Shown here in pieces: positions 1 to 64,000 of a DNA stretch of 64,000 nucleotides (position 1 is its first letter; every line of letters begins with the position of its first letter). The notes below the pieces were generated by a model. It was not told where the DNA came from and made no database searches. It saw nothing but the letters and a program-made list of their open reading frames with translations. This DNA is from Candidatus Halobonum tyrrellensis G22 (GTDB lineage: Archaea > Halobacteriota > Halobacteria > Halobacteriales > Haloferacaceae), in contig NZ_ASGZ01000004.1 of NCBI RefSeq assembly GCF_000495475.1, positions 1 to 64,000 of the forward strand. The letters run 5' to 3'. The translations under genes were made by a program, and so were the position numbers.

Positions 1-1321
1 CGGTCGTGGCCCCGTCGGCCGTTTCGGTCGCGGCGGCGGTCGTCGGCTCGGCCGCCGCGGTCGCCGCCGCGTCGGTCTCAGTCGCCGCGGCCGTCTGCGT
101 CGCGGTCGACGACTCGGTCGTCGCCGTCGTCGCGGTCGCCGGCGTCGACGCGGGCGTCGCGGTCGGCGTCGGCGTGGGCCGGGTCGTCACCTCGCCGTCG
201 GCGCCGTCGTCACCGTCGTCACCGTCGCCGTCGGACGGTGCGGCCGTCGGCGTCGGGGTTGACTCCGGCGTCTCTCCCGTCACGTCGACTTCCGCGCGGC
301 TCACGAACGCCGGGTCGGCGTCGGGGTGGAACCCGACCGTCAGGTTCCGCACCGCGTACACCACCGACCGCGGCGCGGCCTGACTCATGTAGTTCGAGTT
401 CACCACCACCGTGTTGTTCGCCTCGACGGCGGGCGTGCTCGCGTACGGATACTCGGCCGTGAGGTACGCCGACGCGTCCGTCAACACGAGGTACTCGGGG
501 GCGATTTGGACGACGATCTCCGGGTTCACCTCGGGGTACGGACCCGTGATGTTCGAACTGGTGTTCGCGTCCGCGATGGCGTTGTCCGCGCCCGCCGCCT
601 CGATCATCGCGGAGATGAACGTGCCGGTGTTGGCGACGTAGGCCCCGCCGAGCGGGTAGAGCGCGGTCGGGCGGTCGAGGTCCGCGGTGGCGTCCGTGGC
701 CGCCTCGACGTTGGCGGTCATCCACGCGTTCGCCTCGGCCGCGCCCGCGCAGTTGCCCGTGATCCGGCCGATCCGGGTGGTCTTCTCGCGTACGTCCTCG
801 ATGCTCGTCGAGATCCGCGCGCGGTACACCGTCAGGTCCGCCTCACGCATGTTCGCTACGACCTCGTTCGGGATGATGTTGGGCGCGAGCACGAGGTCCG
901 GGTCCGTCCCGACCACCGTCTCCGTACTCGGGTACAGTCCCGACCCGGAGACGTTCGTGCGCTCGTCGGCGCCGTCGAGGTAGCTCGCGTCCGCCGTGAC
1001 GCCGACCACCTGCTCGCGGCCGCCGATCTCCCACATCGTCTGGGCCGCGCTCGGACCCAGCGTCGTCACCCGCTCGGGACGTTCATCGAGCGTCACTTCG
1101 GTCCCGGTGGCGTCGGTCACCGTCACCGGGAACGTACAGTTCGCCGTCCGCGCCTGCTGGGCAACCGGTCCGTCGAGGGCGGGGGACGCCTCACCCGCGA
1201 GGGTTGCGCCGTTCGTCCCGTCCGCCCCGTCTACCGGCGCGAGCGCCGCCGTTCCGACCGCGGGTGCGACGCCCGCGAGAACGACCACCACGACCGCGAG
1301 TACCGCTGTCGATCGTCTCAC
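1..1321 (-). CDS. btuF: ABC transporter substrate-binding protein, cobalamin/iron type (C-terminus cut by window start)
   Basis: Periplasmic-type binding protein that would deliver cobalamin (or another corrinoid or chelate) to the permease encoded divergently. The GTG start gives a Sec-type signal ([18 protein letters not shown]). It is followed by the helical-backbone binding fold with the family opening [20 protein letters not shown] and a [10 protein letters not shown] segment. After about residue 360 comes a long Thr/Ala/Pro-rich linker that runs off the window. In haloarchaea such linkers usually lead to a PGF-CTERM anchor, but the anchor itself is not visible here. The start at 1321 sits about 26 bases from a TATA-like box. 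Substrate is inferred from the neighbours; a siderophore binder is possible. Confidence 0.85.
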
Positions 1322-1342
1322 GGACCGACCGTGTGCCGAGGA

Positions 1343-1357
1343 CAATAAGTATTTACC
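1343..1357. promoter_or_regulatory. overlapping divergent promoters for btuF and btuC
   Basis: The 58-base gap between the two divergent starts holds an AT-rich core. On the plus strand GTATTTACC (1349-1357) is centred 27 bases before the btuC ATG. On the minus strand ACTTATTG (1343-1350) is centred 26 bases before the btuF GTG. Both transcripts would be leaderless, and the two TATA boxes overlap. Confidence 0.6.
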
Positions 1358-1379
1358 TAAAGCAAGGACAGTTGTGTCG

Positions 1380-2486
1380 ATGCGCGTCTGGCGCCGGGCC
1401 GGGTGGTACTCCGCGGCCCTCGCGGCCGTCCTCGCGGCCGTCGTGACGGTCAGCGCGGGGATCGGACCCGTGTCGATCCCCGCGCGGACGGTGCTGTCGG
1501 TCCTGGCGAACGCCGTCGCCGTCCCCGTCGGCGTCGACGCCGGGACCGCCGACGCCGCGCGGGCCGGGGTGACGAGCCTCGCGGGCGGGGTGAGCGTCCG
1601 CTACGTCCACCCGTTCGCGTTCCCCGTCTCGGACGTCGAGCGGACCATCGTGATGCGGGTGCGACTCCCCCGGATCCTACTCGGAGCGCTCGTGGGGACG
1701 GCGCTCGCGGCCGCCGGGACGGTGATGCAGGGGTTCTTCCGCAACCCGATGGCCGACCCCTCCATCGTCGGCGTCTCGTCGGGCGCCGCCGTCGGCGCGG
1801 TGTTCGCCATCGTCTCGCCGCTGGCGCTCCCGTTCGGGCTGGGGCTGCAGGGCGCCGCGTTCGCCGGCGCGCTCGCGGCCGGGTTCGGCGTCTACCTGAT
1901 CGCCACCCGCGACGGCCGGACGCCCGTGGCGACGCTGCTGCTCGCGGGCGTCGCGGTCCAGACGCTCCTCGGCGCCGCCGTCTCGTTTCTGCTGTTGCGG
2001 TCGGGCGAGTCGATGCGTCGTATCGTCTACTGGCTGATGGGCCACCTCGACGGCGCGTCGTGGGGCGACGTGACCGGCCTCGCGCTCGTGGTACCGGTGC
2101 TCGTCGTCGTGCTGTTCGCGTACGCGCGCGACCTGAACGTGCTCCTGTTGGGCGAGTCGGACGCGGGCGCGCTCGGGGTGAACGTCGCGCGGAGCAAGCG
2201 CGGCCTGCTCGCGGTGTCGTCGGTGTTGACGGCGGCGGCCGTCGCCGTCTCGGGCGTCATCGGCTTCGTCGGGCTGGTGGTCCCGCACGCGCTCAGGCTC
2301 GTCGTCGGCCCCGACCACCGGATACTCCTGCCGACGAGCGCGCTCGCGGGCGGGTCGTTCCTCGTCGCCGCCGACACGCTCGCGCGGTCGGGCGCCGCGG
2401 AGGTGCCCGTCGGCATCGTCACCGCCGCCGCGGGCGCGCCGTTCTTCCTCTACCTCCTGCGGACGCGGGAGGTGTACGAACTGTGA
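1380..2486 (+). CDS. btuC: cobalamin ABC transporter permease (FecCD/BtuC family)
   Basis: Integral membrane permease of 368 residues with about nine to ten hydrophobic segments. Family signatures are [39 protein letters not shown] and the late [19 protein letters not shown], which contacts the ATPase. The ATG at 1380 is preferred over upstream in-frame codons because it lies at leaderless distance from the TATA box and directly begins the first membrane helix. Its stop overlaps the btuD start by three bases (GTGA), so the two are translationally coupled. Members of this family also carry haem and iron chelates; cobalamin is inferred. Confidence 0.93.
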
Positions 2487-3547
2487 TCGGCGCCCGCGAC
2501 CTCGGGGTCGCGCTGGGCGGCGAGCGCGTACTCGACGGCGTCTCGCTGTCGGTCGACGCCGGGGAGTTGGTGGGGCTGGTCGGCCCGAACGGCGCCGGGA
2601 AGACCACGCTGGTCCGCGCGCTCAACGGCACGCTCGACCCCGGGGCGGGCGAGCGGGAACTCGACGGCGACCGGGTGGCGGGCCTCTCCCGGCGGGCGGT
2701 CGCGCGCCGCGTCGCCACCGTCCCCCAGGAGGCGACGTTCTCGTTCGAGTTCACCGTCGAGGCGGCCGTCGAGATGGGCCGGACGCCGTACGTCTCGCGG
2801 TTCGGCCGGACCGACCGCGACGACGCCGACGCGGTGCGGGCGGCGATGGAGCGGGCGGGCGTCGCCGGCTTCGCCGACCGGAGCGTCACGACGCTGTCGG
2901 GCGGCGAGCGCCAGCGCGTCCTGTTCGCGCGCGCGCTCGCACAGGAGACGCCCGCGCTGTTGCTCGACGAACCCACCGCCAGCCTCGACATCAACCACCA
3001 GGTGCGGACCCTGCGGCTGGTGCGCGACGCGGTCGAGGGCGGCGGCGCGGACGGGGCGGGGAAGGCGGCGCTCGCCGCCATCCACGACCTCAACCTCGCG
3101 GCGCGCTTCTGCGACCGACTGATCTTACTCGCCGACGGGCGGGTGCGCGCCGAGGGCGACCCCGAGGCGGTGCTCGGCGACCCCGCGCTCGCCGAGGCGT
3201 TCGGCGTCCGGGTCGCGCTCAACCGCGACCCCGCGGTCGGCTCGCCGCTCGTGACGGCGCTCGAAGACGGCGAGGGCGACCGGACGACTGCGGGCGTGGA
3301 CGCCCGGGGCGCCGAACGCGCGAGCGGGGACGAAGAGGACGGGGGCGGTGGTGAGAGGGACGGTGACCGCGACGACGGAGGCGATGACGACGGCGACGGG
3401 GGCGGTGACAACGAAGACGGCGACGATGGGGACGGGAACGGCGACGACGCGGGCACGCGCGTCGAGGCGGACCGCGGCGGCGGTGGCGACACCGACGCCG
3501 GCGGCGACGGCGGGTCCGACCGCGCCGACCGCCGGTCGGATCGGTAG
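2483..3547 (+). CDS. btuD: cobalamin ABC transporter ATPase with acidic low-complexity tail
   Basis: ATPase subunit of the importer, 354 residues from a GTG start overlapping the btuC stop. Visible motifs are Walker [10 protein letters not shown], signature LSGGERQR, Walker [13 protein letters not shown] and the switch His in AIHDLNLA. The catalytic domain ends near residue 260. The remaining roughly 90 residues are almost entirely Gly, Asp, Glu, Arg and Asn, a disordered acidic tail not needed for the ABC fold. A frameshift could have generated the tail, but its base composition matches the gene body. Function assignment is strong for an ABC importer ATPase and moderate for cobalamin. Confidence 0.92.
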
Positions 3548-3582
3548 CCCTTTCGCCGCGCGGGGCGGACGCCGCTTCACGC

Positions 3583-4584
3583 ATGAGCGGCTCCGGTGTC
3601 GACCCCGTCCCCTGCGTTCGCGTGCCCGTCGAACGCGGCGAGGAGACCAGACAGGCGCTCGCCGACCGCGGCCTGCTCGCGGGCGACCGCGAGATAGAGG
3701 TGGACGACGGTCGGATCTACCTGCCCGTCACGGACGCCGCCGCGGTGCCAGCGGAGTTCGCGGTGGTCGAACGCGACCCCGAGACGCGCCGCCAGCACCG
3801 CACGCCCGCCGACATCCTGGGGTACGAGCCGACGTACGAGCGGCTCGGGCGGGTGATCGTCGTCGACGAGGACGACCCCGAGCGGGCGCGCGAACTCGCC
3901 GACGCGCTGGTGGAGTCGGACATCCCCTGCGAGACGGTTGTCAACCGCGCGTCGAAGGTGCGCGGGGAGTACCGCGTCCGCGACTGGGAGGTGCTCGCCG
4001 GGGACGGCACCGAGACGGTCCACCGCGAGTACGGCCACGAGTTCCGCCTCGACATCGCGGAGGTGTACTTCTCGCCGCGGCTCGCCACCGAGCGCCACCG
4101 CGTCGTCGAACAGGTGGCGGCGGGCGAACGCGCGTTTGACATGTTCGCGGGCGTCGGTCCGTTCGCGGTGCCGATGGCCGCCCGCGGCGCGGAGGTGGTC
4201 GCCTGCGACCTCAACCCGCGCGCCGTCGAGTACCTCCGCGAGAACGCCCGCCGGAACTCGGTCGAAGCGCGACTCACCGCCGTCGAGGGCGACGTACGCG
4301 AGGCCGCGCGGGAGTACGAGGGGTGGGCCGACCGCGTCGTGATGAACTTGCCGCACACCGCCTCCGACTTCCTCGACACCGCGGTGGCGCTCGCGGGCGA
4401 GTCGTGTACCCTCCACGTCTACGACATCCAACACGAGGACGACCCGTTCGGACCCGCGACCGAGGCGCTCCGGGCGGCCGCGGGCGACGAGTACGCCGTG
4501 ACCGTGGAGACGGAGCACGTCGTGCGGTCGTACGCCCCCCACGAGGTGAACGTCTGTCTCGACGCGCGGCTGGAACGAGTGTGA
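3583..4584 (+). CDS. trm5: tRNA (guanine(37)-N1)-methyltransferase Trm5
   Basis: Class I SAM-dependent methyltransferase that makes m1G37 in tRNA, preventing frameshifting and starting wyosine synthesis in archaea. The 333-residue protein has an N-terminal D1-like region, the central D2 region (ASKVRGEYRVRDWEVL) and a Rossmann domain. In the Rossmann domain are SAM motif I FDMFAGVGPFAVPMAARG (about residues 186-203), acidic motif II ACDLNPRAVEYL and the catalytic motif IV variant NLPHTASDFLD. The length fits archaeal Trm5. The related Taw2 aminocarboxypropyltransferase is less likely because the N-terminal domain is present. Confidence 0.92.
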   Translation: MSGSGVDPVPCVRVPVERGEETRQALADRGLLAGDREIEVDDGRIYLPVTDAAAVPAEFAVVERDPETRRQHRTPADILGYEPTYERLGRVIVVDEDDPERARELADALVESDIPCETVVNRASKVRGEYRVRDWEVLAGDGTETVHREYGHEFRLDIAEVYFSPRLATERHRVVEQVAAGERAFDMFAGVGPFAVPMAARGAEVVACDLNPRAVEYLRENARRNSVEARLTAVEGDVREAAREYEGWADRVVMNLPHTASDFLDTAVALAGESCTLHVYDIQHEDDPFGPATEALRAAAGDEYAVTVETEHVVRSYAPHEVNVCLDARLERV

Positions 4585-4628
4585 GCGAGCGAGTGTGAGA
4601 GGGGGGCACGGCGCCGCGGTTCCGGAAT

Positions 4629-4639
4629 CCTTATTTTCG
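4629..4639 (+). promoter_or_regulatory. TATA box of tRNA-Thr
   Basis: The T-rich box CTTATTTTCG is centred about 30 bases before the first base of the mature tRNA, in an otherwise GC-rich gap. Confidence 0.55.
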
Positions 4640-4663
4640 TTACTGGGGTAGGTGTGGGTGCGC

Positions 4664-4736
4664 GCCGGTGTAGCTCAGCTGGCAGAGCGATTCCTTCGTA
4701 AGGAATAGGCCGAGGGTTCAAATCCCTCCACCGGCT
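4664..4736 (+). tRNA. tRNA-Thr (CGU)
   Basis: 73-base cloverleaf. The acceptor GCCGGTG pairs with CACCGGC, the discriminator is T, and the anticodon stem ATTCC/GGAAT encloses loop TTCGTAA, giving anticodon CGU (reads ACG, Thr). The T loop is TTCAAAT. CCA is not encoded. Its 3' part is duplicated downstream at 4825-4846. Confidence 0.96.
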
Positions 4737-4772
4737 CTCCTGCCGAACGAAGTGAGGGTGGAGAGCCTTCTG

Positions 4773-4786
4773 TGGAGGGATTCGAA
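4773..4786 (-). repeat. inverted partial copy of the tRNA-Thr T-arm
   Basis: TGGAGGGATTCGAA is the reverse complement, with one mismatch, of the T-arm segment TTCAAATCCCTCCA at 4717-4730 and 4827-4840. It could form a long-range hairpin with the downstream copy. Confidence 0.6.
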
Positions 4787-4824
4787 GCAGGGAGTGGAGC
4801 GAGCGAAGTGAGCGGAACGACCGT

Positions 4825-4846
4825 GGTTCAAATCCCTCCACCGGCT
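4825..4846 (+). repeat. duplicated tRNA-Thr 3' end (att-like site)
   Basis: 22 bases identical to 4715-4736, covering the T-arm, the acceptor 3' strand and the discriminator. Identity ends exactly at the tRNA 3' end. This is the arrangement left by a tyrosine integrase at a tRNA gene (attL/attR), here with only 88 bases between copies and no integrase gene. It looks like the remnant of an excised or decayed element. Confidence 0.7.
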
Positions 4847-5104
4847 TGCTTCTGCGACGATTCCACCCCATCGGAGTCGGTTCCGAGTTTCCGTGTAGCG
4901 CCGACGAGGTTCCCGCGCGGTGACCCGGGTCGATGGCGGAGGAGGACCTACCCGGTGACGTACCTCCCGACGAGTATTCCGTAGGCGATAGCGACCGACA
5001 GACGGCCCACGGGCCGTTTGCATCGTACGGTGAGTTCGTTTATACAGAAGCGGGTGAGGTGCGACGGTGGACGACCCGCCCGACGAAGGAGACGAGACCC
5101 GTTC

Positions 5105-6064
5105 TCACTCGGGTACCTCGATCTCCCCTTCCTCCACCAACCAGTCGACGGCCTCCTTCAGCGTCCGCTCGGACGTGTACCGCGGCTCGTACCCCAACCG
5201 CTCGCGCGCCTTCGCGATGCTACAGTTCGGGCTGTGCCGGACGTGGTCCTCCGTCGCCTCGGCGTCCTCGGCCGACACCGTCTCTCTCCACTCCGCCCAC
5301 CCCAGGAACTCCAGGTTCGCCTCCTCGCCGAACCACCCCGCCACCGCCTCGGCGTACCCCCGGAGGGTGAGCGCTTTCGGCGAGACGACGTGGAAGCTCT
5401 CGCCCACCGCGGCGCTCCAGTTGTCCAGCGCGCGCTCGAACGCCTGCGCCACGTCGTCGGCGTGGACGTGGTGGAGCGTCTCCATCCCGAGGTTCGGGAG
5501 CGTCACCTCCTCGCCCGCGGCGAGACGCTCGAACACGTCGTGGTTCAGATTCCCCTGCGGGTTGATCGGCGTCCACCCCGGCCCGGAGATGTGCCCCGGG
5601 TGGAGCACCGTCGCCGGGAAGCCGGTCCGGCGCGCCTCGTCGAGTAAGTACGACTCTATCTCGGCCTTCTGGACGCCGTAGTCGCCGAACGGCCGCCGGG
5701 GTTCGTCCTCGGTCGTGGGGACGGCGACGCTCGGACCGTGGACCCATATCGTCCCGCAGTGGAGCAACTGCTGGACCTCGCCGCGGAGCGACTCGACGAG
5801 CGACCGCGCGCTCTCGACGTCGAAACAGATGAGGTCGATCACCGCGTCGGGGTCGGTGTCGAGGATCCGCTCGCCGAACTCGCCGCGCTCCTCCGCGGCC
5901 TCGCGGTCGAGGGTGAGCGTCTCCACCGCCTCCCACGCGGCGTCGTCGTGGTACGGGTCGCGTTCGCCGCGGCTGACGACGCTCACGTCGTGGCCCGCGG
6001 CGACCAGCCGCGGGACGAGGTAGGTACCGACGTGGCCGGTGCCGCCGATGAGGGTGATTCGCAC
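5105..6064 (-). CDS. NAD-dependent epimerase/dehydratase family protein (extended SDR)
   Basis: 319-residue Rossmann protein. It starts with the dinucleotide-binding motif LIGGTGHVGTYL (residues 4-15) and has the Tyr-x3-Lys catalytic pair in FGDYGVQKAEIE. The C-terminal half (PNLGMETLHHVHADDVAQAF) resembles sugar-nucleotide epimerase and reductase substrate domains. The exact substrate cannot be read from the sequence; isoflavone-reductase-like or UDP-sugar epimerase activities are both possible. It is transcribed toward the tRNA-Thr scar and appears monocistronic. Confidence 0.85.
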   Translation of the reverse strand: MRITLIGGTGHVGTYLVPRLVAAGHDVSVVSRGERDPYHDDAAWEAVETLTLDREAAEERGEFGERILDTDPDAVIDLICFDVESARSLVESLRGEVQQLLHCGTIWVHGPSVAVPTTEDEPRRPFGDYGVQKAEIESYLLDEARRTGFPATVLHPGHISGPGWTPINPQGNLNHDVFERLAAGEEVTLPNLGMETLHHVHADDVAQAFERALDNWSAAVGESFHVVSPKALTLRGYAEAVAGWFGEEANLEFLGWAEWRETVSAEDAEATEDHVRHSPNCSIAKARERLGYEPRYTSERTLKEAVDWLVEEGEIEVPE

Positions 6065-6139
6065 ACCGACAACCGCGGACGCCGGCTACGAGAACGTGTC
6101 GCTCCGCCGGGCGCGCCCGAACCCGGCGACCGACCCGAC

Positions 6140-6316
6140 TCAGTCGTCCGCGCTCGGGTCGACTCGGACGACGCGCCGCGTGATCGTCACGTACTCGTCG
6201 GTGACGGTCTTCGTCGTCTCCAGCCGTTCGCGGGTCTCGACCCGCTCCCGGTCGGTCCCTCCGACTGTTTCGGCGTCGGCGCCCGCATCGCCACCACTTC
6301 TATCATCAATTGCCAT
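6140..6316 (-). CDS. small hypothetical protein (58 aa)
   Basis: Short acidic ORF starting MAIDDRSGGDAGADAE, with a charged C-terminal half (TKTVTDEYVTITRRVVRVD) that reads like a beta-strand-rich segment rather than antisense noise. An alternative start two codons upstream exists (MYMAIDD). There is no recognised family and no partner gene. It lies 75 bases upstream of the epimerase-like gene on the same strand, so the two could be cotranscribed. Confidence 0.4.
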   Translation of the reverse strand: MAIDDRSGGDAGADAETVGGTDRERVETRERLETTKTVTDEYVTITRRVVRVDPSADD

Positions 6317-6591
6317 GTACATGCGCGGGACACCACGAACATGAAGCTACTGGTAGGGGATCACGACGCGAGTAAGAGGTGGGTCGGCGCGGGCGCGCGG
6401 TGAATCAGGTCGCGCGGCGCCCGACCCGTGGCATGTCACCTGCAGACCGGCGGTGCCCGGTCGGCACTCGATCTGGGGGCGGAACGACTGATAAACCCAC
6501 CGGCTCCGGAATCGACACTGATAATTTCGGACCGTTCCTCGCGAGTGCGTTCGCGTCCCGCGCAGACGACCGAGACGGGACCGCTCTCGCC

Positions 6592-7020
6592 CTACTCGTC
6601 GGCGCCGAGGAGTTCGAGACGGACGTCGCCGCGTGCGTCCAAGTCGCGTTTCTCCGCGGTCGTGATCGTCTCGTCGGTCGGGTCGAGGTCGTGATCGCAC
6701 GCGAGTTCGACCGCCTCGACCGCGAACCCGTCGTCGATGGCCGGGACCATGTACGCGTGGGCGTGTCTCACCAGCCCGCACTCCTCGCAGTGCCGTTCGC
6801 CCAGCGCCCCCGAACGGACGTCGTCGTCGCGTTCCCTCGTCGCCTCTCCCACCTCGCTCCCCCTCGAATCGACCGGCCGCGACGCTCGGGCCGACCGTCG
6901 GGCTACGTCGTGTTCGGTGAGCAGGCTCGTCAGCCCGCCCCCGCAGCGCGTCGCGGCGAAGCTTCTGACGGAGCCGCGTCGGTGTGTCTCCGCTCCCGAC
7001 CGCCCGGTGTCCGGTCCCAT
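6592..7020 (-). CDS. hypothetical protein with a CxxC knuckle
   Basis: 142 residues from an ATG at 7020. The N-terminal part is Arg/Ser-rich and may be over-extended. The C-terminal 75 residues look genuine: GERHCEECGLVRHAHAYMVP gives a Cys-x2-Cys plus His residues, and VELACDHDLDPTDETITTAE adds another Cys and His. These could bind one zinc ion. No family is recognised. The real start may lie further downstream. Confidence 0.5.
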   Translation of the reverse strand: MGPDTGRSGAETHRRGSVRSFAATRCGGGLTSLLTEHDVARRSARASRPVDSRGSEVGEATRERDDDVRSGALGERHCEECGLVRHAHAYMVPAIDDGFAVEAVELACDHDLDPTDETITTAEKRDLDARGDVRLELLGADE

Positions 7021-7480
7021 CGTCCGTGACTCGTCCGGCGACCGGTGAGTCGGGGGCGCCCACCCGAACGGTTCCCACGTCGTATACGAACGCCGCCGTG
7101 AATCGCCCGACCGACGGGCGGGGAAGTTCCCCGGTCGCCGGAAGCCGGACGGGTACTTACCGAATGGTGACGTCCCGCCTCTCCCGGCTGATACACGGAG
7201 GGGTACCCTTTTGTCTCCGGTTCGTCTGGTCGAAAGTGACGACCCGACGTGGGGTGACGACGGGTCGTCAACAGGGGGAGTCATACGGCTCCGGGCGCGC
7301 CCGCTCCTTTTCTGGGCGGGCGGCCGCCCGCGGCCGGGCTTTCGACTCGCTGACGCCGTACTCCCAGATCCGTCGGTCGTCTCCACGACGTGTCTACGTC
7401 ATCGACCAGCCACGGCCGGCCGACCGGCCGCGGCGACCGCCAAGCGAAACCGGGAAGCGCCGCCGCGCCGCACCGTCGGT
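7021..7480. other. 460-base intergenic region
   Basis: No convincing coding frame on either strand; open frames here are Arg/Pro/Ser-rich shadows. It should hold the promoter of dph5, but I see no clear TATA box near 7450. Nothing else was recognised. Confidence 0.45.
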
Positions 7481-8290
7481 ATGCTCACGTTCATCGGCCT
7501 CGGCCTCTACGACGAGCGCTCCGTCACCGTCGAGGGCCGCGACGCCCTCCGGGCGGCCGACCGGGTGTTCGCGGAGTTCTACACCAGCCGGCTCGTCGGC
7601 GCGAGCGTCGCGGAGCTGGAATCGCACCACGGCGTCGATATCGAGGTCCGCGACCGGGCGGGCGTCGAGCGGGACCCCGAGACGATTCTGGAGGCGGCCG
7701 AGACGGACGAGGTGGCGTTCCTCACCGCGGGCGATACGATGATCTCGACGACACACGTCGACCTGCGGGTTCGCGCCGCCGAACGCGGAGTCGACACGCG
7801 CGTGGTCCACGGCGTCACCGCCCAGTCGGCCGCTTCGTCGCTCACGGGGCTACAGAACTACCGGTTCGGCAAGGCGGTCACGCTGCCGTTCCCGTACGCC
7901 CACGGCGCCGACGGCGTGCCGGCGAGCGTCGTCGACGGCGTCGAGGCGAACCGCGAGCGCGGTCTCCACACGCTGGTCTATCTCGATATCAAGGTCGCCG
8001 GGTCGTCGCCCGCCGGGCCGCAGGCTGGCGAGGACGACGAGTTCATGACCGCAGACGAAGCCGCGGGGATGCTCGCCGACGACTGGGACCCCGACGCGCT
8101 CGGCGTCGTCGTCGCGCGCGCGGGGAGCCCCGACCCCGTGGTCGCGGCGGACGCGCTGTCGGCGCTGGCGGACCGCGAGTTCGGCGGCCCGCTGCACACC
8201 CTGGTCGTCCCCGGCGACCTCCACCACCTCGAAGCCGAGGCGCTCGAACGGCTCGCGGGCTGTCCGGCCGCACTACTCCCCGACGAGTGA
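7481..8290 (+). CDS. dph5: diphthine synthase
   Basis: SAM-dependent methyltransferase that methylates the modified histidine of elongation factor 2 during diphthamide synthesis. The 269-residue protein begins MLTFIGLGLYDERSVTVEG, the tetrapyrrole-methylase-type start of Dph5. It continues with LTAGDTMISTTHVDLRVRA, the hallmark HGVTAQSAASSLTGLQNYRFG and TLVYLDIKV. The ATG at 7481 is chosen because the family begins directly with this strand. It is convergent with artA, with a 64-base gap. Confidence 0.95.
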   Translation: MLTFIGLGLYDERSVTVEGRDALRAADRVFAEFYTSRLVGASVAELESHHGVDIEVRDRAGVERDPETILEAAETDEVAFLTAGDTMISTTHVDLRVRAAERGVDTRVVHGVTAQSAASSLTGLQNYRFGKAVTLPFPYAHGADGVPASVVDGVEANRERGLHTLVYLDIKVAGSSPAGPQAGEDDEFMTADEAAGMLADDWDPDALGVVVARAGSPDPVVAADALSALADREFGGPLHTLVVPGDLHHLEAEALERLAGCPAALLPDE

Positions 8291-8354
8291 AAGGGGGTAG
8301 CGGAGCGCGAATCCGGACCTAGGATCGGGACCGGGGAGCGCGCCGACGACCGGA

Positions 8355-9368
8355 TTATAGCCCCGACCCGCGGCGCGGCTCGCGCGGCAGGTCGAGCGAC
8401 CCCGAGAGGTCGTACTCCTCGTCGGTCACCACGTAGAGGACGTCCTCGACGACCGTGAGCAGTTCGGGAAGCTGGCGGACGACGAGGTAGGTGACGCCCA
8501 CGAGCGCGACCACCGCGAGCACCTGACTGAGGATGCGGTCGGAGACGAAGAAGGAGACCATGTACGGGTCCGACGAGCCGAACAGGAAGAGGACCTCGTC
8601 GACGAACACCTGGAGGTACTGGTTGCCGAAGGTGACGCCGATGAACGTGGTGCGGACGAGGTTCAGACACCAGATGACCGGTACCGACACCGCGAGCGCC
8701 CTGAGTTTCCGGCCGAGCGGCGCCCGGACGGCAACGATCAGGCCGACGAAGATGGCGATACTCCCCAACCCGGTACACGCCAGCAGAATCTCGAAGAGGA
8801 GGCTGTGGCCGTCGGCGGTCGTGAACCGGTAGGCGTTCTCGTAGCCGAGCACCGGTCCCGTCACCAGTTCGGGGTGGTAGCCGAGCGCCTCGATCAGGAA
8901 CCCCGTCTGGAGCGTGACCGTCCGAATCAGGAGCTGTTTCGGCGCCGGTAGCTCCGCGCCGAACAGCGTGAACGCCGGGATGGTCTCGAACGGGAGGTAG
9001 ACGACGCCCATCGCGCCGACCGCCCGCGAGAGGACGAACAGCGAGTCGCGGCCGTTCCACAGCAGCCACCCGGCGTACAGACACGCCGGGACGGCCGCGA
9101 CCGCGAGGATACCCTCAACGTAGCTCTTCTGGGTGAACGCGAAGTGGGGGAACATCCACAGCCAGAAGCCGGCGAACAGCCCCCAGCCCGCGGCCATCAC
9201 GCCCCGGGCGGTCGAGCCGTACCCGCCGTCGAGCCGCCCGCTGCGGGCCGCCCACTCGATGCCGGCCCCCGTCAGGAACGTCGCCACGACCACCCACGCG
9301 AACAGGTCCGAGTAGACGTTCGGCGCGCCGAGGACCGCGTCGGCCGCGCTGAGGAGGGCGGACTGCAT
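8355..9368 (-). CDS. artA: archaeosortase A
   Basis: Multi-pass membrane transpeptidase-like enzyme that processes PGF-CTERM proteins at the cell surface, linked in Haloferax to lipid attachment of the S-layer glycoprotein. The 337-residue protein carries the exosortase signature. Catalytic Cys198 lies in LLACTGLGS, Arg239 in CLNLVRTTFIG and Arg278 in FFVSDRILS. The spacing (41 and 39) equals that reported for the essential Cys173, Arg214 and Arg253 of H. volcanii ArtA. Eight or so membrane helices precede a cytosolic C-terminal tail. It lies directly downstream of the S-layer gene on the same strand (154-base gap). Confidence 0.95.
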   Translation of the reverse strand: MQSALLSAADAVLGAPNVYSDLFAWVVVATFLTGAGIEWAARSGRLDGGYGSTARGVMAAGWGLFAGFWLWMFPHFAFTQKSYVEGILAVAAVPACLYAGWLLWNGRDSLFVLSRAVGAMGVVYLPFETIPAFTLFGAELPAPKQLLIRTVTLQTGFLIEALGYHPELVTGPVLGYENAYRFTTADGHSLLFEILLACTGLGSIAIFVGLIVAVRAPLGRKLRALAVSVPVIWCLNLVRTTFIGVTFGNQYLQVFVDEVLFLFGSSDPYMVSFFVSDRILSQVLAVVALVGVTYLVVRQLPELLTVVEDVLYVVTDEEYDLSGSLDLPREPRRGSGL

Positions 9369-9490
9369 GGCCGGGTGCAGGTGACGGGGCGGTAAAGCCC
9401 TTGTCGTCTCGAATCACCGGGCGAGAATCGGCCGGCGTGACGGCCGCGTCGCTGGTAGAGCGGGACGCCGAAAGAATGGACCGCGTCGGA

Positions 9491-9509
9491 TGACCGGTAT
9501 CGCCGGTCA
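9491..9509 (-). terminator. hairpin just after the S-layer gene
   Basis: Perfect 7-base inverted repeat TGACCGG/CCGGTCA with a 5-base loop, 14 bases past the S-layer stop codon. Archaeal termination relies mainly on U tracts, and only a weak pyrimidine stretch follows, so this may be a 3'-end stabiliser for an abundant mRNA rather than a terminator. Confidence 0.4.
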
Positions 9510-9522
9510 GTCGTGGTTCGAC

Positions 9523-12126
9523 TTAGTTGTCGCGGCGGAGCGCGACGAGCGCGGCGCCGATGAGCGCGACGAGCGCGAGGACACCCGTGAAGCCGGGCGT
9601 CGTCGTGGTCGTCTCACCGCCCTCCGTGGCGGGCTCTTCGGACGTCGTCTCGTCGCCCATGGTCGTGGTACCCTCGGAGGTGGTCGTGTCGCCCTCCGTC
9701 GTGGTACCCTCGGAGGTGGTCGTGTCGCCCTCCGTCGTCGTGTCGGCAGACGTCGACGTGTTGGTCGCCTCGACCACGACACCGTCGATGCTCACCTGGT
9801 CGCCACCGTAGTCGCGGATGGTGGCCTCGAAGGTGTCGTCAACCGTGGCGTCGTCCGTGAAGTCGAACATCGCCGAGAACGTACCGTCCGGCTGGACCAT
9901 GACGCTCTCGTTGGTCTTGATGAACCGAGCCTCGGCCTCGTCGCTCTGAACGCGGACCGTGACCTCCGTGCCGGGTGCGACGTTCGTCGTGCCCGAGATG
10001 GTCGCGTCCTCGTTCGCGGGGACCTCGATCGGCTCGTCACCGTCGAACTCAGCGTCGGGTTCGACGCTGGTGAAGTCCGTCTCGACCGTCTGGTCGTCGT
10101 CCGCGTCGTCCGAGTCGAGCAGACGGTTGTCCGTGACGGTGAGGTTGGCGGTCAGGCTGGTGTCGTCGTCGACGTCACCAGCGTCGCCCTGCCACTCGAG
10201 ACCGCCGTCGGTCGTGTCCATCACGATGAAGACGTTGTTGTCGTTCGTCGTGATGACGTCGACGCTCGAGGTGCTGCTCAGGTCGACCGTGCGCTGCTCT
10301 TGGTTCGCACGGTCGGGACCTTCGAGGTTGAACGGAACGCTATCCTCGTTCTGGAAGAACGTGAGGAGGTCGCTCGTGTTGTCCTCGATGATACCGGCCA
10401 GACCCGACGCCTGGACCTGGAAGACTGCCACGTCGCCCTCGGCGAGCGAGTTGGACTCGGTGACGTAGCCACCTTCGATGGCCTCGGTCACGTCGCTAGC
10501 CGAGTCGAGGTCGTCGTACTCGTCGAAGACCTCGTCGGGAGCGACCCACGTCGTGATGTTGTCCGTGCTACGCTCTTCGAGGAAGAGCGTACCCAGTTCG
10601 TCCGGGTTTTCGAGCGTCTCCGTGAACGCATCGGAGCTGGTTCCGGTGTTCGTGCTCGTCGCGAGCTGGTAACCGTCGTTGGTCGTATCGAGGAGATCGC
10701 CGATGGTCTGCGAGTCCGCGTCGCGGTTCTCCAGCGTCGCCTCGTCGTCGTCGCCGTCGGCCCACACGATGGGAGCGCCGTCCGCCGTCCCAGCCGTGTA
10801 GGTGTTGAACATGACCTGCACCACGCCGTCGTCGTTGTCGTCGACGACGGAGATATTCGCCTGGTAACCGCTGTCGGCGAAGTCACCGATGATCAGGTGA
10901 CCCTCGTCGGTCGCCTCGTTGAAGGTGACGTTGATGGCCGCGATGTCACCCTGCTCCTCGGTGATCGTCGAGTCGTTGAAGCTGAGTTCGCCGTCGTCGG
11001 TCTCGGTGACTTCGATGCTGTCACTGTCCGAGACCTCCGTGTCGTTGACCTGGAAGGTGAAGTTGTACTCGCCCGCGTCGACGTCGTCGAACGTCGTCTC
11101 GATTTCCTCACCGTCGCCGACGTTGAGGAGGCGGATGCCGTCCTCGTCCTCGTCGTCGTCGAGGTCAGCGTCGACCGCGGTGTAACCCGAGCCGTTCGCG
11201 CCGTCCGAGCCGAAGATGTCCATCAGCTCGTCGTCGTCGAGAGCCGTGTCCTCCTCGGTGATGTTAACGTCGAACTGACTGGCGCGGTTGTCCGAGCTGA
11301 ATTCGAGCGTCGTGTTCGCGACGTCACCGGTGTTACCCACGGAGTCGTCGTCGAACTCGGCGCTGAAGTCCTGAACGATGACCTCGAACTCCAGAACGTC
11401 GTTACCGTCACCGGTGATGTAGTAGCTACCAGTGTCGAGCGACTCCGTGTCGATAGAGATTAGCCCATCCTCTCCCGCGTTGAGGGTCCGGAGTGCTTGG
11501 TCGGAGTCGTCGTCGTCCGGGTCACCGGAGCGCAGGATGTAATTGCTGTATCCGTCGCCGTTCGTGTTGTAGTTAACTTCCTGACCGGCGAATAGGAGCG
11601 CGCCGTCTTCGGTGCTCGGGGCGACAATCGTGTAGTCACTTGTACCCGAGTCGATCTCCGTATCCGACGAGTCCAGAAGGGTCAACTCAGCGGTGTACGT
11701 GTCCGCCGAGCCAGCATTATCAACATTCGAGACGTTGAGCCCGATGTCGTTGCCGTTAGTGACGTTTTGCGTCTCAGTGAACGTGATTACGAGCGTAGAG
11801 TCACTGTTCGTGAGTGACGTGCTGTAGTTGCCCTCAGGAACGGTAGATCCAGCGATCGAGAGATCTTGTACCGCAGCTCCCGTCATAGTCGTCTCCGGGA
11901 GTTCGAGAGTGATCTCTTCGACCGCTGTGTCAGTCCCGACACTGTCTGCGAGGGTGCCGTTGTATTGGTAATACGATTCTTCGCCAGCTTCGTTGTTCCC
12001 AACGGTGAGGTTATTCCCCGAAATCGCGGCCGCGGACCCGGAGAGGGCCACGGTGCCCGCGAACACGGAGAACACCATCAGCGCAGCGAGAACCACCGCG
12101 CGAAGTTTGTCTGAGTTTTCTGTCAT
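9523..12126 (-). CDS. csg: S-layer glycoprotein with PGF-CTERM
   Basis: Major cell-surface lattice protein, 867 residues from the ATG at 12126; an in-frame start 8 codons upstream would spoil the signal. The N-terminus MTENSDKLRAVVLAALMVF is the typical haloarchaeal S-layer signal, cleaved after GSAAA. The body is very acidic (Asp/Glu runs) with many N-x-S/T sequons. A Thr-rich spacer (TTTSEG/TTTEGD repeats, probable O-glycosylation) leads to TPGFTGVLALVALIGAALVA and RRDN, a complete PGF-CTERM. Neighbouring artA is its expected processing enzyme. The 5' third of the gene is visibly richer in A/T than the rest of the window. Confidence 0.95.
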   Translation of the reverse strand: MTENSDKLRAVVLAALMVFSVFAGTVALSGSAAAISGNNLTVGNNEAGEESYYQYNGTLADSVGTDTAVEEITLELPETTMTGAAVQDLSIAGSTVPEGNYSTSLTNSDSTLVITFTETQNVTNGNDIGLNVSNVDNAGSADTYTAELTLLDSSDTEIDSGTSDYTIVAPSTEDGALLFAGQEVNYNTNGDGYSNYILRSGDPDDDDSDQALRTLNAGEDGLISIDTESLDTGSYYITGDGNDVLEFEVIVQDFSAEFDDDSVGNTGDVANTTLEFSSDNRASQFDVNITEEDTALDDDELMDIFGSDGANGSGYTAVDADLDDDEDEDGIRLLNVGDGEEIETTFDDVDAGEYNFTFQVNDTEVSDSDSIEVTETDDGELSFNDSTITEEQGDIAAINVTFNEATDEGHLIIGDFADSGYQANISVVDDNDDGVVQVMFNTYTAGTADGAPIVWADGDDDEATLENRDADSQTIGDLLDTTNDGYQLATSTNTGTSSDAFTETLENPDELGTLFLEERSTDNITTWVAPDEVFDEYDDLDSASDVTEAIEGGYVTESNSLAEGDVAVFQVQASGLAGIIEDNTSDLLTFFQNEDSVPFNLEGPDRANQEQRTVDLSSTSSVDVITTNDNNVFIVMDTTDGGLEWQGDAGDVDDDTSLTANLTVTDNRLLDSDDADDDQTVETDFTSVEPDAEFDGDEPIEVPANEDATISGTTNVAPGTEVTVRVQSDEAEARFIKTNESVMVQPDGTFSAMFDFTDDATVDDTFEATIRDYGGDQVSIDGVVVEATNTSTSADTTTEGDTTTSEGTTTEGDTTTSEGTTTMGDETTSEEPATEGGETTTTTPGFTGVLALVALIGAALVALRRDN
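9665..9736 (-). repeat. two tandem 36-base repeats in csg
   Basis: Units 9665-9700 and 9701-9736 are identical. In frame they encode the Thr/Ser/Glu/Gly spacer before the PGF-CTERM, so copy number changes would lengthen or shorten the wall-spanning region without a frameshift. Confidence 0.85.
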
Positions 12127-12512
12127 GGTTGGTTGGATCCGCAATCGCAATCGGCGACGAGCGCCTTCCCCCGAGCCTGAGCCAGAGCGCCCGCGAAGCG
12201 GACTCGGCGAGGGGTACTAACTGCTGTCACCATGGGTAGGGGTACGATGTAATCCAACACCGCTCGTTATAAATGTCTTGTGGTGATTCGCGGGGGTAGA
12301 CAACCCTTCACACACCCGAAAACGCCCGCGAGACGGGCTCTCGGTCGATCACGGGTTAAGTACTTTGTGTGCAGGCGTGTCACCGATTCACGAGATAAAA
12401 GCGATCGGAGGGGTCGGCGGTCGGTCGGTTCGGAGGTCGAGCGCTCGCGCGCGGTCGGACGCCCGTCGGACGCGCGTGACCCGACCGCGCGACTACCGCG
12501 TGACGGGTTTGA
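12127..12512. other. S-layer leader and promoter region
   Basis: No gene. On the minus strand it holds a predicted leader of about 118 bases with a hairpin at 12189-12203 (GTCCGC-TTC-GCGGGC), the csg TATA box at 12267-12273 and an upstream AT-rich stretch. A second TATA-like element (CTTTTATCT) lies on the minus strand near 12394-12402. Upstream of that I see only GC-rich spacer up to the VOC gene stop. Confidence 0.6.
12267..12273 (-). promoter_or_regulatory. TATA box of the S-layer gene
   Basis: TTTATAA on the minus strand, preceded by a purine-rich BRE-like ACAAGACA. Transcription should start about 26 bases downstream near 12244. That predicts a leader of roughly 118 bases, close to the long leader known for Haloferax csg mRNA. 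Confidence 0.7.
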
Positions 12513-13265
12513 CTACTTCGTGACGAGTTCGACCTCGTGGCCGTCGGGGTCCTTGGTGAACGCGTAGTTGTAGTCGCACGACTCGGGGTCTCGGTAGTCC
12601 TCCGAGTCGCGTTCGAGCATCGCGTCCCACGCGTCGTCGAGGTCGTCCACGCGTGCGGCCACGTGCCCCCACGCGTCACCCATCTCGTACGACCGGCCGT
12701 CGTAGTTGTACGTGAGTTCCATCGTCATCGCCTCCTCGGCGGCTCCCTCCGGCTTCAGGAAGTAGTTGGCGAACGAGTCCGCCTCCCAGCGGCCGGCGGG
12801 CTGGTACTCGAACGTGCGCGTCCAGTAGCCGAGCGCCTCGGTGGCGTCCTCGACGCGGACCATCGTGTGGTCGATCGACCACCGGGCGCCGTGATCGCGC
12901 TCGACGATCTCGATCTCGTGGCCGTCGGGGTCCTTGACGAACGCGTACCCGGGGTTCTCCTCGGGCGGTCGGTAGTCCTCGACGCCCTCGTCCATCAGTT
13001 CCGCGTACGCCTCCTCGACGTCCTCAACGCGGACCGCGATGTGGCCCCACGCGTCGCCCATCTCGTACGACCGGCCGTCGTGGTTGTACGTGAGTTCGAG
13101 GAGCGCCCCCTCGTCGTGGACGTCCTCGGGACCGAGGAAGTAGTTCGTGAACGTCTCCGCCTCCATCTCGCCTTTCACCTCGTAGTCGAGGTGGTCGGTG
13201 TACCAGTCTATCGCCGCCTCGTCGTCTTCCACCCGCATCATCACGTGGTCGAGAGTGTACGTCAT
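12513..13265 (-). CDS. two-domain VOC (glyoxalase/dioxygenase fold) protein
   Basis: 250 residues made of two homologous halves of about 125. Each begins LDHVMMRVEDDEAAIDWY or IDHTMVRVEDATEALGYW and ends with DPDGHEIEIVER or DPDGHEVELVTK. Each half has an LTYNxDGRSYEMGDAWGH block with candidate metal ligands (His and Glu). The pattern matches glyoxalase I-like proteins, which act on hemithioacetals, but substrates vary widely in the VOC superfamily. The near-identity of the YDGRSYEMGDAWGH block in both halves indicates internal duplication. Divergent from the MATE gene. Confidence 0.85.
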   Translation of the reverse strand: MTYTLDHVMMRVEDDEAAIDWYTDHLDYEVKGEMEAETFTNYFLGPEDVHDEGALLELTYNHDGRSYEMGDAWGHIAVRVEDVEEAYAELMDEGVEDYRPPEENPGYAFVKDPDGHEIEIVERDHGARWSIDHTMVRVEDATEALGYWTRTFEYQPAGRWEADSFANYFLKPEGAAEEAMTMELTYNYDGRSYEMGDAWGHVAARVDDLDDAWDAMLERDSEDYRDPESCDYNYAFTKDPDGHEVELVTK

Positions 13266-13477
13266 GCGGACGGTGTCTCGGTCGCTCGCTCGAAAAGGCT
13301 ACCGACCGCGGACGCGTGGGCGCGATGAAAGTACCAACGGGGAGACGCGGAGTGTCCACCGGGCCGGGTAAGGCGAACGCGGTGGATAGTGTACGCCGGT
13401 CGGGGTGGTCGAAAGCCGGGTGAGACGGCCGAAGACGACACGACCATTACCGCTCCGTCGGAACCGTCGCTCACTAC

Positions 13478-14920
13478 GTGTTCTCGCCCCCGAACCCGTT
13501 CCGCCTCGCCATCGTCGGCGTCGGTCTCCTCCTCGCGCGCGTCGGCGTCGTCGACCGGGCGCGCGCCGTCCGCACCGCCGACCTGGCGTGGCCCCGGATC
13601 GTCACCGGGGTCGCCCGGATGTCGAAGAACGCCGTCGACGTGGCGATGGTCGGCGTCGCCGCCGGCACCGTCGCCATCACCGGCGTCGGCTTCGCCGCCC
13701 CCTACTGGGGGCTGGCGTTCGCCATCGGCGCCGGTCTCGCCGCGGGCACCATCGCGCTCGTCTCCCAGCGGTTCGGCGCCGACGAGACGGAGGAACTCGG
13801 CGTCGCCGTGCGCACGAGCGTGACCGTCGTCGTCGCCGCCACCCTGCCCGTCACCGCCGTCTTCTGGCTGTTCGCGACCCCGCTCGTGGCGCTCCTCAGC
13901 GACACCCCCGCGGCCGTCGAGGCGGGCGCGACCTACCTCCGGGTCGTGGGGCTGGGCGTCCCGTTCGCGGCGCTCAACCTCGTCGGGAGCCGGGTGCTCG
14001 TCGGGAGCGACGACGCCTACACCGCGATGTTGCTCCGCGCGAGCGGCGCCGTCGTCAACATCGCAGCCAACGCCGTGTTCATCTTCGGTCTCGACATGGG
14101 CGTCGAGGGGGCGGCGGTCGGCACCGTGCTCTCGAACGCCGTCGTGACGGCCGCGTTCGCGGCCGGTCTGGGCCGGGGGCACCTCCCCGGCGTCGGCGCC
14201 TTCCCGGTCCGGATCGACCCGTTCGGCCCGCTGTTCGACGCCGACACCGCCCGCGACTTGGTCGGTATCGGCCTGCCGGTGCTCGGACGGAACATGGTCT
14301 GGACCGTCGCGGAGTTCCCGATGCTCGCCATCCTCGCGCTCCGGGGGCCGGACGTGGTCGCCGCGTTCGTCATCGCCCGGCGGATCTGGGGGCTGATGAA
14401 CACCCCCGGGTGGGGGTTCGGTCTCGCCTCGTCGAGCCTGGTGGGCCAGTCGCTCGGCGTCGGCGACGAGGCGACCGCTGAGGCGTACGGGAGGGATATC
14501 ATCCGCTACGCGGTCGCCACCTACCTCGTGTCGGCGGTGCTCGTCGCCGCCTTCGCCCGCCCCATCGTCCACCAGTTCGTCGGCGACCCGGCCGACCCGG
14601 TGGTTCCGATCGCCGTCTCGCTGGTGTACGCCGCCTGCGTCGCGGTCGTCCTCCAAGGCGTGTCGGGCGGCGCCGCGGGTCCGCTCGACGCCAGCGGCGA
14701 CACGCGGTGGCCGTTCTACAGCCAGGCGCTCGGGATGTTCGGCGTCTCCATCCCGCTCACCTACCTCGGCGCGACCACGTCGCTCGGTCTCTGGGGGGTG
14801 TACCTCGCGTTCGTCGCCGAGACGAGCGTGCCCGCCGCGATCAACTACTACCGCTTCTCGACCGGGCGGTGGAAGTCGATCAGCCGCGGCTACCGCCCGG
14901 AGTCGGCCGCGGGCGACTGA
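13478..14920 (+). CDS. MATE family efflux transporter
   Basis: 480-residue membrane protein with about 12 hydrophobic segments in two pseudo-symmetric halves. GTG start (MFSPPNPFRLAIVGVGLLL). Family features are WPRIVTGVARMSKNAVDVAM, the LISQRFGA-like VSQRFGADETEEL, VGSRVLVGSDDAYTAM and the second-half LGRNMVWTVAEFPMLAIL. It resembles the DinF/NorM group, cation-coupled exporters of organic cations or metabolites. The substrate is unknown. The following membrane gene starts 113 bases downstream on the same strand. Confidence 0.9.
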   Translation: MFSPPNPFRLAIVGVGLLLARVGVVDRARAVRTADLAWPRIVTGVARMSKNAVDVAMVGVAAGTVAITGVGFAAPYWGLAFAIGAGLAAGTIALVSQRFGADETEELGVAVRTSVTVVVAATLPVTAVFWLFATPLVALLSDTPAAVEAGATYLRVVGLGVPFAALNLVGSRVLVGSDDAYTAMLLRASGAVVNIAANAVFIFGLDMGVEGAAVGTVLSNAVVTAAFAAGLGRGHLPGVGAFPVRIDPFGPLFDADTARDLVGIGLPVLGRNMVWTVAEFPMLAILALRGPDVVAAFVIARRIWGLMNTPGWGFGLASSSLVGQSLGVGDEATAEAYGRDIIRYAVATYLVSAVLVAAFARPIVHQFVGDPADPVVPIAVSLVYAACVAVVLQGVSGGAAGPLDASGDTRWPFYSQALGMFGVSIPLTYLGATTSLGLWGVYLAFVAETSVPAAINYYRFSTGRWKSISRGYRPESAAGD

Positions 14921-15033
14921 ACGGGACGGCGAAACTGTGGCGCGCGACCTACGGTCGGGTCGCCCGCCGACCACGGGGGTCGGGACGGGGACCCGCGAAA
15001 ACGGTTTCCGACCTCGTCGGCGCACGCACACGT

Positions 15034-15483
15034 GTGTACTCGCGTCACCACCTCGTCGTCTCCGCGGCCGTCGCCGCGGGTCTCGTGGCCGCGCTCCCGC
15101 TGGCGTCGACACCCTCGGGCGTGGTCGTCGCGTGGGGAACGCTCACCGCCGCGGGCGTGCTGATAGACGTCGACCACTTCCTCGTCGCCCGCCTGGTCCG
15201 CGGCGACTGGGCGAACGCGCGGCGGTGTCTCGACGACCCGCGACTCGTCGTCGGCGACCAGTCGGCCATCTTCGAAGCCGGCGACGTCTGGCCGCTCCAG
15301 CGCCTGCTGAGTCACGTCCTGATCGCGCCGGCCGCCGTACTCGCCGCGTGGACCGTCTCCGACGCGGCGGCGCTCGCGCTCGCGGTCGTGCTGTACGCCC
15401 ACCTGCTGTGTGACCTCCTGTGGGACGTGTGGCGGCTGGAGACGTACCACGCGGACGTGCTCGCGGTCGCCCGCGGGGGCTGA
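15034..15483 (+). CDS. hypothetical membrane protein (IDVDHF motif)
   Basis: 149 residues from a GTG at 15034 (VYSRHHLVVSAAVAAGLVA), chosen because it starts just before the first helix. Four predicted membrane segments are interspersed with conserved-looking polar motifs: VLIDVDHFLVARLV, LLSHVLIAP and YAHLLCDLLWDVW. The spaced Asp/His residues resemble YdjM/DUF457 membrane proteins often called metal-dependent hydrolases, but activity is not established. Its stop abuts the stop of the convergent gene (no gap). Confidence 0.65.
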   Translation: MYSRHHLVVSAAVAAGLVAALPLASTPSGVVVAWGTLTAAGVLIDVDHFLVARLVRGDWANARRCLDDPRLVVGDQSAIFEAGDVWPLQRLLSHVLIAPAAVLAAWTVSDAAALALAVVLYAHLLCDLLWDVWRLETYHADVLAVARGG

Positions 15484-15978
15484 TTAGCGCGCCGTCCGGT
15501 AGCGCCACGCCCGGTAGCGCCACGCCGCGACGCCCCAGAGGACGAGCGAGCCGACGGGGACGGCGAGCCGCGACGGCCGAAACGAGAGCGCGACCGAGGC
15601 GTTGACCGCGCCCGCGAGCGAGAGCAGCCCCGCGGTCACGCGGGCGTCCTCGCGGCCGACCCGGCCGAGCGCCGCCGACCCGAGCGCGACCAGCCAGCAG
15701 GCGGACGCGAGCATCCACCGCCACAGCAGCGGCGACCCCGACAGCCCGAGGTACGTCGGCAGCGGACGGACGAACAGGACGGGCGCGAGGCTCACGCCGC
15801 CCCACGCGAAACGGAAGAACGGGAGCGACCCGGGCGGCAGTTGGACGGACCAGGGAACGACACCGCAGAGGAGGACGGCGAGGGCGACCCGGCGGGCGGT
15901 CGGGCCGCTCTCCGACGGTTCGGTACCGCCGGCGGGGGCCGAGCGGGGGGACGGGTCCGGGGGAGTAGGCGTGGTCAC
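15484..15978 (-). CDS. haloarchaeal membrane protein, possibly TIGR04206 family
   Basis: 164 residues: a Pro/Ser-rich N-terminal tail of about 28 residues, then five hydrophobic segments (VALAVLLCGVVPWSVQLPPG onward). The PWSVQLPPGSLPFFRFAWG motif recalls a halobacterial family I remember as TIGR04206, described near archaeosortase genes; this is recollection, not a search. Function unknown. It is 11 bases downstream of the DRG GTPase gene on the same strand and could be cotranscribed. Confidence 0.65.
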   Translation of the reverse strand: MTTPTPPDPSPRSAPAGGTEPSESGPTARRVALAVLLCGVVPWSVQLPPGSLPFFRFAWGGVSLAPVLFVRPLPTYLGLSGSPLLWRWMLASACWLVALGSAALGRVGREDARVTAGLLSLAGAVNASVALSFRPSRLAVPVGSLVLWGVAAWRYRAWRYRTAR

Positions 15979-15989
15979 GACTCGCCCCC

Positions 15990-17099
15990 CTACTTCCGCG
16001 CGACGATCCGGAGCACGTCCTCGTCCGCGAGTTCGTGGCTCAGTCCGACCTGCTGTTCGTCGTGTTTGGCGCTGTCGCCGCTGACGCGGGCGAACTTGAA
16101 CCGGTCCTTGAGGTTGCCCCCCAGCCGCTCGCAGGCGTCCTCGACGGTGTCGCCCCGACGGATCACCAGCGGCTCGTCGTAGTCGACGCCGCGGCCGGGC
16201 TTGTCCATGTACACCCGGATGAGTCCGAGTCGGTCCCAGATCCGGTCGCGGAGACCGTCGAGTCCCTTCTCCTCGACGGCGGAGATGAACGTCACCTCCT
16301 CCGGGTCGAGGTCGTGCGCGCGGAGGTCCTCCTTCACGGTGGGGAGGTACTCCTCGTCGATCAGGTCGGCCTTGTTGACCGCGACGATCGAGGGGACGTA
16401 CTCGCGGTTGTCCATCACGCCGTCGATGAGTTCGTCGATCGTGAGGTCGTGGGGGATGGTGACCGCGGCGTTGACGAACCCGTGCTCGCGGAGGACGCTC
16501 TTGACCGTCCCCTCGTCGAGCGAGACGTCGTCGCCCATCGTCACCCGGATGCCGTCCTTGTGCGTCTTCCGGATCGAGATGTTGGGCGGGTCGGTGTCGA
16601 GACGGATCTTGTTGGCGTACAACTCCGTGCGGAGCCGCTCGTACTGGTCGATCTCGAACACCGACAGCATGAACACGACCAGGTCCGCGGTCCGGACGAC
16701 CGACAGCACCTCCTTGCCGCCGCCGCGGCCGCCCGCCGCCCCCTCGATCAGTCCCGGTACGTCGAGGATCTGGATGTTCGCGCCGCGGTACTGCAGCATG
16801 CCGGGGTTGACGTTCAGCGTGGTGAACTCGTACTCGCCGGTCTCGCTGTCCGCGTTCGTGATCGCGTTGATCAGCGTGGACTTGCCGACGGAGGGGAAGC
16901 CGACGAGCGCCACCGTCGCGTCGCCCGTCTTCTCGACGGCGTACCCCTGGCCGCCGCCGGCGGAGGACTGGTTCTCCAGTTTCTCCTTCTTCTCCGCGAG
17001 CTTCGCCTTCAGCCGACCGATGTGCGCCTCGGTCGACTTGTTGTACGGCGTCTCGGCGATCTCATCGCGGAGCTCTTCGATCTCCTCCTCCAGTCCCAT
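15990..17099 (-). CDS. DRG-type Obg/HflX-related GTPase
   Basis: 369-residue translation-associated GTPase. The N-terminal helix (MGLEEEIEELRDEIAETPYN) is the DRG/Rbg signature. G1 is GFPSVGKSTL, G2 follows at EFTTLNVNPG, G3 is DVPGLIEGAAGGRGGG, G4 is NKAD and G5 is SAVEEKGL. A TGS domain closes the protein (PLVIRRGDTVEDACERLGG to the C-terminus). Start at 17099 (MGLEE) is preferred over 17105 (MVMGLEE), though either is possible. DRG proteins associate with ribosomes; the precise archaeal role is not settled. Confidence 0.95.
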   Translation of the reverse strand: MGLEEEIEELRDEIAETPYNKSTEAHIGRLKAKLAEKKEKLENQSSAGGGQGYAVEKTGDATVALVGFPSVGKSTLINAITNADSETGEYEFTTLNVNPGMLQYRGANIQILDVPGLIEGAAGGRGGGKEVLSVVRTADLVVFMLSVFEIDQYERLRTELYANKIRLDTDPPNISIRKTHKDGIRVTMGDDVSLDEGTVKSVLREHGFVNAAVTIPHDLTIDELIDGVMDNREYVPSIVAVNKADLIDEEYLPTVKEDLRAHDLDPEEVTFISAVEEKGLDGLRDRIWDRLGLIRVYMDKPGRGVDYDEPLVIRRGDTVEDACERLGGNLKDRFKFARVSGDSAKHDEQQVGLSHELADEDVLRIVARK

Positions 17100-17329
17100 C
17101 ACCATCGTCTCCGCCGTGCGGCCGCCTAAACGCTTTCCTTCGGGGCGGTGGCCGCCCGACGCCGTCGGGCCGGGCGGCGCTCGCGGTGGCCGCGGAAACC
17201 CGCAGCTACTTTCGGGACAGATGTGCGGAGACAGAGAGGTTGATACGCCGGAAATCGGCCGATAGAAGCCCTGGAGAGTACTTCGATACGGTTATAGGTC
17301 GTGCTGGTTACGAGACGAGTACGAACGAG

Positions 17330-17533
17330 ATGCCGGATCCGTCGCGCCTCCGAGACAGTACGCAGATCGTCGTCCCGTGTGACGCACTCGCCGGCGTCAA
17401 GCGAGAGTTGGAGGCGGAGTTCACCGTCACCGTCTTCTCGCCCGAGGGGACCTGCTGTCGCATCATCGGGAGTCCGGTCGAGATCAAGGCCGTCTCGGAG
17501 TACCTGACGCGGCACGGCGTGACCGTCCCCTGA
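17330..17533 (+). CDS. small conserved haloarchaeal protein, VNG_1110C-like
   Basis: 67 residues beginning MPDPSRLRDSTQIVVPCDAL and ending VEIKAVSEYLTRHGVTVP. The compact strand-helix pattern and GSPVEIKAVS segment match what I recall as the VNG_1110C family, a small halobacterial protein of unknown function. Longer in-frame ORF sequence upstream of 17330 is Arg-rich and unlike a protein, so the internal ATG is used. It precedes the cox-region genes on the same strand. Confidence 0.75.
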   Translation: MPDPSRLRDSTQIVVPCDALAGVKRELEAEFTVTVFSPEGTCCRIIGSPVEIKAVSEYLTRHGVTVP

Positions 17534-17624
17534 GGCGGGACGGCCCGGTAGAACGCACCGTGTGAGCGTCGGCCGCCCCAGGGAACACCGACAGTCTTTG
17601 ATGGACTCGACGGCTACGGGGGGT

Positions 17625-18002
17625 ATGGACGAGACCCCAGGGCTGAGCGACCAGTACCGCATGGTCAGCCCGTGGCCGCTGTTCGTGGCGCTCGGACTCC
17701 CGATCGCGGAGTTGGGGCTGCTGTTCGGACTCGTGCCGCTGGCGGTCGGCGGACTGCTGCTGTTCGGCGGGAGCGTCGCGGGCATGCTCCGCGAGTCGGG
17801 GTACGTGTCGACGCCGTGGCGGGCGCTCGTCGCCATCTCGGCGCTCACGTTCGTGGTCGGCGGCGCGCTGCTGTACGCCGACCCGATGACGACGGTGAGT
17901 CTGACCCTCCGGGGGTACGCCACCGTCGCCGCCGCCGTCGTCATGCTGGTGGTGGGCGTGGGCGGCGAACTGTTCGCGTTCGACACCGACGTGGCGGCCT
18001 GA
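17625..18002 (+). CDS. four-helix membrane protein of the cox region (DUF7541-like)
   Basis: 125 residues from ATG 17625 (MDETPGLSDQYRMVSPWPLF); an alternative ATG at 17601 adds eight residues. The polar N-terminus is followed by four membrane helices. The ending ELFAFDTDVAA and the SDQYRMVSPWPLFVALGLPI motif are typical of a family found beside haloarchaeal cytochrome oxidase genes. It probably serves as an accessory or assembly factor of the terminal oxidase, inferred from position only. Confidence 0.75.
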   Translation: MDETPGLSDQYRMVSPWPLFVALGLPIAELGLLFGLVPLAVGGLLLFGGSVAGMLRESGYVSTPWRALVAISALTFVVGGALLYADPMTTVSLTLRGYATVAAAVVMLVVGVGGELFAFDTDVAA

Positions 18003-18146
18003 GCGGGCCGTCGTCGCGGGCGGCCGGACGCGACGGTCGCCGCCCGCGGCGGGCGAGGCAGGCCCCGCGGCGGGCGAGACGGGCGAGACGGGCGGAACGG
18101 GACGGATCAACAAGGTATTTTGCCCGGCCCGTCCGAGGATCGCCCA

Positions 18147-18956
18147 ATGGCGCAGATCTTCGACAGGGAGACGCTCCTCGACCTGACTGTCAACGTCATC
18201 CCGTTGGTGATCATCCTCATCTTCGTCGGGGTGTTCGTGATCGCCGAGCCGTTCCCCGGTCTCGACAGGTTGGGTTTCCTCATCACGCTCGGGCTCCACC
18301 TCATGCCGTTCGTCGCGCTGGCGCTGTTGACGTACGTCTCCGGGAAGGCCATCGCGGGCGACGAGCAGCGCTCGGAGGTGTTCTTCCAGGGGCAGGCGGC
18401 GATGGACAACGCGCCGACCCGCGAGGAGGCGCGGTCGAGCTTCGACCGTCACGTCGAACAGGAGGAGCGCGAGAGCGAACCCGCCGAGGAGACGGTCGAG
18501 GACGACGAGTCCGCCACGGCCGAACAGGAGGAGGAGCCCGCCGACTACGGCCGGGGAGCGGACGAGACGGTCGAGCCGGCCCCCCCGAAGGACGCCGGCG
18601 AGGAGGAGACGGAGACGGACGCCGACACGGCCGAGACGCTCGACGAACAGGTCGACGGCGAGGCGTCCGACCGCGACGAGTCGGCGGCCGAACTCGGCGA
18701 GGCGGCCGAGGGGACGGTCCAAGACGAGGCGACCGAGGAGACCGAAGCGGCGAAGGACGTCTCGGCGGACGACGGCGCCGAGGCCGACGACGGCGACGGC
18801 GAGGCGCCCACCGAGGACGCGGACGCGGGAACCCCGACCGAGACGGAGGCGGGGAGCGGCGAGGACGGCTCCGAGGAGACGGACGAGACGGCGGTCGGCG
18901 AGGAGGGCGAGGCTCCGAGCGACGACGAGACCGACGACGACAGCCGCGCCGAGTAG
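18147..18956 (+). CDS. two-helix membrane protein with long acidic tail (DUF6684-like), cox region
   Basis: 269 residues. The N-terminus MAQIFDRETLLDLTVNVIPL contains the first of two hydrophobic helices, the second being LGFLITLGLHLMPFVALALL, and FFQGQAAMDN follows. From about residue 100 to the end the chain is an almost pure Glu/Asp/Ala/Thr disordered tail. The gene lies 60 bases upstream of coxA on the same strand. Position suggests an oxidase accessory protein, with the acidic tail in the cytoplasm or at the surface depending on topology. Start chosen at the family-like MAQIF, not the upstream ATG. Confidence 0.78.
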   Translation: MAQIFDRETLLDLTVNVIPLVIILIFVGVFVIAEPFPGLDRLGFLITLGLHLMPFVALALLTYVSGKAIAGDEQRSEVFFQGQAAMDNAPTREEARSSFDRHVEQEERESEPAEETVEDDESATAEQEEEPADYGRGADETVEPAPPKDAGEEETETDADTAETLDEQVDGEASDRDESAAELGEAAEGTVQDEATEETEAAKDVSADDGAEADDGDGEAPTEDADAGTPTETEAGSGEDGSEETDETAVGEEGEAPSDDETDDDSRAE

Positions 18957-19016
18957 CGATTTCGCCGGGCCGGCAACCCGAACCTTTCTTGTGCTTCCAC
19001 GCCCGAACCATCAGCC

Positions 19017-20798
19017 ATGCAGGTAACCGGTCAACTACTGCTCACGGTGCTCATGGGGGCACTCCTGTTGGGCGTGGCCGTCTTCCTCGCTCGAGTCGAG
19101 GACTGGCGGTCGTACACCCCGCTGGGCGCCGGCGGGACGGCGGGCGAGTCCGGCTACGTCTCCCAGGAGAAACCGTCCGGGATCATCCGGTGGTTCACGA
19201 CGGTCGACCACAAGGACATCGGTCTCCTCTACGGGACGTACGCCCTGATAGCGTTCGTGGTCGGCGGGACGATGGTGATGTTGATGCGTGCGGAACTGTG
19301 GACCCCCAGCAACGACGCCTCGCTCGACCTGCTGGGGTCGGCGACGTTCTACAACTCGCTTCTCACCAGCCACGGGATCACGATGCTGTTCCTGTTCGGG
19401 ACGCCGATCATCGCGGCGTTCGCGAACTACCTGGTCCCGCTGATCATCGACGCCGACGACATGGCGTTCCCGCGGATCAACGCCATCGCCTTCTGGCTGC
19501 TCCCGCCGGGCGCGCTGCTCATCTGGGCGGGCTTCTTCCCCCTCCCGGACGTCATCCCCGCCCAGACGGCGTGGACGATGTACACCCCGCTGTCGGCGGG
19601 GGTCGGCGCGGGTAACCAGTCGAACGTCGGCGTCGACCTGATGCTCCTGGGACTTCACCTCACGGGCGTCTCCGCGACGATGGGTGCGATCAACTTCATC
19701 GCGACCATCTTCACCGAACGCTCCGAGGACGTCACCTGGGCGAACCTCGACATCTTCTCGTGGACGATCCTCACCCAGTCGGGACTAATCTTGTTCGCGT
19801 TCCCCCTGCTGGGGAGCGCGCTGGTGATGCTGCTGCTCGACCGGAACCTCGGCACCACGTTCTTCGTCGTCGGCGGGGGCGACCCCATCCTCTGGCAGCA
19901 CCTGTTTTGGTTCTTCGGCCACCCCGAGGTGTACATCCTCGTGTTGCCGCCGATGGGGATCGTCAGCTACGTCCTCCCGCGGTTCGCCGGCCGGAAACTG
20001 TTCGGCTTCAAGTTCGTCGTCTACTCGACGCTCGCGATCGGCGTGCTCTCGTTCGGCGTCTGGGCACACCACATGTTCTCGACGGGGATCGACCCGCGGC
20101 TGCGCGCGAGCTTCATGGCGGTGTCGCTGGCGATCGCGATCCCCAGCGCCGTCAAGACGTTCAACTGGATCACGACGATGTGGAACGGGAAGCTCAGGCT
20201 GACGACGCCGATGCTGTACTGTATCGGCTTCGTCTCCAACTTCATCATCGGCGGGGTGACGGGCGTGTTCCTCGCGTCGGTCCCCGTCGACCTGGTGCTC
20301 CACGACACCTACTACGTGGTCGGCCACTTCCACTACATCGTGATGGGCGCCATCACGTTCGCCGGGATGGCGGGCATCTACTACTGGTTCCCGCTGGTCA
20401 CCGGCCGCTGGTACCAGCGCCGGCTGGCGAAGGCGCACTTCTGGCTGTGGATGGTCGGCACCAACCTGACGTTCTTCGCGATGGTGTTGCTCGGCTACGG
20501 CGGCATGCCCCGGCGGTACGCGACGTACCTGCCGGAGTTCGCCACCCTCCACCGGATCGCCACCGTCGGCGCCGCGCTGCTGTTCGTCGGCGGGCTCATC
20601 TTCGTCTACAACATCGCCACCTCGTGGGTCGAGGGCACCCGCGTCAGCTCCGGCGACCCGTGGAACCTCGCCGAGAAGAACCTCAACACGGCCGAGTGGG
20701 CCTGGTTCGAACAGCGGCGCGAGACCGCCCTCGCCGACGGCGGCGAGGAGGGCGACGCCGTGACCGACGGCGGCAAAGTCGACGCCGACGACGAGTAG
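19017..20798 (+). CDS. coxA: haem-copper terminal oxidase subunit I
   Basis: Catalytic subunit of the aerobic respiratory oxidase, 593 residues. One extra N-terminal helix precedes the canonical 12. Visible ligands are His119 (SHGITMLF), His302/Tyr306 of the cross-linked GHPEVY motif, His351/His352 (AHHMF) for CuB and His437/His439 (GHFHYIVMG) for the haems. Lys380 in AIPSAVKTFNWI corresponds to the K-channel lysine, and the DMAFPR motif is present. The C-terminus is a short acidic tail. No subunit II or III gene lies beside it; those would be elsewhere. Confidence 0.96.
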   Translation: MQVTGQLLLTVLMGALLLGVAVFLARVEDWRSYTPLGAGGTAGESGYVSQEKPSGIIRWFTTVDHKDIGLLYGTYALIAFVVGGTMVMLMRAELWTPSNDASLDLLGSATFYNSLLTSHGITMLFLFGTPIIAAFANYLVPLIIDADDMAFPRINAIAFWLLPPGALLIWAGFFPLPDVIPAQTAWTMYTPLSAGVGAGNQSNVGVDLMLLGLHLTGVSATMGAINFIATIFTERSEDVTWANLDIFSWTILTQSGLILFAFPLLGSALVMLLLDRNLGTTFFVVGGGDPILWQHLFWFFGHPEVYILVLPPMGIVSYVLPRFAGRKLFGFKFVVYSTLAIGVLSFGVWAHHMFSTGIDPRLRASFMAVSLAIAIPSAVKTFNWITTMWNGKLRLTTPMLYCIGFVSNFIIGGVTGVFLASVPVDLVLHDTYYVVGHFHYIVMGAITFAGMAGIYYWFPLVTGRWYQRRLAKAHFWLWMVGTNLTFFAMVLLGYGGMPRRYATYLPEFATLHRIATVGAALLFVGGLIFVYNIATSWVEGTRVSSGDPWNLAEKNLNTAEWAWFEQRRETALADGGEEGDAVTDGGKVDADDE

Positions 20799-21084
20799 TC
20801 CGACCGGCCCGACGCGCTCCCCGTTCCCGTTCCGTCTTCGTTCTCGTTTCTGCCTCCCGACTCGTCACCGGTCCGCGACGGGCGCGGCTCGTGAAGCGCG
20901 TTCGTTCGTGTGACGCACGTTTCGGTCCACCCGCCGCGTTCCGACGGCCGGCGAGACGCCGTACACGCTGTCCGCGTAGCCGCTCGGCGGGACCACGCCG
21001 CTCGCCGCCGGCCGACTACTCGACCCGTTCGGAGGCGGGAACCGACCCCGAGCGGGGGCGGTGAGCCGGCGAGCGCGGGCCGCG

Positions 21085-21171
21085 CTACTGGAGGACGAGG
21101 ACGAGACCCGTCGTGAACATCAACATCGCGACCCCGCCGAGGATGAGACCGAGGAGGTCAGTGTCGTCCAT
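21085..21171 (-). CDS. 28-residue single-helix membrane ORF near coxA
   Basis: MDDTDLLGLILGGVAMLMFT plus GLVLVLQ: an acidic N-terminus followed by one 22-residue membrane helix, ending at TAG. It reads as a complete micro-protein rather than a fragment. It lies between coxA and the next cox-region membrane gene but on the opposite strand. A small oxidase subunit is possible by analogy with other haem-copper oxidases, but nothing in the sequence proves it is translated. No clear TATA box was seen. Confidence 0.45.
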   Translation of the reverse strand: MDDTDLLGLILGGVAMLMFTTGLVLVLQ

Positions 21172-21300
21172 GTGGACGCTCGGCACCCGAACGGCAAAGG
21201 CCCGTCGCTCCGCCGCGCGCCGGCGGGCGGGAGCGGCAAGCGGGGAGCGGTCGAACGGCGCCATCGCAAGCCATATTCGCGGACCTGCCGAACCCGGGAC

Positions 21301-21600
21301 GTGAGCGACACCGACGGCGGTCCCGGCCGGGAGGCGGAGCGCGGCTTCGACGGACCGCGGCTGGTGGTGGCGCTGTACTGCTTGCTCGTCGGCGTCGGCG
21401 TCGTCGGCGGCGCGCTGGTCGGCGTGTTCGTCGAGGGGATGACCGCGCCGCACCTGTTCGGCGTGCTCGCGCTCCCCCCGACGCCCGTCGGCTTTGCGGC
21501 GTACGGCGGCGTGACCGTAGCGACGATGCTCGGCGTGCCGCTCGCGGGCGTGGTGTACCTCTCGCGCCGGCTGGACGACCCGCACGCGGTCGACGAGTAG
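21301..21600 (+). CDS. three-helix membrane protein of the cox region (DUF7520-like)
   Basis: 99 residues from a GTG at 21301 (VSDTDGGPGREAERGFDGPR). Three hydrophobic segments follow (LVVALYCLLVGVGVVGGALV, LFGVLALPPTPVGFAAYGGV, TVATMLGVPLAGVVYLSRRL). It resembles the small proteins annotated as cox-cluster proteins in haloarchaea. The upstream in-frame sequence is Arg-rich, so the GTG is taken as start. Probable oxidase accessory protein by location. Confidence 0.72.
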   Translation: MSDTDGGPGREAERGFDGPRLVVALYCLLVGVGVVGGALVGVFVEGMTAPHLFGVLALPPTPVGFAAYGGVTVATMLGVPLAGVVYLSRRLDDPHAVDE

Positions 21601-21655
21601 CGCGCGGCTCCCCCACGCGACGACCCCGCCCCGTCGACGCGACGAGCGTCCCGCC

Positions 21656-22366
21656 TTACTCCGCGGCGTCGCCGCCGTACACCCGGTCGACGAGCGCCGC
21701 CACGTCGTCCGGTCGCTGTCGGCCCTCGGCGCTCTCGGCCAACTCGCCGCCGCGGAAACAGAGCACCGACGGCGCGGCCGTGAGTTCGTACGTCGAACGG
21801 AAGCCCGCCGAGAGTTCGCCGTCGACGCCGGCGACGTCGTGTCCGTCCGGGACGGCGGCGAGCACGTCGTCGAGTTCCTCCTTCATCACGTCACACGGCG
21901 CGCAGTTGCGCTTCCACGCGAAGACGACGGCGTCGGGGTGGGCGTCGAGGTACGGTTCGTACGTCTCGTCGTCGAGTTCGGTCAACACGTCGGGGACGGG
22001 CGACGGCGGGTGCGCGCCGACGACGAGGTTCGCCATCGTCGCGAGTTCGACCTGGTCGGGGTCGTCGTCGAGGAACGACCGGAGCGCGAGGAACGCGGCG
22101 AGTTCCTCGCGGGTGGCGCCGAACTCCTCGATGCGCGCTTCCGCCTCCTCGGGGTCGAGCCAGAACGCGTCGGCGACGCCGTCGCGGAACTCCTCGTCGT
22201 CGGCGTCGAGGTAGACGTCACAGTAGGTGTCGTACGCGCGCTGGAACTCCGGTCGCCTGCGGAGTTGGCCGTCCGCCCGCTCGCGGAGGACCTGTAGTTC
22301 GACCAGCTGGTTGACGAGCGCCTGCGGGTCGTCGGGGGTCCGTTCGGGGTCGGGCTCGTGGCTCAT
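21656..22366 (-). CDS. thioredoxin-domain protein with N-terminal helical extension
   Basis: 236 residues. The first 130 are helical and acidic (MSHEPDPERTPDDPQALVNQ onward) and do not resemble thioredoxin. The C-terminal 100 form a thioredoxin fold with active site Cys-Ala-Pro-Cys in FAWKRNCAPCDVMKEEL and the cis-Pro region ELTAAPSVLCFRGGEL. The Lys-Arg-Asn before the first Cys replaces the usual Trp-Cys. Likely a dithiol oxidoreductase with a lineage-specific partner domain. Confidence 0.85.
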   Translation of the reverse strand: MSHEPDPERTPDDPQALVNQLVELQVLRERADGQLRRRPEFQRAYDTYCDVYLDADDEEFRDGVADAFWLDPEEAEARIEEFGATREELAAFLALRSFLDDDPDQVELATMANLVVGAHPPSPVPDVLTELDDETYEPYLDAHPDAVVFAWKRNCAPCDVMKEELDDVLAAVPDGHDVAGVDGELSAGFRSTYELTAAPSVLCFRGGELAESAEGRQRPDDVAALVDRVYGGDAAE

Positions 22367-22452
22367 ACGAAGGGTACCGTTCTCGGTGGTCTTCGACTTG
22401 ACGGACGGGTGGCGGGGCGACGGCCGCGGCAGGGCGGAACGACGCGGGCGGG

Positions 22453-23127
22453 TCAGGCGAGTTCGTCCGCGACGCCCGCGAGCGCGTCGACTTCGAGCGA
22501 CGGCTCGCCCCCGACACGCTCGAAGGGGTCGCCGCCGCGGTTCACCCACGCCGTCGCCATCCCTGCGGCGCTCGCGCCCGCCACGTCCCACGCGTTACCC
22601 GAGACGAGCCGACAGTCCCCGAGCGGGCGGTCCGCCCGCTCGGCGGCGGCGTCGTACACCGCGGGGTCCGGCTTGAACGTCGACGCCTCGTCGGCGCTGA
22701 CGATCCGGTCGAGGTGGTCGTCCAGCCCGGCGTTCGACGCGAGCGCCGACAGCATCTCCGGGTCGCCGTTCGACAGCACGGTCACCTCGTGGCCCGCCTC
22801 CGAGAGTCGGTCGAGCGTCTCGACGGCGTCCGGATACGGGTCGAGGCGGTCGTACGCGGCCAGCAGCGTCCCGCGCGTCGACTCGTCGGTCGCCACACCC
22901 CACTGGTCAAGCGCGTACGCGAGTGCGTCCGCGGTGACCTCGCCGAACGGCCGGTAGGCGTCCATCAGCGCGGCCTGATACGAGTACTGGAGCTGTTTGT
23001 CCCGCCACGTTCCGTCGAGTTTCCCGACGAGCGCCTCCGACGCGTCGAGTTCCCGGCGTAGCGCGTCCCGCACGCTGCTCGTGTCACACAGCGTCCCGTA
23101 CATGTCGAAACAGAGCGTCTCGGTCAC
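22453..23127 (-). CDS. HAD hydrolase, haloacid dehalogenase type II-like
   Basis: 224 residues from a GTG at 23127. Motif I CFDMYGTLCDTSSV carries the nucleophilic Asp, motif II is VTVLSNGDPEM, the Lys is in ASTFKPDPAVY and motif III is LVSGNAWDVAGASAAGM. The DxYGT form and the SNGxP motif point to the L-2-haloacid dehalogenase branch, although phosphatase activity cannot be excluded. It is divergent from the GNAT gene, with an 89-base gap containing a leaderless-type promoter for the latter. Confidence 0.87.
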   Translation of the reverse strand: MTETLCFDMYGTLCDTSSVRDALRRELDASEALVGKLDGTWRDKQLQYSYQAALMDAYRPFGEVTADALAYALDQWGVATDESTRGTLLAAYDRLDPYPDAVETLDRLSEAGHEVTVLSNGDPEMLSALASNAGLDDHLDRIVSADEASTFKPDPAVYDAAAERADRPLGDCRLVSGNAWDVAGASAAGMATAWVNRGGDPFERVGGEPSLEVDALAGVADELA

Positions 23128-23216
23128 GGTCCCGCTCGGGCACCGACGCGGAAACGCCTGTCTTGGTCACTGTGAACAACCCTCACGATTTAGGGGTCTC
23201 GACGCCAACGGGGGGT

Positions 23217-23969
23217 ATGGAGATCCGAACGGCCACGACGGACGACGTCGTCGGGATCCGCGAGGTAGCGCGCGCGTCGCTCGACGCGTCGTACGGCCAC
23301 GTGCTCTCGGCCGACCTGATCGACGACGCCGTGGAGTCGTGGTACGACGCGGACGGACTCGCCGACGACCTCGCGGACGACGACGCGGTGTTCCTGGTCG
23401 CTGCCGACGACGGCGACGCGGTGGGGTTCGTCCAGGCGTACTACGTCGACGGCGAGCGGCCGACCGGCACCATCGACTGGCTCCACGTCGCCCCCGACGC
23501 CCGCGGGCGGGGGACCGGGACGGACCTGCTCGGCCGGGCGGAGACCGACCTGCTCGACAGGGGGGTCGACCGCATCGAGGGGCGCGTCCTGGTCGCGAAC
23601 GAGAGCGGCACCGGCTTCTACGAGGAGGAGGGGTTCGAACGGACGCGCGAACGCGAGGTCGACATCGGCGGCGAGGCGTTCCGCGAGCGCACGTACACGA
23701 AACTCCCCGGGGGCGACGGACGGCCGGCAACCGAGACGCGGACCGGCGACGACGGGACGACGGTGTACGTGGCGTACGACGAGGGGCAACGCGCGTCGCT
23801 CGCCCCCTTCTACGCGACGTACCTCGACACGGACCGAACCGAGCGGTACGGCTACGCCTGCGGCAACTGCGAGTCGCTGACCGTCAGCGTCGACTCGATG
23901 GACCGCGTCCAGTGTGAGTCGTGCGACAACCGGCGCAAACCCACCCGGTGGGACGCGGCGTACCTCTGA
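23217..23969 (+). CDS. GNAT acetyltransferase fused to a C-terminal zinc-ribbon domain (DUF5816-like)
   Basis: 250 residues. The GNAT fold starts MEIRTATTDDVVGIREVARA, with the acetyl-CoA loop ARGRGTGTDLLGRAE and NESGTGFYEEEGFERTRERE. After about residue 170 a separate domain of 80 residues (VYVAYDEGQRASLAPFYATY) ends in two knuckles, CGNCES and CESCDNR, forming a likely zinc ribbon. The ATG at 23217 is 28 bases from a TATA-like ATTTAGG. Acceptor unknown; the ribbon could recruit protein or RNA. Confidence 0.88.
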   Translation: MEIRTATTDDVVGIREVARASLDASYGHVLSADLIDDAVESWYDADGLADDLADDDAVFLVAADDGDAVGFVQAYYVDGERPTGTIDWLHVAPDARGRGTGTDLLGRAETDLLDRGVDRIEGRVLVANESGTGFYEEEGFERTREREVDIGGEAFRERTYTKLPGGDGRPATETRTGDDGTTVYVAYDEGQRASLAPFYATYLDTDRTERYGYACGNCESLTVSVDSMDRVQCESCDNRRKPTRWDAAYL

Positions 23970-24033
23970 CCGGCGCCGACCGTGCCCGAACGGGAAGGCG
24001 ACGCGAACGGGGCGGGGAGGACGGCCGCGGCGG

Positions 24034-26022
24034 CTACTCCTCGTCGAGCGTCGTCTTGATGTCCTCGACGACTTCGGGGTTGCGCAGCGTGGAGGTGTCG
24101 CCGATGTCGTCGCCGTTGGCGATGTCCTCCAGGAGCCGGCGCATGATCTTTCCCGAGCGCGTCTTCGGCAGTTCAGGGGTGAACACGACCGCTTCCGGCC
24201 GTGCGATCGGTCCGATCGCGTCTTCGACTGCGGTGACGATCTCGTCGCGGAACTCGTCGGACTCCGCCTGGCCGTCCTCGACGATGACGTACGCGTAGAC
24301 GGCTTCGCCTTTCACCTCGTGGTCGCCGCCGACCACGGCCGCCTCCGCGACGCCCTCGACGCCGACGATGGCCGATTCGATCTCCATGGTGCCGAGGCGG
24401 TGGCCCGAGACGTTGAGCACGTCGTCGACGCGACCCAATACCGTGATGTAGCCGTCGTCGTCGACCTTCGCGCCGTCCTCGGGGAAGTACACCCAGTCGG
24501 CCATGTCCTCGGAGTCCGTGTCGGAGTACTCCCGCCAGTACTCGTCGACGAACCGTTCGTCGTTGTTGTACAGCGTCCGCAACATCCCCGGCCACGGCTT
24601 CTGGACCGTGAGGTGACCCGCCCGACCCGGGTCGACCGCCTCGCCGTTCGTGTCGACGATCTGTGCGTCGAGTCCGGGGAGCGCCGGTCCCGCGGACCCG
24701 GGCTTCATCTTCCCGACCCCGGGGAGCGTCGTGATCATGTGCCCGCCGGTTTCGGTCTGCCACCAGGTGTCGACGACGGGACACTCCTCGTCGCCGATGT
24801 GCTGGTAGTACCACTTCCACGCCCGCGGGTTGATCGGTTCGCCCACGGTGCCGAGCAGACGGAGACTCGACAGGTCGTGGTCGTCGGGGTACTGGTGGCC
24901 CCACTTCATGAACGACCGGATCGCCGTGGGTGCCGTGTACAGTTGGGTCGCCTCGTACTCCTCGATGATCTCCCACAGCCGGTTGCGGTCGGGGTGGTCG
25001 GGCGTCCCCTCGTACATCATCGTCGTCGTCCCCAGTGAGAGCGGCCCGTAGACGATGTAGCTGTGGCCGGTGATCCAGCCGATGTCCGCCGAACAGAAGT
25101 ACGTGTCCTCGGGCTTGATGTCGAGCACCGAGTGTGAGGTCCACGTCACCCACGAGAGATACCCCGCCGTGGTGTGTTTCACCCCCTTGGGTTCGCCGGT
25201 GGTACCGGACGTGTACATCAAGAACAGCATGTCCTCGGCGTCGCGGTCGACGGGGTCTATCTCCGCGCCCTCGTGGTCGGCCAACAGGTCGTCCCAGTCG
25301 TGTTGGGAGTCGTCCAACTCGTGGCCGTGGCCGTCGTCGCCGAGGCGGTCGACCACGACGGTCGTCGTCTCGTGCTCCACGGAATCGAGCCCCTCGTTTG
25401 CTTTCGAGAGGTGGTCGAGGGGGTCGCCGCGGCGGTAGTAGCCGTCGCAGGTGACGAGGTACTCCGAGTCGGCCGCGTTCATGCGGGTGGCGAGCGCCTC
25501 CGCGGAGAAGCCCGCGAAGACGACGCTGTGGGGGGCGCCGATGCGGGCGCACGCGAGCATGGCGACGGGGAGTTGGGGGATCATCGGCATGTACATCGTC
25601 ACCACGTCGTCCTCGCCGACGCCCATCTCGCGGAGCGCCGCCGCACACTCGTTGACCCGTTCGTACAGGTCGCGGTAGGTGAGGGTGACGTTCTCCTCGT
25701 CGGTGGGTTCGCCGACCCACTCGATGGCGGGCTGGTCGCCGCGCTCTTCGAGGTGCCGGTCGAGGCAGTTGGCGGAGGCGTTCAACTCGCCGCCGGTGAA
25801 CCACTCGTAGAAGGGCGGGTTCTCGGCGTCGAGCACTTGGTCGTAGTCGTCGGTCCAGTCGAGCATCGAGGCGGCCCGCTCCCAGCAGTCGGGCCAGTTC
25901 TCCTCGAACTCGTCGTAGATGTCCGAATCCGAGACGTTCGCCTGCTCGACGAACGCGGCCGGCGGCTCGAACTCCTCCTGCTCCTCCAGCCGTGCCTCTA
26001 GCTCCCCGTTATCATCAGACAT
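24034..26022 (-). CDS. acs: acetyl-CoA synthetase (acetate--CoA ligase, AMP-forming)
   Basis: 662 residues, the usual length for the family. It activates acetate to acetyl-CoA via acetyl-AMP. Motifs are the P-loop YTSGTTGEPKGVKHT, TWWQTETGGHMITTLPG, WVYFPEDGAKVDDDGY and the C-terminal catalytic lysine in KTRSGKIMRRLLEDIA, where acetylation may regulate activity. The SatP-like acetate transporter gene lies upstream on the same strand, 263 bases away, but acs has its own promoter. Confidence 0.96.
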   Translation of the reverse strand: MSDDNGELEARLEEQEEFEPPAAFVEQANVSDSDIYDEFEENWPDCWERAASMLDWTDDYDQVLDAENPPFYEWFTGGELNASANCLDRHLEERGDQPAIEWVGEPTDEENVTLTYRDLYERVNECAAALREMGVGEDDVVTMYMPMIPQLPVAMLACARIGAPHSVVFAGFSAEALATRMNAADSEYLVTCDGYYRRGDPLDHLSKANEGLDSVEHETTTVVVDRLGDDGHGHELDDSQHDWDDLLADHEGAEIDPVDRDAEDMLFLMYTSGTTGEPKGVKHTTAGYLSWVTWTSHSVLDIKPEDTYFCSADIGWITGHSYIVYGPLSLGTTTMMYEGTPDHPDRNRLWEIIEEYEATQLYTAPTAIRSFMKWGHQYPDDHDLSSLRLLGTVGEPINPRAWKWYYQHIGDEECPVVDTWWQTETGGHMITTLPGVGKMKPGSAGPALPGLDAQIVDTNGEAVDPGRAGHLTVQKPWPGMLRTLYNNDERFVDEYWREYSDTDSEDMADWVYFPEDGAKVDDDGYITVLGRVDDVLNVSGHRLGTMEIESAIVGVEGVAEAAVVGGDHEVKGEAVYAYVIVEDGQAESDEFRDEIVTAVEDAIGPIARPEAVVFTPELPKTRSGKIMRRLLEDIANGDDIGDTSTLRNPEVVEDIKTTLDEE

Positions 26023-26051
26023 AGCTCGTCTACGGTATCCCGATCCTGCAT

Positions 26052-26059
26052 CATAAATC
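26052..26059 (-). promoter_or_regulatory. TATA box of acs
   Basis: Minus-strand GATTTATG preceded by an A-rich BRE-like GTTGAAA. Centred about 33 bases before the ATG, predicting a leader of only a few bases. Confidence 0.6.
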
Positions 26060-26285
26060 TTTCAACTCCGGGCGACGCCGCCCCGTCTTGCGATTCTCGC
26101 TGGGGTTCGCCGCCGCTGTTCGGCGGCCATCCGGGGAGTCGGGCGGCCGCAGACCGACCGGGTGCGCGTCGGTTCGCGGCGACCGGCGGCGGTGTGTGAC
26201 CCGGCCCGCCGGACGCCGCGGTGTCGTCCGCGCTCGCTCGCGAGCGTCGACCCGGGGGGTTCGACCGCGGGGCGGTCCGAGCGGG

Positions 26286-26870
26286 TCAGCCCTCGTACGG
26301 CGTCCCGCCCAACGGGAGCACGTCCCGTCCCCACGTCCAGTTCGTCACCTCGGCGAAACTCACGTACATCGCGAGCAGGCCGGTGAGGATACCGACCCAC
26401 CCGCCGAGCGTGACGACGACGCCGACACCCAGGAAGTCGCCGAACCCGAGCAGGAAGAACGTGAGCGCCAGCGTGAGGAACACGCTGAACAGCCCCCAGT
26501 TGAGTTTGAACGTGCCGACCCACATGTACGTCGTGAACACGCCCCACATGATCAGCGCGACCCCGAGCGCCTGCGCGCTCACCTCGGGTATCCAGCCGTT
26601 GTTCTGGAAGAGGAGCAGGAGCGCGAACCACCACCAGAACGCGCCGTAGCTCGTGAACGCCGTCATCCCGAACGTGTTGCCCGTGCGGAACTCCATCGCG
26701 CCCGCCATCAGTTGGATCGTCCCGCCGAACGCGATGGCCATCGGGATCACCAGCATCTCCAGGTCGGCGCCGAACACGCCGGCGTTGACCAGGCTCAACA
26801 GCACCGTCGTCAGCCCGAAGCCGACCAGCCCCAGCGGAGCCGGGTTAGCGACCGCCGTCCGGTCAGCCAC
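26286..26870 (-). CDS. acetate uptake transporter, GPR1/FUN34/YaaH (SatP) family
   Basis: 194 residues from a GTG at 26870. The family hallmark NPAPLGLVGFGLTTVLLSL sits at residues 9-27, followed by six hydrophobic helices and the internal motif GNTFGMTAFTSYGAFWWWFA. SatP proteins move acetate or succinate with protons. Adjacent acs makes acetate assimilation the natural reading. No regulator is fused or adjacent on this strand apart from the separate winged-helix gene further upstream. Confidence 0.92.
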   Translation of the reverse strand: MADRTAVANPAPLGLVGFGLTTVLLSLVNAGVFGADLEMLVIPMAIAFGGTIQLMAGAMEFRTGNTFGMTAFTSYGAFWWWFALLLLFQNNGWIPEVSAQALGVALIMWGVFTTYMWVGTFKLNWGLFSVFLTLALTFFLLGFGDFLGVGVVVTLGGWVGILTGLLAMYVSFAEVTNWTWGRDVLPLGGTPYEG

Positions 26871-27019
26871 CGGCGCTCACCTCGCCGTCCGACGGGACCG
26901 GCAACGGGACTGTCGACCATGCAGCGCGACCCGCGCGACTCGTCGTCTCCGTGTTCCGTAGCATCGACCGGGAGACGGCTACTGGCTCGCGAAAGATAAC
27001 GATTGTTGCCGATCGAGAC

Positions 27020-27328
27020 TCAGTCCCACGTCACCCAGACGAGGAAGGCGAGCGCGACGAGTTCGAGGACGCGCAGTCCCCCGATGACGAGGTGCGCGAC
27101 CGGCGCCTGCGCCGCGATCCACTCGCTGACCAGCGGGTGCCAGTAGAAGAGGTAGAGCGCGGTGGCGTTCTCCGCGAGCAGACAGACCGCGAAGCCGGCC
27201 AGCCCCAGCGTGTGTTTCGAGTGGAACTGGAGCCAGTTGCGCCCCCAGACGTACGTGAGACTCGACAGGAGGGCGATGTTGACGGCGGCCGCCGCCCACG
27301 TCACGTACAGCCACGAACTCACCACCAT
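27020..27328 (-). CDS. three-helix membrane protein paired with a winged-helix regulator
   Basis: 102 residues (MVVSSWLYVTWAAAAVNIAL) with three hydrophobic segments and a conserved-looking loop WGRNWLQFHSKHTLGLAGF. It lies 76 bases downstream of the regulator gene on the same strand, so the pair is probably one transcript. That pairing suggests a membrane sensor or partner, but no function is known. The ATG at 27328 begins the first helix. Confidence 0.72.
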   Translation of the reverse strand: MVVSSWLYVTWAAAAVNIALLSSLTYVWGRNWLQFHSKHTLGLAGFAVCLLAENATALYLFYWHPLVSEWIAAQAPVAHLVIGGLRVLELVALAFLVWVTWD

Positions 27329-27404
27329 GCGTCTGTGCTCACCCTCCGGTAGCCCGCGGGGTCGCTTATAGCCTTTCCAAACTCTCTCCGAACTTCGTCT
27401 CCGT

Positions 27405-27680
27405 TCACTCGAGCGCCTCCATGATCTCCTCGACCGTCTCCCAGTGGTGTCTGGCGCGGTCGGTCGGGAGGTAGACCGCGCCGTAGTCGTCGCCCTGCTT
27501 CGCGAGGACGTCGTTGTCACAGAGGACGTCGAGGTGGTGTCTGACGGTGGTGTAATCGAGGTCGAGCTCGTCCGCCAGTCGGTTGGCGTTCCGGGGACGG
27601 TCGTCGATGGCACGCAAGATTCGGACCCGGTTGGCACCGCCGCGGGTCCCGGTCAGTACGTACCACAACACCCCCTCCAT
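27405..27680 (-). CDS. winged helix-turn-helix transcriptional regulator (ArsR-like)
   Basis: 91 residues. The DNA-binding core reads GANRVRILRAIDDRPRNANR, then LADELDLDYTTVRHHLDVLC (recognition helix) and a wing ending GAVYLPTDRARHHWETV. This is the haloarchaeal ArsR-like wHTH type. Start at ATG 27680 is preferred, though an in-frame GTG further upstream would add eight residues. Target unknown; the neighbouring membrane gene is the best candidate. Confidence 0.82.
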   Translation of the reverse strand: MEGVLWYVLTGTRGGANRVRILRAIDDRPRNANRLADELDLDYTTVRHHLDVLCDNDVLAKQGDDYGAVYLPTDRARHHWETVEEIMEALE

Positions 27681-27796
27681 CGTCGTGCGGAAGACAGCCA
27701 CCACGAACGTAAGTCCACCGGGACCCGTCGACGTCCCCGAGACCGCCGGGGGACCGGGACCGACGGCGCCACGCGCTCCCCGGGGTCGCGAGCCGG

Positions 27797-29500
27797 TCAC
27801 AGCGCCGTCCCGGCCCGCTCGCGGTACGTGCCGAACCGCGAGGCGAACACGTCCATCATCTCGCCCATGGTGGCGTACGCCTTCGCGGCGTCGACGAGAG
27901 CGGGGACGGCGTTCTCCCCCGCCTCGACGGCGGCCGCGAGCTCCGACAGCGCCGCCTCGACCGCCGCGTCGTCCCGCTCCGCCTTCACCGCCGCCAGCCG
28001 CTCGCGCTGCCGCCGTTGGGCCGTCTCGTCGACCCGGTGAAGCTCCCGCTCGGGGTCGTCGTCGACCGCGTACCGGTTGACGCCGACGACCACCTCCTCG
28101 CCCGACTCGACGCGCCGCTGGTAGTCGTAGGCGGCCCCGCGTATCTCGCGGTCGAAGTAGCCGTCCTCGATGCCGGCGAGCACGCCCGCCCGCACGGAGC
28201 CGTCGCCCATCTCCCGGATCGTTTCGAGGTACGCCGTCGCCTTCTCGTCCACCTCGTCGGTCAGCGCCTCCACCGCGAACGACCCCGCGAGCGGGTCGAC
28301 CGTGTCGGCGACGCCCGACTCCTCGGCGATGATCTGCTGGGTCCGTAGCGCCACCCGGACCGCCTCCTCGCTCGGGAGCGCGAGCGCCTCGTCGAACGAG
28401 TTGGTGTGGAGGCTCTGGGTGCCGCCGAGGACGCCCGCGAGCGCCTGGATCGTCACCCGAACGACGTTGTTGAGCGGCTGCTGGGCGGTCAGCGACTGGC
28501 CCGCGGTCTGGGTGTGGAACTTGAGCCGCTTCGAGGCGGGCCGCTCGGCGCCGTACCACTCGCCCATCAGCCGGGCGTACACGCGGCGGGCGGCGCGGAA
28601 CTTCGCTACCTCCTCGAGCAGCGAGTTGTGCGAGTTGAAGAAGAAGGAGAGCTGCGGCGCCACCTCGTCGACCGCCAGCCCCCGCTCGCGGGCGTCCTCG
28701 ACGTACGCGAACCCGTCGGCGAGCGTGAACGCGAGCTCCTGTACCGCGGTCGACCCCGCCTCGCGGATGTGGTAGCCCGACACCGAGACGGGGTAGAACT
28801 TCGGCGTCTCCCGGACCGCGAACTCGACGGTGTCGGTCACCAGGTCGAGCGACGGTTCGGGGGGGATCACCCACTCCTTCTGGGCGATGAACTCCTTGAG
28901 CATGTCGTTCTGGAGGGTGCCGCGGAGTCGCTCGCGCGGGACGCCCCGTTCGTCCGCGAGCGCGACGTACATCGCGTAGATCACGGGCGCGCTCGGGTTG
29001 ATCGTAAACGAAGTGGACACCTCCGCGATGTCGATGCCGTCGAACAGGATCTCCACGTCGCGCAGGCTGTCGACGGCGACCCCCTCCCGCCCCACCTCGC
29101 CGTCCGCGAGCGGGTCGTCCGAGTCCAGCCCCATCAGGCTGGGCATGTCGAACGCCGTCGAGAGACCGGTCTGGCCCTCCTCGACCAGGTACCGGAAGCG
29201 CTCGTTCGTCTCCTCGGCCGTGCCGAACCCCGCGAACTGGCGCATCGTCCACGCCCGCCCGCGGTACATCGTCGGGTACGGGCCGCGGGTGTACGGCTCC
29301 TCGCCCGGGAACCCCAGGTCCGCCTCGTAGTCGAGGTCCGCCACGTCGGCGGGCGTGTACAGGCGGTCGACCTCCAGCCCCGAGACGGTGGCGAACCGCC
29401 CCTTCCGCTCGTCGGGGTCGTCGGACGCGCCGGCGGCCGTCCCGGTCTCCCACGCGTCGTGCGCCTCCCGGATCGACGCGAGGTCGTCCTCGTCGTACAT
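27797..29500 (-). CDS. B12-dependent acyl-CoA mutase large subunit, methylmalonyl-/isobutyryl-CoA type
   Basis: 567 residues forming the substrate TIM-barrel only; the cobalamin-binding domain is a separate protein in archaea and no gene for it is in this window. Signatures are YPTMYRGRAWTMRQFAGFGT, TAFDMPSLMGLDSD, SVSGYHIREAGSTAVQELAF and LGGTQSLHTNSFDEALALP. At the two specificity positions it has Phe (RQFAGF) and Gln (EFIAQKEW), not the Tyr and Arg of methylmalonyl-CoA mutase. The fold assignment is firm; the substrate is uncertain. Leaderless promoter upstream. Confidence 0.9.
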   Translation of the reverse strand: MYDEDDLASIREAHDAWETGTAAGASDDPDERKGRFATVSGLEVDRLYTPADVADLDYEADLGFPGEEPYTRGPYPTMYRGRAWTMRQFAGFGTAEETNERFRYLVEEGQTGLSTAFDMPSLMGLDSDDPLADGEVGREGVAVDSLRDVEILFDGIDIAEVSTSFTINPSAPVIYAMYVALADERGVPRERLRGTLQNDMLKEFIAQKEWVIPPEPSLDLVTDTVEFAVRETPKFYPVSVSGYHIREAGSTAVQELAFTLADGFAYVEDARERGLAVDEVAPQLSFFFNSHNSLLEEVAKFRAARRVYARLMGEWYGAERPASKRLKFHTQTAGQSLTAQQPLNNVVRVTIQALAGVLGGTQSLHTNSFDEALALPSEEAVRVALRTQQIIAEESGVADTVDPLAGSFAVEALTDEVDEKATAYLETIREMGDGSVRAGVLAGIEDGYFDREIRGAAYDYQRRVESGEEVVVGVNRYAVDDDPERELHRVDETAQRRQRERLAAVKAERDDAAVEAALSELAAAVEAGENAVPALVDAAKAYATMGEMMDVFASRFGTYRERAGTAL

Positions 29501-29522
29501 GCCGGCGTAAAGGTAACGAACG

Positions 29523-29530
29523 ATTATAAT
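29523..29530 (-). promoter_or_regulatory. TATA box of the mutase gene
   Basis: Minus-strand ATTATAAT centred 26 bases before the ATG at 29500, the spacing of a leaderless haloarchaeal transcript. This also supports the chosen start against longer in-frame options. Confidence 0.65.
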
Positions 29531-29663
29531 GGTTCTGCGGGGCGCGCCGGACGCGAACGCGCGGGGGACGCCGGCGTGCGTGGCTGTCCGTCGGTCGCGC
29601 GACCACGGGGCGACCGGCGCAACGAAGGAGGCAAGGCGGTCCCGGACGTACCCGCGGACGAGC

Positions 29664-30107
29664 GTGCGAGAGTACCAGCGCAAGCAGCTCCTCGAACGCG
29701 TCAACAAGGAGGGTGCGACCATCGGCGCGGACATCCCCGACCGGATCACGGTGCAGGGCGAGGAGATCGACCTCCGGGAGTTCGTCTTCGAGATCAAGCG
29801 CCGCGACACCGTACCCGAGGGCGAGCGCGACCGGGTCGAGCGGGCCAAGCGCAACCTCCGGCGCGAGCGGCGCGAGCGGCTCGAACGCATCGAGGAGAAC
29901 GAGGTGGCGTTCGCGGAGGGCGAGCGGCTGGCCGACAGCATCATCGGCATCGACCGGGCGCTCGACGCGCTCGAACAGCTCGGGTCCGCCAGCGTCGAGG
30001 ACGAGGCCACTCGACAGGAGGCGATGGACCAGAAGCGCTGGATGAACTTCCTCAAGAAGGCGCTCGGGCGGGAGGAGTCCGGCGGCCGGGGGCGCGGCGG
30101 GCGCTGA
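29664..30107 (+). CDS. DUF5788-like haloarchaeal protein
   Basis: 147 residues from a GTG at 29664 (VREYQRKQLLERVNKEGATI). A short N-terminal helix and strand (GEEIDLREFVFEIKRRDTVP) are followed by a long charged helical segment (ERDRVERAKRNLRRERRERL) likely to form a coiled coil. The C-terminal helix is QKRWMNFLKKALGR. I recall this as the DUF5788 family, function unknown. The upstream in-frame sequence is compositionally noise, hence the GTG. Confidence 0.8.
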   Translation: MREYQRKQLLERVNKEGATIGADIPDRITVQGEEIDLREFVFEIKRRDTVPEGERDRVERAKRNLRRERRERLERIEENEVAFAEGERLADSIIGIDRALDALEQLGSASVEDEATRQEAMDQKRWMNFLKKALGREESGGRGRGGR

Positions 30108-30278
30108 CCCGCCGGCTCACCGGCTCACCCCGTGGTGACCGACGCCGAGGGCGTGCCCTCGACAGGGACCGCCAGTCGGACGGTCACGGGGCGGCGCGAC
30201 CCGGACGACCGACGACGGGCCGGCGCGCGAACCGAACGGGCGTTCCTTCTAAGTCGCCCGCACCCGTTCGGTCGGACG

Positions 30279-32027
30279 ATGCAGAACGCCGAGGTCGCCG
30301 CCCTCTTGGAGGAGTACGCCGACCTGCTGGAGGCGAACGGCGAGGAGTACAAACCGAACACGTACCGTCGCGCGGCCGAGAACGTCCGCGAGTACCCCGG
30401 CGCGGTCGAGGGCCTCGCGGCCGAGGGGAGCGAGGCCGTCGAGCGGATCGACCGCGTGGGCGAGGCGATCGCCGTGAAGATCGTCGAGTACGTCGAGACC
30501 GGCGAGATCGCGGAGTTGGAGGAGCTACGGGCGGAACTGCCGGTCGACATGGCGGCGCTCACGCGCGTCGAGGGCGTCGGCCCGAAGACCGCCGGGACGC
30601 TGTACGAGGAGCTCGGGGTGACGACGCTCGACGAGTTGCGCGAGGCCGCCGAGGCGGGCCGGATCCGCGAGGTGAAGGGGTTCGGCGAGAAGACCGAGGA
30701 GAGCATCCGCGAGAACGTCGCGTTCGCCCAGCAGGCGGGCGAGCGACAGCGGCTGGGCGACGCGCTCCCGCTCGCGGACGACGCGCTGGGGCTGGTGCGG
30801 GGGGTCGACGCCGTCGAACGCGCGGAGGTCGCCGGGTCGATCCGGCGGTGGCGCGACACGATCGGCGACGTGGACGTACTCGCCGCCAGCGACGAGGGCG
30901 CGGCGGTCGTCGACGCGTTCACCGACTGGCCGGCCGCCGACGACACCATCGAGGCGGGCGACCAGAAGGCGAGCGTCCGCGCGAGCGGCGTCCGCGTCGA
31001 CCTCCGGGTGGTCGTCCCCGAGGAGTTCGGCGCCGCCCTCCAGTACTTCACGGGGTCGAAGGCGCACAACCTCGCGGTGCGCAACCGCGCCATCGACCGC
31101 GGACTCAAGCTCAACGAGTACGGCATCTTCGACGTTTCGGGCGTCGACGAGGCGGACGCCGACCAGCGCGCGGGCGAGCGCCTCGGCGGCGCCACGGAGG
31201 CGGAGATGTACGAGCCGCTCGACCTGCCGGTGTTCCCCCCGGAGATACGCGAGGACGCCGGCGAACTGGCGGCCGCGGACGAGGGTTCCCTCCCGGACCT
31301 TCTCGAGGAGGACGAGATACGCGGCGACCTCCACACCCACACCGAGTGGTCCGACGGCGCGAACACCGCCGCGGAGATGGTCGCCGCCGCCGCCGAACGC
31401 GGCTACGACTACCACGCCGTCACCGACCACGTCGAAGGACCGGGCGTGTTCGGGAACACGGGGCTGTCGGACGCGGAGGTTCGCGAGCAGATGGAGGAGG
31501 TCGAACGGGTCCGCGCCGACGCCGACATCGCCGTGTTCCACGGCGTCGAAGCCAACGTCGACGCCGACGGCGACCTCACCACCGACGACGGCCTGCTCGC
31601 GGAGCTCGACGTCGTGGTCGCGTCGCCGCACGCCGCGCTCGGACAGGGAGAGGCGACCGACCGGCTGGTTCGAGCCGTCGAACACCCCGAGGTCGACGTC
31701 CTCGGCCACCCGACCGGCCGGCTGATCAACGAACGGCCCGGTCTCGACGTGGACTTCCAGCGGCTCGCGGCGGCCGCCGCCGACGCCGGGACCGCGCTCG
31801 AAGTGAACGCCAACCCCGCGCGCCTCGACTTGCACGGCGAGGCCGTCCGCGCCGCCGTCGAGGCGGGCGCGACGATAACGATCAATACGGACGCCCACAC
31901 GCCCGCGGAGTTCGACAACGTCCGCTACGGCGTCCACACCGCCAGGCGCGGGTGGGCCGAACCCGCGGACGTGCTCAATGCGCGCGACGCCGACGGGGTT
32001 CGCGCCTTCCTCGGTGTCGACGGCTGA
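30279..32027 (+). CDS. polX: DNA polymerase/3'-5' exonuclease PolX
   Basis: 582 residues. The N-terminal HhH and 8-kDa-like region (VAALLEEYADLLEANGEEYK; VEGVGPKTAGTLYEELGV) is followed by a Pol beta catalytic core with the GS...D-x-D pattern (VAGSIRRWRDTIGDVDVLAA) and the third Asp in GVRVDLRVVV. A C-terminal PHP exonuclease/phosphatase domain starts GDLHTHTEWSDGANTAAEMV and ends NTDAHTPAEFDNVRYGV. This is the bacterial/archaeal PolX layout used in base excision and end repair. ATG 30279 lies about 30 bases from a TATA-like TTCTAAG. The next gene starts one base after its stop. Confidence 0.95.
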   Translation: MQNAEVAALLEEYADLLEANGEEYKPNTYRRAAENVREYPGAVEGLAAEGSEAVERIDRVGEAIAVKIVEYVETGEIAELEELRAELPVDMAALTRVEGVGPKTAGTLYEELGVTTLDELREAAEAGRIREVKGFGEKTEESIRENVAFAQQAGERQRLGDALPLADDALGLVRGVDAVERAEVAGSIRRWRDTIGDVDVLAASDEGAAVVDAFTDWPAADDTIEAGDQKASVRASGVRVDLRVVVPEEFGAALQYFTGSKAHNLAVRNRAIDRGLKLNEYGIFDVSGVDEADADQRAGERLGGATEAEMYEPLDLPVFPPEIREDAGELAAADEGSLPDLLEEDEIRGDLHTHTEWSDGANTAAEMVAAAAERGYDYHAVTDHVEGPGVFGNTGLSDAEVREQMEEVERVRADADIAVFHGVEANVDADGDLTTDDGLLAELDVVVASPHAALGQGEATDRLVRAVEHPEVDVLGHPTGRLINERPGLDVDFQRLAAAAADAGTALEVNANPARLDLHGEAVRAAVEAGATITINTDAHTPAEFDNVRYGVHTARRGWAEPADVLNARDADGVRAFLGVDG

Positions 32028-32028
32028 G

Positions 32029-32502
32029 ATGAGCGGGGCCGTCGACCCGGCCAACCGGGAGCCGCTGTTGCTCGACGCGATGCTCGGGAAGCTGGCGACG
32101 TACCTCCGGGTCTGCGGCTACGACGCGGCGTACGCCCTCGACGACGGCGTGGAGGACGACGACCGCCTGCGGGACCTGGCGGCCGCGGAGGGCCGGCGGC
32201 TGGTGACGCGCGACCGGGCGCTCGCGGCGTCGACGCCGGGGGCGGTGGTCGTGACCGAACGCGACGTCGAGGGCCAGTTGCGCGAACTCCGCGACGCCGG
32301 GTTCGACCTGACGCCGGCGGCCCGCCCGACCCGGTGTGGGGCGTGTAACGGACGGCTCGAACCGGTCGACGCGGGCGACCCCCGCCCCGACTACGCCCCC
32401 GACGAGGGCGACGCGCCCGTCTGGCGGTGCGTCGACTGCGGGCAGTGCTTCTGGACGGGGAGCCACTGGGACGACGTGCGAGCGACGCTCCGGCGGCTGT
32501 GA
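32029..32502 (+). CDS. Mut7-C RNase domain protein
   Basis: 157 residues. A PIN-like Mut7-C domain begins LLLDAMLGKLATYLRVCGYD, with acidic residues DDGVEDDDRL and LVTRDRALAA. It is followed by the diagnostic zinc ribbon CGACNGRL and CVDCGQCFWTGSHWDD. Such domains are predicted RNases. Its ATG begins one base after the polX stop, so it is cotranscribed and translationally linked with polX. Confidence 0.9.
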   Translation: MSGAVDPANREPLLLDAMLGKLATYLRVCGYDAAYALDDGVEDDDRLRDLAAAEGRRLVTRDRALAASTPGAVVVTERDVEGQLRELRDAGFDLTPAARPTRCGACNGRLEPVDAGDPRPDYAPDEGDAPVWRCVDCGQCFWTGSHWDDVRATLRRL

Positions 32503-32541
32503 GCTATCGGAGCGTCGAGCGGGGTGAGAATGCGCCTCCCG

Positions 32542-33504
32542 CTACCGGGGCGTCCACTCGTCGCACGCGTCCATGTCCTCCATCACCTCGTCGTGGAGAC
32601 CGCAGTACGGCTGCATCCCGTCGTCGGTGCGGACGTACTGGAAGTGCGCACAGCTCCCGCAGTAGGCGTCGCCGGCGTTCGCCGGGCGGTCGCCGCCGGC
32701 GTCGCCGGCCGCGCGGTCGTTCCGCCGGTCGCCAGGCCCGGCCGGCCCGGGAGCCTCGCGGGACGGCGACCCCGCGCCGGTCCCCTCGTCGCGGAGCGGG
32801 CGGACGTCGTCGGCCGTCGCGCCGCCGTCGCTCGCCGTCGCGTCCCCCCGCGTCCGGTCGGCGTCGGGCCACCCCCCGCTTTCGTCGTTGGTCTGGGTCT
32901 CGATATCGCCGTCGGGCGTCCCGCCGAGGAAGCCGACGCCGCCGATGCCACCGAGCCCCCCTTTCGCGCCGCCGAGCGACGACTCCGGCACCTCGACCAC
33001 CCGCGTCTCGCCCTCGCGGGTCACCTCCAGTTTGACCGTGCCGCCGGGGTCGTTGCGCGACTTGAAGTTGGCGACGCCGACGAACAGACACCAGAAGGTG
33101 GTGATGACGCCGAGGAAGTAGACGCCGATGGTCGGGAGCGTGAGGTACGGCTCGCCGCAGTTCGACCCGGAGATGTGACACGGGTACGCGTGGACGAACA
33201 GCGCGACGCCGAGCACGCCGACGCCCGCGCCGACGACCGCCGCCGCGCGCGTCCGCCGGTCGGCGGGGAGCACCGAGAAGATGCCGAGGAAGACGGCGGG
33301 CACGCCCAACCCCCCGAGCGCGATGCCCACCTCGCGCGCGCGGGTGAGTCCAAGCGCCTCCGTCCCCGCCTCCGTCGCCGCGACGCCGATGCCCACGAGG
33401 ACGAGCAGCGTCCCGAACAGGAACAGCCCCACGCCGAGATACAGCCGCCGGAGGCTCGCGTACTCCCCCATCTGCCCCTCGTACGCCTCCGCGAGACTGG
33501 TCAT
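32542..33504 (-). CDS. membrane protein with C-terminal cysteine cluster (DUF7139-like)
   Basis: 320 residues. Start ATG 33504 (MTSLAEAYEGQMGEYASLRR). Four to five hydrophobic helices fill residues 25-155, with a short loop CHISGSNCGEPYLTLP. A low-complexity Gly/Asp/Arg-rich linker follows, and then a C-terminal 45-residue cluster (YCGSCAHFQYVRTDDGMQPY, CGLHDEVMEDMDACDEW) whose four Cys plus His could bind zinc. Function unknown. Convergent with the Mut7-C gene. Confidence 0.78.
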   Translation of the reverse strand: MTSLAEAYEGQMGEYASLRRLYLGVGLFLFGTLLVLVGIGVAATEAGTEALGLTRAREVGIALGGLGVPAVFLGIFSVLPADRRTRAAAVVGAGVGVLGVALFVHAYPCHISGSNCGEPYLTLPTIGVYFLGVITTFWCLFVGVANFKSRNDPGGTVKLEVTREGETRVVEVPESSLGGAKGGLGGIGGVGFLGGTPDGDIETQTNDESGGWPDADRTRGDATASDGGATADDVRPLRDEGTGAGSPSREAPGPAGPGDRRNDRAAGDAGGDRPANAGDAYCGSCAHFQYVRTDDGMQPYCGLHDEVMEDMDACDEWTPR

Positions 33505-33700
33505 GGGGAGCGGTATGGAACCGACGCACAAAACGGTGCGTCAGACGCGCGTCAGACACCGGCGCGTCGCGCCCCGACGCCCCGGCTCGCGGCCGCGTCG
33601 GCGGTCGGCCGGGTCGTCCGAGCCGGCGTGACAGGCGGGAGGACGGGCGCGTCCGCGCGCGGTCGAAAGCGTTACCCCCGGCGGTTTCGAAGCCGCGCGC

Positions 33701-33997
33701 ATGGCCGACGACGAATCCGAGGAGGAAGCGGAGGAGGAGCCCGCCGTCGAACTCGGCGAGGGACCCGCCGTCGAGGGCGCCCCGCTCGCCCGCGTGGCCT
33801 CGCGGCTGACGTGGCCACAGGAGAAGTCACGCGTGCTCGCCAAGGAGGGCGACGCGACGATCCGGACGCCGGAGGGTCCCCGCCACCTCGACGCGGTGCT
33901 CGACGAGGTGGACGAGACGTACTTCGACACCCGCCAGTCGTTCACGGAGGCCGTCGAGGGCGTCGTCGGGACCGGCCCGGTGAAGACCGCGGAGTGA
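33701..33997 (+). CDS. DUF5789-like small acidic protein
   Basis: 98 residues: an acidic Glu-rich head (MADDESEEEAEEEPAVELGE), then a compact domain LARVASRLTWPQEKSRVLAK, TPEGPRHLDAVLDEVDETYF and a C-terminal helix. The wording matches the DUF5789 family of haloarchaea, function unknown. It stands alone between a divergent membrane gene and the DUF302 gene. Confidence 0.82.
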   Translation: MADDESEEEAEEEPAVELGEGPAVEGAPLARVASRLTWPQEKSRVLAKEGDATIRTPEGPRHLDAVLDEVDETYFDTRQSFTEAVEGVVGTGPVKTAE

Positions 33998-34073
33998 GCC
34001 GGGGCGGCCGACCCGGGCGCGCGTCCCGCCCCGCGGACGTACTCTTTTGTCTCGCTGTCCCGAACCCCGAGTC

Positions 34074-34514
34074 GTGACGCTCCCCATCGACCCCGACGCG
34101 GTCGCCGCGGGCGACTACGGAGAGAAGCGCGCGACGCTCGAACTCGACCACGAGGAGGCGGTCGAACACGTCCGCGAGACGTTCCTCGACCACGGGTTCG
34201 GCGTCCCCGTCGAGTTCTCCCCCTCCGAACTGCTCAACGAGAAGGTGGACGCCGACCGCGACCCCTACTACGTGCTCGGCGCGTGCAACCCGGAGATGGC
34301 CGACCGCGCGCTCGACGCCACCGACGGCCGGATCGGCGCGCTGTTCGCGTGTAACGTCGTCGTCTGGGAGGAGGAGCCGGGCGTCCAGACGGTGTACCAC
34401 GTCAGCATCATGCGGATCGCGCGACTGCTCGGACTCGATACGGACGCCGAAGCGATGGACGGGATCGTCGCCGAGACCGGCGAGATGGTCGACGCCGCGT
34501 ACGCCGACCTGTAG
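34074..34514 (+). CDS. DUF302 domain protein
   Basis: 146 residues from a GTG at 34074 (VTLPIDPDAVAAGDYGEKRA). The DUF302 core contains VEHVRETFLDHGFGVPVEFS, the YYVLGACNPEMADRALDATD signature and GALFACNVVVWEEEPGVQTV. DUF302 proteins are small alpha/beta proteins of unknown role that bind small ligands in some structures. A TATA-like CTCTTTTGT is centred about 29 bases upstream, supporting the GTG. Confidence 0.88.
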   Translation: MTLPIDPDAVAAGDYGEKRATLELDHEEAVEHVRETFLDHGFGVPVEFSPSELLNEKVDADRDPYYVLGACNPEMADRALDATDGRIGALFACNVVVWEEEPGVQTVYHVSIMRIARLLGLDTDAEAMDGIVAETGEMVDAAYADL

Positions 34515-34532
34515 TTCGACCCGCCCCTGCCC

Positions 34533-34868
34533 CTACCGCCGGTCGGGGCGGTCGTCCGCGCCGTCGACTCCCCCCGCCCCGAGGTCGGAGTCGGCGCCGG
34601 TGTCCGCCGAGCGCTCCTCGCGGAGCTCTTCGAGTTCCGCGCGCGTCTCGGCGAGTTGGCGTTCGAGTTCGTCGACCCGGTCGGGGTCGGCCGCCGCCGA
34701 CCGGCCGTCCGTGCGCTCCTCGCGGTCGCGCGAGAGCGAGAAGCCGAGCGCGCCGCCCACCACGAGGACGGCGACGGCGGGTAGCCCGAGGAGCAGGACG
34801 ACGACCACCAGGATGATCAGCAGTTCCGGACCGCCGGGGACGGCGCCGAAGAGGAGCGGGGAGGACAC
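34533..34868 (-). CDS. small TatA-like membrane protein
   Basis: 111 residues. The N-terminus MSSPLLFGAVPGGPELLIIL plus VVVVLLLG resembles the TatA/TatE membrane segment, but the following region is a second hydrophobic stretch (VAVLVVGGALGFSL). There is no amphipathic TatA helix with FGxGK-like residues. A charged helix (VDELERQLAETRAELEELRE) that may form a coiled coil and an acidic tail complete it. Treated as a TatA-like membrane protein of unknown function, not as a confirmed Tat component. Confidence 0.6.
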   Translation of the reverse strand: MSSPLLFGAVPGGPELLIILVVVVLLLGLPAVAVLVVGGALGFSLSRDREERTDGRSAAADPDRVDELERQLAETRAELEELREERSADTGADSDLGAGGVDGADDRPDRR

Positions 34869-34948
34869 ACCCGACGCGAGTCGGCGGGGAGGTATAGCTC
34901 TTTAGCTCCCCGCCCGTTCGGGGTCGGCCCGCCGCGCCGTATCCCGTC

Positions 34949-36223
34949 TCAGGGTCGCCCCGTCGCGAAGTCCGAGAGGCTCGACTGGAGGCCCGCGACC
35001 ATCGTCGACTTCGACCGGAGGCGGCCGAGCGAGACGGGGAGGTGGTCGGCCACCTCGCGGACGGCGGCGCCGAGCGTCTCCGCCTCGCCGTGTTCGCCCT
35101 CGAACGCGTTGCGGACCGCCTCCCGCACCTGCCAGACGCCCACCGGTCCCCAGTAGTCGTCCGAGACGTGCCGGAGGACGAGCACCTTCGCCTGCCGGCC
35201 CCGCTCGGAGAGGTGTTCCAAGGCGCCGAACCGCGCGGCGTAGTACGCTCCCGCGGTCTCATCGACGTAGCCCGTCCGGCCCTCGCGGTTCTCGTGGGCG
35301 CTCGACATCGCCACCCCCACCTCGGGGTCGGGGTTCCAGATGCTGCCGGGCGCCTTCATCTCGACGAGTTCGTACTCCCAGTCGCCCGGCGCGAGCACGA
35401 CCCAGAACGCGTTGCCGAGATACTCGTTGCGCCACACCTCCACCGAGTCCACGCTGGGGGCGTCGCGCACGGTCCCGCGGAGGAACTTCCCGACGGTGTC
35501 GTCGACGGCGGTGATCGACCACCGCGTCGGCACCAGCCGGCGGTTCTCGCCGCGTCCGAGCGCGCCCGCCGACAGCACCGAGTTGATGTCGTACACGTCG
35601 AACCCGCGGCGGTAGAGGTACGTCATCGCGCCCTGTGCGTTCCAGTCGTCGTCCTCCAGCGTCTTCTTGATCGGTCGCGGAACGTGAGGGTTCTCGGCGA
35701 GTTCGGCCGACCGGGCGCGCGCCCGCGGACCCGTGGGCGTGGCGACGTCGTCGTCGGTCACGTCGAAGTCGAGGGTCGGCCCGTCGTCGAGTCCGATCTC
35801 CACGTCGACCGGGCGGTCGGCGATGGCGACTTCGCGCTGGGTACCGAGGAAGCCGTCCCACGCGTCGGCCACCTCGGTCACCTCCGCCGGGCGGTTGGAG
35901 TTCAGCAGCGAGGTTCGGCGGTCGAACACGTCGGAGATTGACACCCGCTCGTCGTACCACGCGGCGCTGGTCTCGAAGCGGTCGGCGTCGCCCTCCCGGC
36001 CGACGGGCGAGAGGATGCCCGTCGACACGTCCGGGTAGTTCGACGTGCCGACGAAGATGGAGGGGGAGACCGACCCGAACAGCGCGTCGCCGCTGGTGGC
36101 CTCCTCGAAGCGGTGCTGGAACGACTCGAGGTGGTCGACGAGTTCGTAGGACTTCTCGCTGGCGAGACGGCGGCGCTCGGCCCGCTCGTTCTCCTCGAAC
36201 TCCACGTAGTCGTCCAGCTTCAT
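34949..36223 (-). CDS. nreA: DNA repair protein NreA
   Basis: 424 residues, full length for the archaeal Nre family, which acts with PCNA and UvrABC in repair of crosslinks and alkylation. Typical blocks are PSIFVGTSNYPDVSTGILSP, AWYDERVSISDVFDRRTSLL, VPRPIKKTLEDDDWNAQGAM and the late MKAPGSIWNPDP. The extreme C-terminus GLQSSLSDFATGRP carries a QxxLxxF PCNA-interaction motif. The N-terminal zinc-finger cysteines of some euryarchaeal homologues are absent, as usual for NreA without the finger. Confidence 0.92.
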   Translation of the reverse strand: MKLDDYVEFEENERAERRRLASEKSYELVDHLESFQHRFEEATSGDALFGSVSPSIFVGTSNYPDVSTGILSPVGREGDADRFETSAAWYDERVSISDVFDRRTSLLNSNRPAEVTEVADAWDGFLGTQREVAIADRPVDVEIGLDDGPTLDFDVTDDDVATPTGPRARARSAELAENPHVPRPIKKTLEDDDWNAQGAMTYLYRRGFDVYDINSVLSAGALGRGENRRLVPTRWSITAVDDTVGKFLRGTVRDAPSVDSVEVWRNEYLGNAFWVVLAPGDWEYELVEMKAPGSIWNPDPEVGVAMSSAHENREGRTGYVDETAGAYYAARFGALEHLSERGRQAKVLVLRHVSDDYWGPVGVWQVREAVRNAFEGEHGEAETLGAAVREVADHLPVSLGRLRSKSTMVAGLQSSLSDFATGRP

Positions 36224-36597
36224 CGGGCGTCTCTAGCGGCTACGGACCCATGAACGTTCCCCGCGCGGTCGCAGGCGCGCGCGAATCGGCGGTCCGACAG
36301 CGGGCCACTCCGCGACGACGCTCGCGACGCCGATCGGGAACCGGAGGACGCCGAGGAGTACGCGCCGTGAGCGGCCCACGCGCCGAATCGGCCGCCGGGA
36401 GCGGTCAGCCTCTCGCGGTCCGACCCGTCGCCGGGCGGGACGGGTCGCGCCGACGCGCGCGTTCCCGCCCGCCGTCGCTGGGGACGCGAGACGCTCGGGT
36501 GGCCGGACGGACGAACGCGAGCGGGACGTACTGGAGGGCGAAAACGGGCTGTCGGCGTCGCGGGGCGCGGGGACCGGGGTACGGCCCGAGGAGACGC
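36224..36597. other. 374-base intergenic region between nreA and tfb
   Basis: No credible gene on either strand. The sequence is uniformly GC-rich and Arg-coding in all open frames. It should contain the nreA promoter on the minus strand and the tfb 3' end. I recognise no repeat or RNA element. Confidence 0.45.
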
Positions 36598-37560
36598 CTA
36601 CCCGTGGATACCCATCGCCTCGATCTGCTCCTGGTAGCGGTTGCGGATGGTGACCTCGGTCACCTGCGCGACGTCGGCGACCTCGCGTTGGGTCTTCTTC
36701 TCGTTACACAGCAACGATGCCGCGTAGATGGCCGCCGCGGCGAACCCCGTCGGCGACTTCCCCGACAACAGCCCCTGCTCGGCGGTGGTCTCGATGATCT
36801 CCGCGGCCTTCGACTGGACCTCCTCGCCGAGACCGAGTTCGGAACTGAACCGGGGGACGTACTTCTTCGGGTCGACCGGCTTCATCTCCAAGCCGAGTTC
36901 CTGGGAGACGTAGCGGTAGGTCCGGCCGATCTCCTTGCGCTCGACGCGCGACACTTCGGCGATCTCTTCGAGCGAGCGGGGGATCCCCTCCTTCCGACAG
37001 GCGGCGTACAGCGTGGAGGTGGCGACGCCCTCGATGGAGCGGCCGCGGATGAGGTCCTCGTCGAGCGCGCGTCGATAGATCACGGAGGCGACCTCGCGTA
37101 CGGAGCGGGGGACGCCGAGGGCGCTCGCCATGCGGTCGATCTCCGAGAGCGCGAACTGGAGGTTGCGCTCGCCGGCGTCCTTGGTGCGGATGCGTTCCTG
37201 CCACTTCCGCAGGCGGTGCATCTGCGAGCGCTTCTCCGAGGAGAGGGAACGCCCGTAGGCGTCTTTGTCCTTCCAGTCGATGGTGGTGGTCAGCCCCTTG
37301 TCGTGCATCGTCTCCGTCACCGGAGCGCCGACGCGGGACTTCGACTGGCGCTCGGAGTGGTTGAACGCCCGCCACTCCGGCCCCCGGTCGACGTTGTCCT
37401 CCTCGAGGATCAGCCCGGTTGGTTCGTGAATGAGTTCCCCGTCCGCGGTCCGCCGGAGCTCCTCCTCGTCTATCTCCTCGGGGTCGAGGTCCTCGGCCGA
37501 CTCCGACTGCTCCCCCTCTCGTCGCGTGCGTCCGTCCCGCTGGCGGGTGGGCCGTGTCAT
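36598..37560 (-). CDS. tfb: transcription initiation factor TFB lacking zinc-ribbon cysteines
   Basis: 320 residues. The two cyclin-like repeats are intact ([20 protein letters not shown] and [20 protein letters not shown]), and the B-finger/linker [20 protein letters not shown] is conserved. The preceding zinc-ribbon region reads [20 protein letters not shown] with no cysteine at all, although its length and the GELxxxxxGL frame match the canonical CxxC...CEDCGLV ribbon. ATG 37560 fits the TATA spacing; an alternative ATG at 37572 adds MSPA. Divergent from rnhA. A canonical TFB must exist elsewhere if the ribbon is needed. Confidence 0.93.
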
Positions 37561-37587
37561 CGCAGGGCTCATGTCTGTGTGTAGATG

Positions 37588-37596
37588 CTTTAAAGT
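37588..37596 (-). promoter_or_regulatory. TATA box of tfb
   Basis: Minus-strand ACTTTAAAG, itself nearly palindromic, after an A-rich BRE-like GGCAAA. The centre at 37592 predicts transcription near 37566, between the two candidate start codons. Confidence 0.6.
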
Positions 37597-37653
37597 TTGC
37601 CCGGTCCCCACCTGAACGGAACCCTTTCGCCCCCCCGCTGCCGACGGGCGTGC

Positions 37654-38247
37654 ATGCCGGTCATCGACTGCGACCCGGCGGCCGCCCGCGAACGGTTGGA
37701 GGCCGCGGGGGTCGCCGTGGGCGACGGAAACACCGACCACGAGCGGTGGCGCGCGGAGTCCGACGGCGCCGTCGCCGTCGCGTACGACGACAAGGTCGTG
37801 ATACAGGGCGGCGACCCGACGCGGCTGACGGGGCTGATACGGGAGGGCGGGGGCCGCGGGCACGTCTACTTCGACGGTGCCTCGCGCGGCAACCCCGGTC
37901 CCGCGGCCGTCGGGTGGGCCATCGTCACCAGCGACGGCGTCGTCGCCGACGGCAACGAGACGCTCGGCCGCACCACGAACAACCAAGCGGAGTACGAGGC
38001 GCTCGTCCGCGCGCTCGAAGCCGCCCGCGACTACGGCCTCTCGGAGGCGGACGTGCGCGGCGACTCCCAACTGGTCGTCAAGCAGGTCCGCGGCGAGTGG
38101 AACGTCAACGAGCCGCGACTCCGCGAGCGCCGGGTTCGCGCGAGGGAACTCCTGGAGGGGTTCGACCGCTGGAGCCTCGAACACGTCCCGAGGGAGATAA
38201 ACGACCGCGCCGACGAACTGGCGAACGAGGCACTCGATGACGCCTGA
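37654..38247 (+). CDS. rnhA: ribonuclease HI
   Basis: 197 residues. An N-terminal 65-residue domain ([20 protein letters not shown]) precedes the catalytic RNase H fold, as in other haloarchaeal RNase HI. The acidic residues are in [20 protein letters not shown] (Asp), [17 protein letters not shown] (Glu), [15 protein letters not shown] (Asp) and the last Asp in [15 protein letters not shown]. It removes RNA from RNA-DNA hybrids. The stop overlaps the start of the next gene by 11 bases. Confidence 0.95.
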
Positions 38248-38905
38248 CGACACCGACGTCGATATCGACACCGACGGAGCGCGACCGGACGACCACCCCG
38301 CGGCCGGCGCGGACGCCGGTACGGCGGGAGAATCGGACTCGGACTCGGAGTCGGAGCCGGAGCCGGAACTGCCCGAGGCGGTCGTCGAGGCGGCCGAACG
38401 GCTCACGCGGCTGGCGCGGCGGGCCGTCGACGACGGCGAGGCCGCCGCCTACCGCGCCGACCGCGACGAGCGACTCGCCGACCACGGGTTCGTCGCGCGC
38501 GTCCGCGAGGCGGACGACACGCTGGTCCTCCACCCCGAGGAGTGGGTCGAAGGGGGGACCGCCCGGGTCGACCGCATCGACGACACCGCGCGAGCGGTCG
38601 AGCGGCCGCTGTCGGGGGCGGGCGACCCCGACGACTGGACCGAGGTCGAACGACACAACGCGGCGCTCGTCGAACGGGTCGCGGAGGAACACGGCGAACC
38701 CCACACGGCGAACGCGCGCGCGTTCGCGGAGTTCATGAGCAACCACTACGCGCGCCCGGTCGAGGAGGCGAGAGCCGACGAGCTGTCGGAGTTCCTGACG
38801 GAGTACTACCCACGGAACGCGTGGCCCTCCGAAGAACAGCGCGAGGCGGTCGACGCCTCGCTCCGACACCTCTTCGCGGCCGCCGACACCCCGTTTCCCA
38901 GTTGA
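38237..38905 (+). CDS. rnhA-linked protein (DUF7108-like)
   Basis: 222 residues. An acidic Asp/Glu/Ser-rich disordered head of about 45 residues is followed by a helical domain ([49 protein letters not shown]) and a C-terminal motif [20 protein letters not shown] with [14 protein letters not shown]. It overlaps the rnhA stop by 11 bases, so the two are cotranslated. Haloarchaeal genomes label it an rnhA operon protein; function unknown. Confidence 0.82.
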
Positions 38906-38949
38906 GCGCGGCGGCGTTGTCGACCCGGTCCTCTCGCCCCGTCGCCGAC

Positions 38950-39303
38950 TTACGCGTCGAGACGCTCGCGGACGTCGCTCGCGCGCTCGTCGTCGGTGAC
39001 GTACTTCGAGAGCATCCAGTCGATGCGGTCGAGGACCGTCCGGCGGCCCTCCTCGGTCAGCGCGTACTGGTTGGTCCGCTTGTCCAGTTCGCTCTTCTCG
39101 ACCAGTCCCATCTCGACCAGGTCGTCGAGGTTGGGGTAGAGCCGACCGTGGTTGACCTCGGCGTCGTAGTAGCTCTCCAGTTCGCGTTTGATCGCCAGCC
39201 CGTACATCGCCTCCTCCGAGAGGATGACGAGGATGTTCTGCTGGAACGCCGTCAGGTCGCGAGCCGCCCCCGCGCCGTCCGTTTTACTTTGTGCCTCTGA
39301 CAT
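38950..39303 (-). CDS. PadR family transcriptional regulator
   Basis: 117 residues. The winged-helix core LTAFQQNILVILSEEAMYGL, AIKRELESYYDAEVNHGRLY and PNLDDLVEMGLVEKSELDKR, with NQYALTEEGRR, is the PadR signature. A short C-terminal helix would dimerise it. A perfect 7-base inverted repeat sits between its TATA box and start codon, pointing to autorepression. The inducing signal is unknown. Confidence 0.93.
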   Translation of the reverse strand: MSEAQSKTDGAGAARDLTAFQQNILVILSEEAMYGLAIKRELESYYDAEVNHGRLYPNLDDLVEMGLVEKSELDKRTNQYALTEEGRRTVLDRIDWMLSKYVTDDERASDVRERLDA

Positions 39304-39310
39304 GGTATGT

Positions 39311-39333
39311 ATAGACGAATGTCATCCGTCTAT
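39311..39333. promoter_or_regulatory. inverted-repeat operator of the padR gene
   Basis: ATAGACG (39311-39317) and CGTCTAT (39327-39333) are perfect 7-base arms separated by 9 bases (16 bases centre to centre). The site begins 8 bases before the padR start codon and its distal arm overlaps the TATA box, ideal for blocking TBP or polymerase. Confidence 0.7.
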
Positions 39334-39337
39334 TTAA
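39331..39337 (-). promoter_or_regulatory. TATA box of padR
   Basis: Minus-strand TTAAATA centred about 31 bases before the ATG. It overlaps the operator arm and lies within a second inverted repeat, TTAAC-CCTT-GTTAA (39334-39347). Confidence 0.65.
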
Positions 39338-39549
39338 CCCTTGTTAACGGACCGCTCACGTTTCGTAGATAAAAGGTGTCGAACGAGCTATCGGAGCCGC
39401 GTTTCCGCCGGAACGGGACGTTCGCCGAGGCCCGGCCGCGTCGACGGGCGGTCGTCTACCCTCGGATAGCGTACGGTCTGCCCGATCATAAACCCACCGT
39501 CGGACGATGCCGAAAGGACTTTGCCCGGATTCGGGCAACTCACGGACGC

Positions 39550-40083
39550 ATGACGAATCTCTGGGAAGACTTGGAGACCGGGCCGGACGCTCCCGACGAG
39601 ATTTACGCGGTCGTGGAGTGTCTGAAGGGCGAGCGGAACAAGTACGAGTACGACAAGGACATCCCCGGCGTCGTCCTCGACCGGGTGCTCCACTCGAACG
39701 TCCACTACCCCTCCGACTACGGGTTCATGCCGCGGACCTACTACGACGACGGCGACCCGTTCGACGTGCTCGTTCTGGTGAAAGACCAGACGTTCCCGGG
39801 CTGTATCGTCGAGGCCCGCCCCGTCGCCATGATGAAGATGGACGACGACGGCGAACAGGACGACAAGGTGGTCGCGGTGCCCGTCGAGGACCCACGGTAC
39901 GACCACGTCCACGACGTCGGCGACCTCACCGACCAGACCAAAGCGGAGATCGAGGAGTTCTTCGAGACGTACAAGAACCTCGAGGAGGGCAAGGAGGTCG
40001 CCACCGAGGGCTGGGAGGACGCCCAGTCCGCCAAGGACGCGATCGAACACGCCCAACAGCTGTACGACGAGGAGTTCGCGTAG
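39550..40083 (+). CDS. ppa: inorganic pyrophosphatase, family I
   Basis: 177 residues, soluble Mg-dependent enzyme that hydrolyses PPi from biosynthetic reactions. Key motifs are EIYAVVECLKGERNKYEYDK (substrate-binding Glu, Lys and Arg), YPSDYGFMPRTYYDDGDPFD (the D-x3-D/D metal cluster) and DDKVVAVPVEDPRYDHVHDV. ATG 39550 gives the family-length N-terminus MTNLWEDLETGPDAPDEIYA. A TATA-like ATCATAAA near 39485-39492 predicts a leader of about 36 bases. Confidence 0.96.
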   Translation: MTNLWEDLETGPDAPDEIYAVVECLKGERNKYEYDKDIPGVVLDRVLHSNVHYPSDYGFMPRTYYDDGDPFDVLVLVKDQTFPGCIVEARPVAMMKMDDDGEQDDKVVAVPVEDPRYDHVHDVGDLTDQTKAEIEEFFETYKNLEEGKEVATEGWEDAQSAKDAIEHAQQLYDEEFA

Positions 40084-40121
40084 TCGCCCCAGCCCTCACG
40101 CGGGTCCCGGACATTATCGCC

Positions 40122-40171
40122 GAGTATACTCCACCCTTCACGGGATGAATTATGCGCATGGGTAATTTTTA
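40122..40171 (+). promoter_or_regulatory. palindromes and TATA box upstream of a small ORF
   Basis: An AT-rich island in GC-rich sequence. It holds a 10-base palindrome GAGTATACTC (40122-40131), an 8-base palindrome ATGCGCAT (40152-40159) and a TATA box TAATTTTTA (40163-40171) that ends about 30 bases before the ATG at 40201. Confidence 0.5.
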
Positions 40172-40200
40172 GTCGGTGGGACGACGAGTACGGGACGAGT

Positions 40201-40332
40201 ATGGCAGCCAAAGGATCCTCGCTCGGCGTACGTCACCTGACGGTCGTGCCGACCAACTTCGACCCCGCCGCGGAGACCGACGCCGACGCCGAGACCGGCG
40301 CCGACGACGCCGCGGGCGACGCCCGGGCGTGA
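40201..40332 (+). CDS. small hypothetical protein (43 aa)
   Basis: The ORF starts MAAKGSSLGVRHLTVVPTNF and continues as an acidic Asp/Ala/Glu-rich tail, stop at 40330-40332. The first half has protein-like composition and the promoter island upstream suggests it is transcribed. Too short for confident family recognition. It lies between ppa and the rhomboid gene, on their strand. Confidence 0.45.
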   Translation: MAAKGSSLGVRHLTVVPTNFDPAAETDADAETGADDAAGDARA

Positions 40333-40378
40333 GACCGGCGGAACCGACACGACAGCCCCCGTGCCCGCGGGGCGAAGC

Positions 40379-40386
40379 CATATAAC
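40379..40386 (+). promoter_or_regulatory. TATA box of the rhomboid gene
   Basis: CATATAAC centred 26 bases before the ATG at 40409; leaderless spacing. Confidence 0.6.
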
Positions 40387-40408
40387 CGGCCCGCGGTAAG
40401 GGCGTGTA

Positions 40409-41344
40409 ATGGCGAAGTGCGCGGAGTGCGGTGAGTACGAGAACATGCCGTACCAGTGCCGCCGGTGCGGCCAGACGTTCTGCGCCGAACACCGCCTCCC
40501 GGAGAACCACGACTGTCCGGGGCTCGGCGACTGGAACGACCCGGGCGGCGTGTTCGACTCCGGGTTCGACGACTCCGTCGAGGGGTCGGGGTCGGACGGC
40601 GGGGCGGCCTCGCGCGTGAAGTCGCGCATCCAGCGGGAGACGTCGACCGGCGGCGCCATCGGCTTCTTCCGCGGGAACATGACGTACGTCTTCCTCGGCG
40701 CGATGTGGGTGACGTTCCTGTTTCAGACGCTGGTGTTCCCGTTCCTCCTCGGGATCGGAACCCGCGACCCGTTGTGGAGCGCGGCGTTCGTCCTCTCGAG
40801 CGAGCACCCGCTGTACGTCTGGACGTGGCTCACCTCGGTGTTCTCACACGGCGGGTTCACACACATCCTGTTCAACAGCGTCGCGCTGTACTTCTTCGGC
40901 CCGGTCGTCGAGCGTCGCCTCGGGTTCAAGCGCTTCACCGCGCTGTTTCTCGTCGCGGGCGTGCTCGCGGGACTGGCGCAGGTCGGCGCCGGCGCGGTCC
41001 TCGCGCCCGGAACCACGACGGGCGTCCTCGGCGCGTCGGGCGCGATCATGGCCATCATGGGGCTGTTGACGGTGCTCCGCCCCAACCTCAAGGTGTACCT
41101 CTACTTCGTGATCCCGATGCCGCTGTGGGTGCTCACGCTCGGGTTCGCGGCCTTCTCGGTGCTGTGGGGTTTCTCGGTCGCGCCGGGCGGCGGCAACGCC
41201 GCCAACTGGGCGCACCTCGCGGGGTTGGGCATCGGCATGGCGTACGGTGTGGTCGTGAGCGGCGAGCGGAACGCGCCCGAGTCGCTCCGGTTCGGCGGGG
41301 GCGGCGGGGGCGGCGGGATGGGACCCGGCCGCGGCCGGTTCTAG
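40409..41344 (+). CDS. rhomboid intramembrane serine protease with N-terminal AN1-type zinc finger
   Basis: 311 residues. The first 40 form an AN1-like zinc finger (MAKCAECGEYENMPYQCRRC then FCAEHRLPENHDC), with all Cys/His ligands present. The rhomboid core follows with six helices: the HGGFTHILFNSVALYFFGPV motif, the catalytic Ser in VLGASGAIMAIMG and the catalytic His in NWAHLAGLGIGMAYG. A Gly-rich tail closes it. It probably cleaves membrane proteins; in Haloferax a rhomboid affects S-layer glycosylation. Endonuclease V begins immediately after its stop. Confidence 0.93.
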   Translation: MAKCAECGEYENMPYQCRRCGQTFCAEHRLPENHDCPGLGDWNDPGGVFDSGFDDSVEGSGSDGGAASRVKSRIQRETSTGGAIGFFRGNMTYVFLGAMWVTFLFQTLVFPFLLGIGTRDPLWSAAFVLSSEHPLYVWTWLTSVFSHGGFTHILFNSVALYFFGPVVERRLGFKRFTALFLVAGVLAGLAQVGAGAVLAPGTTTGVLGASGAIMAIMGLLTVLRPNLKVYLYFVIPMPLWVLTLGFAAFSVLWGFSVAPGGGNAANWAHLAGLGIGMAYGVVVSGERNAPESLRFGGGGGGGGMGPGRGRF

Positions 41345-42190
41345 ATGCCCGAACCCGCCCACCCGGCGTTCGTCCCCGACCCCGAACTCGACCGCGGAGA
41401 GATGGAGGCGCTCCAGCGCCGGATCGCGGCCGACGCCGTCTTCGACGACGACCTGCCGTTCGACCCCGCGGCGGTGACGCTCGCCGACGACCCGCCCGCG
41501 GACGCCCCCCTGGTCGCGGGCGTCGACCAGGCGTTCCTCGACGACCGCGCGGTGTCGGCGGTGGTCGTCACTCGCGGCGACCGGGTGGTCGAGCGGACGT
41601 ACGCCGTCTCGCCGCTGTCGATCCCCTACGTTCCCGGCCTGCTCTCCTTCCGCGAGGGCGGGCCGATCCTCGACGCGCTGGCGGCGCTGGAGTCGGATCC
41701 GGACCTGTACGTCTTCGACGGCAGCGGACGGATCCACTACCGGCAGGCGGGGCTGGCGACCCACATGGGCGCGACGCTCGACGCGCCCGCCGTCGGGGTG
41801 GCCAAGAGCCTGCTCTGTGGCACCCCTCGCGAGGACGTGGACGGCCGGCCGGCGGGCTGGCGCACCCCCGTTGAAGCCGACGGCCGGGTCGAGCCCCGAC
41901 CGGGCACCGCCGAGGAGCGAAACGGCGTCGCGGGGACCGTCATCGGCCACGCCTACCAGTCGCGGCAGTACGACTCGCGACCGGTGATCAACCCGCTGTA
42001 CGTCAGTCCCGGCCACCGGGTGAGCGCGGCGACGACCGTGAGGCTGGTCGGCGCGCTCTGCGGGGGGTACAAGCTCCCGGAGCCGACCCGCCGGGCGGAC
42101 GCGTACGCCGACGAGGCGAAGGCCGCGGTCCGCGGGACCGAGACCGAACACGACAGCGGGGCCGGCGAGGGAGCCGACGGCGACGACTGA
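41345..42190 (+). CDS. nfi: endonuclease V (deoxyinosine 3' endonuclease)
   Basis: 281 residues. Catalytic motifs are GVDQAFLDDRAVSAVVV (first Asp), SIPYVPGLLSFREGGP (Glu) and the YVFDGSGRIHYRQAGLATHM block (Asp and His), followed by VGVAKSLLCGTP. It nicks DNA one base 3' of deaminated adenine. N- and C-terminal acidic extensions make it longer than the bacterial enzyme of about 220 residues. The ATG abuts the rhomboid stop, so the two are coupled, although no functional link is obvious. Confidence 0.93.
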   Translation: MPEPAHPAFVPDPELDRGEMEALQRRIAADAVFDDDLPFDPAAVTLADDPPADAPLVAGVDQAFLDDRAVSAVVVTRGDRVVERTYAVSPLSIPYVPGLLSFREGGPILDALAALESDPDLYVFDGSGRIHYRQAGLATHMGATLDAPAVGVAKSLLCGTPREDVDGRPAGWRTPVEADGRVEPRPGTAEERNGVAGTVIGHAYQSRQYDSRPVINPLYVSPGHRVSAATTVRLVGALCGGYKLPEPTRRADAYADEAKAAVRGTETEHDSGAGEGADGDD

Positions 42191-42247
42191 CGCCGGGTCG
42201 GCGTCGCGTGACGCGGGAGTTAACACCGATGCGCTTGAGGGGCGACC

Positions 42248-43072
42248 ATGGAACGGACTGTCCTCATCACCGGTTGTTCGTCGGGGATCGGCCGCGCGAC
42301 GGCGAAGGCGTTCCTCGACGAGGAGTGGACGGTGTACGCGACGGCGCGCAACCCGGCGGACGTCGAGACGCTCGGCGACCGCGACGGCTGTCGGATCGCG
42401 ACGCTCGACGTGACCGACGACGGCGACGTCGAGCGGGTCGTCGACCGGATCCTCGACGAGGAGGGGCGGATCGACTGTCTGGTCAACAACGCGGGCTACA
42501 GCCAGCGGGGTCCCATCGAGGACGTACCCACGGAGGCGGTCCGCGACCAGTTCGAGACCAACGTGTACGGTCCCCACCGACTCACCCGGGCGGTGCTGCC
42601 CGCGATGCGCCGGCGCGAGAACGGCGCCATCGTCAACGTCTCCAGCGCCGTCGGCCGCCTCGCCGTGCCCGGCGAGGGGGTGTACTCGGGGTCGAAACAC
42701 GCGCTCGAAGCCATGACCGACGCGCTGCGCAACGAGGTTCGCGAGTACGGCATCACGGTGTCGCTGGTCGAACCCGGCCCGGTCGACACCCCGTTCGCCG
42801 AGCGCGCGGACGACGAGATGGACGAACTCGACCGCTCGGGCGCGTACGACGCGTTCTACGACATGTACGACGACTACGACTCGATCGGTGCGGGCGCACC
42901 CGGTTCGGTGACGCCCGAGCGCGTCGCGAGCGACGTCGTCAACGCCGCGAGCGCGACCAAACCCGCCGCCCGCTACCCGGTCGGTCCGGTGGCGAGGGCG
43001 GCGGAACTCGTCCGGCACCTCCCCGCCTCCCTCTCCGACAAGGTGTGGGGGCTGGTGCGGACGTTCACCTGA
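42248..43072 (+). CDS. SDR family oxidoreductase
   Basis: 274-residue classical short-chain dehydrogenase/reductase. Cofactor motif TGCSSGIGRATAKAF (TGxxxGxG), NNAGYSQRGPIEDVP, catalytic Ser in VNVSSAVGRLAVPG and Tyr-x3-Lys in YSGSKHALEAMTDALRNEVR, with VEPGPVDTPF after it. The C-terminal region resembles retinol- or steroid-dehydrogenase-like and fatty-acyl SDRs. Substrate unknown. A TATA-like GTTAAC lies about 26 bases upstream. Confidence 0.93.
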   Translation: MERTVLITGCSSGIGRATAKAFLDEEWTVYATARNPADVETLGDRDGCRIATLDVTDDGDVERVVDRILDEEGRIDCLVNNAGYSQRGPIEDVPTEAVRDQFETNVYGPHRLTRAVLPAMRRRENGAIVNVSSAVGRLAVPGEGVYSGSKHALEAMTDALRNEVREYGITVSLVEPGPVDTPFAERADDEMDELDRSGAYDAFYDMYDDYDSIGAGAPGSVTPERVASDVVNAASATKPAARYPVGPVARAAELVRHLPASLSDKVWGLVRTFT

Positions 43073-43079
43073 TCCGGCC

Positions 43080-43454
43080 GTGAGCGACGACAGCGGGACG
43101 GACGGGGCGTCCGACGCGGACGCGGCGGAGTCGGGGGCGGAGCGCGCGGACGGGGACGCGAGCGTCGACGAGCGGGTCGAGTCGATGTACCGCGACCTGG
43201 CGGCGACGGCGGAACGCCCGGTGAACCGCGAGTCGAGCGCGTACCTCGGCGAGGCGGAAGCGGTGGCGCGGGACCTCCACGAGCGGGCGGCGTCCCGCGA
43301 GGTGGTACGCGAGCGCGCGGGCCACGTCGTGCGCCTGCTCGACTCAATCGAGGGAACCGGCGACGACGCGGCGGACGGCCGCGTCGCGTCCGCGCGGGCG
43401 ACCGCGGCCGAGTTGGCGGGAGCGGAGGCGACGAGCCGCGAAGACGACTCCTGA
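43080..43454 (+). CDS. small acidic hypothetical protein downstream of the SDR
   Basis: 124 residues from a GTG seven bases after the SDR stop. An Asp/Ala/Ser-rich head of about 40 residues is followed by a helical domain (DERVESMYRDLAATAERPVN, YLGEAEAVARDLHERAASRE, VVRERAGHVVRLLDSIEGTG). Looks like a haloarchaeal family of unknown function; probably cotranscribed with the SDR. Convergent with the Get3-like gene, with a 14-base gap. Confidence 0.7.
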   Translation: MSDDSGTDGASDADAAESGAERADGDASVDERVESMYRDLAATAERPVNRESSAYLGEAEAVARDLHERAASREVVRERAGHVVRLLDSIEGTGDDAADGRVASARATAAELAGAEATSREDDS

Positions 43455-43468
43455 GGCTTCTTCCGCTC

Positions 43469-44644
43469 TTAGGCGAGACAGGCGGCGACGACCCGCAGGG
43501 CGCGTTCGCCCCGCACGTCGTCCGCGAGCAGCGGGACGCGTTTCACCGCGCGCCCGCGGAACAGGTCGGTCGCCCGCGAGAGCGCGTCCTGTTGGACCTC
43601 CCACCGCCGCCGGCAGAACTCGCAGTCGTCGAGGTTCGGGCGGACGACCCACTCGTCGTCGATGTCCGACCCCGCGACCTCAGCGGGGTCCTCCATCACC
43701 CGGTTGACCACCAGCGTCGAGACGGGGATGGAGAACTCGTCGAGGCGTTCGACCAGCCGTTCGGACTCGACGACGCTCATCCCCTCGGGCACCATCACCA
43801 CGCGGAAGTCGGTCCGCTCGGGGTCCTGTAACGTCGCGCGGAGCCGCTCGATCCGGTCTTTCAGTTCGTCGAGGTCGACGTCCGCCTCGCCGCCGCCGCC
43901 CATCCCGACCATCCCCTTCAGGCCGTCCATCATCCCCGAGAAGCGCTGGCGCATCGACATCAGCCGGCCGACCATCGAGTCGAGCATCTCGGGCAACTGG
44001 AGCAGCCGCAGGGTGTGTCCCGTGGGTGCCGTGTCGACGACGACCCGGTCGAACCGGGGGTCGTCGAGGTGTTCGAGCAGCTGTCGCATCGCCGCCGCCT
44101 CGTCCGCGCCGGGCATCGTCCCGCCGAGCATCCCGGCCATCGGCGAGTCCTCCATCGCCTCGCCCATCCCGCCCAGCCCCCCGAGCGGGTTCTCGCCGGC
44201 CGCCCCCGCGCCGGGACCGTCCGCCTCGCCGGGTGTGTCGGCCGCGCCCCCGCCGAACACCCCCTCGCCCATCGCCTCGTCGGGGTCTATCTCGGCGGCG
44301 TACAGCGGGACGTCCTCGCGGACCCGCGAGGGGTGGGCGGGCACGTCGACTTCGAGCGTGTCCGACAGCGAGTGGGCGGGGTCGGTCGACACCACCAGCG
44401 TCGCGGTCCCCCCGGCGGCGCTCGCGAGCGCGGTCGCCGCCGCACACGTCGTCTTGCCGACGCCGCCCTTCCCGCCGTAGAGGACGTACTCGGGGGCGTC
44501 CGCGGCCGCCGCCGGCGTCACGTCGAGGGCGGTCGCCGCCTCGTCGTCCGCGGGGTCGGCGCCGGACGGCGCGCCGTCGTCGGCGTCGTCAGCGTCGTCA
44601 GCGTCGTCGATGTCGTCGACCGCCTCGACGTCGATGTCGCTCAT
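43469..44644 (-). CDS. ArsA/Get3 family ATPase
   Basis: 391 residues. An acidic leader of about 45 residues precedes the deviant Walker A LYGGKGGVGKTTCAAATAL. Switch I is STDPAHSLSDTLEVDV and the A-loop/switch II region is VVVDTAPTGHTLRLLQLPEM. A Gly/Met-rich insert (residues about 140-170) is followed by Met-rich helices, and near the C-terminus CEFCRRRWEVQ supplies the Cys-x2-Cys seen in zinc-bridged Get3 dimers. The single ATPase domain and CxxC favour a tail-anchored-protein targeting factor over an arsenite pump; no ars genes are adjacent. Confidence 0.9.
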   Translation of the reverse strand: MSDIDVEAVDDIDDADDADDADDGAPSGADPADDEAATALDVTPAAAADAPEYVLYGGKGGVGKTTCAAATALASAAGGTATLVVSTDPAHSLSDTLEVDVPAHPSRVREDVPLYAAEIDPDEAMGEGVFGGGAADTPGEADGPGAGAAGENPLGGLGGMGEAMEDSPMAGMLGGTMPGADEAAAMRQLLEHLDDPRFDRVVVDTAPTGHTLRLLQLPEMLDSMVGRLMSMRQRFSGMMDGLKGMVGMGGGGEADVDLDELKDRIERLRATLQDPERTDFRVVMVPEGMSVVESERLVERLDEFSIPVSTLVVNRVMEDPAEVAGSDIDDEWVVRPNLDDCEFCRRRWEVQQDALSRATDLFRGRAVKRVPLLADDVRGERALRVVAACLA

Positions 44645-44736
44645 AGGTGGGGGTCGGTGTGCGCGCTTGTCTATCCGTTGGTCGCGGTCGCCCTCCGGCG
44701 TGAGAGGAAGGCGAGCGGTCGGGACGGCGGGGCGGC

Positions 44737-45837
44737 TCAGCCGAAGTAGTCGGTCAGCCGCGCGGCCGCCTCCTCCACGCGGGGCGTGACGAGCGCGAAC
44801 CGGAGCCACTCGGAGCGGGTGGTGCCGAACGTCTCGCCGGGCATGCCCGCGACGCCCGCCTCGTCGACCAGTCGCTCGGCGTTCGCCATCGTTCCGGGGA
44901 AGCCGTCGAACCGCGCGAGCACGTAGAACGCGCCGTCGGGGCTGGTGTACTCCGCGCCCGCGGCGTCGAGCGCGTCCGTGAACGTCTCCACGCGCTGGGA
45001 CAGCAACTCGCGCGCGCCGGCGTAGTAGTCGGCGTCCGTCCCCCGGAGCGCCCGCAACACGGCGTACTGGGCGGGCCGGGAGGTGGCGACGTTGACGAGC
45101 ATGTGCCGGGTCTTCGCCGACCCCACGAGGTCCTCGGGGAAGACGGCGTACCCCACCCGGAACCCGGTGATCGCCATCGACTTCGAGTAGCCCGTCGTCA
45201 CGATGGTCCGGTCGGAGTCGAGGGTGAGCGCGGACTCGAAGCCGCCGGTGAAGTCGAAGTGGTCGTACACCTCGTCGGCCAGAAGGGTGGCGTCCACCTC
45301 CTCGGCCAGGTCGGCGAGCGCGCGCATCGTCTCCCGGTCGTACACCGTTCCCGTCGGGTTGTTCGGCGTGTTGACCACGATCAGCGCGGTGTCGTCGCTC
45401 GCCGCCTCGCGGAACCGCTCGGGGTCGAGCGAGCCGTCGCGTTCGGTCGGCACCAGCGTCGTCTCGGCACCGAGCATCGACGCCTTCCCCGGGTAGTACG
45501 GGTAGACGGGGTCGGTGAGCAGCACCTCGTCGCCCGCATCGCGGTCGAGCGCGCCCGCCATCGCGAGGTAGTTGGCCTCGCCCGTCCCGTTGGTGACGAC
45601 CACCCGCTCGGGGTCGACGTTCCGGCGGTCGGCTATCTCCGCGCGGAGGTCGACCAGCCCCTCGCTCGGGGGGTACTGGAAGTCGGCCGGGTCGGCGTCG
45701 GCGTACTCGCGGAGGCCGTCGCGGAGCGCCGCCGGCGGCTCCCAGTCGGGGTTGCCCGACACCATGTCGATCACGTCCCCGTCGGCGTCCGCGGCGTACT
45801 GCATCACGTGGTAGAACTGCGGCCGCTCGTACTCCAT
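44737..45837 (-). CDS. PLP-dependent aminotransferase, class I/II
   Basis: 366 residues, fold type I. Motifs are VSGNPDWEPP near the N-terminus, TNGTGEANYLAMAGALDRDA, NTPNNPTGTVYDRETM, LLADEVYDHFDF, the PLP lysine in GYSKSMAITGFRVGYAVFP and the carboxylate-binding Arg in SEWLRFALVTP. Probably an aspartate- or aromatic-type aminotransferase; substrate not determinable. Start ATG 45837 (MEYERPQFYHVMQYAADADG). It lies 92 bases upstream of the Get3-like gene on the same strand. Confidence 0.92.
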   Translation of the reverse strand: MEYERPQFYHVMQYAADADGDVIDMVSGNPDWEPPAALRDGLREYADADPADFQYPPSEGLVDLRAEIADRRNVDPERVVVTNGTGEANYLAMAGALDRDAGDEVLLTDPVYPYYPGKASMLGAETTLVPTERDGSLDPERFREAASDDTALIVVNTPNNPTGTVYDRETMRALADLAEEVDATLLADEVYDHFDFTGGFESALTLDSDRTIVTTGYSKSMAITGFRVGYAVFPEDLVGSAKTRHMLVNVATSRPAQYAVLRALRGTDADYYAGARELLSQRVETFTDALDAAGAEYTSPDGAFYVLARFDGFPGTMANAERLVDEAGVAGMPGETFGTTRSEWLRFALVTPRVEEAAARLTDYFG

Positions 45838-46137
45838 GTCACGTCTCGTGGGTCGCTGGTACGTGGGTGTTTCGTCCGGGCGCGCGACGGAGCGTGCCGC
45901 CCGAGAGTCGGCCTCACAGCCACCGAAACCAGGAGGTGATCTATCCGATACGAACGATCTCGACGCCTCCGAGCGACCGCTCCCCCGTCCCGGACCCACA
46001 CCCGCGTCATCCCACCCGGACCGCGCCGACGGCGAGCCGGTCGAGAGACGGCGCGAGCGCGTCGAGCGCCCGATGTGTAGCGCGGCCGCCGCGACCGGAC
46101 AGGTTCTTGCGGGAGGCGGCCGTAGCCCGACCACACC
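45838..46137. other. 300-base divergent intergenic region
   Basis: It separates the aminotransferase (minus) and pncC (plus). No gene seen. A slightly AT-richer stretch AGGTGATCTATCCGATACG near 45932-45950 may hold a promoter element. Nothing else was recognised. Confidence 0.4.
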
Positions 46138-46665
46138 ATGCGCGAGTTCGCCGCGGACCCGCCGGTAGAGGAGCGCGTCGGCGACGCGCTCCGGTCGGCG
46201 GGCGGAACGGTCGCGGTCGCCGAGTCGTGTACCGGCGGGCTGGTCGGGTCGCTTCTCACCGACGTGCCGGGGTCGAGCGACTACTTCGACCGCTCGGTGG
46301 TGACCTACTCGTACGACGCGAAGCTGACGGAACTCGCGGTTCCCCGCGAGACGCTCGATACCGCGGGCGCGGTGTCGGAACCCGTCGCGCGGGCGATGGC
46401 GTCGGGCGTCCGCGACACCGCGGGGACGACGTGGGGCGTCGCGACCACCGGCGTCGCGGGACCCGACGGCGGCAGCGACGAGAAACCCGTCGGGACGGTG
46501 TACGTCGGCGTCGCCTACCGCGGCGAGTGGGGTAGCGGCGAGAGCCGGACGGACGTGAGTCGCTACGAGTTCGACGGGAGCAGAGTCGAGATCAAAGAGC
46601 GGATCGCCCGGCGGGCGCTGTCTGACCTGCGCGAGGCCGTCGCGTCGCGGACGGACCGCGGGTAA
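46138..46665 (+). CDS. pncC: CinA/PncC family nicotinamide-nucleotide amidohydrolase
   Basis: 175 residues, the stand-alone C-terminal CinA domain, which deamidates nicotinamide mononucleotide for NAD recycling. Motifs are VAVAESCTGGLVGSLLTDVP, FDRSVVTYSYDAKLTELAVP, SGVRDTAGTTWGVATTGVAG and KPVGTVYVGVAY. No competence-damage N-terminal domain. Start MREFAADPPVEER fits the family. Confidence 0.92.
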   Translation: MREFAADPPVEERVGDALRSAGGTVAVAESCTGGLVGSLLTDVPGSSDYFDRSVVTYSYDAKLTELAVPRETLDTAGAVSEPVARAMASGVRDTAGTTWGVATTGVAGPDGGSDEKPVGTVYVGVAYRGEWGSGESRTDVSRYEFDGSRVEIKERIARRALSDLREAVASRTDRG

Positions 46666-46723
46666 CCGAACCGAAAGCGTTTGGGCGGCGCGTGGCCGAC
46701 CGACGGGCGGTGAGCCGACGCGC

Positions 46724-47221
46724 ATGAACAAGCGGGGACACGTACTGAACGCGGTGCTTCTGGCGGTGGGGTTGGGGTACGTCCTCGAACCCAGCGGCGG
46801 CGCCGAGACGTTCGTCGAGATAGCCCGGCTGTCGGTACCGGTCGTCCTCGGCGCGCTGTTCCCCGACGTCGACACCGCGTTCGGCAGACACCGCAAGACG
46901 CTCCACAACCTCCCGGTGCTCGGCGTGTTCGTCGCCTACCCCGTCTACTTCGGCAACCTCCAGTTCGTCTGGGTCGGCGTCGCTACCCACTACGTCCTCG
47001 ACGTGGTGGGGAGCAAGCGCGGCATCGCGCTGTTCTACCCGGTGGCGAGCCGCGAGTACGACCTCCCCGTCGGCGTCGCCACGAGCAGCGACTTAGCCGA
47101 CGTGGTGACCGTCGTGATCACGCTCCTGGAGGTGGCCGTCCTCGCGGCGGTCCACGTCTACGTCGTCGACCTGAGTACGGGCGCGCTCGACCCCGGACTC
47201 GCGAGGCTCCTCGGCGGGTAG
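46724..47221 (+). CDS. membrane protein of the YdjM/DUF457 type
   Basis: 165 residues with four to five helices. Conserved-looking polar motifs are MNKRGHVLNAVLLAVGLGYV, LGALFPDVDTAFGRHRKTLH and THYVLDVVGSKRGIALFYPV; the Asp-x-Asp and His residues match the membrane metal-dependent-hydrolase-like family. Activity unproven. Stands downstream of pncC on the same strand. Confidence 0.8.
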   Translation: MNKRGHVLNAVLLAVGLGYVLEPSGGAETFVEIARLSVPVVLGALFPDVDTAFGRHRKTLHNLPVLGVFVAYPVYFGNLQFVWVGVATHYVLDVVGSKRGIALFYPVASREYDLPVGVATSSDLADVVTVVITLLEVAVLAAVHVYVVDLSTGALDPGLARLLGG

Positions 47222-47267
47222 GACGGACCGGCGGGACCGGCGCTACAACCGTACGCGAGTCGACGGG

Positions 47268-48029
47268 TCAGTACACCGCGACGCGGTCGAACCGACCGTC
47301 GTAGGCGATGTGGCGGGGGTGGGTCGGCTCCATCCCCGAGAGGAACAGGCGGTCGAGTTTGCCGTACGTGTTCTCGACGCCGAGGTAGCCGAACTCGGCG
47401 AGCCTGCGGACCCGCGTCGCCGGGTCGCTCCGGACGACCGCGGAGCGCTCCGTGCGCGAACGGAGCGCGTCGACGAGAGCGCTCTCGGTCGGGTCGAGAC
47501 CGGGGAACTCCGTCCACGCGGCCCCGATGGTCCCGCGGAGGTGCGCGTACGACGAGGCGACCCCCGGGATGTCGAACGCCTCGGCGATCCGGAGCGCCCG
47601 GTCGTTCTGTCTGGCGAACAGTTTCGCGTTGCGTGTCTCGACCCCGTGGAGTCTATCGCGGTACGCCCCCACCTCCGCGCGGGTGAGACTCACGTTGAGG
47701 TACTCCGGGTGGGGGACGACCACCGCCGCCCCCTGGCGTTCGAACTCCGCGAGCGCTCCCTCGAAGGTGATGAAGTCGGGCACCGGGTCGGAGAGTCCGA
47801 CCGCGAGCAGGTGTCTACGGTTGCTCCAGTCGCCGGTGAACACCTCCCGCGCCGGCACGACCGTCAGGTCGTCCGTCGAGAACCGCTCGGCGCGTTCGCG
47901 GATGTCGGGCAGTCGCGTGAAGTGGGGCGCGTACACCAGCACGTCGATGCCCGACGCGCGCGCCCGGTCGACGACGCGCTCGTCGAGTACCTTCGTGTGC
48001 ATGTCCACGCGCGTTCGGCCGTCACTCAC
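47268..48029 (-). CDS. PHP domain phosphoesterase-like protein
   Basis: 253 residues from a GTG at 48029 (VSDGRTRVDMHTKVLDERVV). The PHP motif I is Asp-Met-His-Thr-Lys instead of DxHxH. Later motifs VLVYAPHFTRLPDIRERAER, VVPAREVFTGDWSNRRHLLA, VVPHPEYLN and VETRNAKLF keep the metal-binding pattern. PHP proteins are usually phosphoesterases; the Lys substitution may change metal number. Upstream in-frame codons to 48182 are low quality, so the GTG is used. Confidence 0.85.
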   Translation of the reverse strand: MSDGRTRVDMHTKVLDERVVDRARASGIDVLVYAPHFTRLPDIRERAERFSTDDLTVVPAREVFTGDWSNRRHLLAVGLSDPVPDFITFEGALAEFERQGAAVVVPHPEYLNVSLTRAEVGAYRDRLHGVETRNAKLFARQNDRALRIAEAFDIPGVASSYAHLRGTIGAAWTEFPGLDPTESALVDALRSRTERSAVVRSDPATRVRRLAEFGYLGVENTYGKLDRLFLSGMEPTHPRHIAYDGRFDRVAVY

Positions 48030-48159
48030 GATCTGATCGAGTGGTAGGTCGCTGTTAGGGGTTGCGTTTCCGGGAGGTCGGGCGGCCCGGCCGCCCGCCG
48101 GCGGTCCGAGCCCCCGGACGGCGGAAACGCTTTTGCGAGCGTCCGCCGTTGCCCCGTCC

Positions 48160-48456
48160 GTGTCCGGGTGGGCCTGCGGCATCGCCGGCTGTGACGCGAC
48201 GTTCGACGCCGTCGAGGAGACCGTCGTCCACCAGACGCTCGACCACGACGGCCACGAGTGTCGGGTGTGCGGGGCGGTCGTCCCGGAGGGCTACTTCGCC
48301 ATCCGTCACGCGCTCGACGAACACACCCGCGCGGAGTTCGTCCGCGCGTACGACGCCGACGCGGACGCGGTCCGCGAGCGCGAACGGGTGCGGGCGGCCG
48401 TGGAGGCTGAAGCCGACCTCGACGCGGTGCGCGCACGGGTCGACGCGGACCGCTGA
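48160..48456 (+). CDS. two-finger C2H2-like small protein (DUF7565-like)
   Basis: 98 residues from a GTG at 48160 (VSGWACGIAGCDATFDAVEE). Finger one has Cys-x4-Cys then His in VVHQTLDHD. Finger two has CRVCGAVVPEGYFAIRHALDEH. A charged helical tail follows (ADAVRERERVRAAVEAEADL). Probable nucleic-acid-binding protein; targets unknown. Divergent from the PHP gene. Confidence 0.75.
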   Translation: MSGWACGIAGCDATFDAVEETVVHQTLDHDGHECRVCGAVVPEGYFAIRHALDEHTRAEFVRAYDADADAVRERERVRAAVEAEADLDAVRARVDADR

Positions 48457-48531
48457 CCCGCGGCCGTCGGGGGTCGAACGGCCGCTTTCGCTACCCTCGC
48501 GAGCGGAGCGAACGGGGAGCGGGTCGCCCGC

Positions 48532-48987
48532 TCACCGCTCCTCGGAGTCGAGCACGCGGATCTGGTCGCCACGCACCGTCACGGGGATGGGGACGGTCGC
48601 CTCGTACAGTTCGACCGTGACCTGGTCTTTCCCCTCGTCGATCCGCTGGACCTGCGCCTTCTCGCCTTTGAACGGGCCGGCGATGAGTTCGACGATGTCC
48701 CCCTCGGCGATCCCCTCCACGTCGGGCGTCGGCGAGAGGAAGTGCTCCACCTCGGTCATCGACGACCGGCCGGCTACGCCGTCGGGGCCCTCGACCAACC
48801 CCCGGGCGTGGGGCACTTCGTCGAGTACGCGCCGGATCGCGGCGTCGTCGTCCGCCTCGACCATCACGTAGCTCGTCAACTGGTCGGGCGCGAGCACCGC
48901 GTGGATGGTCGGCTCCTCCTTGCTGGCGATCATGTCGGCGACGGTCCGCTCTTGGCTCGCTGTCGTCTTGACCGAGAAGATGGTCAC
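48532..48987 (-). CDS. spt5: transcription elongation factor Spt5 (archaeal NusG)
   Basis: 151 residues from a GTG at 48987 (VTIFSVKTTASQERTVADMI). The NGN domain (residues 1-85; LTSYVMVEADDDAAIRRVLD) binds RNA polymerase with Spt4. The KOW domain (IAEGDIVELIAGPFKGEKAQ) follows. Its start lies one base after the secE stop, so the two are cotranslated, the classic archaeal secE-spt5 arrangement. Confidence 0.96.
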   Translation of the reverse strand: MTIFSVKTTASQERTVADMIASKEEPTIHAVLAPDQLTSYVMVEADDDAAIRRVLDEVPHARGLVEGPDGVAGRSSMTEVEHFLSPTPDVEGIAEGDIVELIAGPFKGEKAQVQRIDEGKDQVTVELYEATVPIPVTVRGDQIRVLDSEER

Positions 48988-48988
48988 C

Positions 48989-49162
48989 TCAGATCACCCC
49001 CTGGAGCAGCGTCATGACGACGAAGATGACGAATCCGAGGAATCCGACGAGGAAGATGCCGGCACCCGCGATCTTGGCGATCTGCGAGAACTCCCCCCAC
49101 GCCGGTGTGCTCGCGAGCTTGAGCACCCGCACGTAGCTGTTCAGGTCGTACTTGACGTCCAT
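48989..49162 (-). CDS. secE: protein translocase subunit SecE (Sec61 gamma)
   Basis: 57 residues: MDVKYDLNSYVRVLKLASTP, a short amphipathic segment (AWGEFSQIAKIAGAG) and one membrane helix (IFLVGFLGFVIFVVMTLLQG). The length and single C-terminal helix are those of archaeal SecE. It clamps SecY in the translocon. Immediately followed by spt5 (one-base gap), with its own TATA box upstream. Confidence 0.94.
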   Translation of the reverse strand: MDVKYDLNSYVRVLKLASTPAWGEFSQIAKIAGAGIFLVGFLGFVIFVVMTLLQGVI

Positions 49163-49187
49163 ATTGGCGGAGGTACTGTGCGGGACC

Positions 49188-49196
49188 TTCTATATC
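49188..49196 (-). promoter_or_regulatory. TATA box of secE-spt5
   Basis: Minus-strand GATATAGAA centred about 30 bases before the secE ATG. The pair therefore has its own promoter and does not depend on ftsZ1 transcription. Confidence 0.6.
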
Positions 49197-49319
49197 TGTT
49201 GCTGTCGGGCCCGACGCCGGCCGTCGCGGGTCGTCGCGCGACGCCGGCGCTCCGGCGCGCGATTCAGGCGTGAGACTCGGGGGCGAACCGTTATCCCGGT
49301 CGGTCGGACACGGGTGGCC

Positions 49320-50990
49320 GTGAAGCTCCGGACCAAGTTCGCGGTGCTCCTGCTGGTGGTGACGGTGGGTCTCAGCCTCGTGGCGTACGGGGGGCTGGAG
49401 GCGTACAAACACCAGCAGGTCGAGAGCACGCGCGAGTCGGTCTCGGAGACGGCGGCCATCTCCGCCGAACAGATCGACGAGGAACTGTTCAGCGAGATGG
49501 ACCGCGTGGGGAGCTACGCGGGGGAGATGCGCCTCGACGACCCGAACGCGACGCGGCGGGCGCTCGACGCGCTCACCTCGCGCCGGGAGTTCCAACACGG
49601 CGCGGTCGTCGACGACGCCGGCACGGTGGTGATGGTCGCGGGACCGTACAGCGAGACGGGACGCGAGCGGATGGTCAGCGCGGACGTCTCCGACGGCGCG
49701 TGCGTCGGACGGACCCTCCGGACCGGCGACCTGTGTATCTCCCCACCGGAGGCGGCGACCGGGTCGGTGTTCGGCGAGGCCAGCCACTACGTCAGGCTCA
49801 CCGCCCCGGTGTTCGACGGCGACGGCCGGGTCGACGGCGCGGTCGTTGTGACGTACCCGCTGACCGAGCGGGGCGCGTTCGTGGCGCTCCGCCCGCTCGA
49901 CACGAGTTCGCTGTCGGTCACCGTCACCGCGGGCGAGCGGACGCTGTACGACGGCGGCGGCACGGGCGACGGCATCGTCGCGACCGCGACCGTCGAGCGC
50001 ACGGGGTGGGAGGTCCGGGTCGAGCGGAGTCGGGCGGCGCTCAACGCGACGCTCCGACAGCTCGCGCTCACACAGGCCGCGAGTATCCTCCTCTTGGTCC
50101 TGATCGCGGTCGGGTTCGCCTACTGGGAGTACACGGTCAACCTCAGACAGACCGGTCGGCTGCTCGACGGGTTCGAGGCGCTGTCGGCCGGCGAGTACGA
50201 CCGTCGACTCGACCTCGCGGCGGGCGAGGAGTGGGAGCGGATCGGCGACGGGTTCGGGACGCTCGCGGCGGATCTCGCGGCGCGCGAGCGTGCGCTCCAG
50301 GCGAGCGAACAGCGGCTGGAGGTGCTCAACCGCGTGCTCAGACACAACCTCCGCAACCGACTGAACGTGGTTCTCAGCGCGTTCGACATGGTCCGCGAGA
50401 CCGGCGACGCGACGGCCGCCGACTGGGCCGAGCGGGGGGCGGCCGCGGGTCGGCGGCTGGAGGAACTCGCCGAGACGGCCGGGCGGGTCCAAGCCGCACT
50501 CGCGGACGACGACGACCCCGAGCCGACCCGTGTCGACGGCGTCGTCCGCGCGGCGGCCGAAGCGGTCGCCGCCGACCACCCGGACGCGACGGTGGCGGTC
50601 GACGCCGAATCGGCGGTGGCGATGGCGCGCCCGGCGGTCGGCGAGGCGGTCGAGGAACTCGTCGAGAACGCCTGCGTCCACGCGGGCGACGCGCCGACCG
50701 TGACGGTGACGGTTCACGCTGTCGACGCCGCCGACGGGGACCGCGACCGGGTCCGGATCGGGGTGCGCGACGACGGACCGGGCATCCCCGAGTACGAACG
50801 CGACGTGATCGAACGCGGGCACGAGACCGACCTCGACCACGGCAGTGGCCTGGGTCTCTGGCTCGCCCACTGGGTCGCCGACCGGTGTGGCGGCGAACTC
50901 GCGTTCCCCCGGGCCGCCGACGGCGGGTACGTCGAACTCCGGCTACCCCCGCCGCCGGCGGCGGGCGACGACACAGCCGACGAGGAGTGA
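49320..50990 (+). CDS. membrane sensor histidine kinase
   Basis: 556 residues from a GTG at 49320; a GTG two codons upstream is also possible. N-terminal helix KFAVLLLVVTVGLSLVAYGG, an extracellular sensor of about 230 residues, a second helix (ASILLLVLIAVGFAYWEY), then a HAMP-like segment (RLLDGFEALSAGEYDRRLDL). The kinase core follows with H-box VLRHNLRNRLNVVLS, N-box VEELVENACVHAG and G-boxes RDDGPGIPEYE and GSGLGLWLAHW. There is no receiver or response regulator adjacent. Its 3' end overlaps the convergent PGF-CTERM gene by 48 bases. Confidence 0.9.
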   Translation: MKLRTKFAVLLLVVTVGLSLVAYGGLEAYKHQQVESTRESVSETAAISAEQIDEELFSEMDRVGSYAGEMRLDDPNATRRALDALTSRREFQHGAVVDDAGTVVMVAGPYSETGRERMVSADVSDGACVGRTLRTGDLCISPPEAATGSVFGEASHYVRLTAPVFDGDGRVDGAVVVTYPLTERGAFVALRPLDTSSLSVTVTAGERTLYDGGGTGDGIVATATVERTGWEVRVERSRAALNATLRQLALTQAASILLLVLIAVGFAYWEYTVNLRQTGRLLDGFEALSAGEYDRRLDLAAGEEWERIGDGFGTLAADLAARERALQASEQRLEVLNRVLRHNLRNRLNVVLSAFDMVRETGDATAADWAERGAAAGRRLEELAETAGRVQAALADDDDPEPTRVDGVVRAAAEAVAADHPDATVAVDAESAVAMARPAVGEAVEELVENACVHAGDAPTVTVTVHAVDAADGDRDRVRIGVRDDGPGIPEYERDVIERGHETDLDHGSGLGLWLAHWVADRCGGELAFPRAADGGYVELRLPPPPAAGDDTADEE

Positions 50991-52691
50991 GACCACCGCG
51001 ACGGCCGGGCCGAACCCGGGCGCCGTCGTCGCCGTCGCGCCGTCTGTGCGGGCGTCGGTGCCGGGGTCCGTCCCCGTCGGCGTCCCGGCGGTCACCGCCG
51101 TCGTTCCGTTCTCGCTTTCGGTCCGCGACTCCGCCGTGAGCACGCGCACCTCGCCCGCGCGGAGGTCGTTCACCCGGACCGCGTACGTGCCGGCGGCGGC
51201 GAACGGCCGCTCGAACGAGACCTGCCGGGTCCCGTCGGCGGCGACGGTCACGGTTCGGTCGTCGACCACCGTGCCGTTCACCAGCAGGTTGGCCGAGAAC
51301 GTGCCGTCCGCCCCGCCGACGTTCCGGATCCGGACGCGCGTCGTCACCGTGTCGCCGACGGTCACCCGGTCGGCGCTCACGAGCGCGTCCGCGAGTCGAA
51401 ACTCCGCGCGCTTGGCGCCGATCACGAAGTCCGAGAGGCCGGGCGAGTGCGCCACGAACGCGTACACCGTCCGGTTCCCCTCGTCCACCTCCCCGACCAG
51501 TGTCGTGTTCAGTTCGGCCCACTCGCCGTCGTGGAACCGGTAGAGCGCGACGTTCTCGGGCGAGGCGTTCGCCGCCGCGAGTCGGGAGGCGTTCACGGTG
51601 AAGTCGAAGTCGACCCCGGAGATGTTGGTGTCCGGCACCGTGTGGTTCACGCGGACGTGCCCGACGGTCGTGGTCGACCCGTCGCGCGCCTCGGGCGAGG
51701 CGTCGAACTCCGGCGCGTCGGCCGGCGAGCGGTCGCTGGTCGTGACGTTGAGCGCGTACGACTCGTTCGTCCGCGTGGTCACCGTCAGCGCGTTCACGCC
51801 CACGTCGTCGGTCCGCGCGCCCGAGACGTTCACCCGCGCGGGCGTCCCCGCGGTGGCGTTCGACACCGACGCGTTCGCGGACTCGGAGGCGTTTGCCCAC
51901 GTCGGGGGGCCGCGACCGGGTGTCGACGCGTTCGCGGACCCGGAGGCGTTCGCCCGCGCCGGCGGGCCAGCCGACGCGTTACCGCGGTCCGCGGGCGGCC
52001 CTCGTCCCGGCCGGTCGTCGTCCTCGCCCGCCGCGTCGTCCTCGCCGTTCTCGGGCGCGCCGTCCCCCCGGTTCCCGGGATTCGCGGGCGGTCCCCGACC
52101 CGGTCGGTCGTCGGCCTTCGCCCCTCCGGCCTCCTCGTCGCCGTCCGCTTCGCCACCGTCCTCTCCGTCGGACGGCGGCCCCCTCTCCGGGTTCGCCCCG
52201 TTGCCGGTGTGTTCCGCGTCGGCGGGCGGCCCGCCACCCGGTGAGTCGTCGCTCCCCTCCCCGTCGTCCGCCTCGGTCCCGACCCCGGCGGACGCTCCGC
52301 TCGATCCGGCGGCCCCGTCGGATCCGTCAGCCCCGGATGACGCGGCCGTCTCCTCCGCGCTCTTCCCGTTCGTCTCGCCGTCGGGGTTCCCTTCGCCCCC
52401 GTCGCCGGACCCCCCTCCCGCTCCGGCCTCCTCGGAGGTTCCGCCGTCGTCCGCGTCCTCGCCGGACTCATCGTCCTCGTCGTCGTCGTCGCCGTCCTCC
52501 GAACCGGCGTGACCGGGCGGTCCGGTCCCGTCGGGACCGTTCCCGTTCCCGTGCCCCCCGCCCGACGGGGGCGAGGCGACGCGGTCGTCCCCGGGGATGG
52601 TCACCGCCGCGGGGGTCACGCCGGCGGTGACGCCGCTCGCGACCACCACCACGACGAGGGCGAGCGCGACTGCCGACCGGAACGTGGGCAT
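50943..52691 (-). CDS. large disordered PGF-CTERM surface protein with PGF-pre-PGF and CARDB-like domains
   Basis: 582 residues from ATG 52691 (MPTFRSAVALALVVVVVASG, Sec signal). Residues 30-290 are low-complexity Gly/Asp/Pro/Asn with repeated PGRGPP and NASxSANAS motifs. Next come a PGF-pre-PGF-like domain (VALYRFHDGEWAELNTTLVG to GLSDFVIGAKR), a CARDB-like Ig domain (ADRVTVGDTVTTRVRIRNVG), a Thr-rich linker, and APGFGPAVAVVSLLVGCVVA plus basic residues, the PGF-CTERM anchor. Surface-exposed, ArtA substrate, role unknown. The start is supported by a TATA box 31 bases upstream. Confidence 0.88.
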   Translation of the reverse strand: MPTFRSAVALALVVVVVASGVTAGVTPAAVTIPGDDRVASPPSGGGHGNGNGPDGTGPPGHAGSEDGDDDDEDDESGEDADDGGTSEEAGAGGGSGDGGEGNPDGETNGKSAEETAASSGADGSDGAAGSSGASAGVGTEADDGEGSDDSPGGGPPADAEHTGNGANPERGPPSDGEDGGEADGDEEAGGAKADDRPGRGPPANPGNRGDGAPENGEDDAAGEDDDRPGRGPPADRGNASAGPPARANASGSANASTPGRGPPTWANASESANASVSNATAGTPARVNVSGARTDDVGVNALTVTTRTNESYALNVTTSDRSPADAPEFDASPEARDGSTTTVGHVRVNHTVPDTNISGVDFDFTVNASRLAAANASPENVALYRFHDGEWAELNTTLVGEVDEGNRTVYAFVAHSPGLSDFVIGAKRAEFRLADALVSADRVTVGDTVTTRVRIRNVGGADGTFSANLLVNGTVVDDRTVTVAADGTRQVSFERPFAAAGTYAVRVNDLRAGEVRVLTAESRTESENGTTAVTAGTPTGTDPGTDARTDGATATTAPGFGPAVAVVSLLVGCVVARRRRRG

Positions 52692-52710
52692 CACTACCTG
52701 GTAAGTAGTG
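52692..52710. promoter_or_regulatory. inverted repeat between TATA box and start of the PGF-CTERM gene
   Basis: CACTAC (52692-52697) and GTAGTG (52705-52710) form perfect 6-base arms around a 7-base spacer, immediately before the start codon and downstream of the TATA box. Position is that of a repressor operator, though chance cannot be excluded. Confidence 0.4.
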
Positions 52711-52718
52711 CGTAATAG

Positions 52719-52726
52719 TATATAAG
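52719..52726 (-). promoter_or_regulatory. TATA box of the PGF-CTERM gene
   Basis: Minus-strand CTTATATA, centred about 31 bases before the ATG at 52691, inside an AT-rich patch. Confidence 0.65.
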
Positions 52727-52775
52727 AGAAACGGGAGCGCCGAGGACGCGAGTCGGCCGGGAGGCCGGGGTCAGT

Positions 52776-53942
52776 TCAGTTGACGTAGTCGATGTCTTCG
52801 AGGTTGTCCTCCGCCTGCTCTTGGGCGGCCTCGTTCCGGCCGTAGATCTGCGGCGAGTCGACGCCCGTGACGACGATCATCGTGCGCATCTGGCCCTCCA
52901 GCTCCTCGTCGATCGAGGTGCCCCAGATGATCCGCGCGTCCGGGTCGATCCGGTCGTAGATCTCCTCGACGACGCCCTCCGCCTCCTCGATGCTCATGTC
53001 CGACCCGCCGGTGACGTTGACGAGCGCGGAGTTGGCCCCCGAGATGTCCACGTCGAGCAAGGGGGAGCGGAGCGCCGACTGGACGGACTCCTGGGCCTTG
53101 GTGTCGGAGTCGGACTCGCCGAGACCGATCATCGCGACGCCCCCCTTCTCCATGACGGTGCGCACGTCGGCGAAGTCGAGGTTGACGAGGCCGGGCTTGG
53201 TGATCAGTTCGGTGATCCCCTTCACCGAGCGCATCAACACCTCGTCGGAGATCTTGAACGCCTGCTTGACGGGGAGTTTGCCGACCGCGTCGAGGAGGCG
53301 GTCGTTCGGGACGACGATCACCGTGTCGGCGACGTCGCGGAGGCGTTCGAGCCCCGCCTCGGCGTTCGTCCGGCGGACCTCCCCCTCCGCGGTGAACGGC
53401 GTGGTGACGATGGCGATGGTGAGCGCGCCGATGTCGCGGGCGGCCTTGGCGACGACGGGGGCGGAGCCGGTGCCGGTGCCGCCGCCGAGACCGGCGGTGA
53501 CGAACACCATGTCCGACCCGGAGATGGACTCGCGGATCTCGTCTTGCGACTCGATGGCCGCCTCCTCGCCCACCTGCGGGAGCGACCCCGCGCCGCGGCC
53601 CTTCGTCTTCTCTTGGCCCATCAGGATCTTGGTGTCGGCCTCGATGTTGACGAGGTGCTGGACGTCGGTGTTGGCCGCGACGAGCGCCGCGCCGTGGATC
53701 CCCTCCTCGGACATCCGGTTGACCGTGTTGCCGCCCGCGCCGCCACAGCCCACCACGGTGATGTTGGTCTGGAGGTCCTCGAGGACGTCCCGGAGCTGTT
53801 CGTCCGTCATCTTGCCCGACTCCGCGGGCGCCGACGCGCCCGCCGACTGCCCGTCCGTCGCGTTCGTCGCGGCCCCGTTGGCCGTTTGTGGCTCGCCCTC
53901 CCCCTCGGCCTCCTCGATCGCGTCCTCGACGATAGAGTCCAT
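52776..53942 (-). CDS. ftsZ1: cell division protein FtsZ1
   Basis: 388 residues. Tubulin-like GTPase that forms the division ring. After an FtsZ1-type acidic leader ([20 protein letters not shown]) come the nucleotide motifs [15 protein letters not shown] and the T4 loop [18 protein letters not shown], plus the T7 loop [14 protein letters not shown] with catalytic Asp. Sequence blocks such as [14 protein letters not shown] and [15 protein letters not shown] are those of archaeal FtsZ1, not FtsZ2. Normally secE-spt5 follow directly; here two unrelated genes intervene. Near-leaderless promoter. Confidence 0.96.
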
Positions 53943-53969
53943 AGTATGACCGCGTTAACGAACCGGACG

Positions 53970-53977
53970 TTATTATT
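53970..53977 (-). promoter_or_regulatory. TATA box of ftsZ1
   Basis: Minus-strand AATAATAA centred about 31 bases before the ATG, in an AT-rich pocket between ftsZ1 and dtdA. Confidence 0.6.
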
Positions 53978-54031
53978 GTTCCCCATTGTGTCCGACGAGC
54001 GTCAGACGGACTCGTCCGGCTCGTCGGCACC

Positions 54032-55438
54032 TCAGACCGGGAATTCCTCCACTCGCTCGCTCTCGACGGCGGTCGGCGGCACCGTCTCGCCGTTCACCTC
54101 GACCGACTCGCCGCCCGCGAGCGCGCCGAACGCCGGTCCCTCCGGGACGCCCAGCGTCGCCGCCTTCTCCGGGTCGAACGCCGCGGTCCGCGCCACCACC
54201 GCGTCCGGCCGCCGCTCCACCTCGTCGTGCGTCTCGCGGAGGAGGGCCGCGAGCGCGTCGATCAGGTCGTCGTACGTGCCCGCCGCGTCGGGGGCGTCGG
54301 TCCTCCCCGTCCCGTCCGCGCCGTCCGTCCCCGTGTCGGGGAACGCCGCCCGACCCACCGCCTGGGTGCCGTTCTCGCGCGTCTCGAACGCCACCGCCCG
54401 GTCGGCGACCGCCGCGCGCGCCCGCTCGGGGTCGACGCCGTGTGCCGCCGCGAGCAGGTCGTCCGGCAGGTCGACGACGGCGTACGCCTCGGATCGGACG
54501 GCCCCGAACCGGAGGCCCTCGTCGACCGGCCGGAGGTCGGCCTCTAGCTCCGAAACCAGGTCGAGCGGCCGGTCGTCGACCGCGCGGACCCACGTCTCGC
54601 TCACGACGCGGTAGCCCAGGTCGGCGAGCGCGCGTTCGAGCGCCGGGCGGTCGGTCTCCCCCTCCACGAGCGCGAACCGGGCGTCGCTGGCGTCGAACGC
54701 CGCCGCCAGCGCGTCGGCGTGCTCCCCGGGGTGGCCCAGTTCCTCCAACTGCCAGTCGGAGGCGACGTGGCCGACGCCCCACGCCGTCTCGCGGAGCACG
54801 CGCTCGAACCGCGGGGCGTAGTGGCCGCCGCCCAGCCCCACGAGGTGGCGCGGGTCGTCCGGGTCGCCCGCCGCCGGGGTCGCACCTCGCTCCGGCAGGT
54901 CGAGCACCGCCCGCGCCACCGCCGCCGCGCCCGCGGGGTCGTCCCACTGGTCGTCGTCGCTGCCGAGTTCCGCGAACAGCGAGGGGACGGACAGTTCCGT
55001 CGGGCCGTGGTGGGTGCACTCGACCGCGACGCCGTAGCCGTCGGGCGCGTGCTCGTCGAACCCCGCGACCAGCGCGCGCTGGACGCCCGGACAGGCCGGC
55101 GCGAACGAGCGGTCGGAGCCGCCGTACTCCGCGTCGCCGAAGTTGCCCGTGAAGTGGCACGTGAGGAGCGGCCCGGTGTCGCCCGAGTGCCGCGAGACGA
55201 ACACGAGGTAGTCGGGCCGCTCGGAGAAGGCGGGCGTCGGGTCGTCGAGGTGGATGTGCATGTCGTCGAACGCGCGGAGTTCGAACGACTCGCCCGCGAC
55301 GCTCGTCCGGTGGTACGTCCCGCCGCCGTCGGCGTCGGGGCGGTCCTCGTCCTCGCGGGCGGTCCAGTCGGCGGCGAGCAGTCGCTCGCCGATGTGTTCG
55401 GACGCGCGGTCGGCGCGCGAGACGACGACTCCTATCAC
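54032..55438 (-). CDS. dtdA: D-aminoacyl-tRNA deacylase (DTD2/GEK1 family)
   Basis: 468 residues. It removes D-amino acids from mischarged tRNA. Family blocks are MIGVVVSRADRASEHIGERL, DYLVFVSRHSGDTGPLLTCH, the metal-site VECTHHGPTELSVPSLFAEL and VGLGGGHYAPRFERVL. After about residue 280 a long acidic C-terminal extension of lower complexity follows; haloarchaeal members share this. Same strand as ftsZ1, 89 bases upstream. Confidence 0.92.
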   Translation of the reverse strand: MIGVVVSRADRASEHIGERLLAADWTAREDEDRPDADGGGTYHRTSVAGESFELRAFDDMHIHLDDPTPAFSERPDYLVFVSRHSGDTGPLLTCHFTGNFGDAEYGGSDRSFAPACPGVQRALVAGFDEHAPDGYGVAVECTHHGPTELSVPSLFAELGSDDDQWDDPAGAAAVARAVLDLPERGATPAAGDPDDPRHLVGLGGGHYAPRFERVLRETAWGVGHVASDWQLEELGHPGEHADALAAAFDASDARFALVEGETDRPALERALADLGYRVVSETWVRAVDDRPLDLVSELEADLRPVDEGLRFGAVRSEAYAVVDLPDDLLAAAHGVDPERARAAVADRAVAFETRENGTQAVGRAAFPDTGTDGADGTGRTDAPDAAGTYDDLIDALAALLRETHDEVERRPDAVVARTAAFDPEKAATLGVPEGPAFGALAGGESVEVNGETVPPTAVESERVEEFPV

Positions 55439-55518
55439 TGGCCGACCGGAGGGGCGGCGGCGCCGAAAAGGAGTCGGTTCCGGTCGGTTCCGCCGACGCG
55501 TGCGGCCGGGTGGCCGGG

Positions 55519-56838
55519 TCAGTCAGCCGACTGCCCGCTCGACCCGCCCCACGCGTCGCGGACGGTGTCGGCGGTCAGCGCCGTGACCCGCCGGAGGTCC
55601 TCCTTGCGACGGTAGAGCAGTCCGATCGTCAGCAGGACGTAGAGGACGGAGTAGGCGTGGAGCATGACGATCGAGTACTGCTCGGCCAGCCCCGCGGGGT
55701 ACGTCTCGATGAGCGCGAACTCGATCACCACCTGTGAGAGGAACAGCCCGAGTAACGTGACCGCCTCCCGTCCGGATATCTTGAAGTTGATCAGGATGGC
55801 GAGCGCGAAGAAGCTCTGGGCGGCGGTGAGCCAGATCTCCGCGGCCTGCTTCTCGTCGAACGGGAGGTGACCGTACTGGCCGAGCGAGATGCTGTAGACG
55901 ATGACGAGCGTCCCGATGAGCAGCGTCCACTGGTTGAGCTTCGAGGAGATGAGCGCGTTGAACGCCGCGGTCGACCGCGCCTTGTTCACGAGGTAGGCGG
56001 TGACGACGAGTTCGGGCGACTCCGAGGCCAGCGGCGCGAACCACTGCACCATGAAGAACTCGGGAATGCCGTAGTCGAGACCGATCTGTTCGAGCCCGTG
56101 TGCGAACGGTTCGACCGCGGTGAAGATGAGGAAGCCGGAGTAGGCGAACAGGACGAGCACCGCCGGGATCCGGACGTTCGTGGGTCGCGCCTGCAGGTAC
56201 GCGGGGACGCCGACCTGCTCTTCGACCTCCTCGACGTCGCCGCGGACGATGACCGCGATGTACGCGACGTACAGTCCGACGAGGACGAGACAGTCGACGA
56301 TGCCGATCCCGTCGCCGATCGGGACGAAGAACGCGTACACCGTCGCCGCGAACAGAAAGAGGATCTCCAGGGCGATGTCGCGGTCGAGTTTGACGTAGTT
56401 CGACAGCACACCCTCCTGTCGGACCACGCTGTTGTCGGTGCCGCGCCGCGACTGGTACAGCGAGAACAGCGCGATGCCCGACCAGCCGAGACCGATCAGG
56501 ATCCGGTTCGCGCCGGTCATGTTCGCGACCGCGAGGTTGGCCGCCGCGGGGTCGTTCGCCGCCTGCCAGGCGTACAGCGCGTCGACGGCGTACTCGGGCG
56601 CCACCGCCAGCACCGCCAGCACCGCGATGGCGAACGCGCGTGGAACGTCCTTCTCGGCGGTCTCGGCGCCCCACGCGAGCAGGAACGACGCCGCGAGCAC
56701 CGACAGGCCGCTCACCGCGACACGCGGGACGGTGGCGAGGCTCCCGACCGTCCCGGTCGCCCAGAAGTACATCCACGGAACGCTCAACAGCACGCCCAAG
56801 AAGAGAGCAGTGAGGGGATGGCGAAGGCGTGAAGCCAT
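55519..56838 (-). CDS. cation/Ca2+ exchanger family membrane protein (CaCA type)
   Basis: 439 residues with about 11-12 helices and two inverted alpha-repeats. The first repeat has VAPEYAVDALYAWQAANDP and NMTGANRILIGLGW, the second has ASESPELVVTAYLVNKARST and FNALISSKLNQWTLLIGTL. The paired acidic residues (Glu in APEY and SPEL) are the ion-binding positions of Na+/Ca2+ exchangers. A polar loop of roughly 60 residues separates the halves. The cation is not determinable. Confidence 0.88.
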   Translation of the reverse strand: MASRLRHPLTALFLGVLLSVPWMYFWATGTVGSLATVPRVAVSGLSVLAASFLLAWGAETAEKDVPRAFAIAVLAVLAVAPEYAVDALYAWQAANDPAAANLAVANMTGANRILIGLGWSGIALFSLYQSRRGTDNSVVRQEGVLSNYVKLDRDIALEILFLFAATVYAFFVPIGDGIGIVDCLVLVGLYVAYIAVIVRGDVEEVEEQVGVPAYLQARPTNVRIPAVLVLFAYSGFLIFTAVEPFAHGLEQIGLDYGIPEFFMVQWFAPLASESPELVVTAYLVNKARSTAAFNALISSKLNQWTLLIGTLVIVYSISLGQYGHLPFDEKQAAEIWLTAAQSFFALAILINFKISGREAVTLLGLFLSQVVIEFALIETYPAGLAEQYSIVMLHAYSVLYVLLTIGLLYRRKEDLRRVTALTADTVRDAWGGSSGQSAD

Positions 56839-56971
56839 TACACCAGCGGTGTGCCCGCGGGGGTCTTACAGTTGTCCCTTTCCGAACGCTGACGTTGGGG
56901 GGTTAGAGCCCTCGAAAGCAGCGATAGCGTCGATCGAATCCCGGCGCGGCCGCGGCGGCCGACGGCGCGGG

Positions 56972-56978
56972 ATTTATG
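56972..56978 (+). promoter_or_regulatory. TATA box of aroE
   Basis: ATTTATG centred 28 bases before the ATG at 57003, supporting that start over the upstream in-frame ATG at 56976. Confidence 0.6.
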
Positions 56979-57002
56979 CGCCGGCTTGCCGCACGGCGGC
57001 GT

Positions 57003-57815
57003 ATGGACGTGTACGGCCTGGTCGGCGACCCGGTGGGGCACTCGCTGTCGCCGCCGATGCACGAGGCGGCCTACGACGCCGTCGGGATGGACGCGCGGTA
57101 CGTCACCTTCGAACCCGACGACGCGGCCGCGGCCGTCGCGGGCGCCGCGGACCTCGGCGTGGCGGGACTCAACGTGACAGTACCGTTCAAGGAGGCGGCC
57201 CTCGACGCCGTCGACCCCGACCCGGTGGCCGCGCGCGTGGGCGCAGTCAACACCGTGGACTTCTCGACGGACCCACCGACGGGGACGAACACGGACGTGG
57301 CGGGCGTCGAACGCGCGTTCACGCACCACGACGTCGACCCGGCGGGCGCGACGGCGGTGGTCGTCGGCGCGGGCGGCGCGGCGCGGGCCGCGGCGTTCGC
57401 GCTCGCGGAGCCGACGGCGGCGCTCCACGTCGCCAACCGCACGGCCGAACGGGCGGAGGCGCTCGCCGCCGACGTCCGCGAGTCGGTCGGCGGCGAGGTG
57501 ACCGCCGGCGGGCTCGACAGCCTCGCGGAGTCCGTTCCGGACGCGGACCTGCTGGTGAACGCGACGAGCGTCGGGATGGAGACGGACGAGACGCCGGTGC
57601 CGGCGGACCTACTCCACGCCGACCTGGCGGTGCTCGACGCGGTGTACGCGCCGCTCGACACCCGGCTGCTACGCGAGGCGCGCGCGGCCGGCGCGACCAC
57701 CGTCGACGGCGCGTGGATGCTGCTGTATCAGGGCGCCGAGGCGTTCGAGCGGTGGACGGGCGAGGAAGCGCCCGTAGCGGCGATGAACCGCGCGCTCCGG
57801 GCCGAGTTGGGCTGA
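57003..57815 (+). CDS. aroE: shikimate dehydrogenase
   Basis: 270 residues. Reduces 3-dehydroshikimate with NADPH in aromatic amino-acid synthesis. Motifs are [20 protein letters not shown] (substrate serines), [17 protein letters not shown] (catalytic Lys), [12 protein letters not shown] (Asn/Asp), the dinucleotide motif [25 protein letters not shown] (NADP Arg) and [18 protein letters not shown]. The length fits the family. The next gene has its own promoter 30 bases downstream of the stop. Confidence 0.95.
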
Positions 57816-57841
57816 GTTAACGTGATATTTTGCGCTGGTTT

Positions 57842-57849
57842 TTTAAATA
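57842..57849 (+). promoter_or_regulatory. TATA box of the helix-hairpin-helix protein gene
   Basis: TTTAAATA centred 28 bases before the ATG at 57874, following a T run; leaderless spacing. It supports the internal start (MELLRKLKRLLGIG) over the ATG at 57850. Confidence 0.65.
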
Positions 57850-57873
57850 GTGCCATCGTTCTCCCGAGAGAGA

Positions 57874-58791
57874 ATGGAGTTACTGCGGAAGCTAAAGCGC
57901 CTGCTGGGCATCGGGCGTACGTCCGAGGAGGACCGCTCACCGGTGGAGACGTCGGTGACGGTCGAGCGGGAGCGCGAGCCGGAGCCCGACGCGGAGAACG
58001 AGGCCGCCGTGAAGGGCGAGGAGGAGGAGCTCGACGCCGCGCCCGGCGGGAACGAGGACTCCGCCGCCCCGGTCGACGGGTCCGACGACTCGGTCGACGA
58101 GGGGTCGACCGCCTCCGCGTCCACCGACGCGTCGGGGTCGACCGAGTCCGTCGTCGACGAGGAGGGGGCGAACGGGCGGCCGGGGACCGCGGCCGAACCC
58201 GCCGAGGCCGCCGGTCCCGGGAGCGACGACATCAGCACCGACGTCGACGACGTCGAACCGAGCGCCGACGCCGAGGAGGCGTCCGTCGCCGACCACGGGG
58301 ACGACGAGGAGGGCGTCGCCTCGGCCGACACCGACGCGTCGGGGTCGACCGAGTCCATCGTCGACGAGAGCGAGACGAGCGAACAGCCCACCGACGCCGC
58401 CGAACCCGCCGAGGCCGCCGGCCCCGCGACCGACGACCCGGACGACCTCGACGCGGATGCCGACGACGCCGCAGGCGACGCTGATGCCGACGACGCCGCA
58501 GGCGACGCTGATGCCGACGACGCCGCAGGCGACGCGGACGCCGACGACGCGGGCGACGAGGTGGGCGACGAGGACGGGACGACCACCACGGTCCCCGTGG
58601 ACGAACTCAAAGGGATCGGGCCGGCGTACGCCGAGCGACTCGCCGAGATGGGGATCGAGACGGTCGTCGACCTCACGGAAGCCGACGCCGCCGCCGTAGC
58701 GGAGCGCATCGACGTCTCCGAGAAGCGCGTCTCGCGGTGGATCGACCGCGCGGACGACCGCCAGCGCCGAGAGAACGAGGACGACGCGTAA
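57874..58791 (+). CDS. acidic repeat protein with C-terminal helix-hairpin-helix domain
   Basis: 305 residues. A basic amphipathic N-terminus (MELLRKLKRLLGIGRTSEED) could touch the membrane or nucleic acid. Residues 20-240 are an acidic Ala/Asp/Glu/Ser disordered region with two copies of DASGSTES(V/I)VDE and repeated PAEAAGP. The last 60 residues form a DUF4332-like/HhH domain, VDELKGIGPAYAERLAEMGI then VVDLTEADAAAVAERIDVSE and KRVSRWIDRAD. DNA binding is inferred from the HhH. Role unknown. Confidence 0.8.
   Translation: MELLRKLKRLLGIGRTSEEDRSPVETSVTVEREREPEPDAENEAAVKGEEEELDAAPGGNEDSAAPVDGSDDSVDEGSTASASTDASGSTESVVDEEGANGRPGTAAEPAEAAGPGSDDISTDVDDVEPSADAEEASVADHGDDEEGVASADTDASGSTESIVDESETSEQPTDAAEPAEAAGPATDDPDDLDADADDAAGDADADDAAGDADADDAAGDADADDAGDEVGDEDGTTTTVPVDELKGIGPAYAERLAEMGIETVVDLTEADAAAVAERIDVSEKRVSRWIDRADDRQRRENEDDA
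58456..58536 (+). repeat. three tandem 27-base repeats in the helix-hairpin-helix gene
   Basis: Units start at 58456, 58483 and 58510 and are identical apart from the last base of the third; a degenerate fourth follows. Each encodes the nine residues DADDAAGDA. The units share codons GAT, GCA and GCT, rare in this GC-rich sequence, which indicates recent duplication. Confidence 0.88.
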
Positions 58792-58947
58792 CCGTAACCC
58801 GGTCCGAGCCGTCGGTTTTTCCGATCCGTCCTGTGAGGTCGCGTCCGACCGAGCCGCGGGTGCGAGGAGGTGCGGACGGTACCGCGGCGCGACGCCTCGC
58901 TCGCGCGGAGCGGAACGGCTTTTCCCCCTCCGACCGGAGCGGTCGGC

Positions 58948-59949
58948 ATGGAGACGGACCCCGACTCCGAGCCCGCGGACGGGCCGTACTACCACGTCGA
59001 CGGCGAGGTGGTGCCGGTCGACGAGGCGACGGTGTCCGTCCGCGACCGGGGGTTCCTGTACGGCGACGCCGCCTTCGAGACTGTCCGCGCGTACGGCGGG
59101 ACGCTGTTCCGGTGGGACGCGCACGTCGACCGCCTGTTCGGGACGTGCGAGACGCTCGGGATGCCCGCCGAGTCGACCGGGCTGTCGGCGCTCGGGCTGC
59201 GGGCGCGGGTCCGCGAGACGCTCGAAGCGAACGGGTTCGCCGACGCGCGGGTCCGCGTGTCGGTCACGCGCGGGCCGGACGGTGCCGGTGCGGGCGTCGA
59301 GACGGGCGGGAACGGCGGCACCGCGTGGGACGGCGGGAGCGTGACGCCGCCCGCGACGGCGAACACCGACCCGACGGTGGTGGTGACGGCGGCGCCGCTC
59401 GCCCGCGGCGGGCGCGACGGCGACCCCCCGTGGGACGGTCCCGCGACGCTCCAGACCGCCAAGACCCGGCGCGTCCCCGACCGGTCGGTGCCGACGGACG
59501 CGAAGACGCACAGCTACCTCGCGGCGGTGCTCGCGCGCGCCGAGACCCGCGTGACCGACGCCGACGAGGCGGTCCTGCTCGACGCCGACGGGGTCGTGAC
59601 GGGCTGTGCGGCCGCGAACCTGTTCTTCGTCGCCGACGACGCGCTCCGGACGCCCCCGACGGGGACGGCGTTCCCGGGCGTGGCCCGCGCGACGGCGCTC
59701 GACATCGCCCGCGAGGAGGGGTTCCCGGTGGAGACGGGGCGGTACGCACCCGACGACGTGCGCGCGGCCGACGAGGCGTTCGTCACCTCGACGGTCGGCG
59801 AAATCCGACCGGTCGGGACGTACGACGGCGTCGAGGTGGGAGGTGGCCCGGTGACGGCGCTGCTCTCGCGGCTGTACGACGAACGGGTCGAGCGGGCGTG
59901 TTACGCGGACGGGACCGGCGCGGCGGGCGACGACGCGACGGAGGAGTAG
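58948..59949 (+). CDS. class IV PLP aminotransferase (branched-chain aminotransferase/aminodeoxychorismate lyase type)
   Basis: 333 residues from ATG 58948 (METDPDSEPADGPYYHVDGE). Fold type IV motifs are VSVRDRGFLYGDAAFETVRA, ARVRVSVTRGPDG, the PLP lysine in VPTDAKTHSYLAAVLARAET, and DEAVLLDADGVVTGCAAANL with VTSTVGEIRPVG at the end. A Gly/Thr-rich insertion of about 25 residues (residues 112-140) interrupts the fold. The group includes IlvE and PabC; with no pabAB adjacent the choice stays open. Confidence 0.88.
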   Translation: METDPDSEPADGPYYHVDGEVVPVDEATVSVRDRGFLYGDAAFETVRAYGGTLFRWDAHVDRLFGTCETLGMPAESTGLSALGLRARVRETLEANGFADARVRVSVTRGPDGAGAGVETGGNGGTAWDGGSVTPPATANTDPTVVVTAAPLARGGRDGDPPWDGPATLQTAKTRRVPDRSVPTDAKTHSYLAAVLARAETRVTDADEAVLLDADGVVTGCAAANLFFVADDALRTPPTGTAFPGVARATALDIAREEGFPVETGRYAPDDVRAADEAFVTSTVGEIRPVGTYDGVEVGGGPVTALLSRLYDERVERACYADGTGAAGDDATEE

Positions 59950-59993
59950 CCGAATCGGGCGACGGCGCCGAACCGACGCGCCCGGAACCCGAA

Positions 59994-60473
59994 CTAGAAC
60001 TTGACGTTCGACGTCGAGGTGAGGTCCGCCGGGTCGCGTTCGACGCCGCCCGCCGCGACGAACTCGTAGCCGTCGTCGGTGAGGTAGACGTCGCCGTCGC
60101 GGACGGTGACGTCGACCCCGTCGAGGTACGCCCCCTCGCAGGGACCGTGGGTGCAGCGACCGGTCGCCCCCTCGAACATCGCGCTGTGGTTCGCACAGAC
60201 CAACTCGCCGGCGCGTTTGGGCGCACCCGACCCCTTGTCGAGACGGATGTGCGTGAAGTGCATACACCGGTTGATCCAGCCCGCGATCCGGTCGCCGCCG
60301 GTGTGTTCGCCGTCGTCATCGTCTTCGCCGTCGTCACCGTCGCTCCCGTCGGCCGTGTCCACCCGCGTCAGAACCGCCTCGTCCGTCTCGCCCGACTCGT
60401 CGCGCAGGGTGAAGAGGAACGTCGTGTCCGCGGGGACGTTCTCGACGGCGGTGATGCGTCGTCCGGGGTCCAT
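59994..60473 (-). CDS. Rieske [2Fe-2S] domain protein
   Basis: 159 residues, no signal or membrane segment. The cluster ligands are Cys-Met-His in GWINRCMHFTHIRLDKG and Cys-Ala-Asn-His in GELVCANHSAMFEGATG, followed by RCTHGPCEGAYL. An acidic Asp/Gly insertion of about 20 residues precedes the first ligands. Cytosolic Rieske proteins of this kind act as ferredoxin-like carriers or oxygenase partners; no oxygenase is adjacent. Confidence 0.88.
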   Translation of the reverse strand: MDPGRRITAVENVPADTTFLFTLRDESGETDEAVLTRVDTADGSDGDDGEDDDDGEHTGGDRIAGWINRCMHFTHIRLDKGSGAPKRAGELVCANHSAMFEGATGRCTHGPCEGAYLDGVDVTVRDGDVYLTDDGYEFVAAGGVERDPADLTSTSNVKF

Positions 60474-60805
60474 CGCCCCCGGCTTGGCGACGGGGACGCA
60501 AATGTCCTCCCTCCGCGGGGATTCTGACGCGGCGGGACGACGCGACCGGCGGGTGTCGGGTCGGCGGGACGCGCGGCCGGCGCGGGGGGTTCCGCGACCG
60601 GCGGAACCCCGGCGCGTGCGTCCGCCTCGGGAGCGCGCCGGTGCTCCGGTCGTCGCTCGAACCCGGAGACGGGGAGACCGGCGGTGTCGACGCGGACGCC
60701 GAGACGGACGACGGTCGGTGACTATGGTGAGCGACGGAGAAGTCGTGAGGAAAGGTACCGGTCGTGTCGTACCGCTCGGCGTTCGTGACGACCGGCGCGC
60801 AGGAG
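60474..60805. other. 332-base intergenic region upstream of the Rieske gene
   Basis: No gene recognised; sequence is dominated by GC-rich direct words (GCGACCGGCGG and relatives). A T-poor stretch leaves no clear TATA box for the Rieske gene. Ends at the 3' end of tRNA-Met. Confidence 0.4.
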
Positions 60806-60880
60806 TAGCGGGAGGTAGATTTGAACTACCGATCTCCGGGTTATGAGCCCGGCGGAATCTCCTGGCTATCCCATCCCGCT
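60806..60880 (-). tRNA. initiator tRNA-Met (CAU)
   Basis: 75-base cloverleaf. The acceptor AGCGGGA pairs with TCCCGCT, discriminator A. The anticodon stem CCGGG/CCCGG with loop CTCATAA gives anticodon CAU. Three consecutive G-C pairs in the anticodon stem and the A1-U72 pair mark it as an initiator. CCA not encoded and no intron. A TATA-like CCCTTACATG lies about 30 bases upstream on the minus strand. Confidence 0.95.
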
Positions 60881-60956
60881 ACCATATCAAAACCCTCCGT
60901 GCCATGTAAGGGTTGTGTTTCGGGTCGCCGCCGTATGCGACTCTCACCCACGCGAG

Positions 60957-61523
60957 TCACTCGGCGACGCGCCAGGTGAACAGGCTCTCGGCGACGTAGT
61001 TGACGGCCATGCCGACGCCGATGCCGGCCGCCCGCGAGACGACGAACCAGCCGTCGACCCCGGCGACGGTCAGCGGGACGGCGAGGCCGCGGTAGACGGC
61101 CGTGAACGTGGCCAACTGGACCGCGATGCCGCCGAGCCGGACCGCGTTCGAGCGGGCGAGGCGGCGCGCGGTCGCCGCGAGGCCGCGGGTCCCCTGCTGG
61201 GCGAACGTGAACCGGTCGTTGAGCAGGAACATCACGATGACGGCCGTCTCGATGCCCACAGCGGCCGCGAGTTCGGGGAACACCCCGAGTTCCCGCAGCG
61301 CCGTCGAGACGGTCAAGTCGAAGACGAAGCCGACCACGCCGACCGAGACGAACTGGCCGATCCGGGCGCCCGACGCCAGCGCCGCGAGCGTCGATTCCCC
61401 GTCGGTCCCCGTTTCACCCGCAGGCTCGGAGTCGCGGGCGGCGGCGGACTCCGAGTCCCGCTCGGGTCTCGGCTCGGAGTCGACGAGCGACCCCGACCCC
61501 GGGTCGGCGCCGCCGTCGGTCAT
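60957..61523 (-). CDS. GtrA-like membrane protein
   Basis: 188 residues. A polar acidic head of about 50 residues is followed by four helices of the GtrA/DPMS type (RIGQFVSVGVVGFVFDLTVS, AVGIETAVIVMFLLNDRFTF, VQLATFTAVYRGLAVPLTVA, AAGIGVGMAVNYVAESLFTW). GtrA proteins work with lipid-linked sugar transferases. The ATG overlaps the stop of the upstream GT2 gene (ATGA), so the two form one functional pair. Confidence 0.92.
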   Translation of the reverse strand: MTDGGADPGSGSLVDSEPRPERDSESAAARDSEPAGETGTDGESTLAALASGARIGQFVSVGVVGFVFDLTVSTALRELGVFPELAAAVGIETAVIVMFLLNDRFTFAQQGTRGLAATARRLARSNAVRLGGIAVQLATFTAVYRGLAVPLTVAGVDGWFVVSRAAGIGVGMAVNYVAESLFTWRVAE

Positions 61524-62344
61524 CCGGCGTCGCCCCCGGTCCCGGTTCCCGTTCCGCTCCCGGTCGCCGGGTCCCGCTCCGGGTCGGGCGCGTCGACGAG
61601 CGTCGGCGCGTCGCTCCGGTCGAGCAGGCGGTGGAGCCGGTCGTCGCGGATCAGCCGCGCGCGGTGGCGCGCGACCAGCAGCCCCCGCCCCATGTCGAAC
61701 GTGTCGCCGACGGGCGAGACGGTCGACCCGGGCTGGTCGACCCACGTCACGGGCACCTCGGTGACCCGCAACTCCAGCGCCGCCGCGACCGCGAGCAGTT
61801 CGATGTCCCAGACGAACCCCGGCTCGTAGAGGTGGTCGCGCACCGCCGCCCACGCCTCGGCGCTCAGCGCCTTCGCGCCGCACTGGTAGTCGTACAGTTT
61901 CGCGTCGAGGAGCCGGCGGGCGGCCCACGCGAACGCGTCGCCGAGGAGGCGGCGCGCGAGCGTCTGGTGGGAGCGCACGTCGGCGGCGGGGTGGCGGCGC
62001 GACCCGACGCCGAGCTCCGCCCCGCCCGTCCGGACGGCGTCGACCACGTCCGCGAGCGAGTCGGCGGGGGTGGCGCCGTCGGCGTCGGCGAACGCGAGCA
62101 CGTCGGTCGAGAGCGCCTCGAAGCCGGCGGTGACGGCGGCGCCCTTCCCCCGGCGGCGGCGGACGACCCGGCAGTCGACGCCCGGAGGGAGGTCGAGCGC
62201 CGGCGGCTCCGCGCCGGGCGGCACGTCGAGTTCGACCCGGATCTCCTCGGGGTCGAGCGTGGCCCGGAGGTCGCGGAGGTAGCCGACGAGGCGGTCGGGT
62301 CGGGGTCGGTACGCGGGGACGACGACCCCGACGGTCGGCGACAT
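61520..62344 (-). CDS. family 2 glycosyltransferase (dolichyl-phosphate sugar synthase-like)
   Basis: 274 residues. GT-A fold: VGVVVPAYRPRPDRLVGYLR, RRRRGKGAAVTAGFEALSTD, DVLAFADADGATPADSLADV (DxD motif) and DYQCGAKALSAEAWAAV, with no C-terminal membrane helices. The pattern is that of dolichyl-phosphate glucose/mannose synthases, completed in trans by the overlapping GtrA gene. Probably feeds a surface-glycan or protein N-glycosylation pathway. Start ATG 62344 begins the first beta strand. Confidence 0.92.
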   Translation of the reverse strand: MSPTVGVVVPAYRPRPDRLVGYLRDLRATLDPEEIRVELDVPPGAEPPALDLPPGVDCRVVRRRRGKGAAVTAGFEALSTDVLAFADADGATPADSLADVVDAVRTGGAELGVGSRRHPAADVRSHQTLARRLLGDAFAWAARRLLDAKLYDYQCGAKALSAEAWAAVRDHLYEPGFVWDIELLAVAAALELRVTEVPVTWVDQPGSTVSPVGDTFDMGRGLLVARHRARLIRDDRLHRLLDRSDAPTLVDAPDPERDPATGSGTGTGTGGDAG

Positions 62345-62469
62345 GCCTCCCCGTACGCGGCGGGGGAGTGAAAAAGCGTCCGAAACCGCGGCCGAGCGGG
62401 GCTGACCGGCCGTCGGCGCCGGGGCGCGTCCCAAAAGCGACTTACCCGGGCGGCCGCCTCACACGGTCG

Positions 62470-64000
62470 ATGGAGTACGGTCTCGTCGTCCTGTGGCTGT
62501 GCGCGTTCGCCGCGCTCGCGGCGCTCGGTCTCCCCGTGGCGGCGCGGCTGTTCCCCCGCTCGGCCACCGGCGGCGCCGGGTTCGCCCTCCCGCTGTCGCT
62601 CGTCGTCGTCGGCGTCGTCGCCTTCTGGGTCGGCCGGGTCGCGTTCGGCGTCCCCGCGCTGCTCGCGGGGCTGGTCGTCCTCGTCGCCCTCTCGGCGCTC
62701 GCCGCGTTCGACCGCGGCGCGCTCCGCGACGGGAGGGTCGAACTCGACCCGCGGACCCGCGCGGCCGTCGACCGGCCCGCGGTCGTCGACACCGCGGCCG
62801 TGTTCGTCGTCGCGTTCCTCTTTCTGGTCGCCGTTCGGGCGGCCGACCCGGCGGTCCACGCCGCCGGCGGCGAGAAGTTCCTCGACTTCGGCCTGCTCGA
62901 GTCGCTGTTGCGCGCCGGGGCGCTCCCCCCCGAGGACGTCTGGTTCGCGGGCGAGCCGGTGCGCTACTACTACGGCGGCCACCTGCTGTCGGCGCTGCTG
63001 GCGCTGTTGACCGCGACGCCCGCCCGGTTCGCGTACAACCTCGCGCTCGCGGGCTTTTACGCGACGCTCGTGACCGCCGTCTTCGACCTGTCGGGCGCCG
63101 TCGCCGCCAGTCGCGGCGTGTCGCGCCGCGCCGCTGGGCTGCTCGGCGCGTTCGTCGTCGGGGTCGCGTCGAACCTCGCGACGCCCGGCCGCCTCCTCGC
63201 CCGCGCGCTCCCGGCCGACCTCCGGACTCTCGCCCTCGACGCCGCCGGCGTCGACGCCGCGGAGGTCGAGGGGGCGTTCTCCTACTGGACCGCGAGTCGC
63301 GTCATCCCGGGGACGATAAACGAGTTCCCCCTGTTCGCGTGGCTCAACGGCGACCTCCACGCGCACATGCTCGACACGCCGTTCCTCCTGCTCGCGGCGG
63401 CCGTCGCGTTCGCGCTGTTCCGCGCCGGGAGCGCGGACGACTCCGGGTCGGGGACCGAGGCCGGACCCGCGCTCGGGTCCGACGAGCGCCGCCGTCGCCG
63501 ACTGCTCCTGTTCGGACTCCTCCCGGCGGTCGGCGGGCTACAGGCGGTGATCAACACCTGGAGCGCCCCCGCGGTGTTCGGCGTGGTCTGGGTGGGGCTG
63601 ACGCTCGCGCGGACGCCGCCGTGGGCGTTGCTCCCGGGGGGACTCCGCGGACGGGTCGAGCGGGCGGTCGACGGCCGCCGCGTTCGAGCGGAACTCGCCC
63701 GGCCGGCGGTCGCGCTCGGGCTGGTGGCGCTCCCGGCCGCCCTCGCGCTCGTCGTCGGGGCGCCGTTCCTCCTCGGCGCCGTCGCGGGCGGCGGGAGTTC
63801 GCGCGCGCCCGCGCTCGTCACGGCCGACATGCGCTCGTCGCTCGGCGGCCTGCTCGTCGTCCACGGCGCGTTCGCGGCCGCGTTCGGCGCCTACCTGTTC
63901 GCCCGCCTCCGCATCGACGCGGCGGGCGCGGGCGGCGGGGTGAGACGGGACGGCCAGCGCGGGACCGGCTGGCTCGAAGCGGCGGTCGCCGTCGGCTCGG
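62470..64000 (+). CDS. DUF2298 multi-pass membrane protein (3' end beyond window)
   Basis: At least 510 residues, open to the window end. Begins MEYGLVVLWLCAFAALAALG, with many hydrophobic helices. Conserved features of the DUF2298 (YYY) family are EKFLDFGLLESLLRAGALPP, WFAGEPVRYYYGGHLLSALL, VIPGTINEFPLFAWLNGDLH-AHM and INTWSAPAVFG. The acidic loop before YYYGGH resembles GT-C glycosyltransferase loops, so a role in surface-glycan transfer is plausible given the divergent GT2/GtrA pair. TATA-like GACTTACC about 29 bases before the ATG. Confidence 0.9.
   Translation, partial: MEYGLVVLWLCAFAALAALGLPVAARLFPRSATGGAGFALPLSLVVVGVVAFWVGRVAFGVPALLAGLVVLVALSALAAFDRGALRDGRVELDPRTRAAVDRPAVVDTAAVFVVAFLFLVAVRAADPAVHAAGGEKFLDFGLLESLLRAGALPPEDVWFAGEPVRYYYGGHLLSALLALLTATPARFAYNLALAGFYATLVTAVFDLSGAVAASRGVSRRAAGLLGAFVVGVASNLATPGRLLARALPADLRTLALDAAGVDAAEVEGAFSYWTASRVIPGTINEFPLFAWLNGDLHAHMLDTPFLLLAAAVAFALFRAGSADDSGSGTEAGPALGSDERRRRRLLLFGLLPAVGGLQAVINTWSAPAVFGVVWVGLTLARTPPWALLPGGLRGRVERAVDGRRVRAELARPAVALGLVALPAALALVVGAPFLLGAVAGGGSSRAPALVTADMRSSLGGLLVVHGAFAAAFGAYLFARLRIDAAGAGGGVRRDGQRGTGWLEAAVAVGS

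Follow-up and report, generated by a model that had tools for sequence, protein, structure and literature searches.

The promoter of the rosR gene in the window (the whole stretch of 64,000 nucleotides from Candidatus Halobonum tyrrellensis G22 analysed here) probably carries its own operator, in which a TGACATT core would be read by RosR, with repression of its own gene as the outcome. As judged from the upstream sequences of the orthologues, the conserved unit is TATA-N6-TGACATT, and the centre of a 23-bp palindrome in this genome forms part of it. Self-control by RosR is proposed because the gene is a rosR orthologue, the conserved core is phased to the TATA box, the exact composite of box and core is confined to rosR-type starts in the genomes searched, and self-repression is reported for Halobacterium salinarum. 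An autoregulatory operator at this PadR-type gene had been suggested in a sequence-only reading with the palindrome as the site; its autoregulation is likely right on the strength of the orthology, the H. salinarum report and the rosR-specific element, but the palindrome did not hold up as the site.

The gene (positions 38950 to 39303, minus strand; start codon 39303–39301) encodes a 117-residue winged-helix protein of the PadR family (Pfam PadR, 3.1e-17), which by sequence comparison is assigned as the orthologue of the haloarchaeal stress regulator RosR. Matches to the PDB chains of H. salinarum RosR gave E values of 9.4e-44 to 6.5e-43, the similarity at 9.4e-44 covering residues 2–111 of 117. 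An oxidative-stress role of RosR is described for H. salinarum (PMC4287449 and PMC3443676). H. salinarum RosR (VNG0258H; 6ez1, 6f5c, 6faq, 6fdh, 6qfd, 6qh0, 6qil, 6qua) is of the same family and size, and both genes have a divergent ppa neighbour. In the window this neighbour, the inorganic pyrophosphatase gene (39550 to 40083, plus strand; Pfam Pyrophosphatase, 1.7e-55 in a search on 39553–40083), also supplied the control promoter. Of 140 loci, 136 retain the divergent rosR/ppa pair, a count that includes the window's own locus and duplicate genomes, as well as the H. salinarum-type locus L115; the loci lacking a divergent ppa are L077, L103, L109 and L112. At L103 the core is still present.

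Upstream sequences of the orthologues were anchored at the start codon. A first set contained 139 sequences (128 distinct), and a synteny-checked set contained 142 distinct rosR upstreams and, taken at these loci as well, 145 ppa upstreams; these counts refer to sequences and not to independent events, kinship having been reduced by removal of identical upstreams only. The TATA box TTAAATA (39331 to 39337, minus strand in the window) fits the pattern TTA[AT][AG]T[AG] in 133 of the 142 rosR upstreams. TGACATT lies at −16 to −10 in the rosR promoters of this set, and the corresponding core RTGACATT in the window (ATGACATT; 39318 to 39325, minus strand) is the probable operator core. TGWCA begins 13 bases after the start of the TATA box in 89 of the 142 upstreams, 14 bases after it in four and 10 in one; the remainder have the TATA box alone (39), the core alone (1) or neither (8). 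Within the 128 distinct upstreams of the first set, TGWCA is missing at −24 to −14 in 43. The arrangement of a TATA box with TGACATT at a constant spacing behind it is common to different haloarchaeal families. The columns from −22 to −8 carry 6.76 bits in the 142 rosR upstreams versus 1.85 bits in the 145 ppa upstreams. The ppa promoters in these 145 sequences show no such element and nothing beyond A-rich and T-rich blocks lying farther upstream; TGACATT is therefore not common to promoters in general in these genomes. In the window and the nearest genus the core stands at −21 instead of −16, that is, with five extra bases before the start codon. On the assumption that the start site is dictated by the TATA box, the transcripts of the relatives would be leaderless and those of this clade would have a leader of about five bases.

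Bacterial PadR repressors have operators at their own promoters with the consensus ATGT-N8-ACAT. They share with the present case the PadR-type winged helix and, as far as the palindrome of this genome goes, an inverted repeat beside the promoter; however, their consensus is not the conserved pattern here, where the promoter is archaeal and the site is phased to the TATA box.

The specificity of the composite was assessed across 384 genomes of the order. Exact TTAAATA-N5-RTGACATT (TTAAATANNNNNRTGACATT) occurs in 137 of them, at one place each, and when the rosR start (ATGTCAGAG) was additionally required 6–16 bases downstream, the number was again 137 of 384; no exact copy away from rosR-type starts was found in the 384 genomes. 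Of the remaining 247 genomes, some have small variants (TGACATC in G016) and some have lost the core. The nearest further matches in the window's own genome are one at two mismatches (L146) and three at three mismatches. L146 was rejected as a second composite, since it coincides with the start codon (ATGACAGTC) of a gene whose translation looks ParA-like. When one mismatch or fewer was permitted in 60 relatives, five of the 30 places listed lay away from rosR (L153, L159, L164, L169 and L175, one mismatch each); L153 was discarded as a copy of the composite, since it is a start codon (ATGACGTTC). The element was not found at seven rosR-like genes without ppa in the stretch (L179, L180, L182–L185 and L187). 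This speaks against self-control by RosR through the core, as do the 43 of 128 distinct upstreams that lack TGWCA.

The Halolamina-type loci L027, L042, L045, L095 and L113 have neither TATA box nor TGACATT before rosR; their upstreams share a G-rich stretch and CAGTGCCCCAC or CAGTGCCACA, a pattern that resembles a promoter replacement. In G017, which has two rosR-like genes (L179 and L180) and no adjacent ppa, a TATA-like box before each gene is followed by TATCAYC and not by TGACATT. The rosR-like paralogues of G048 (L182, L183 and L184) have a common upstream stretch of their own, CCAAGCAGTTA or CCAAACAGTTA, instead of a rosR promoter. In Halobacterium-like loci (L115–L118, L121–L125 and L128) the core changes stepwise (ATGACATT, ATGACTTT, ATGCCTTT, GGCCACTT) and the RosR protein stays close.

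According to PMC4287449, H. salinarum RosR has 189 binding loci near 252 genes and the consensus TCGnCGACGAGnTCGnCGAC, and leaves most of its sites under H2O2. In the same source rosR itself is a RosR-bound and RosR-repressed target with the printed site TTGTTGACGAGATCGTCGAG; that is, negative autoregulation is already reported for this orthologue, and PMC3443676 contains the speculation that RosR could regulate itself. RosR also acts in Haloferax volcanii, and its function differs among species (PMC13286277 and PMC12482152). A literature search of partial coverage found no haloarchaeal paper joining RosR with TGACA, from which absence from print is not claimed; the novelty of the TGACATT reading is modest and uncertain.

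The printed H. salinarum site was located in L115, the RosR of which is 100% identical to H. salinarum RosR over the 103 residues searched. TTGTTGACGAGATCGTCGAG falls inside the rosR coding sequence (L115 bases 1651–1670, start at 1483, opposite strand), about 170 bases past the start codon, whereas the site in the window lies in the promoter. The promoters differ as well, GGCCACTTC occupying in L115 the position that RTGACATT has here. This counts against RosR as the reader of the core: in H. salinarum, where binding was measured, the core is degenerate and RosR is closely similar. The published consensus TCGnCGACGAGnTCGnCGAC has 10 matches at two mismatches in the 64-kb window; the rosR promoter does not fit it, the closest sequence in the window's rosR–ppa intergenic region having seven mismatches.

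These data bear on a rival explanation, namely that rosR is controlled through TGACATT by a different conserved protein or a specialised TFB, with RosR itself not binding the element. The loss of the core in H. salinarum despite a closely similar RosR agrees with it, as do the different consensus reported there for RosR and the regulation of rosR by TfbB that is reported in PMC4287449. However, a general regulator should have further sites, and all 137 of the 137 composites stand at rosR-type starts; moreover, the published consensus, with its 10 places in the window, fits G+C-rich DNA widely. A reader other than RosR is accordingly considered rather unlikely, and recognition of the core by RosR is retained as the preferred reading.

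A second rival takes the entire palindrome as the operator, with arms that evolve fast together with the protein. The inverted repeat ATAGACG-N9-CGTCTAT is present exactly as first described, at 39311 to 39333 with its centre at 39322, and its symmetry is wider than that description, 10 of 11 pairs being complementary (gene strand ATAGACGGATGACATTCGTCTAT). It was correctly placed between the TATA box, which overlaps its outer end, and the rosR start, although the gap to the start codon is seven bases and not eight. In the 3.68-Mb genome there is one exact copy of the 23-mer. Sites with at least 10 of 11 pairs number 11 in the window versus a mean of 3.65 and a maximum of seven in 60 dinucleotide shuffles, so palindromy by itself is not special; the interest of the site is its position and its conserved centre. 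The other 10 of these sites are visibly richer in G+C than the rosR site; two G+C-rich palindromes of 23 bp, at 22620–22642 and 46170–46192, pair perfectly (11 of 11).

The use of the 23-mer as a motif for a regulon, also suggested from the sequence, failed: a genome scan at two mismatches or fewer, the threshold on which this verdict rests, gave two further matches, neither of them between a TATA box and a start codon. One (L002) is intergenic, 103–125 bases ahead of an oligopeptidase-like open reading frame, and the other (L003) lies within a long open reading frame. Upstream of the padR orthologues the arms of the repeat are not conserved, a finding that the sequence-only reading had itself named as contrary to its proposal. 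The right arm is missing in the nearest three genomes (L086, L199 and L200), which belong to the genus with the closest RosR (84–89% identical) and have CATCTCTTCC, CATCTCTCCT or CATCTCTACC where the window has CATTCGTCTAT. It is missing also in G212, which matches the window over all 20 bases of TTAAATAGACGGATGACATT and then continues with TCCACATGT. By inspection of the listed sequences containing the composite and the rosR start, CGTCTAT follows the core in the window only.

Dyad symmetry outside TGWCA was examined by permutation of the right half. In 31 thinned sequences 93 pairs were counted versus 88.9 expected (486 of 2000 permutations as high), which is not significant; in 72 unthinned sequences there was a weak excess (231 versus 214.3; 31 of 2000 as high) that may be explained by relatedness. 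Ranked by pairing fraction, a dyad centre on TGACA comes second among 56 centres (z 2.19), and partly symmetrical arms surround the same centre in L096 (9 of 11) and L069 (8 of 11). Both observations favour a palindromic operator, as do the 10 complementary pairs and the correct placement in the window. They are outweighed by the missing right arm in close relatives and in G212 and by the lack of significant symmetry in the thinned set, and an operator that comprises the whole palindrome is regarded as quite improbable. No dyad centre stands out strongly, and defined half-sites are therefore not claimed. As far as the aligned sequences indicate, the palindrome is built around the conserved core with outer arms that are not conserved and are peculiar to this genome; the extended form seen here would be a reinforcement of the site within this lineage or, alternatively, chance symmetry about a conserved centre.

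The second inverted repeat that had been described, TTAAC-CCTT-GTTAA, is present at 39334–39347 and has TTAA in common with the TATA box. A stretch GTT..A.AA is conserved at −40 to −33 in the rosR promoters (5.09 bits in columns −41 to −32), and its variant in the window, GTTAACAAG (39340 to 39348, minus strand), is the origin of this repeat. As an operator TTAAC-N4-GTTAA was rejected, since it is perfect in only 19 of the 128 distinct upstreams and the nearest genomes have TTGCCAAGCATTAA or TTGCCAACTATTAA instead of it. It appears from this comparison to consist mostly of the TATA box, with GTTAA as its edge, and the DNA immediately upstream.

A third rival would make TGACATT part of the core promoter or start site, with no regulator involved, and the palindrome a product of chance. 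It would suit the constant spacing from the TATA box and the surplus of comparable palindromes over the shuffles, but it is highly improbable: the element is absent from the ppa promoters at these loci, and a general element should recur, yet the 384 genomes contain no other exact copy.

With RosR as the reader of TGACATT, the proposed course of regulation would be as follows. A RosR dimer would bind the core between the TATA box and the transcription start, and bound RosR would block TBP/TFB or RNA polymerase. The leaderless or nearly leaderless mRNA of rosR itself would thereby be held down until an oxidant frees the promoter. A further proposal is put forward tentatively and with some doubt: the TATA-phased TGACATT may be a dedicated single-copy site for self-control, kept across haloarchaeal families and distinct from the regulon motif, such that the feedback is fixed and the network is rewired.

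In place of a genome-specific palindrome the analysis offers a short element open to mutation in model haloarchaea. It also places the printed H. salinarum rosR site within coding sequence. Should recognition of TGACATT by RosR prove to be limited to the rosR gene, the question of how the regulator preserves its feedback during rewiring of its targets could be tested directly.
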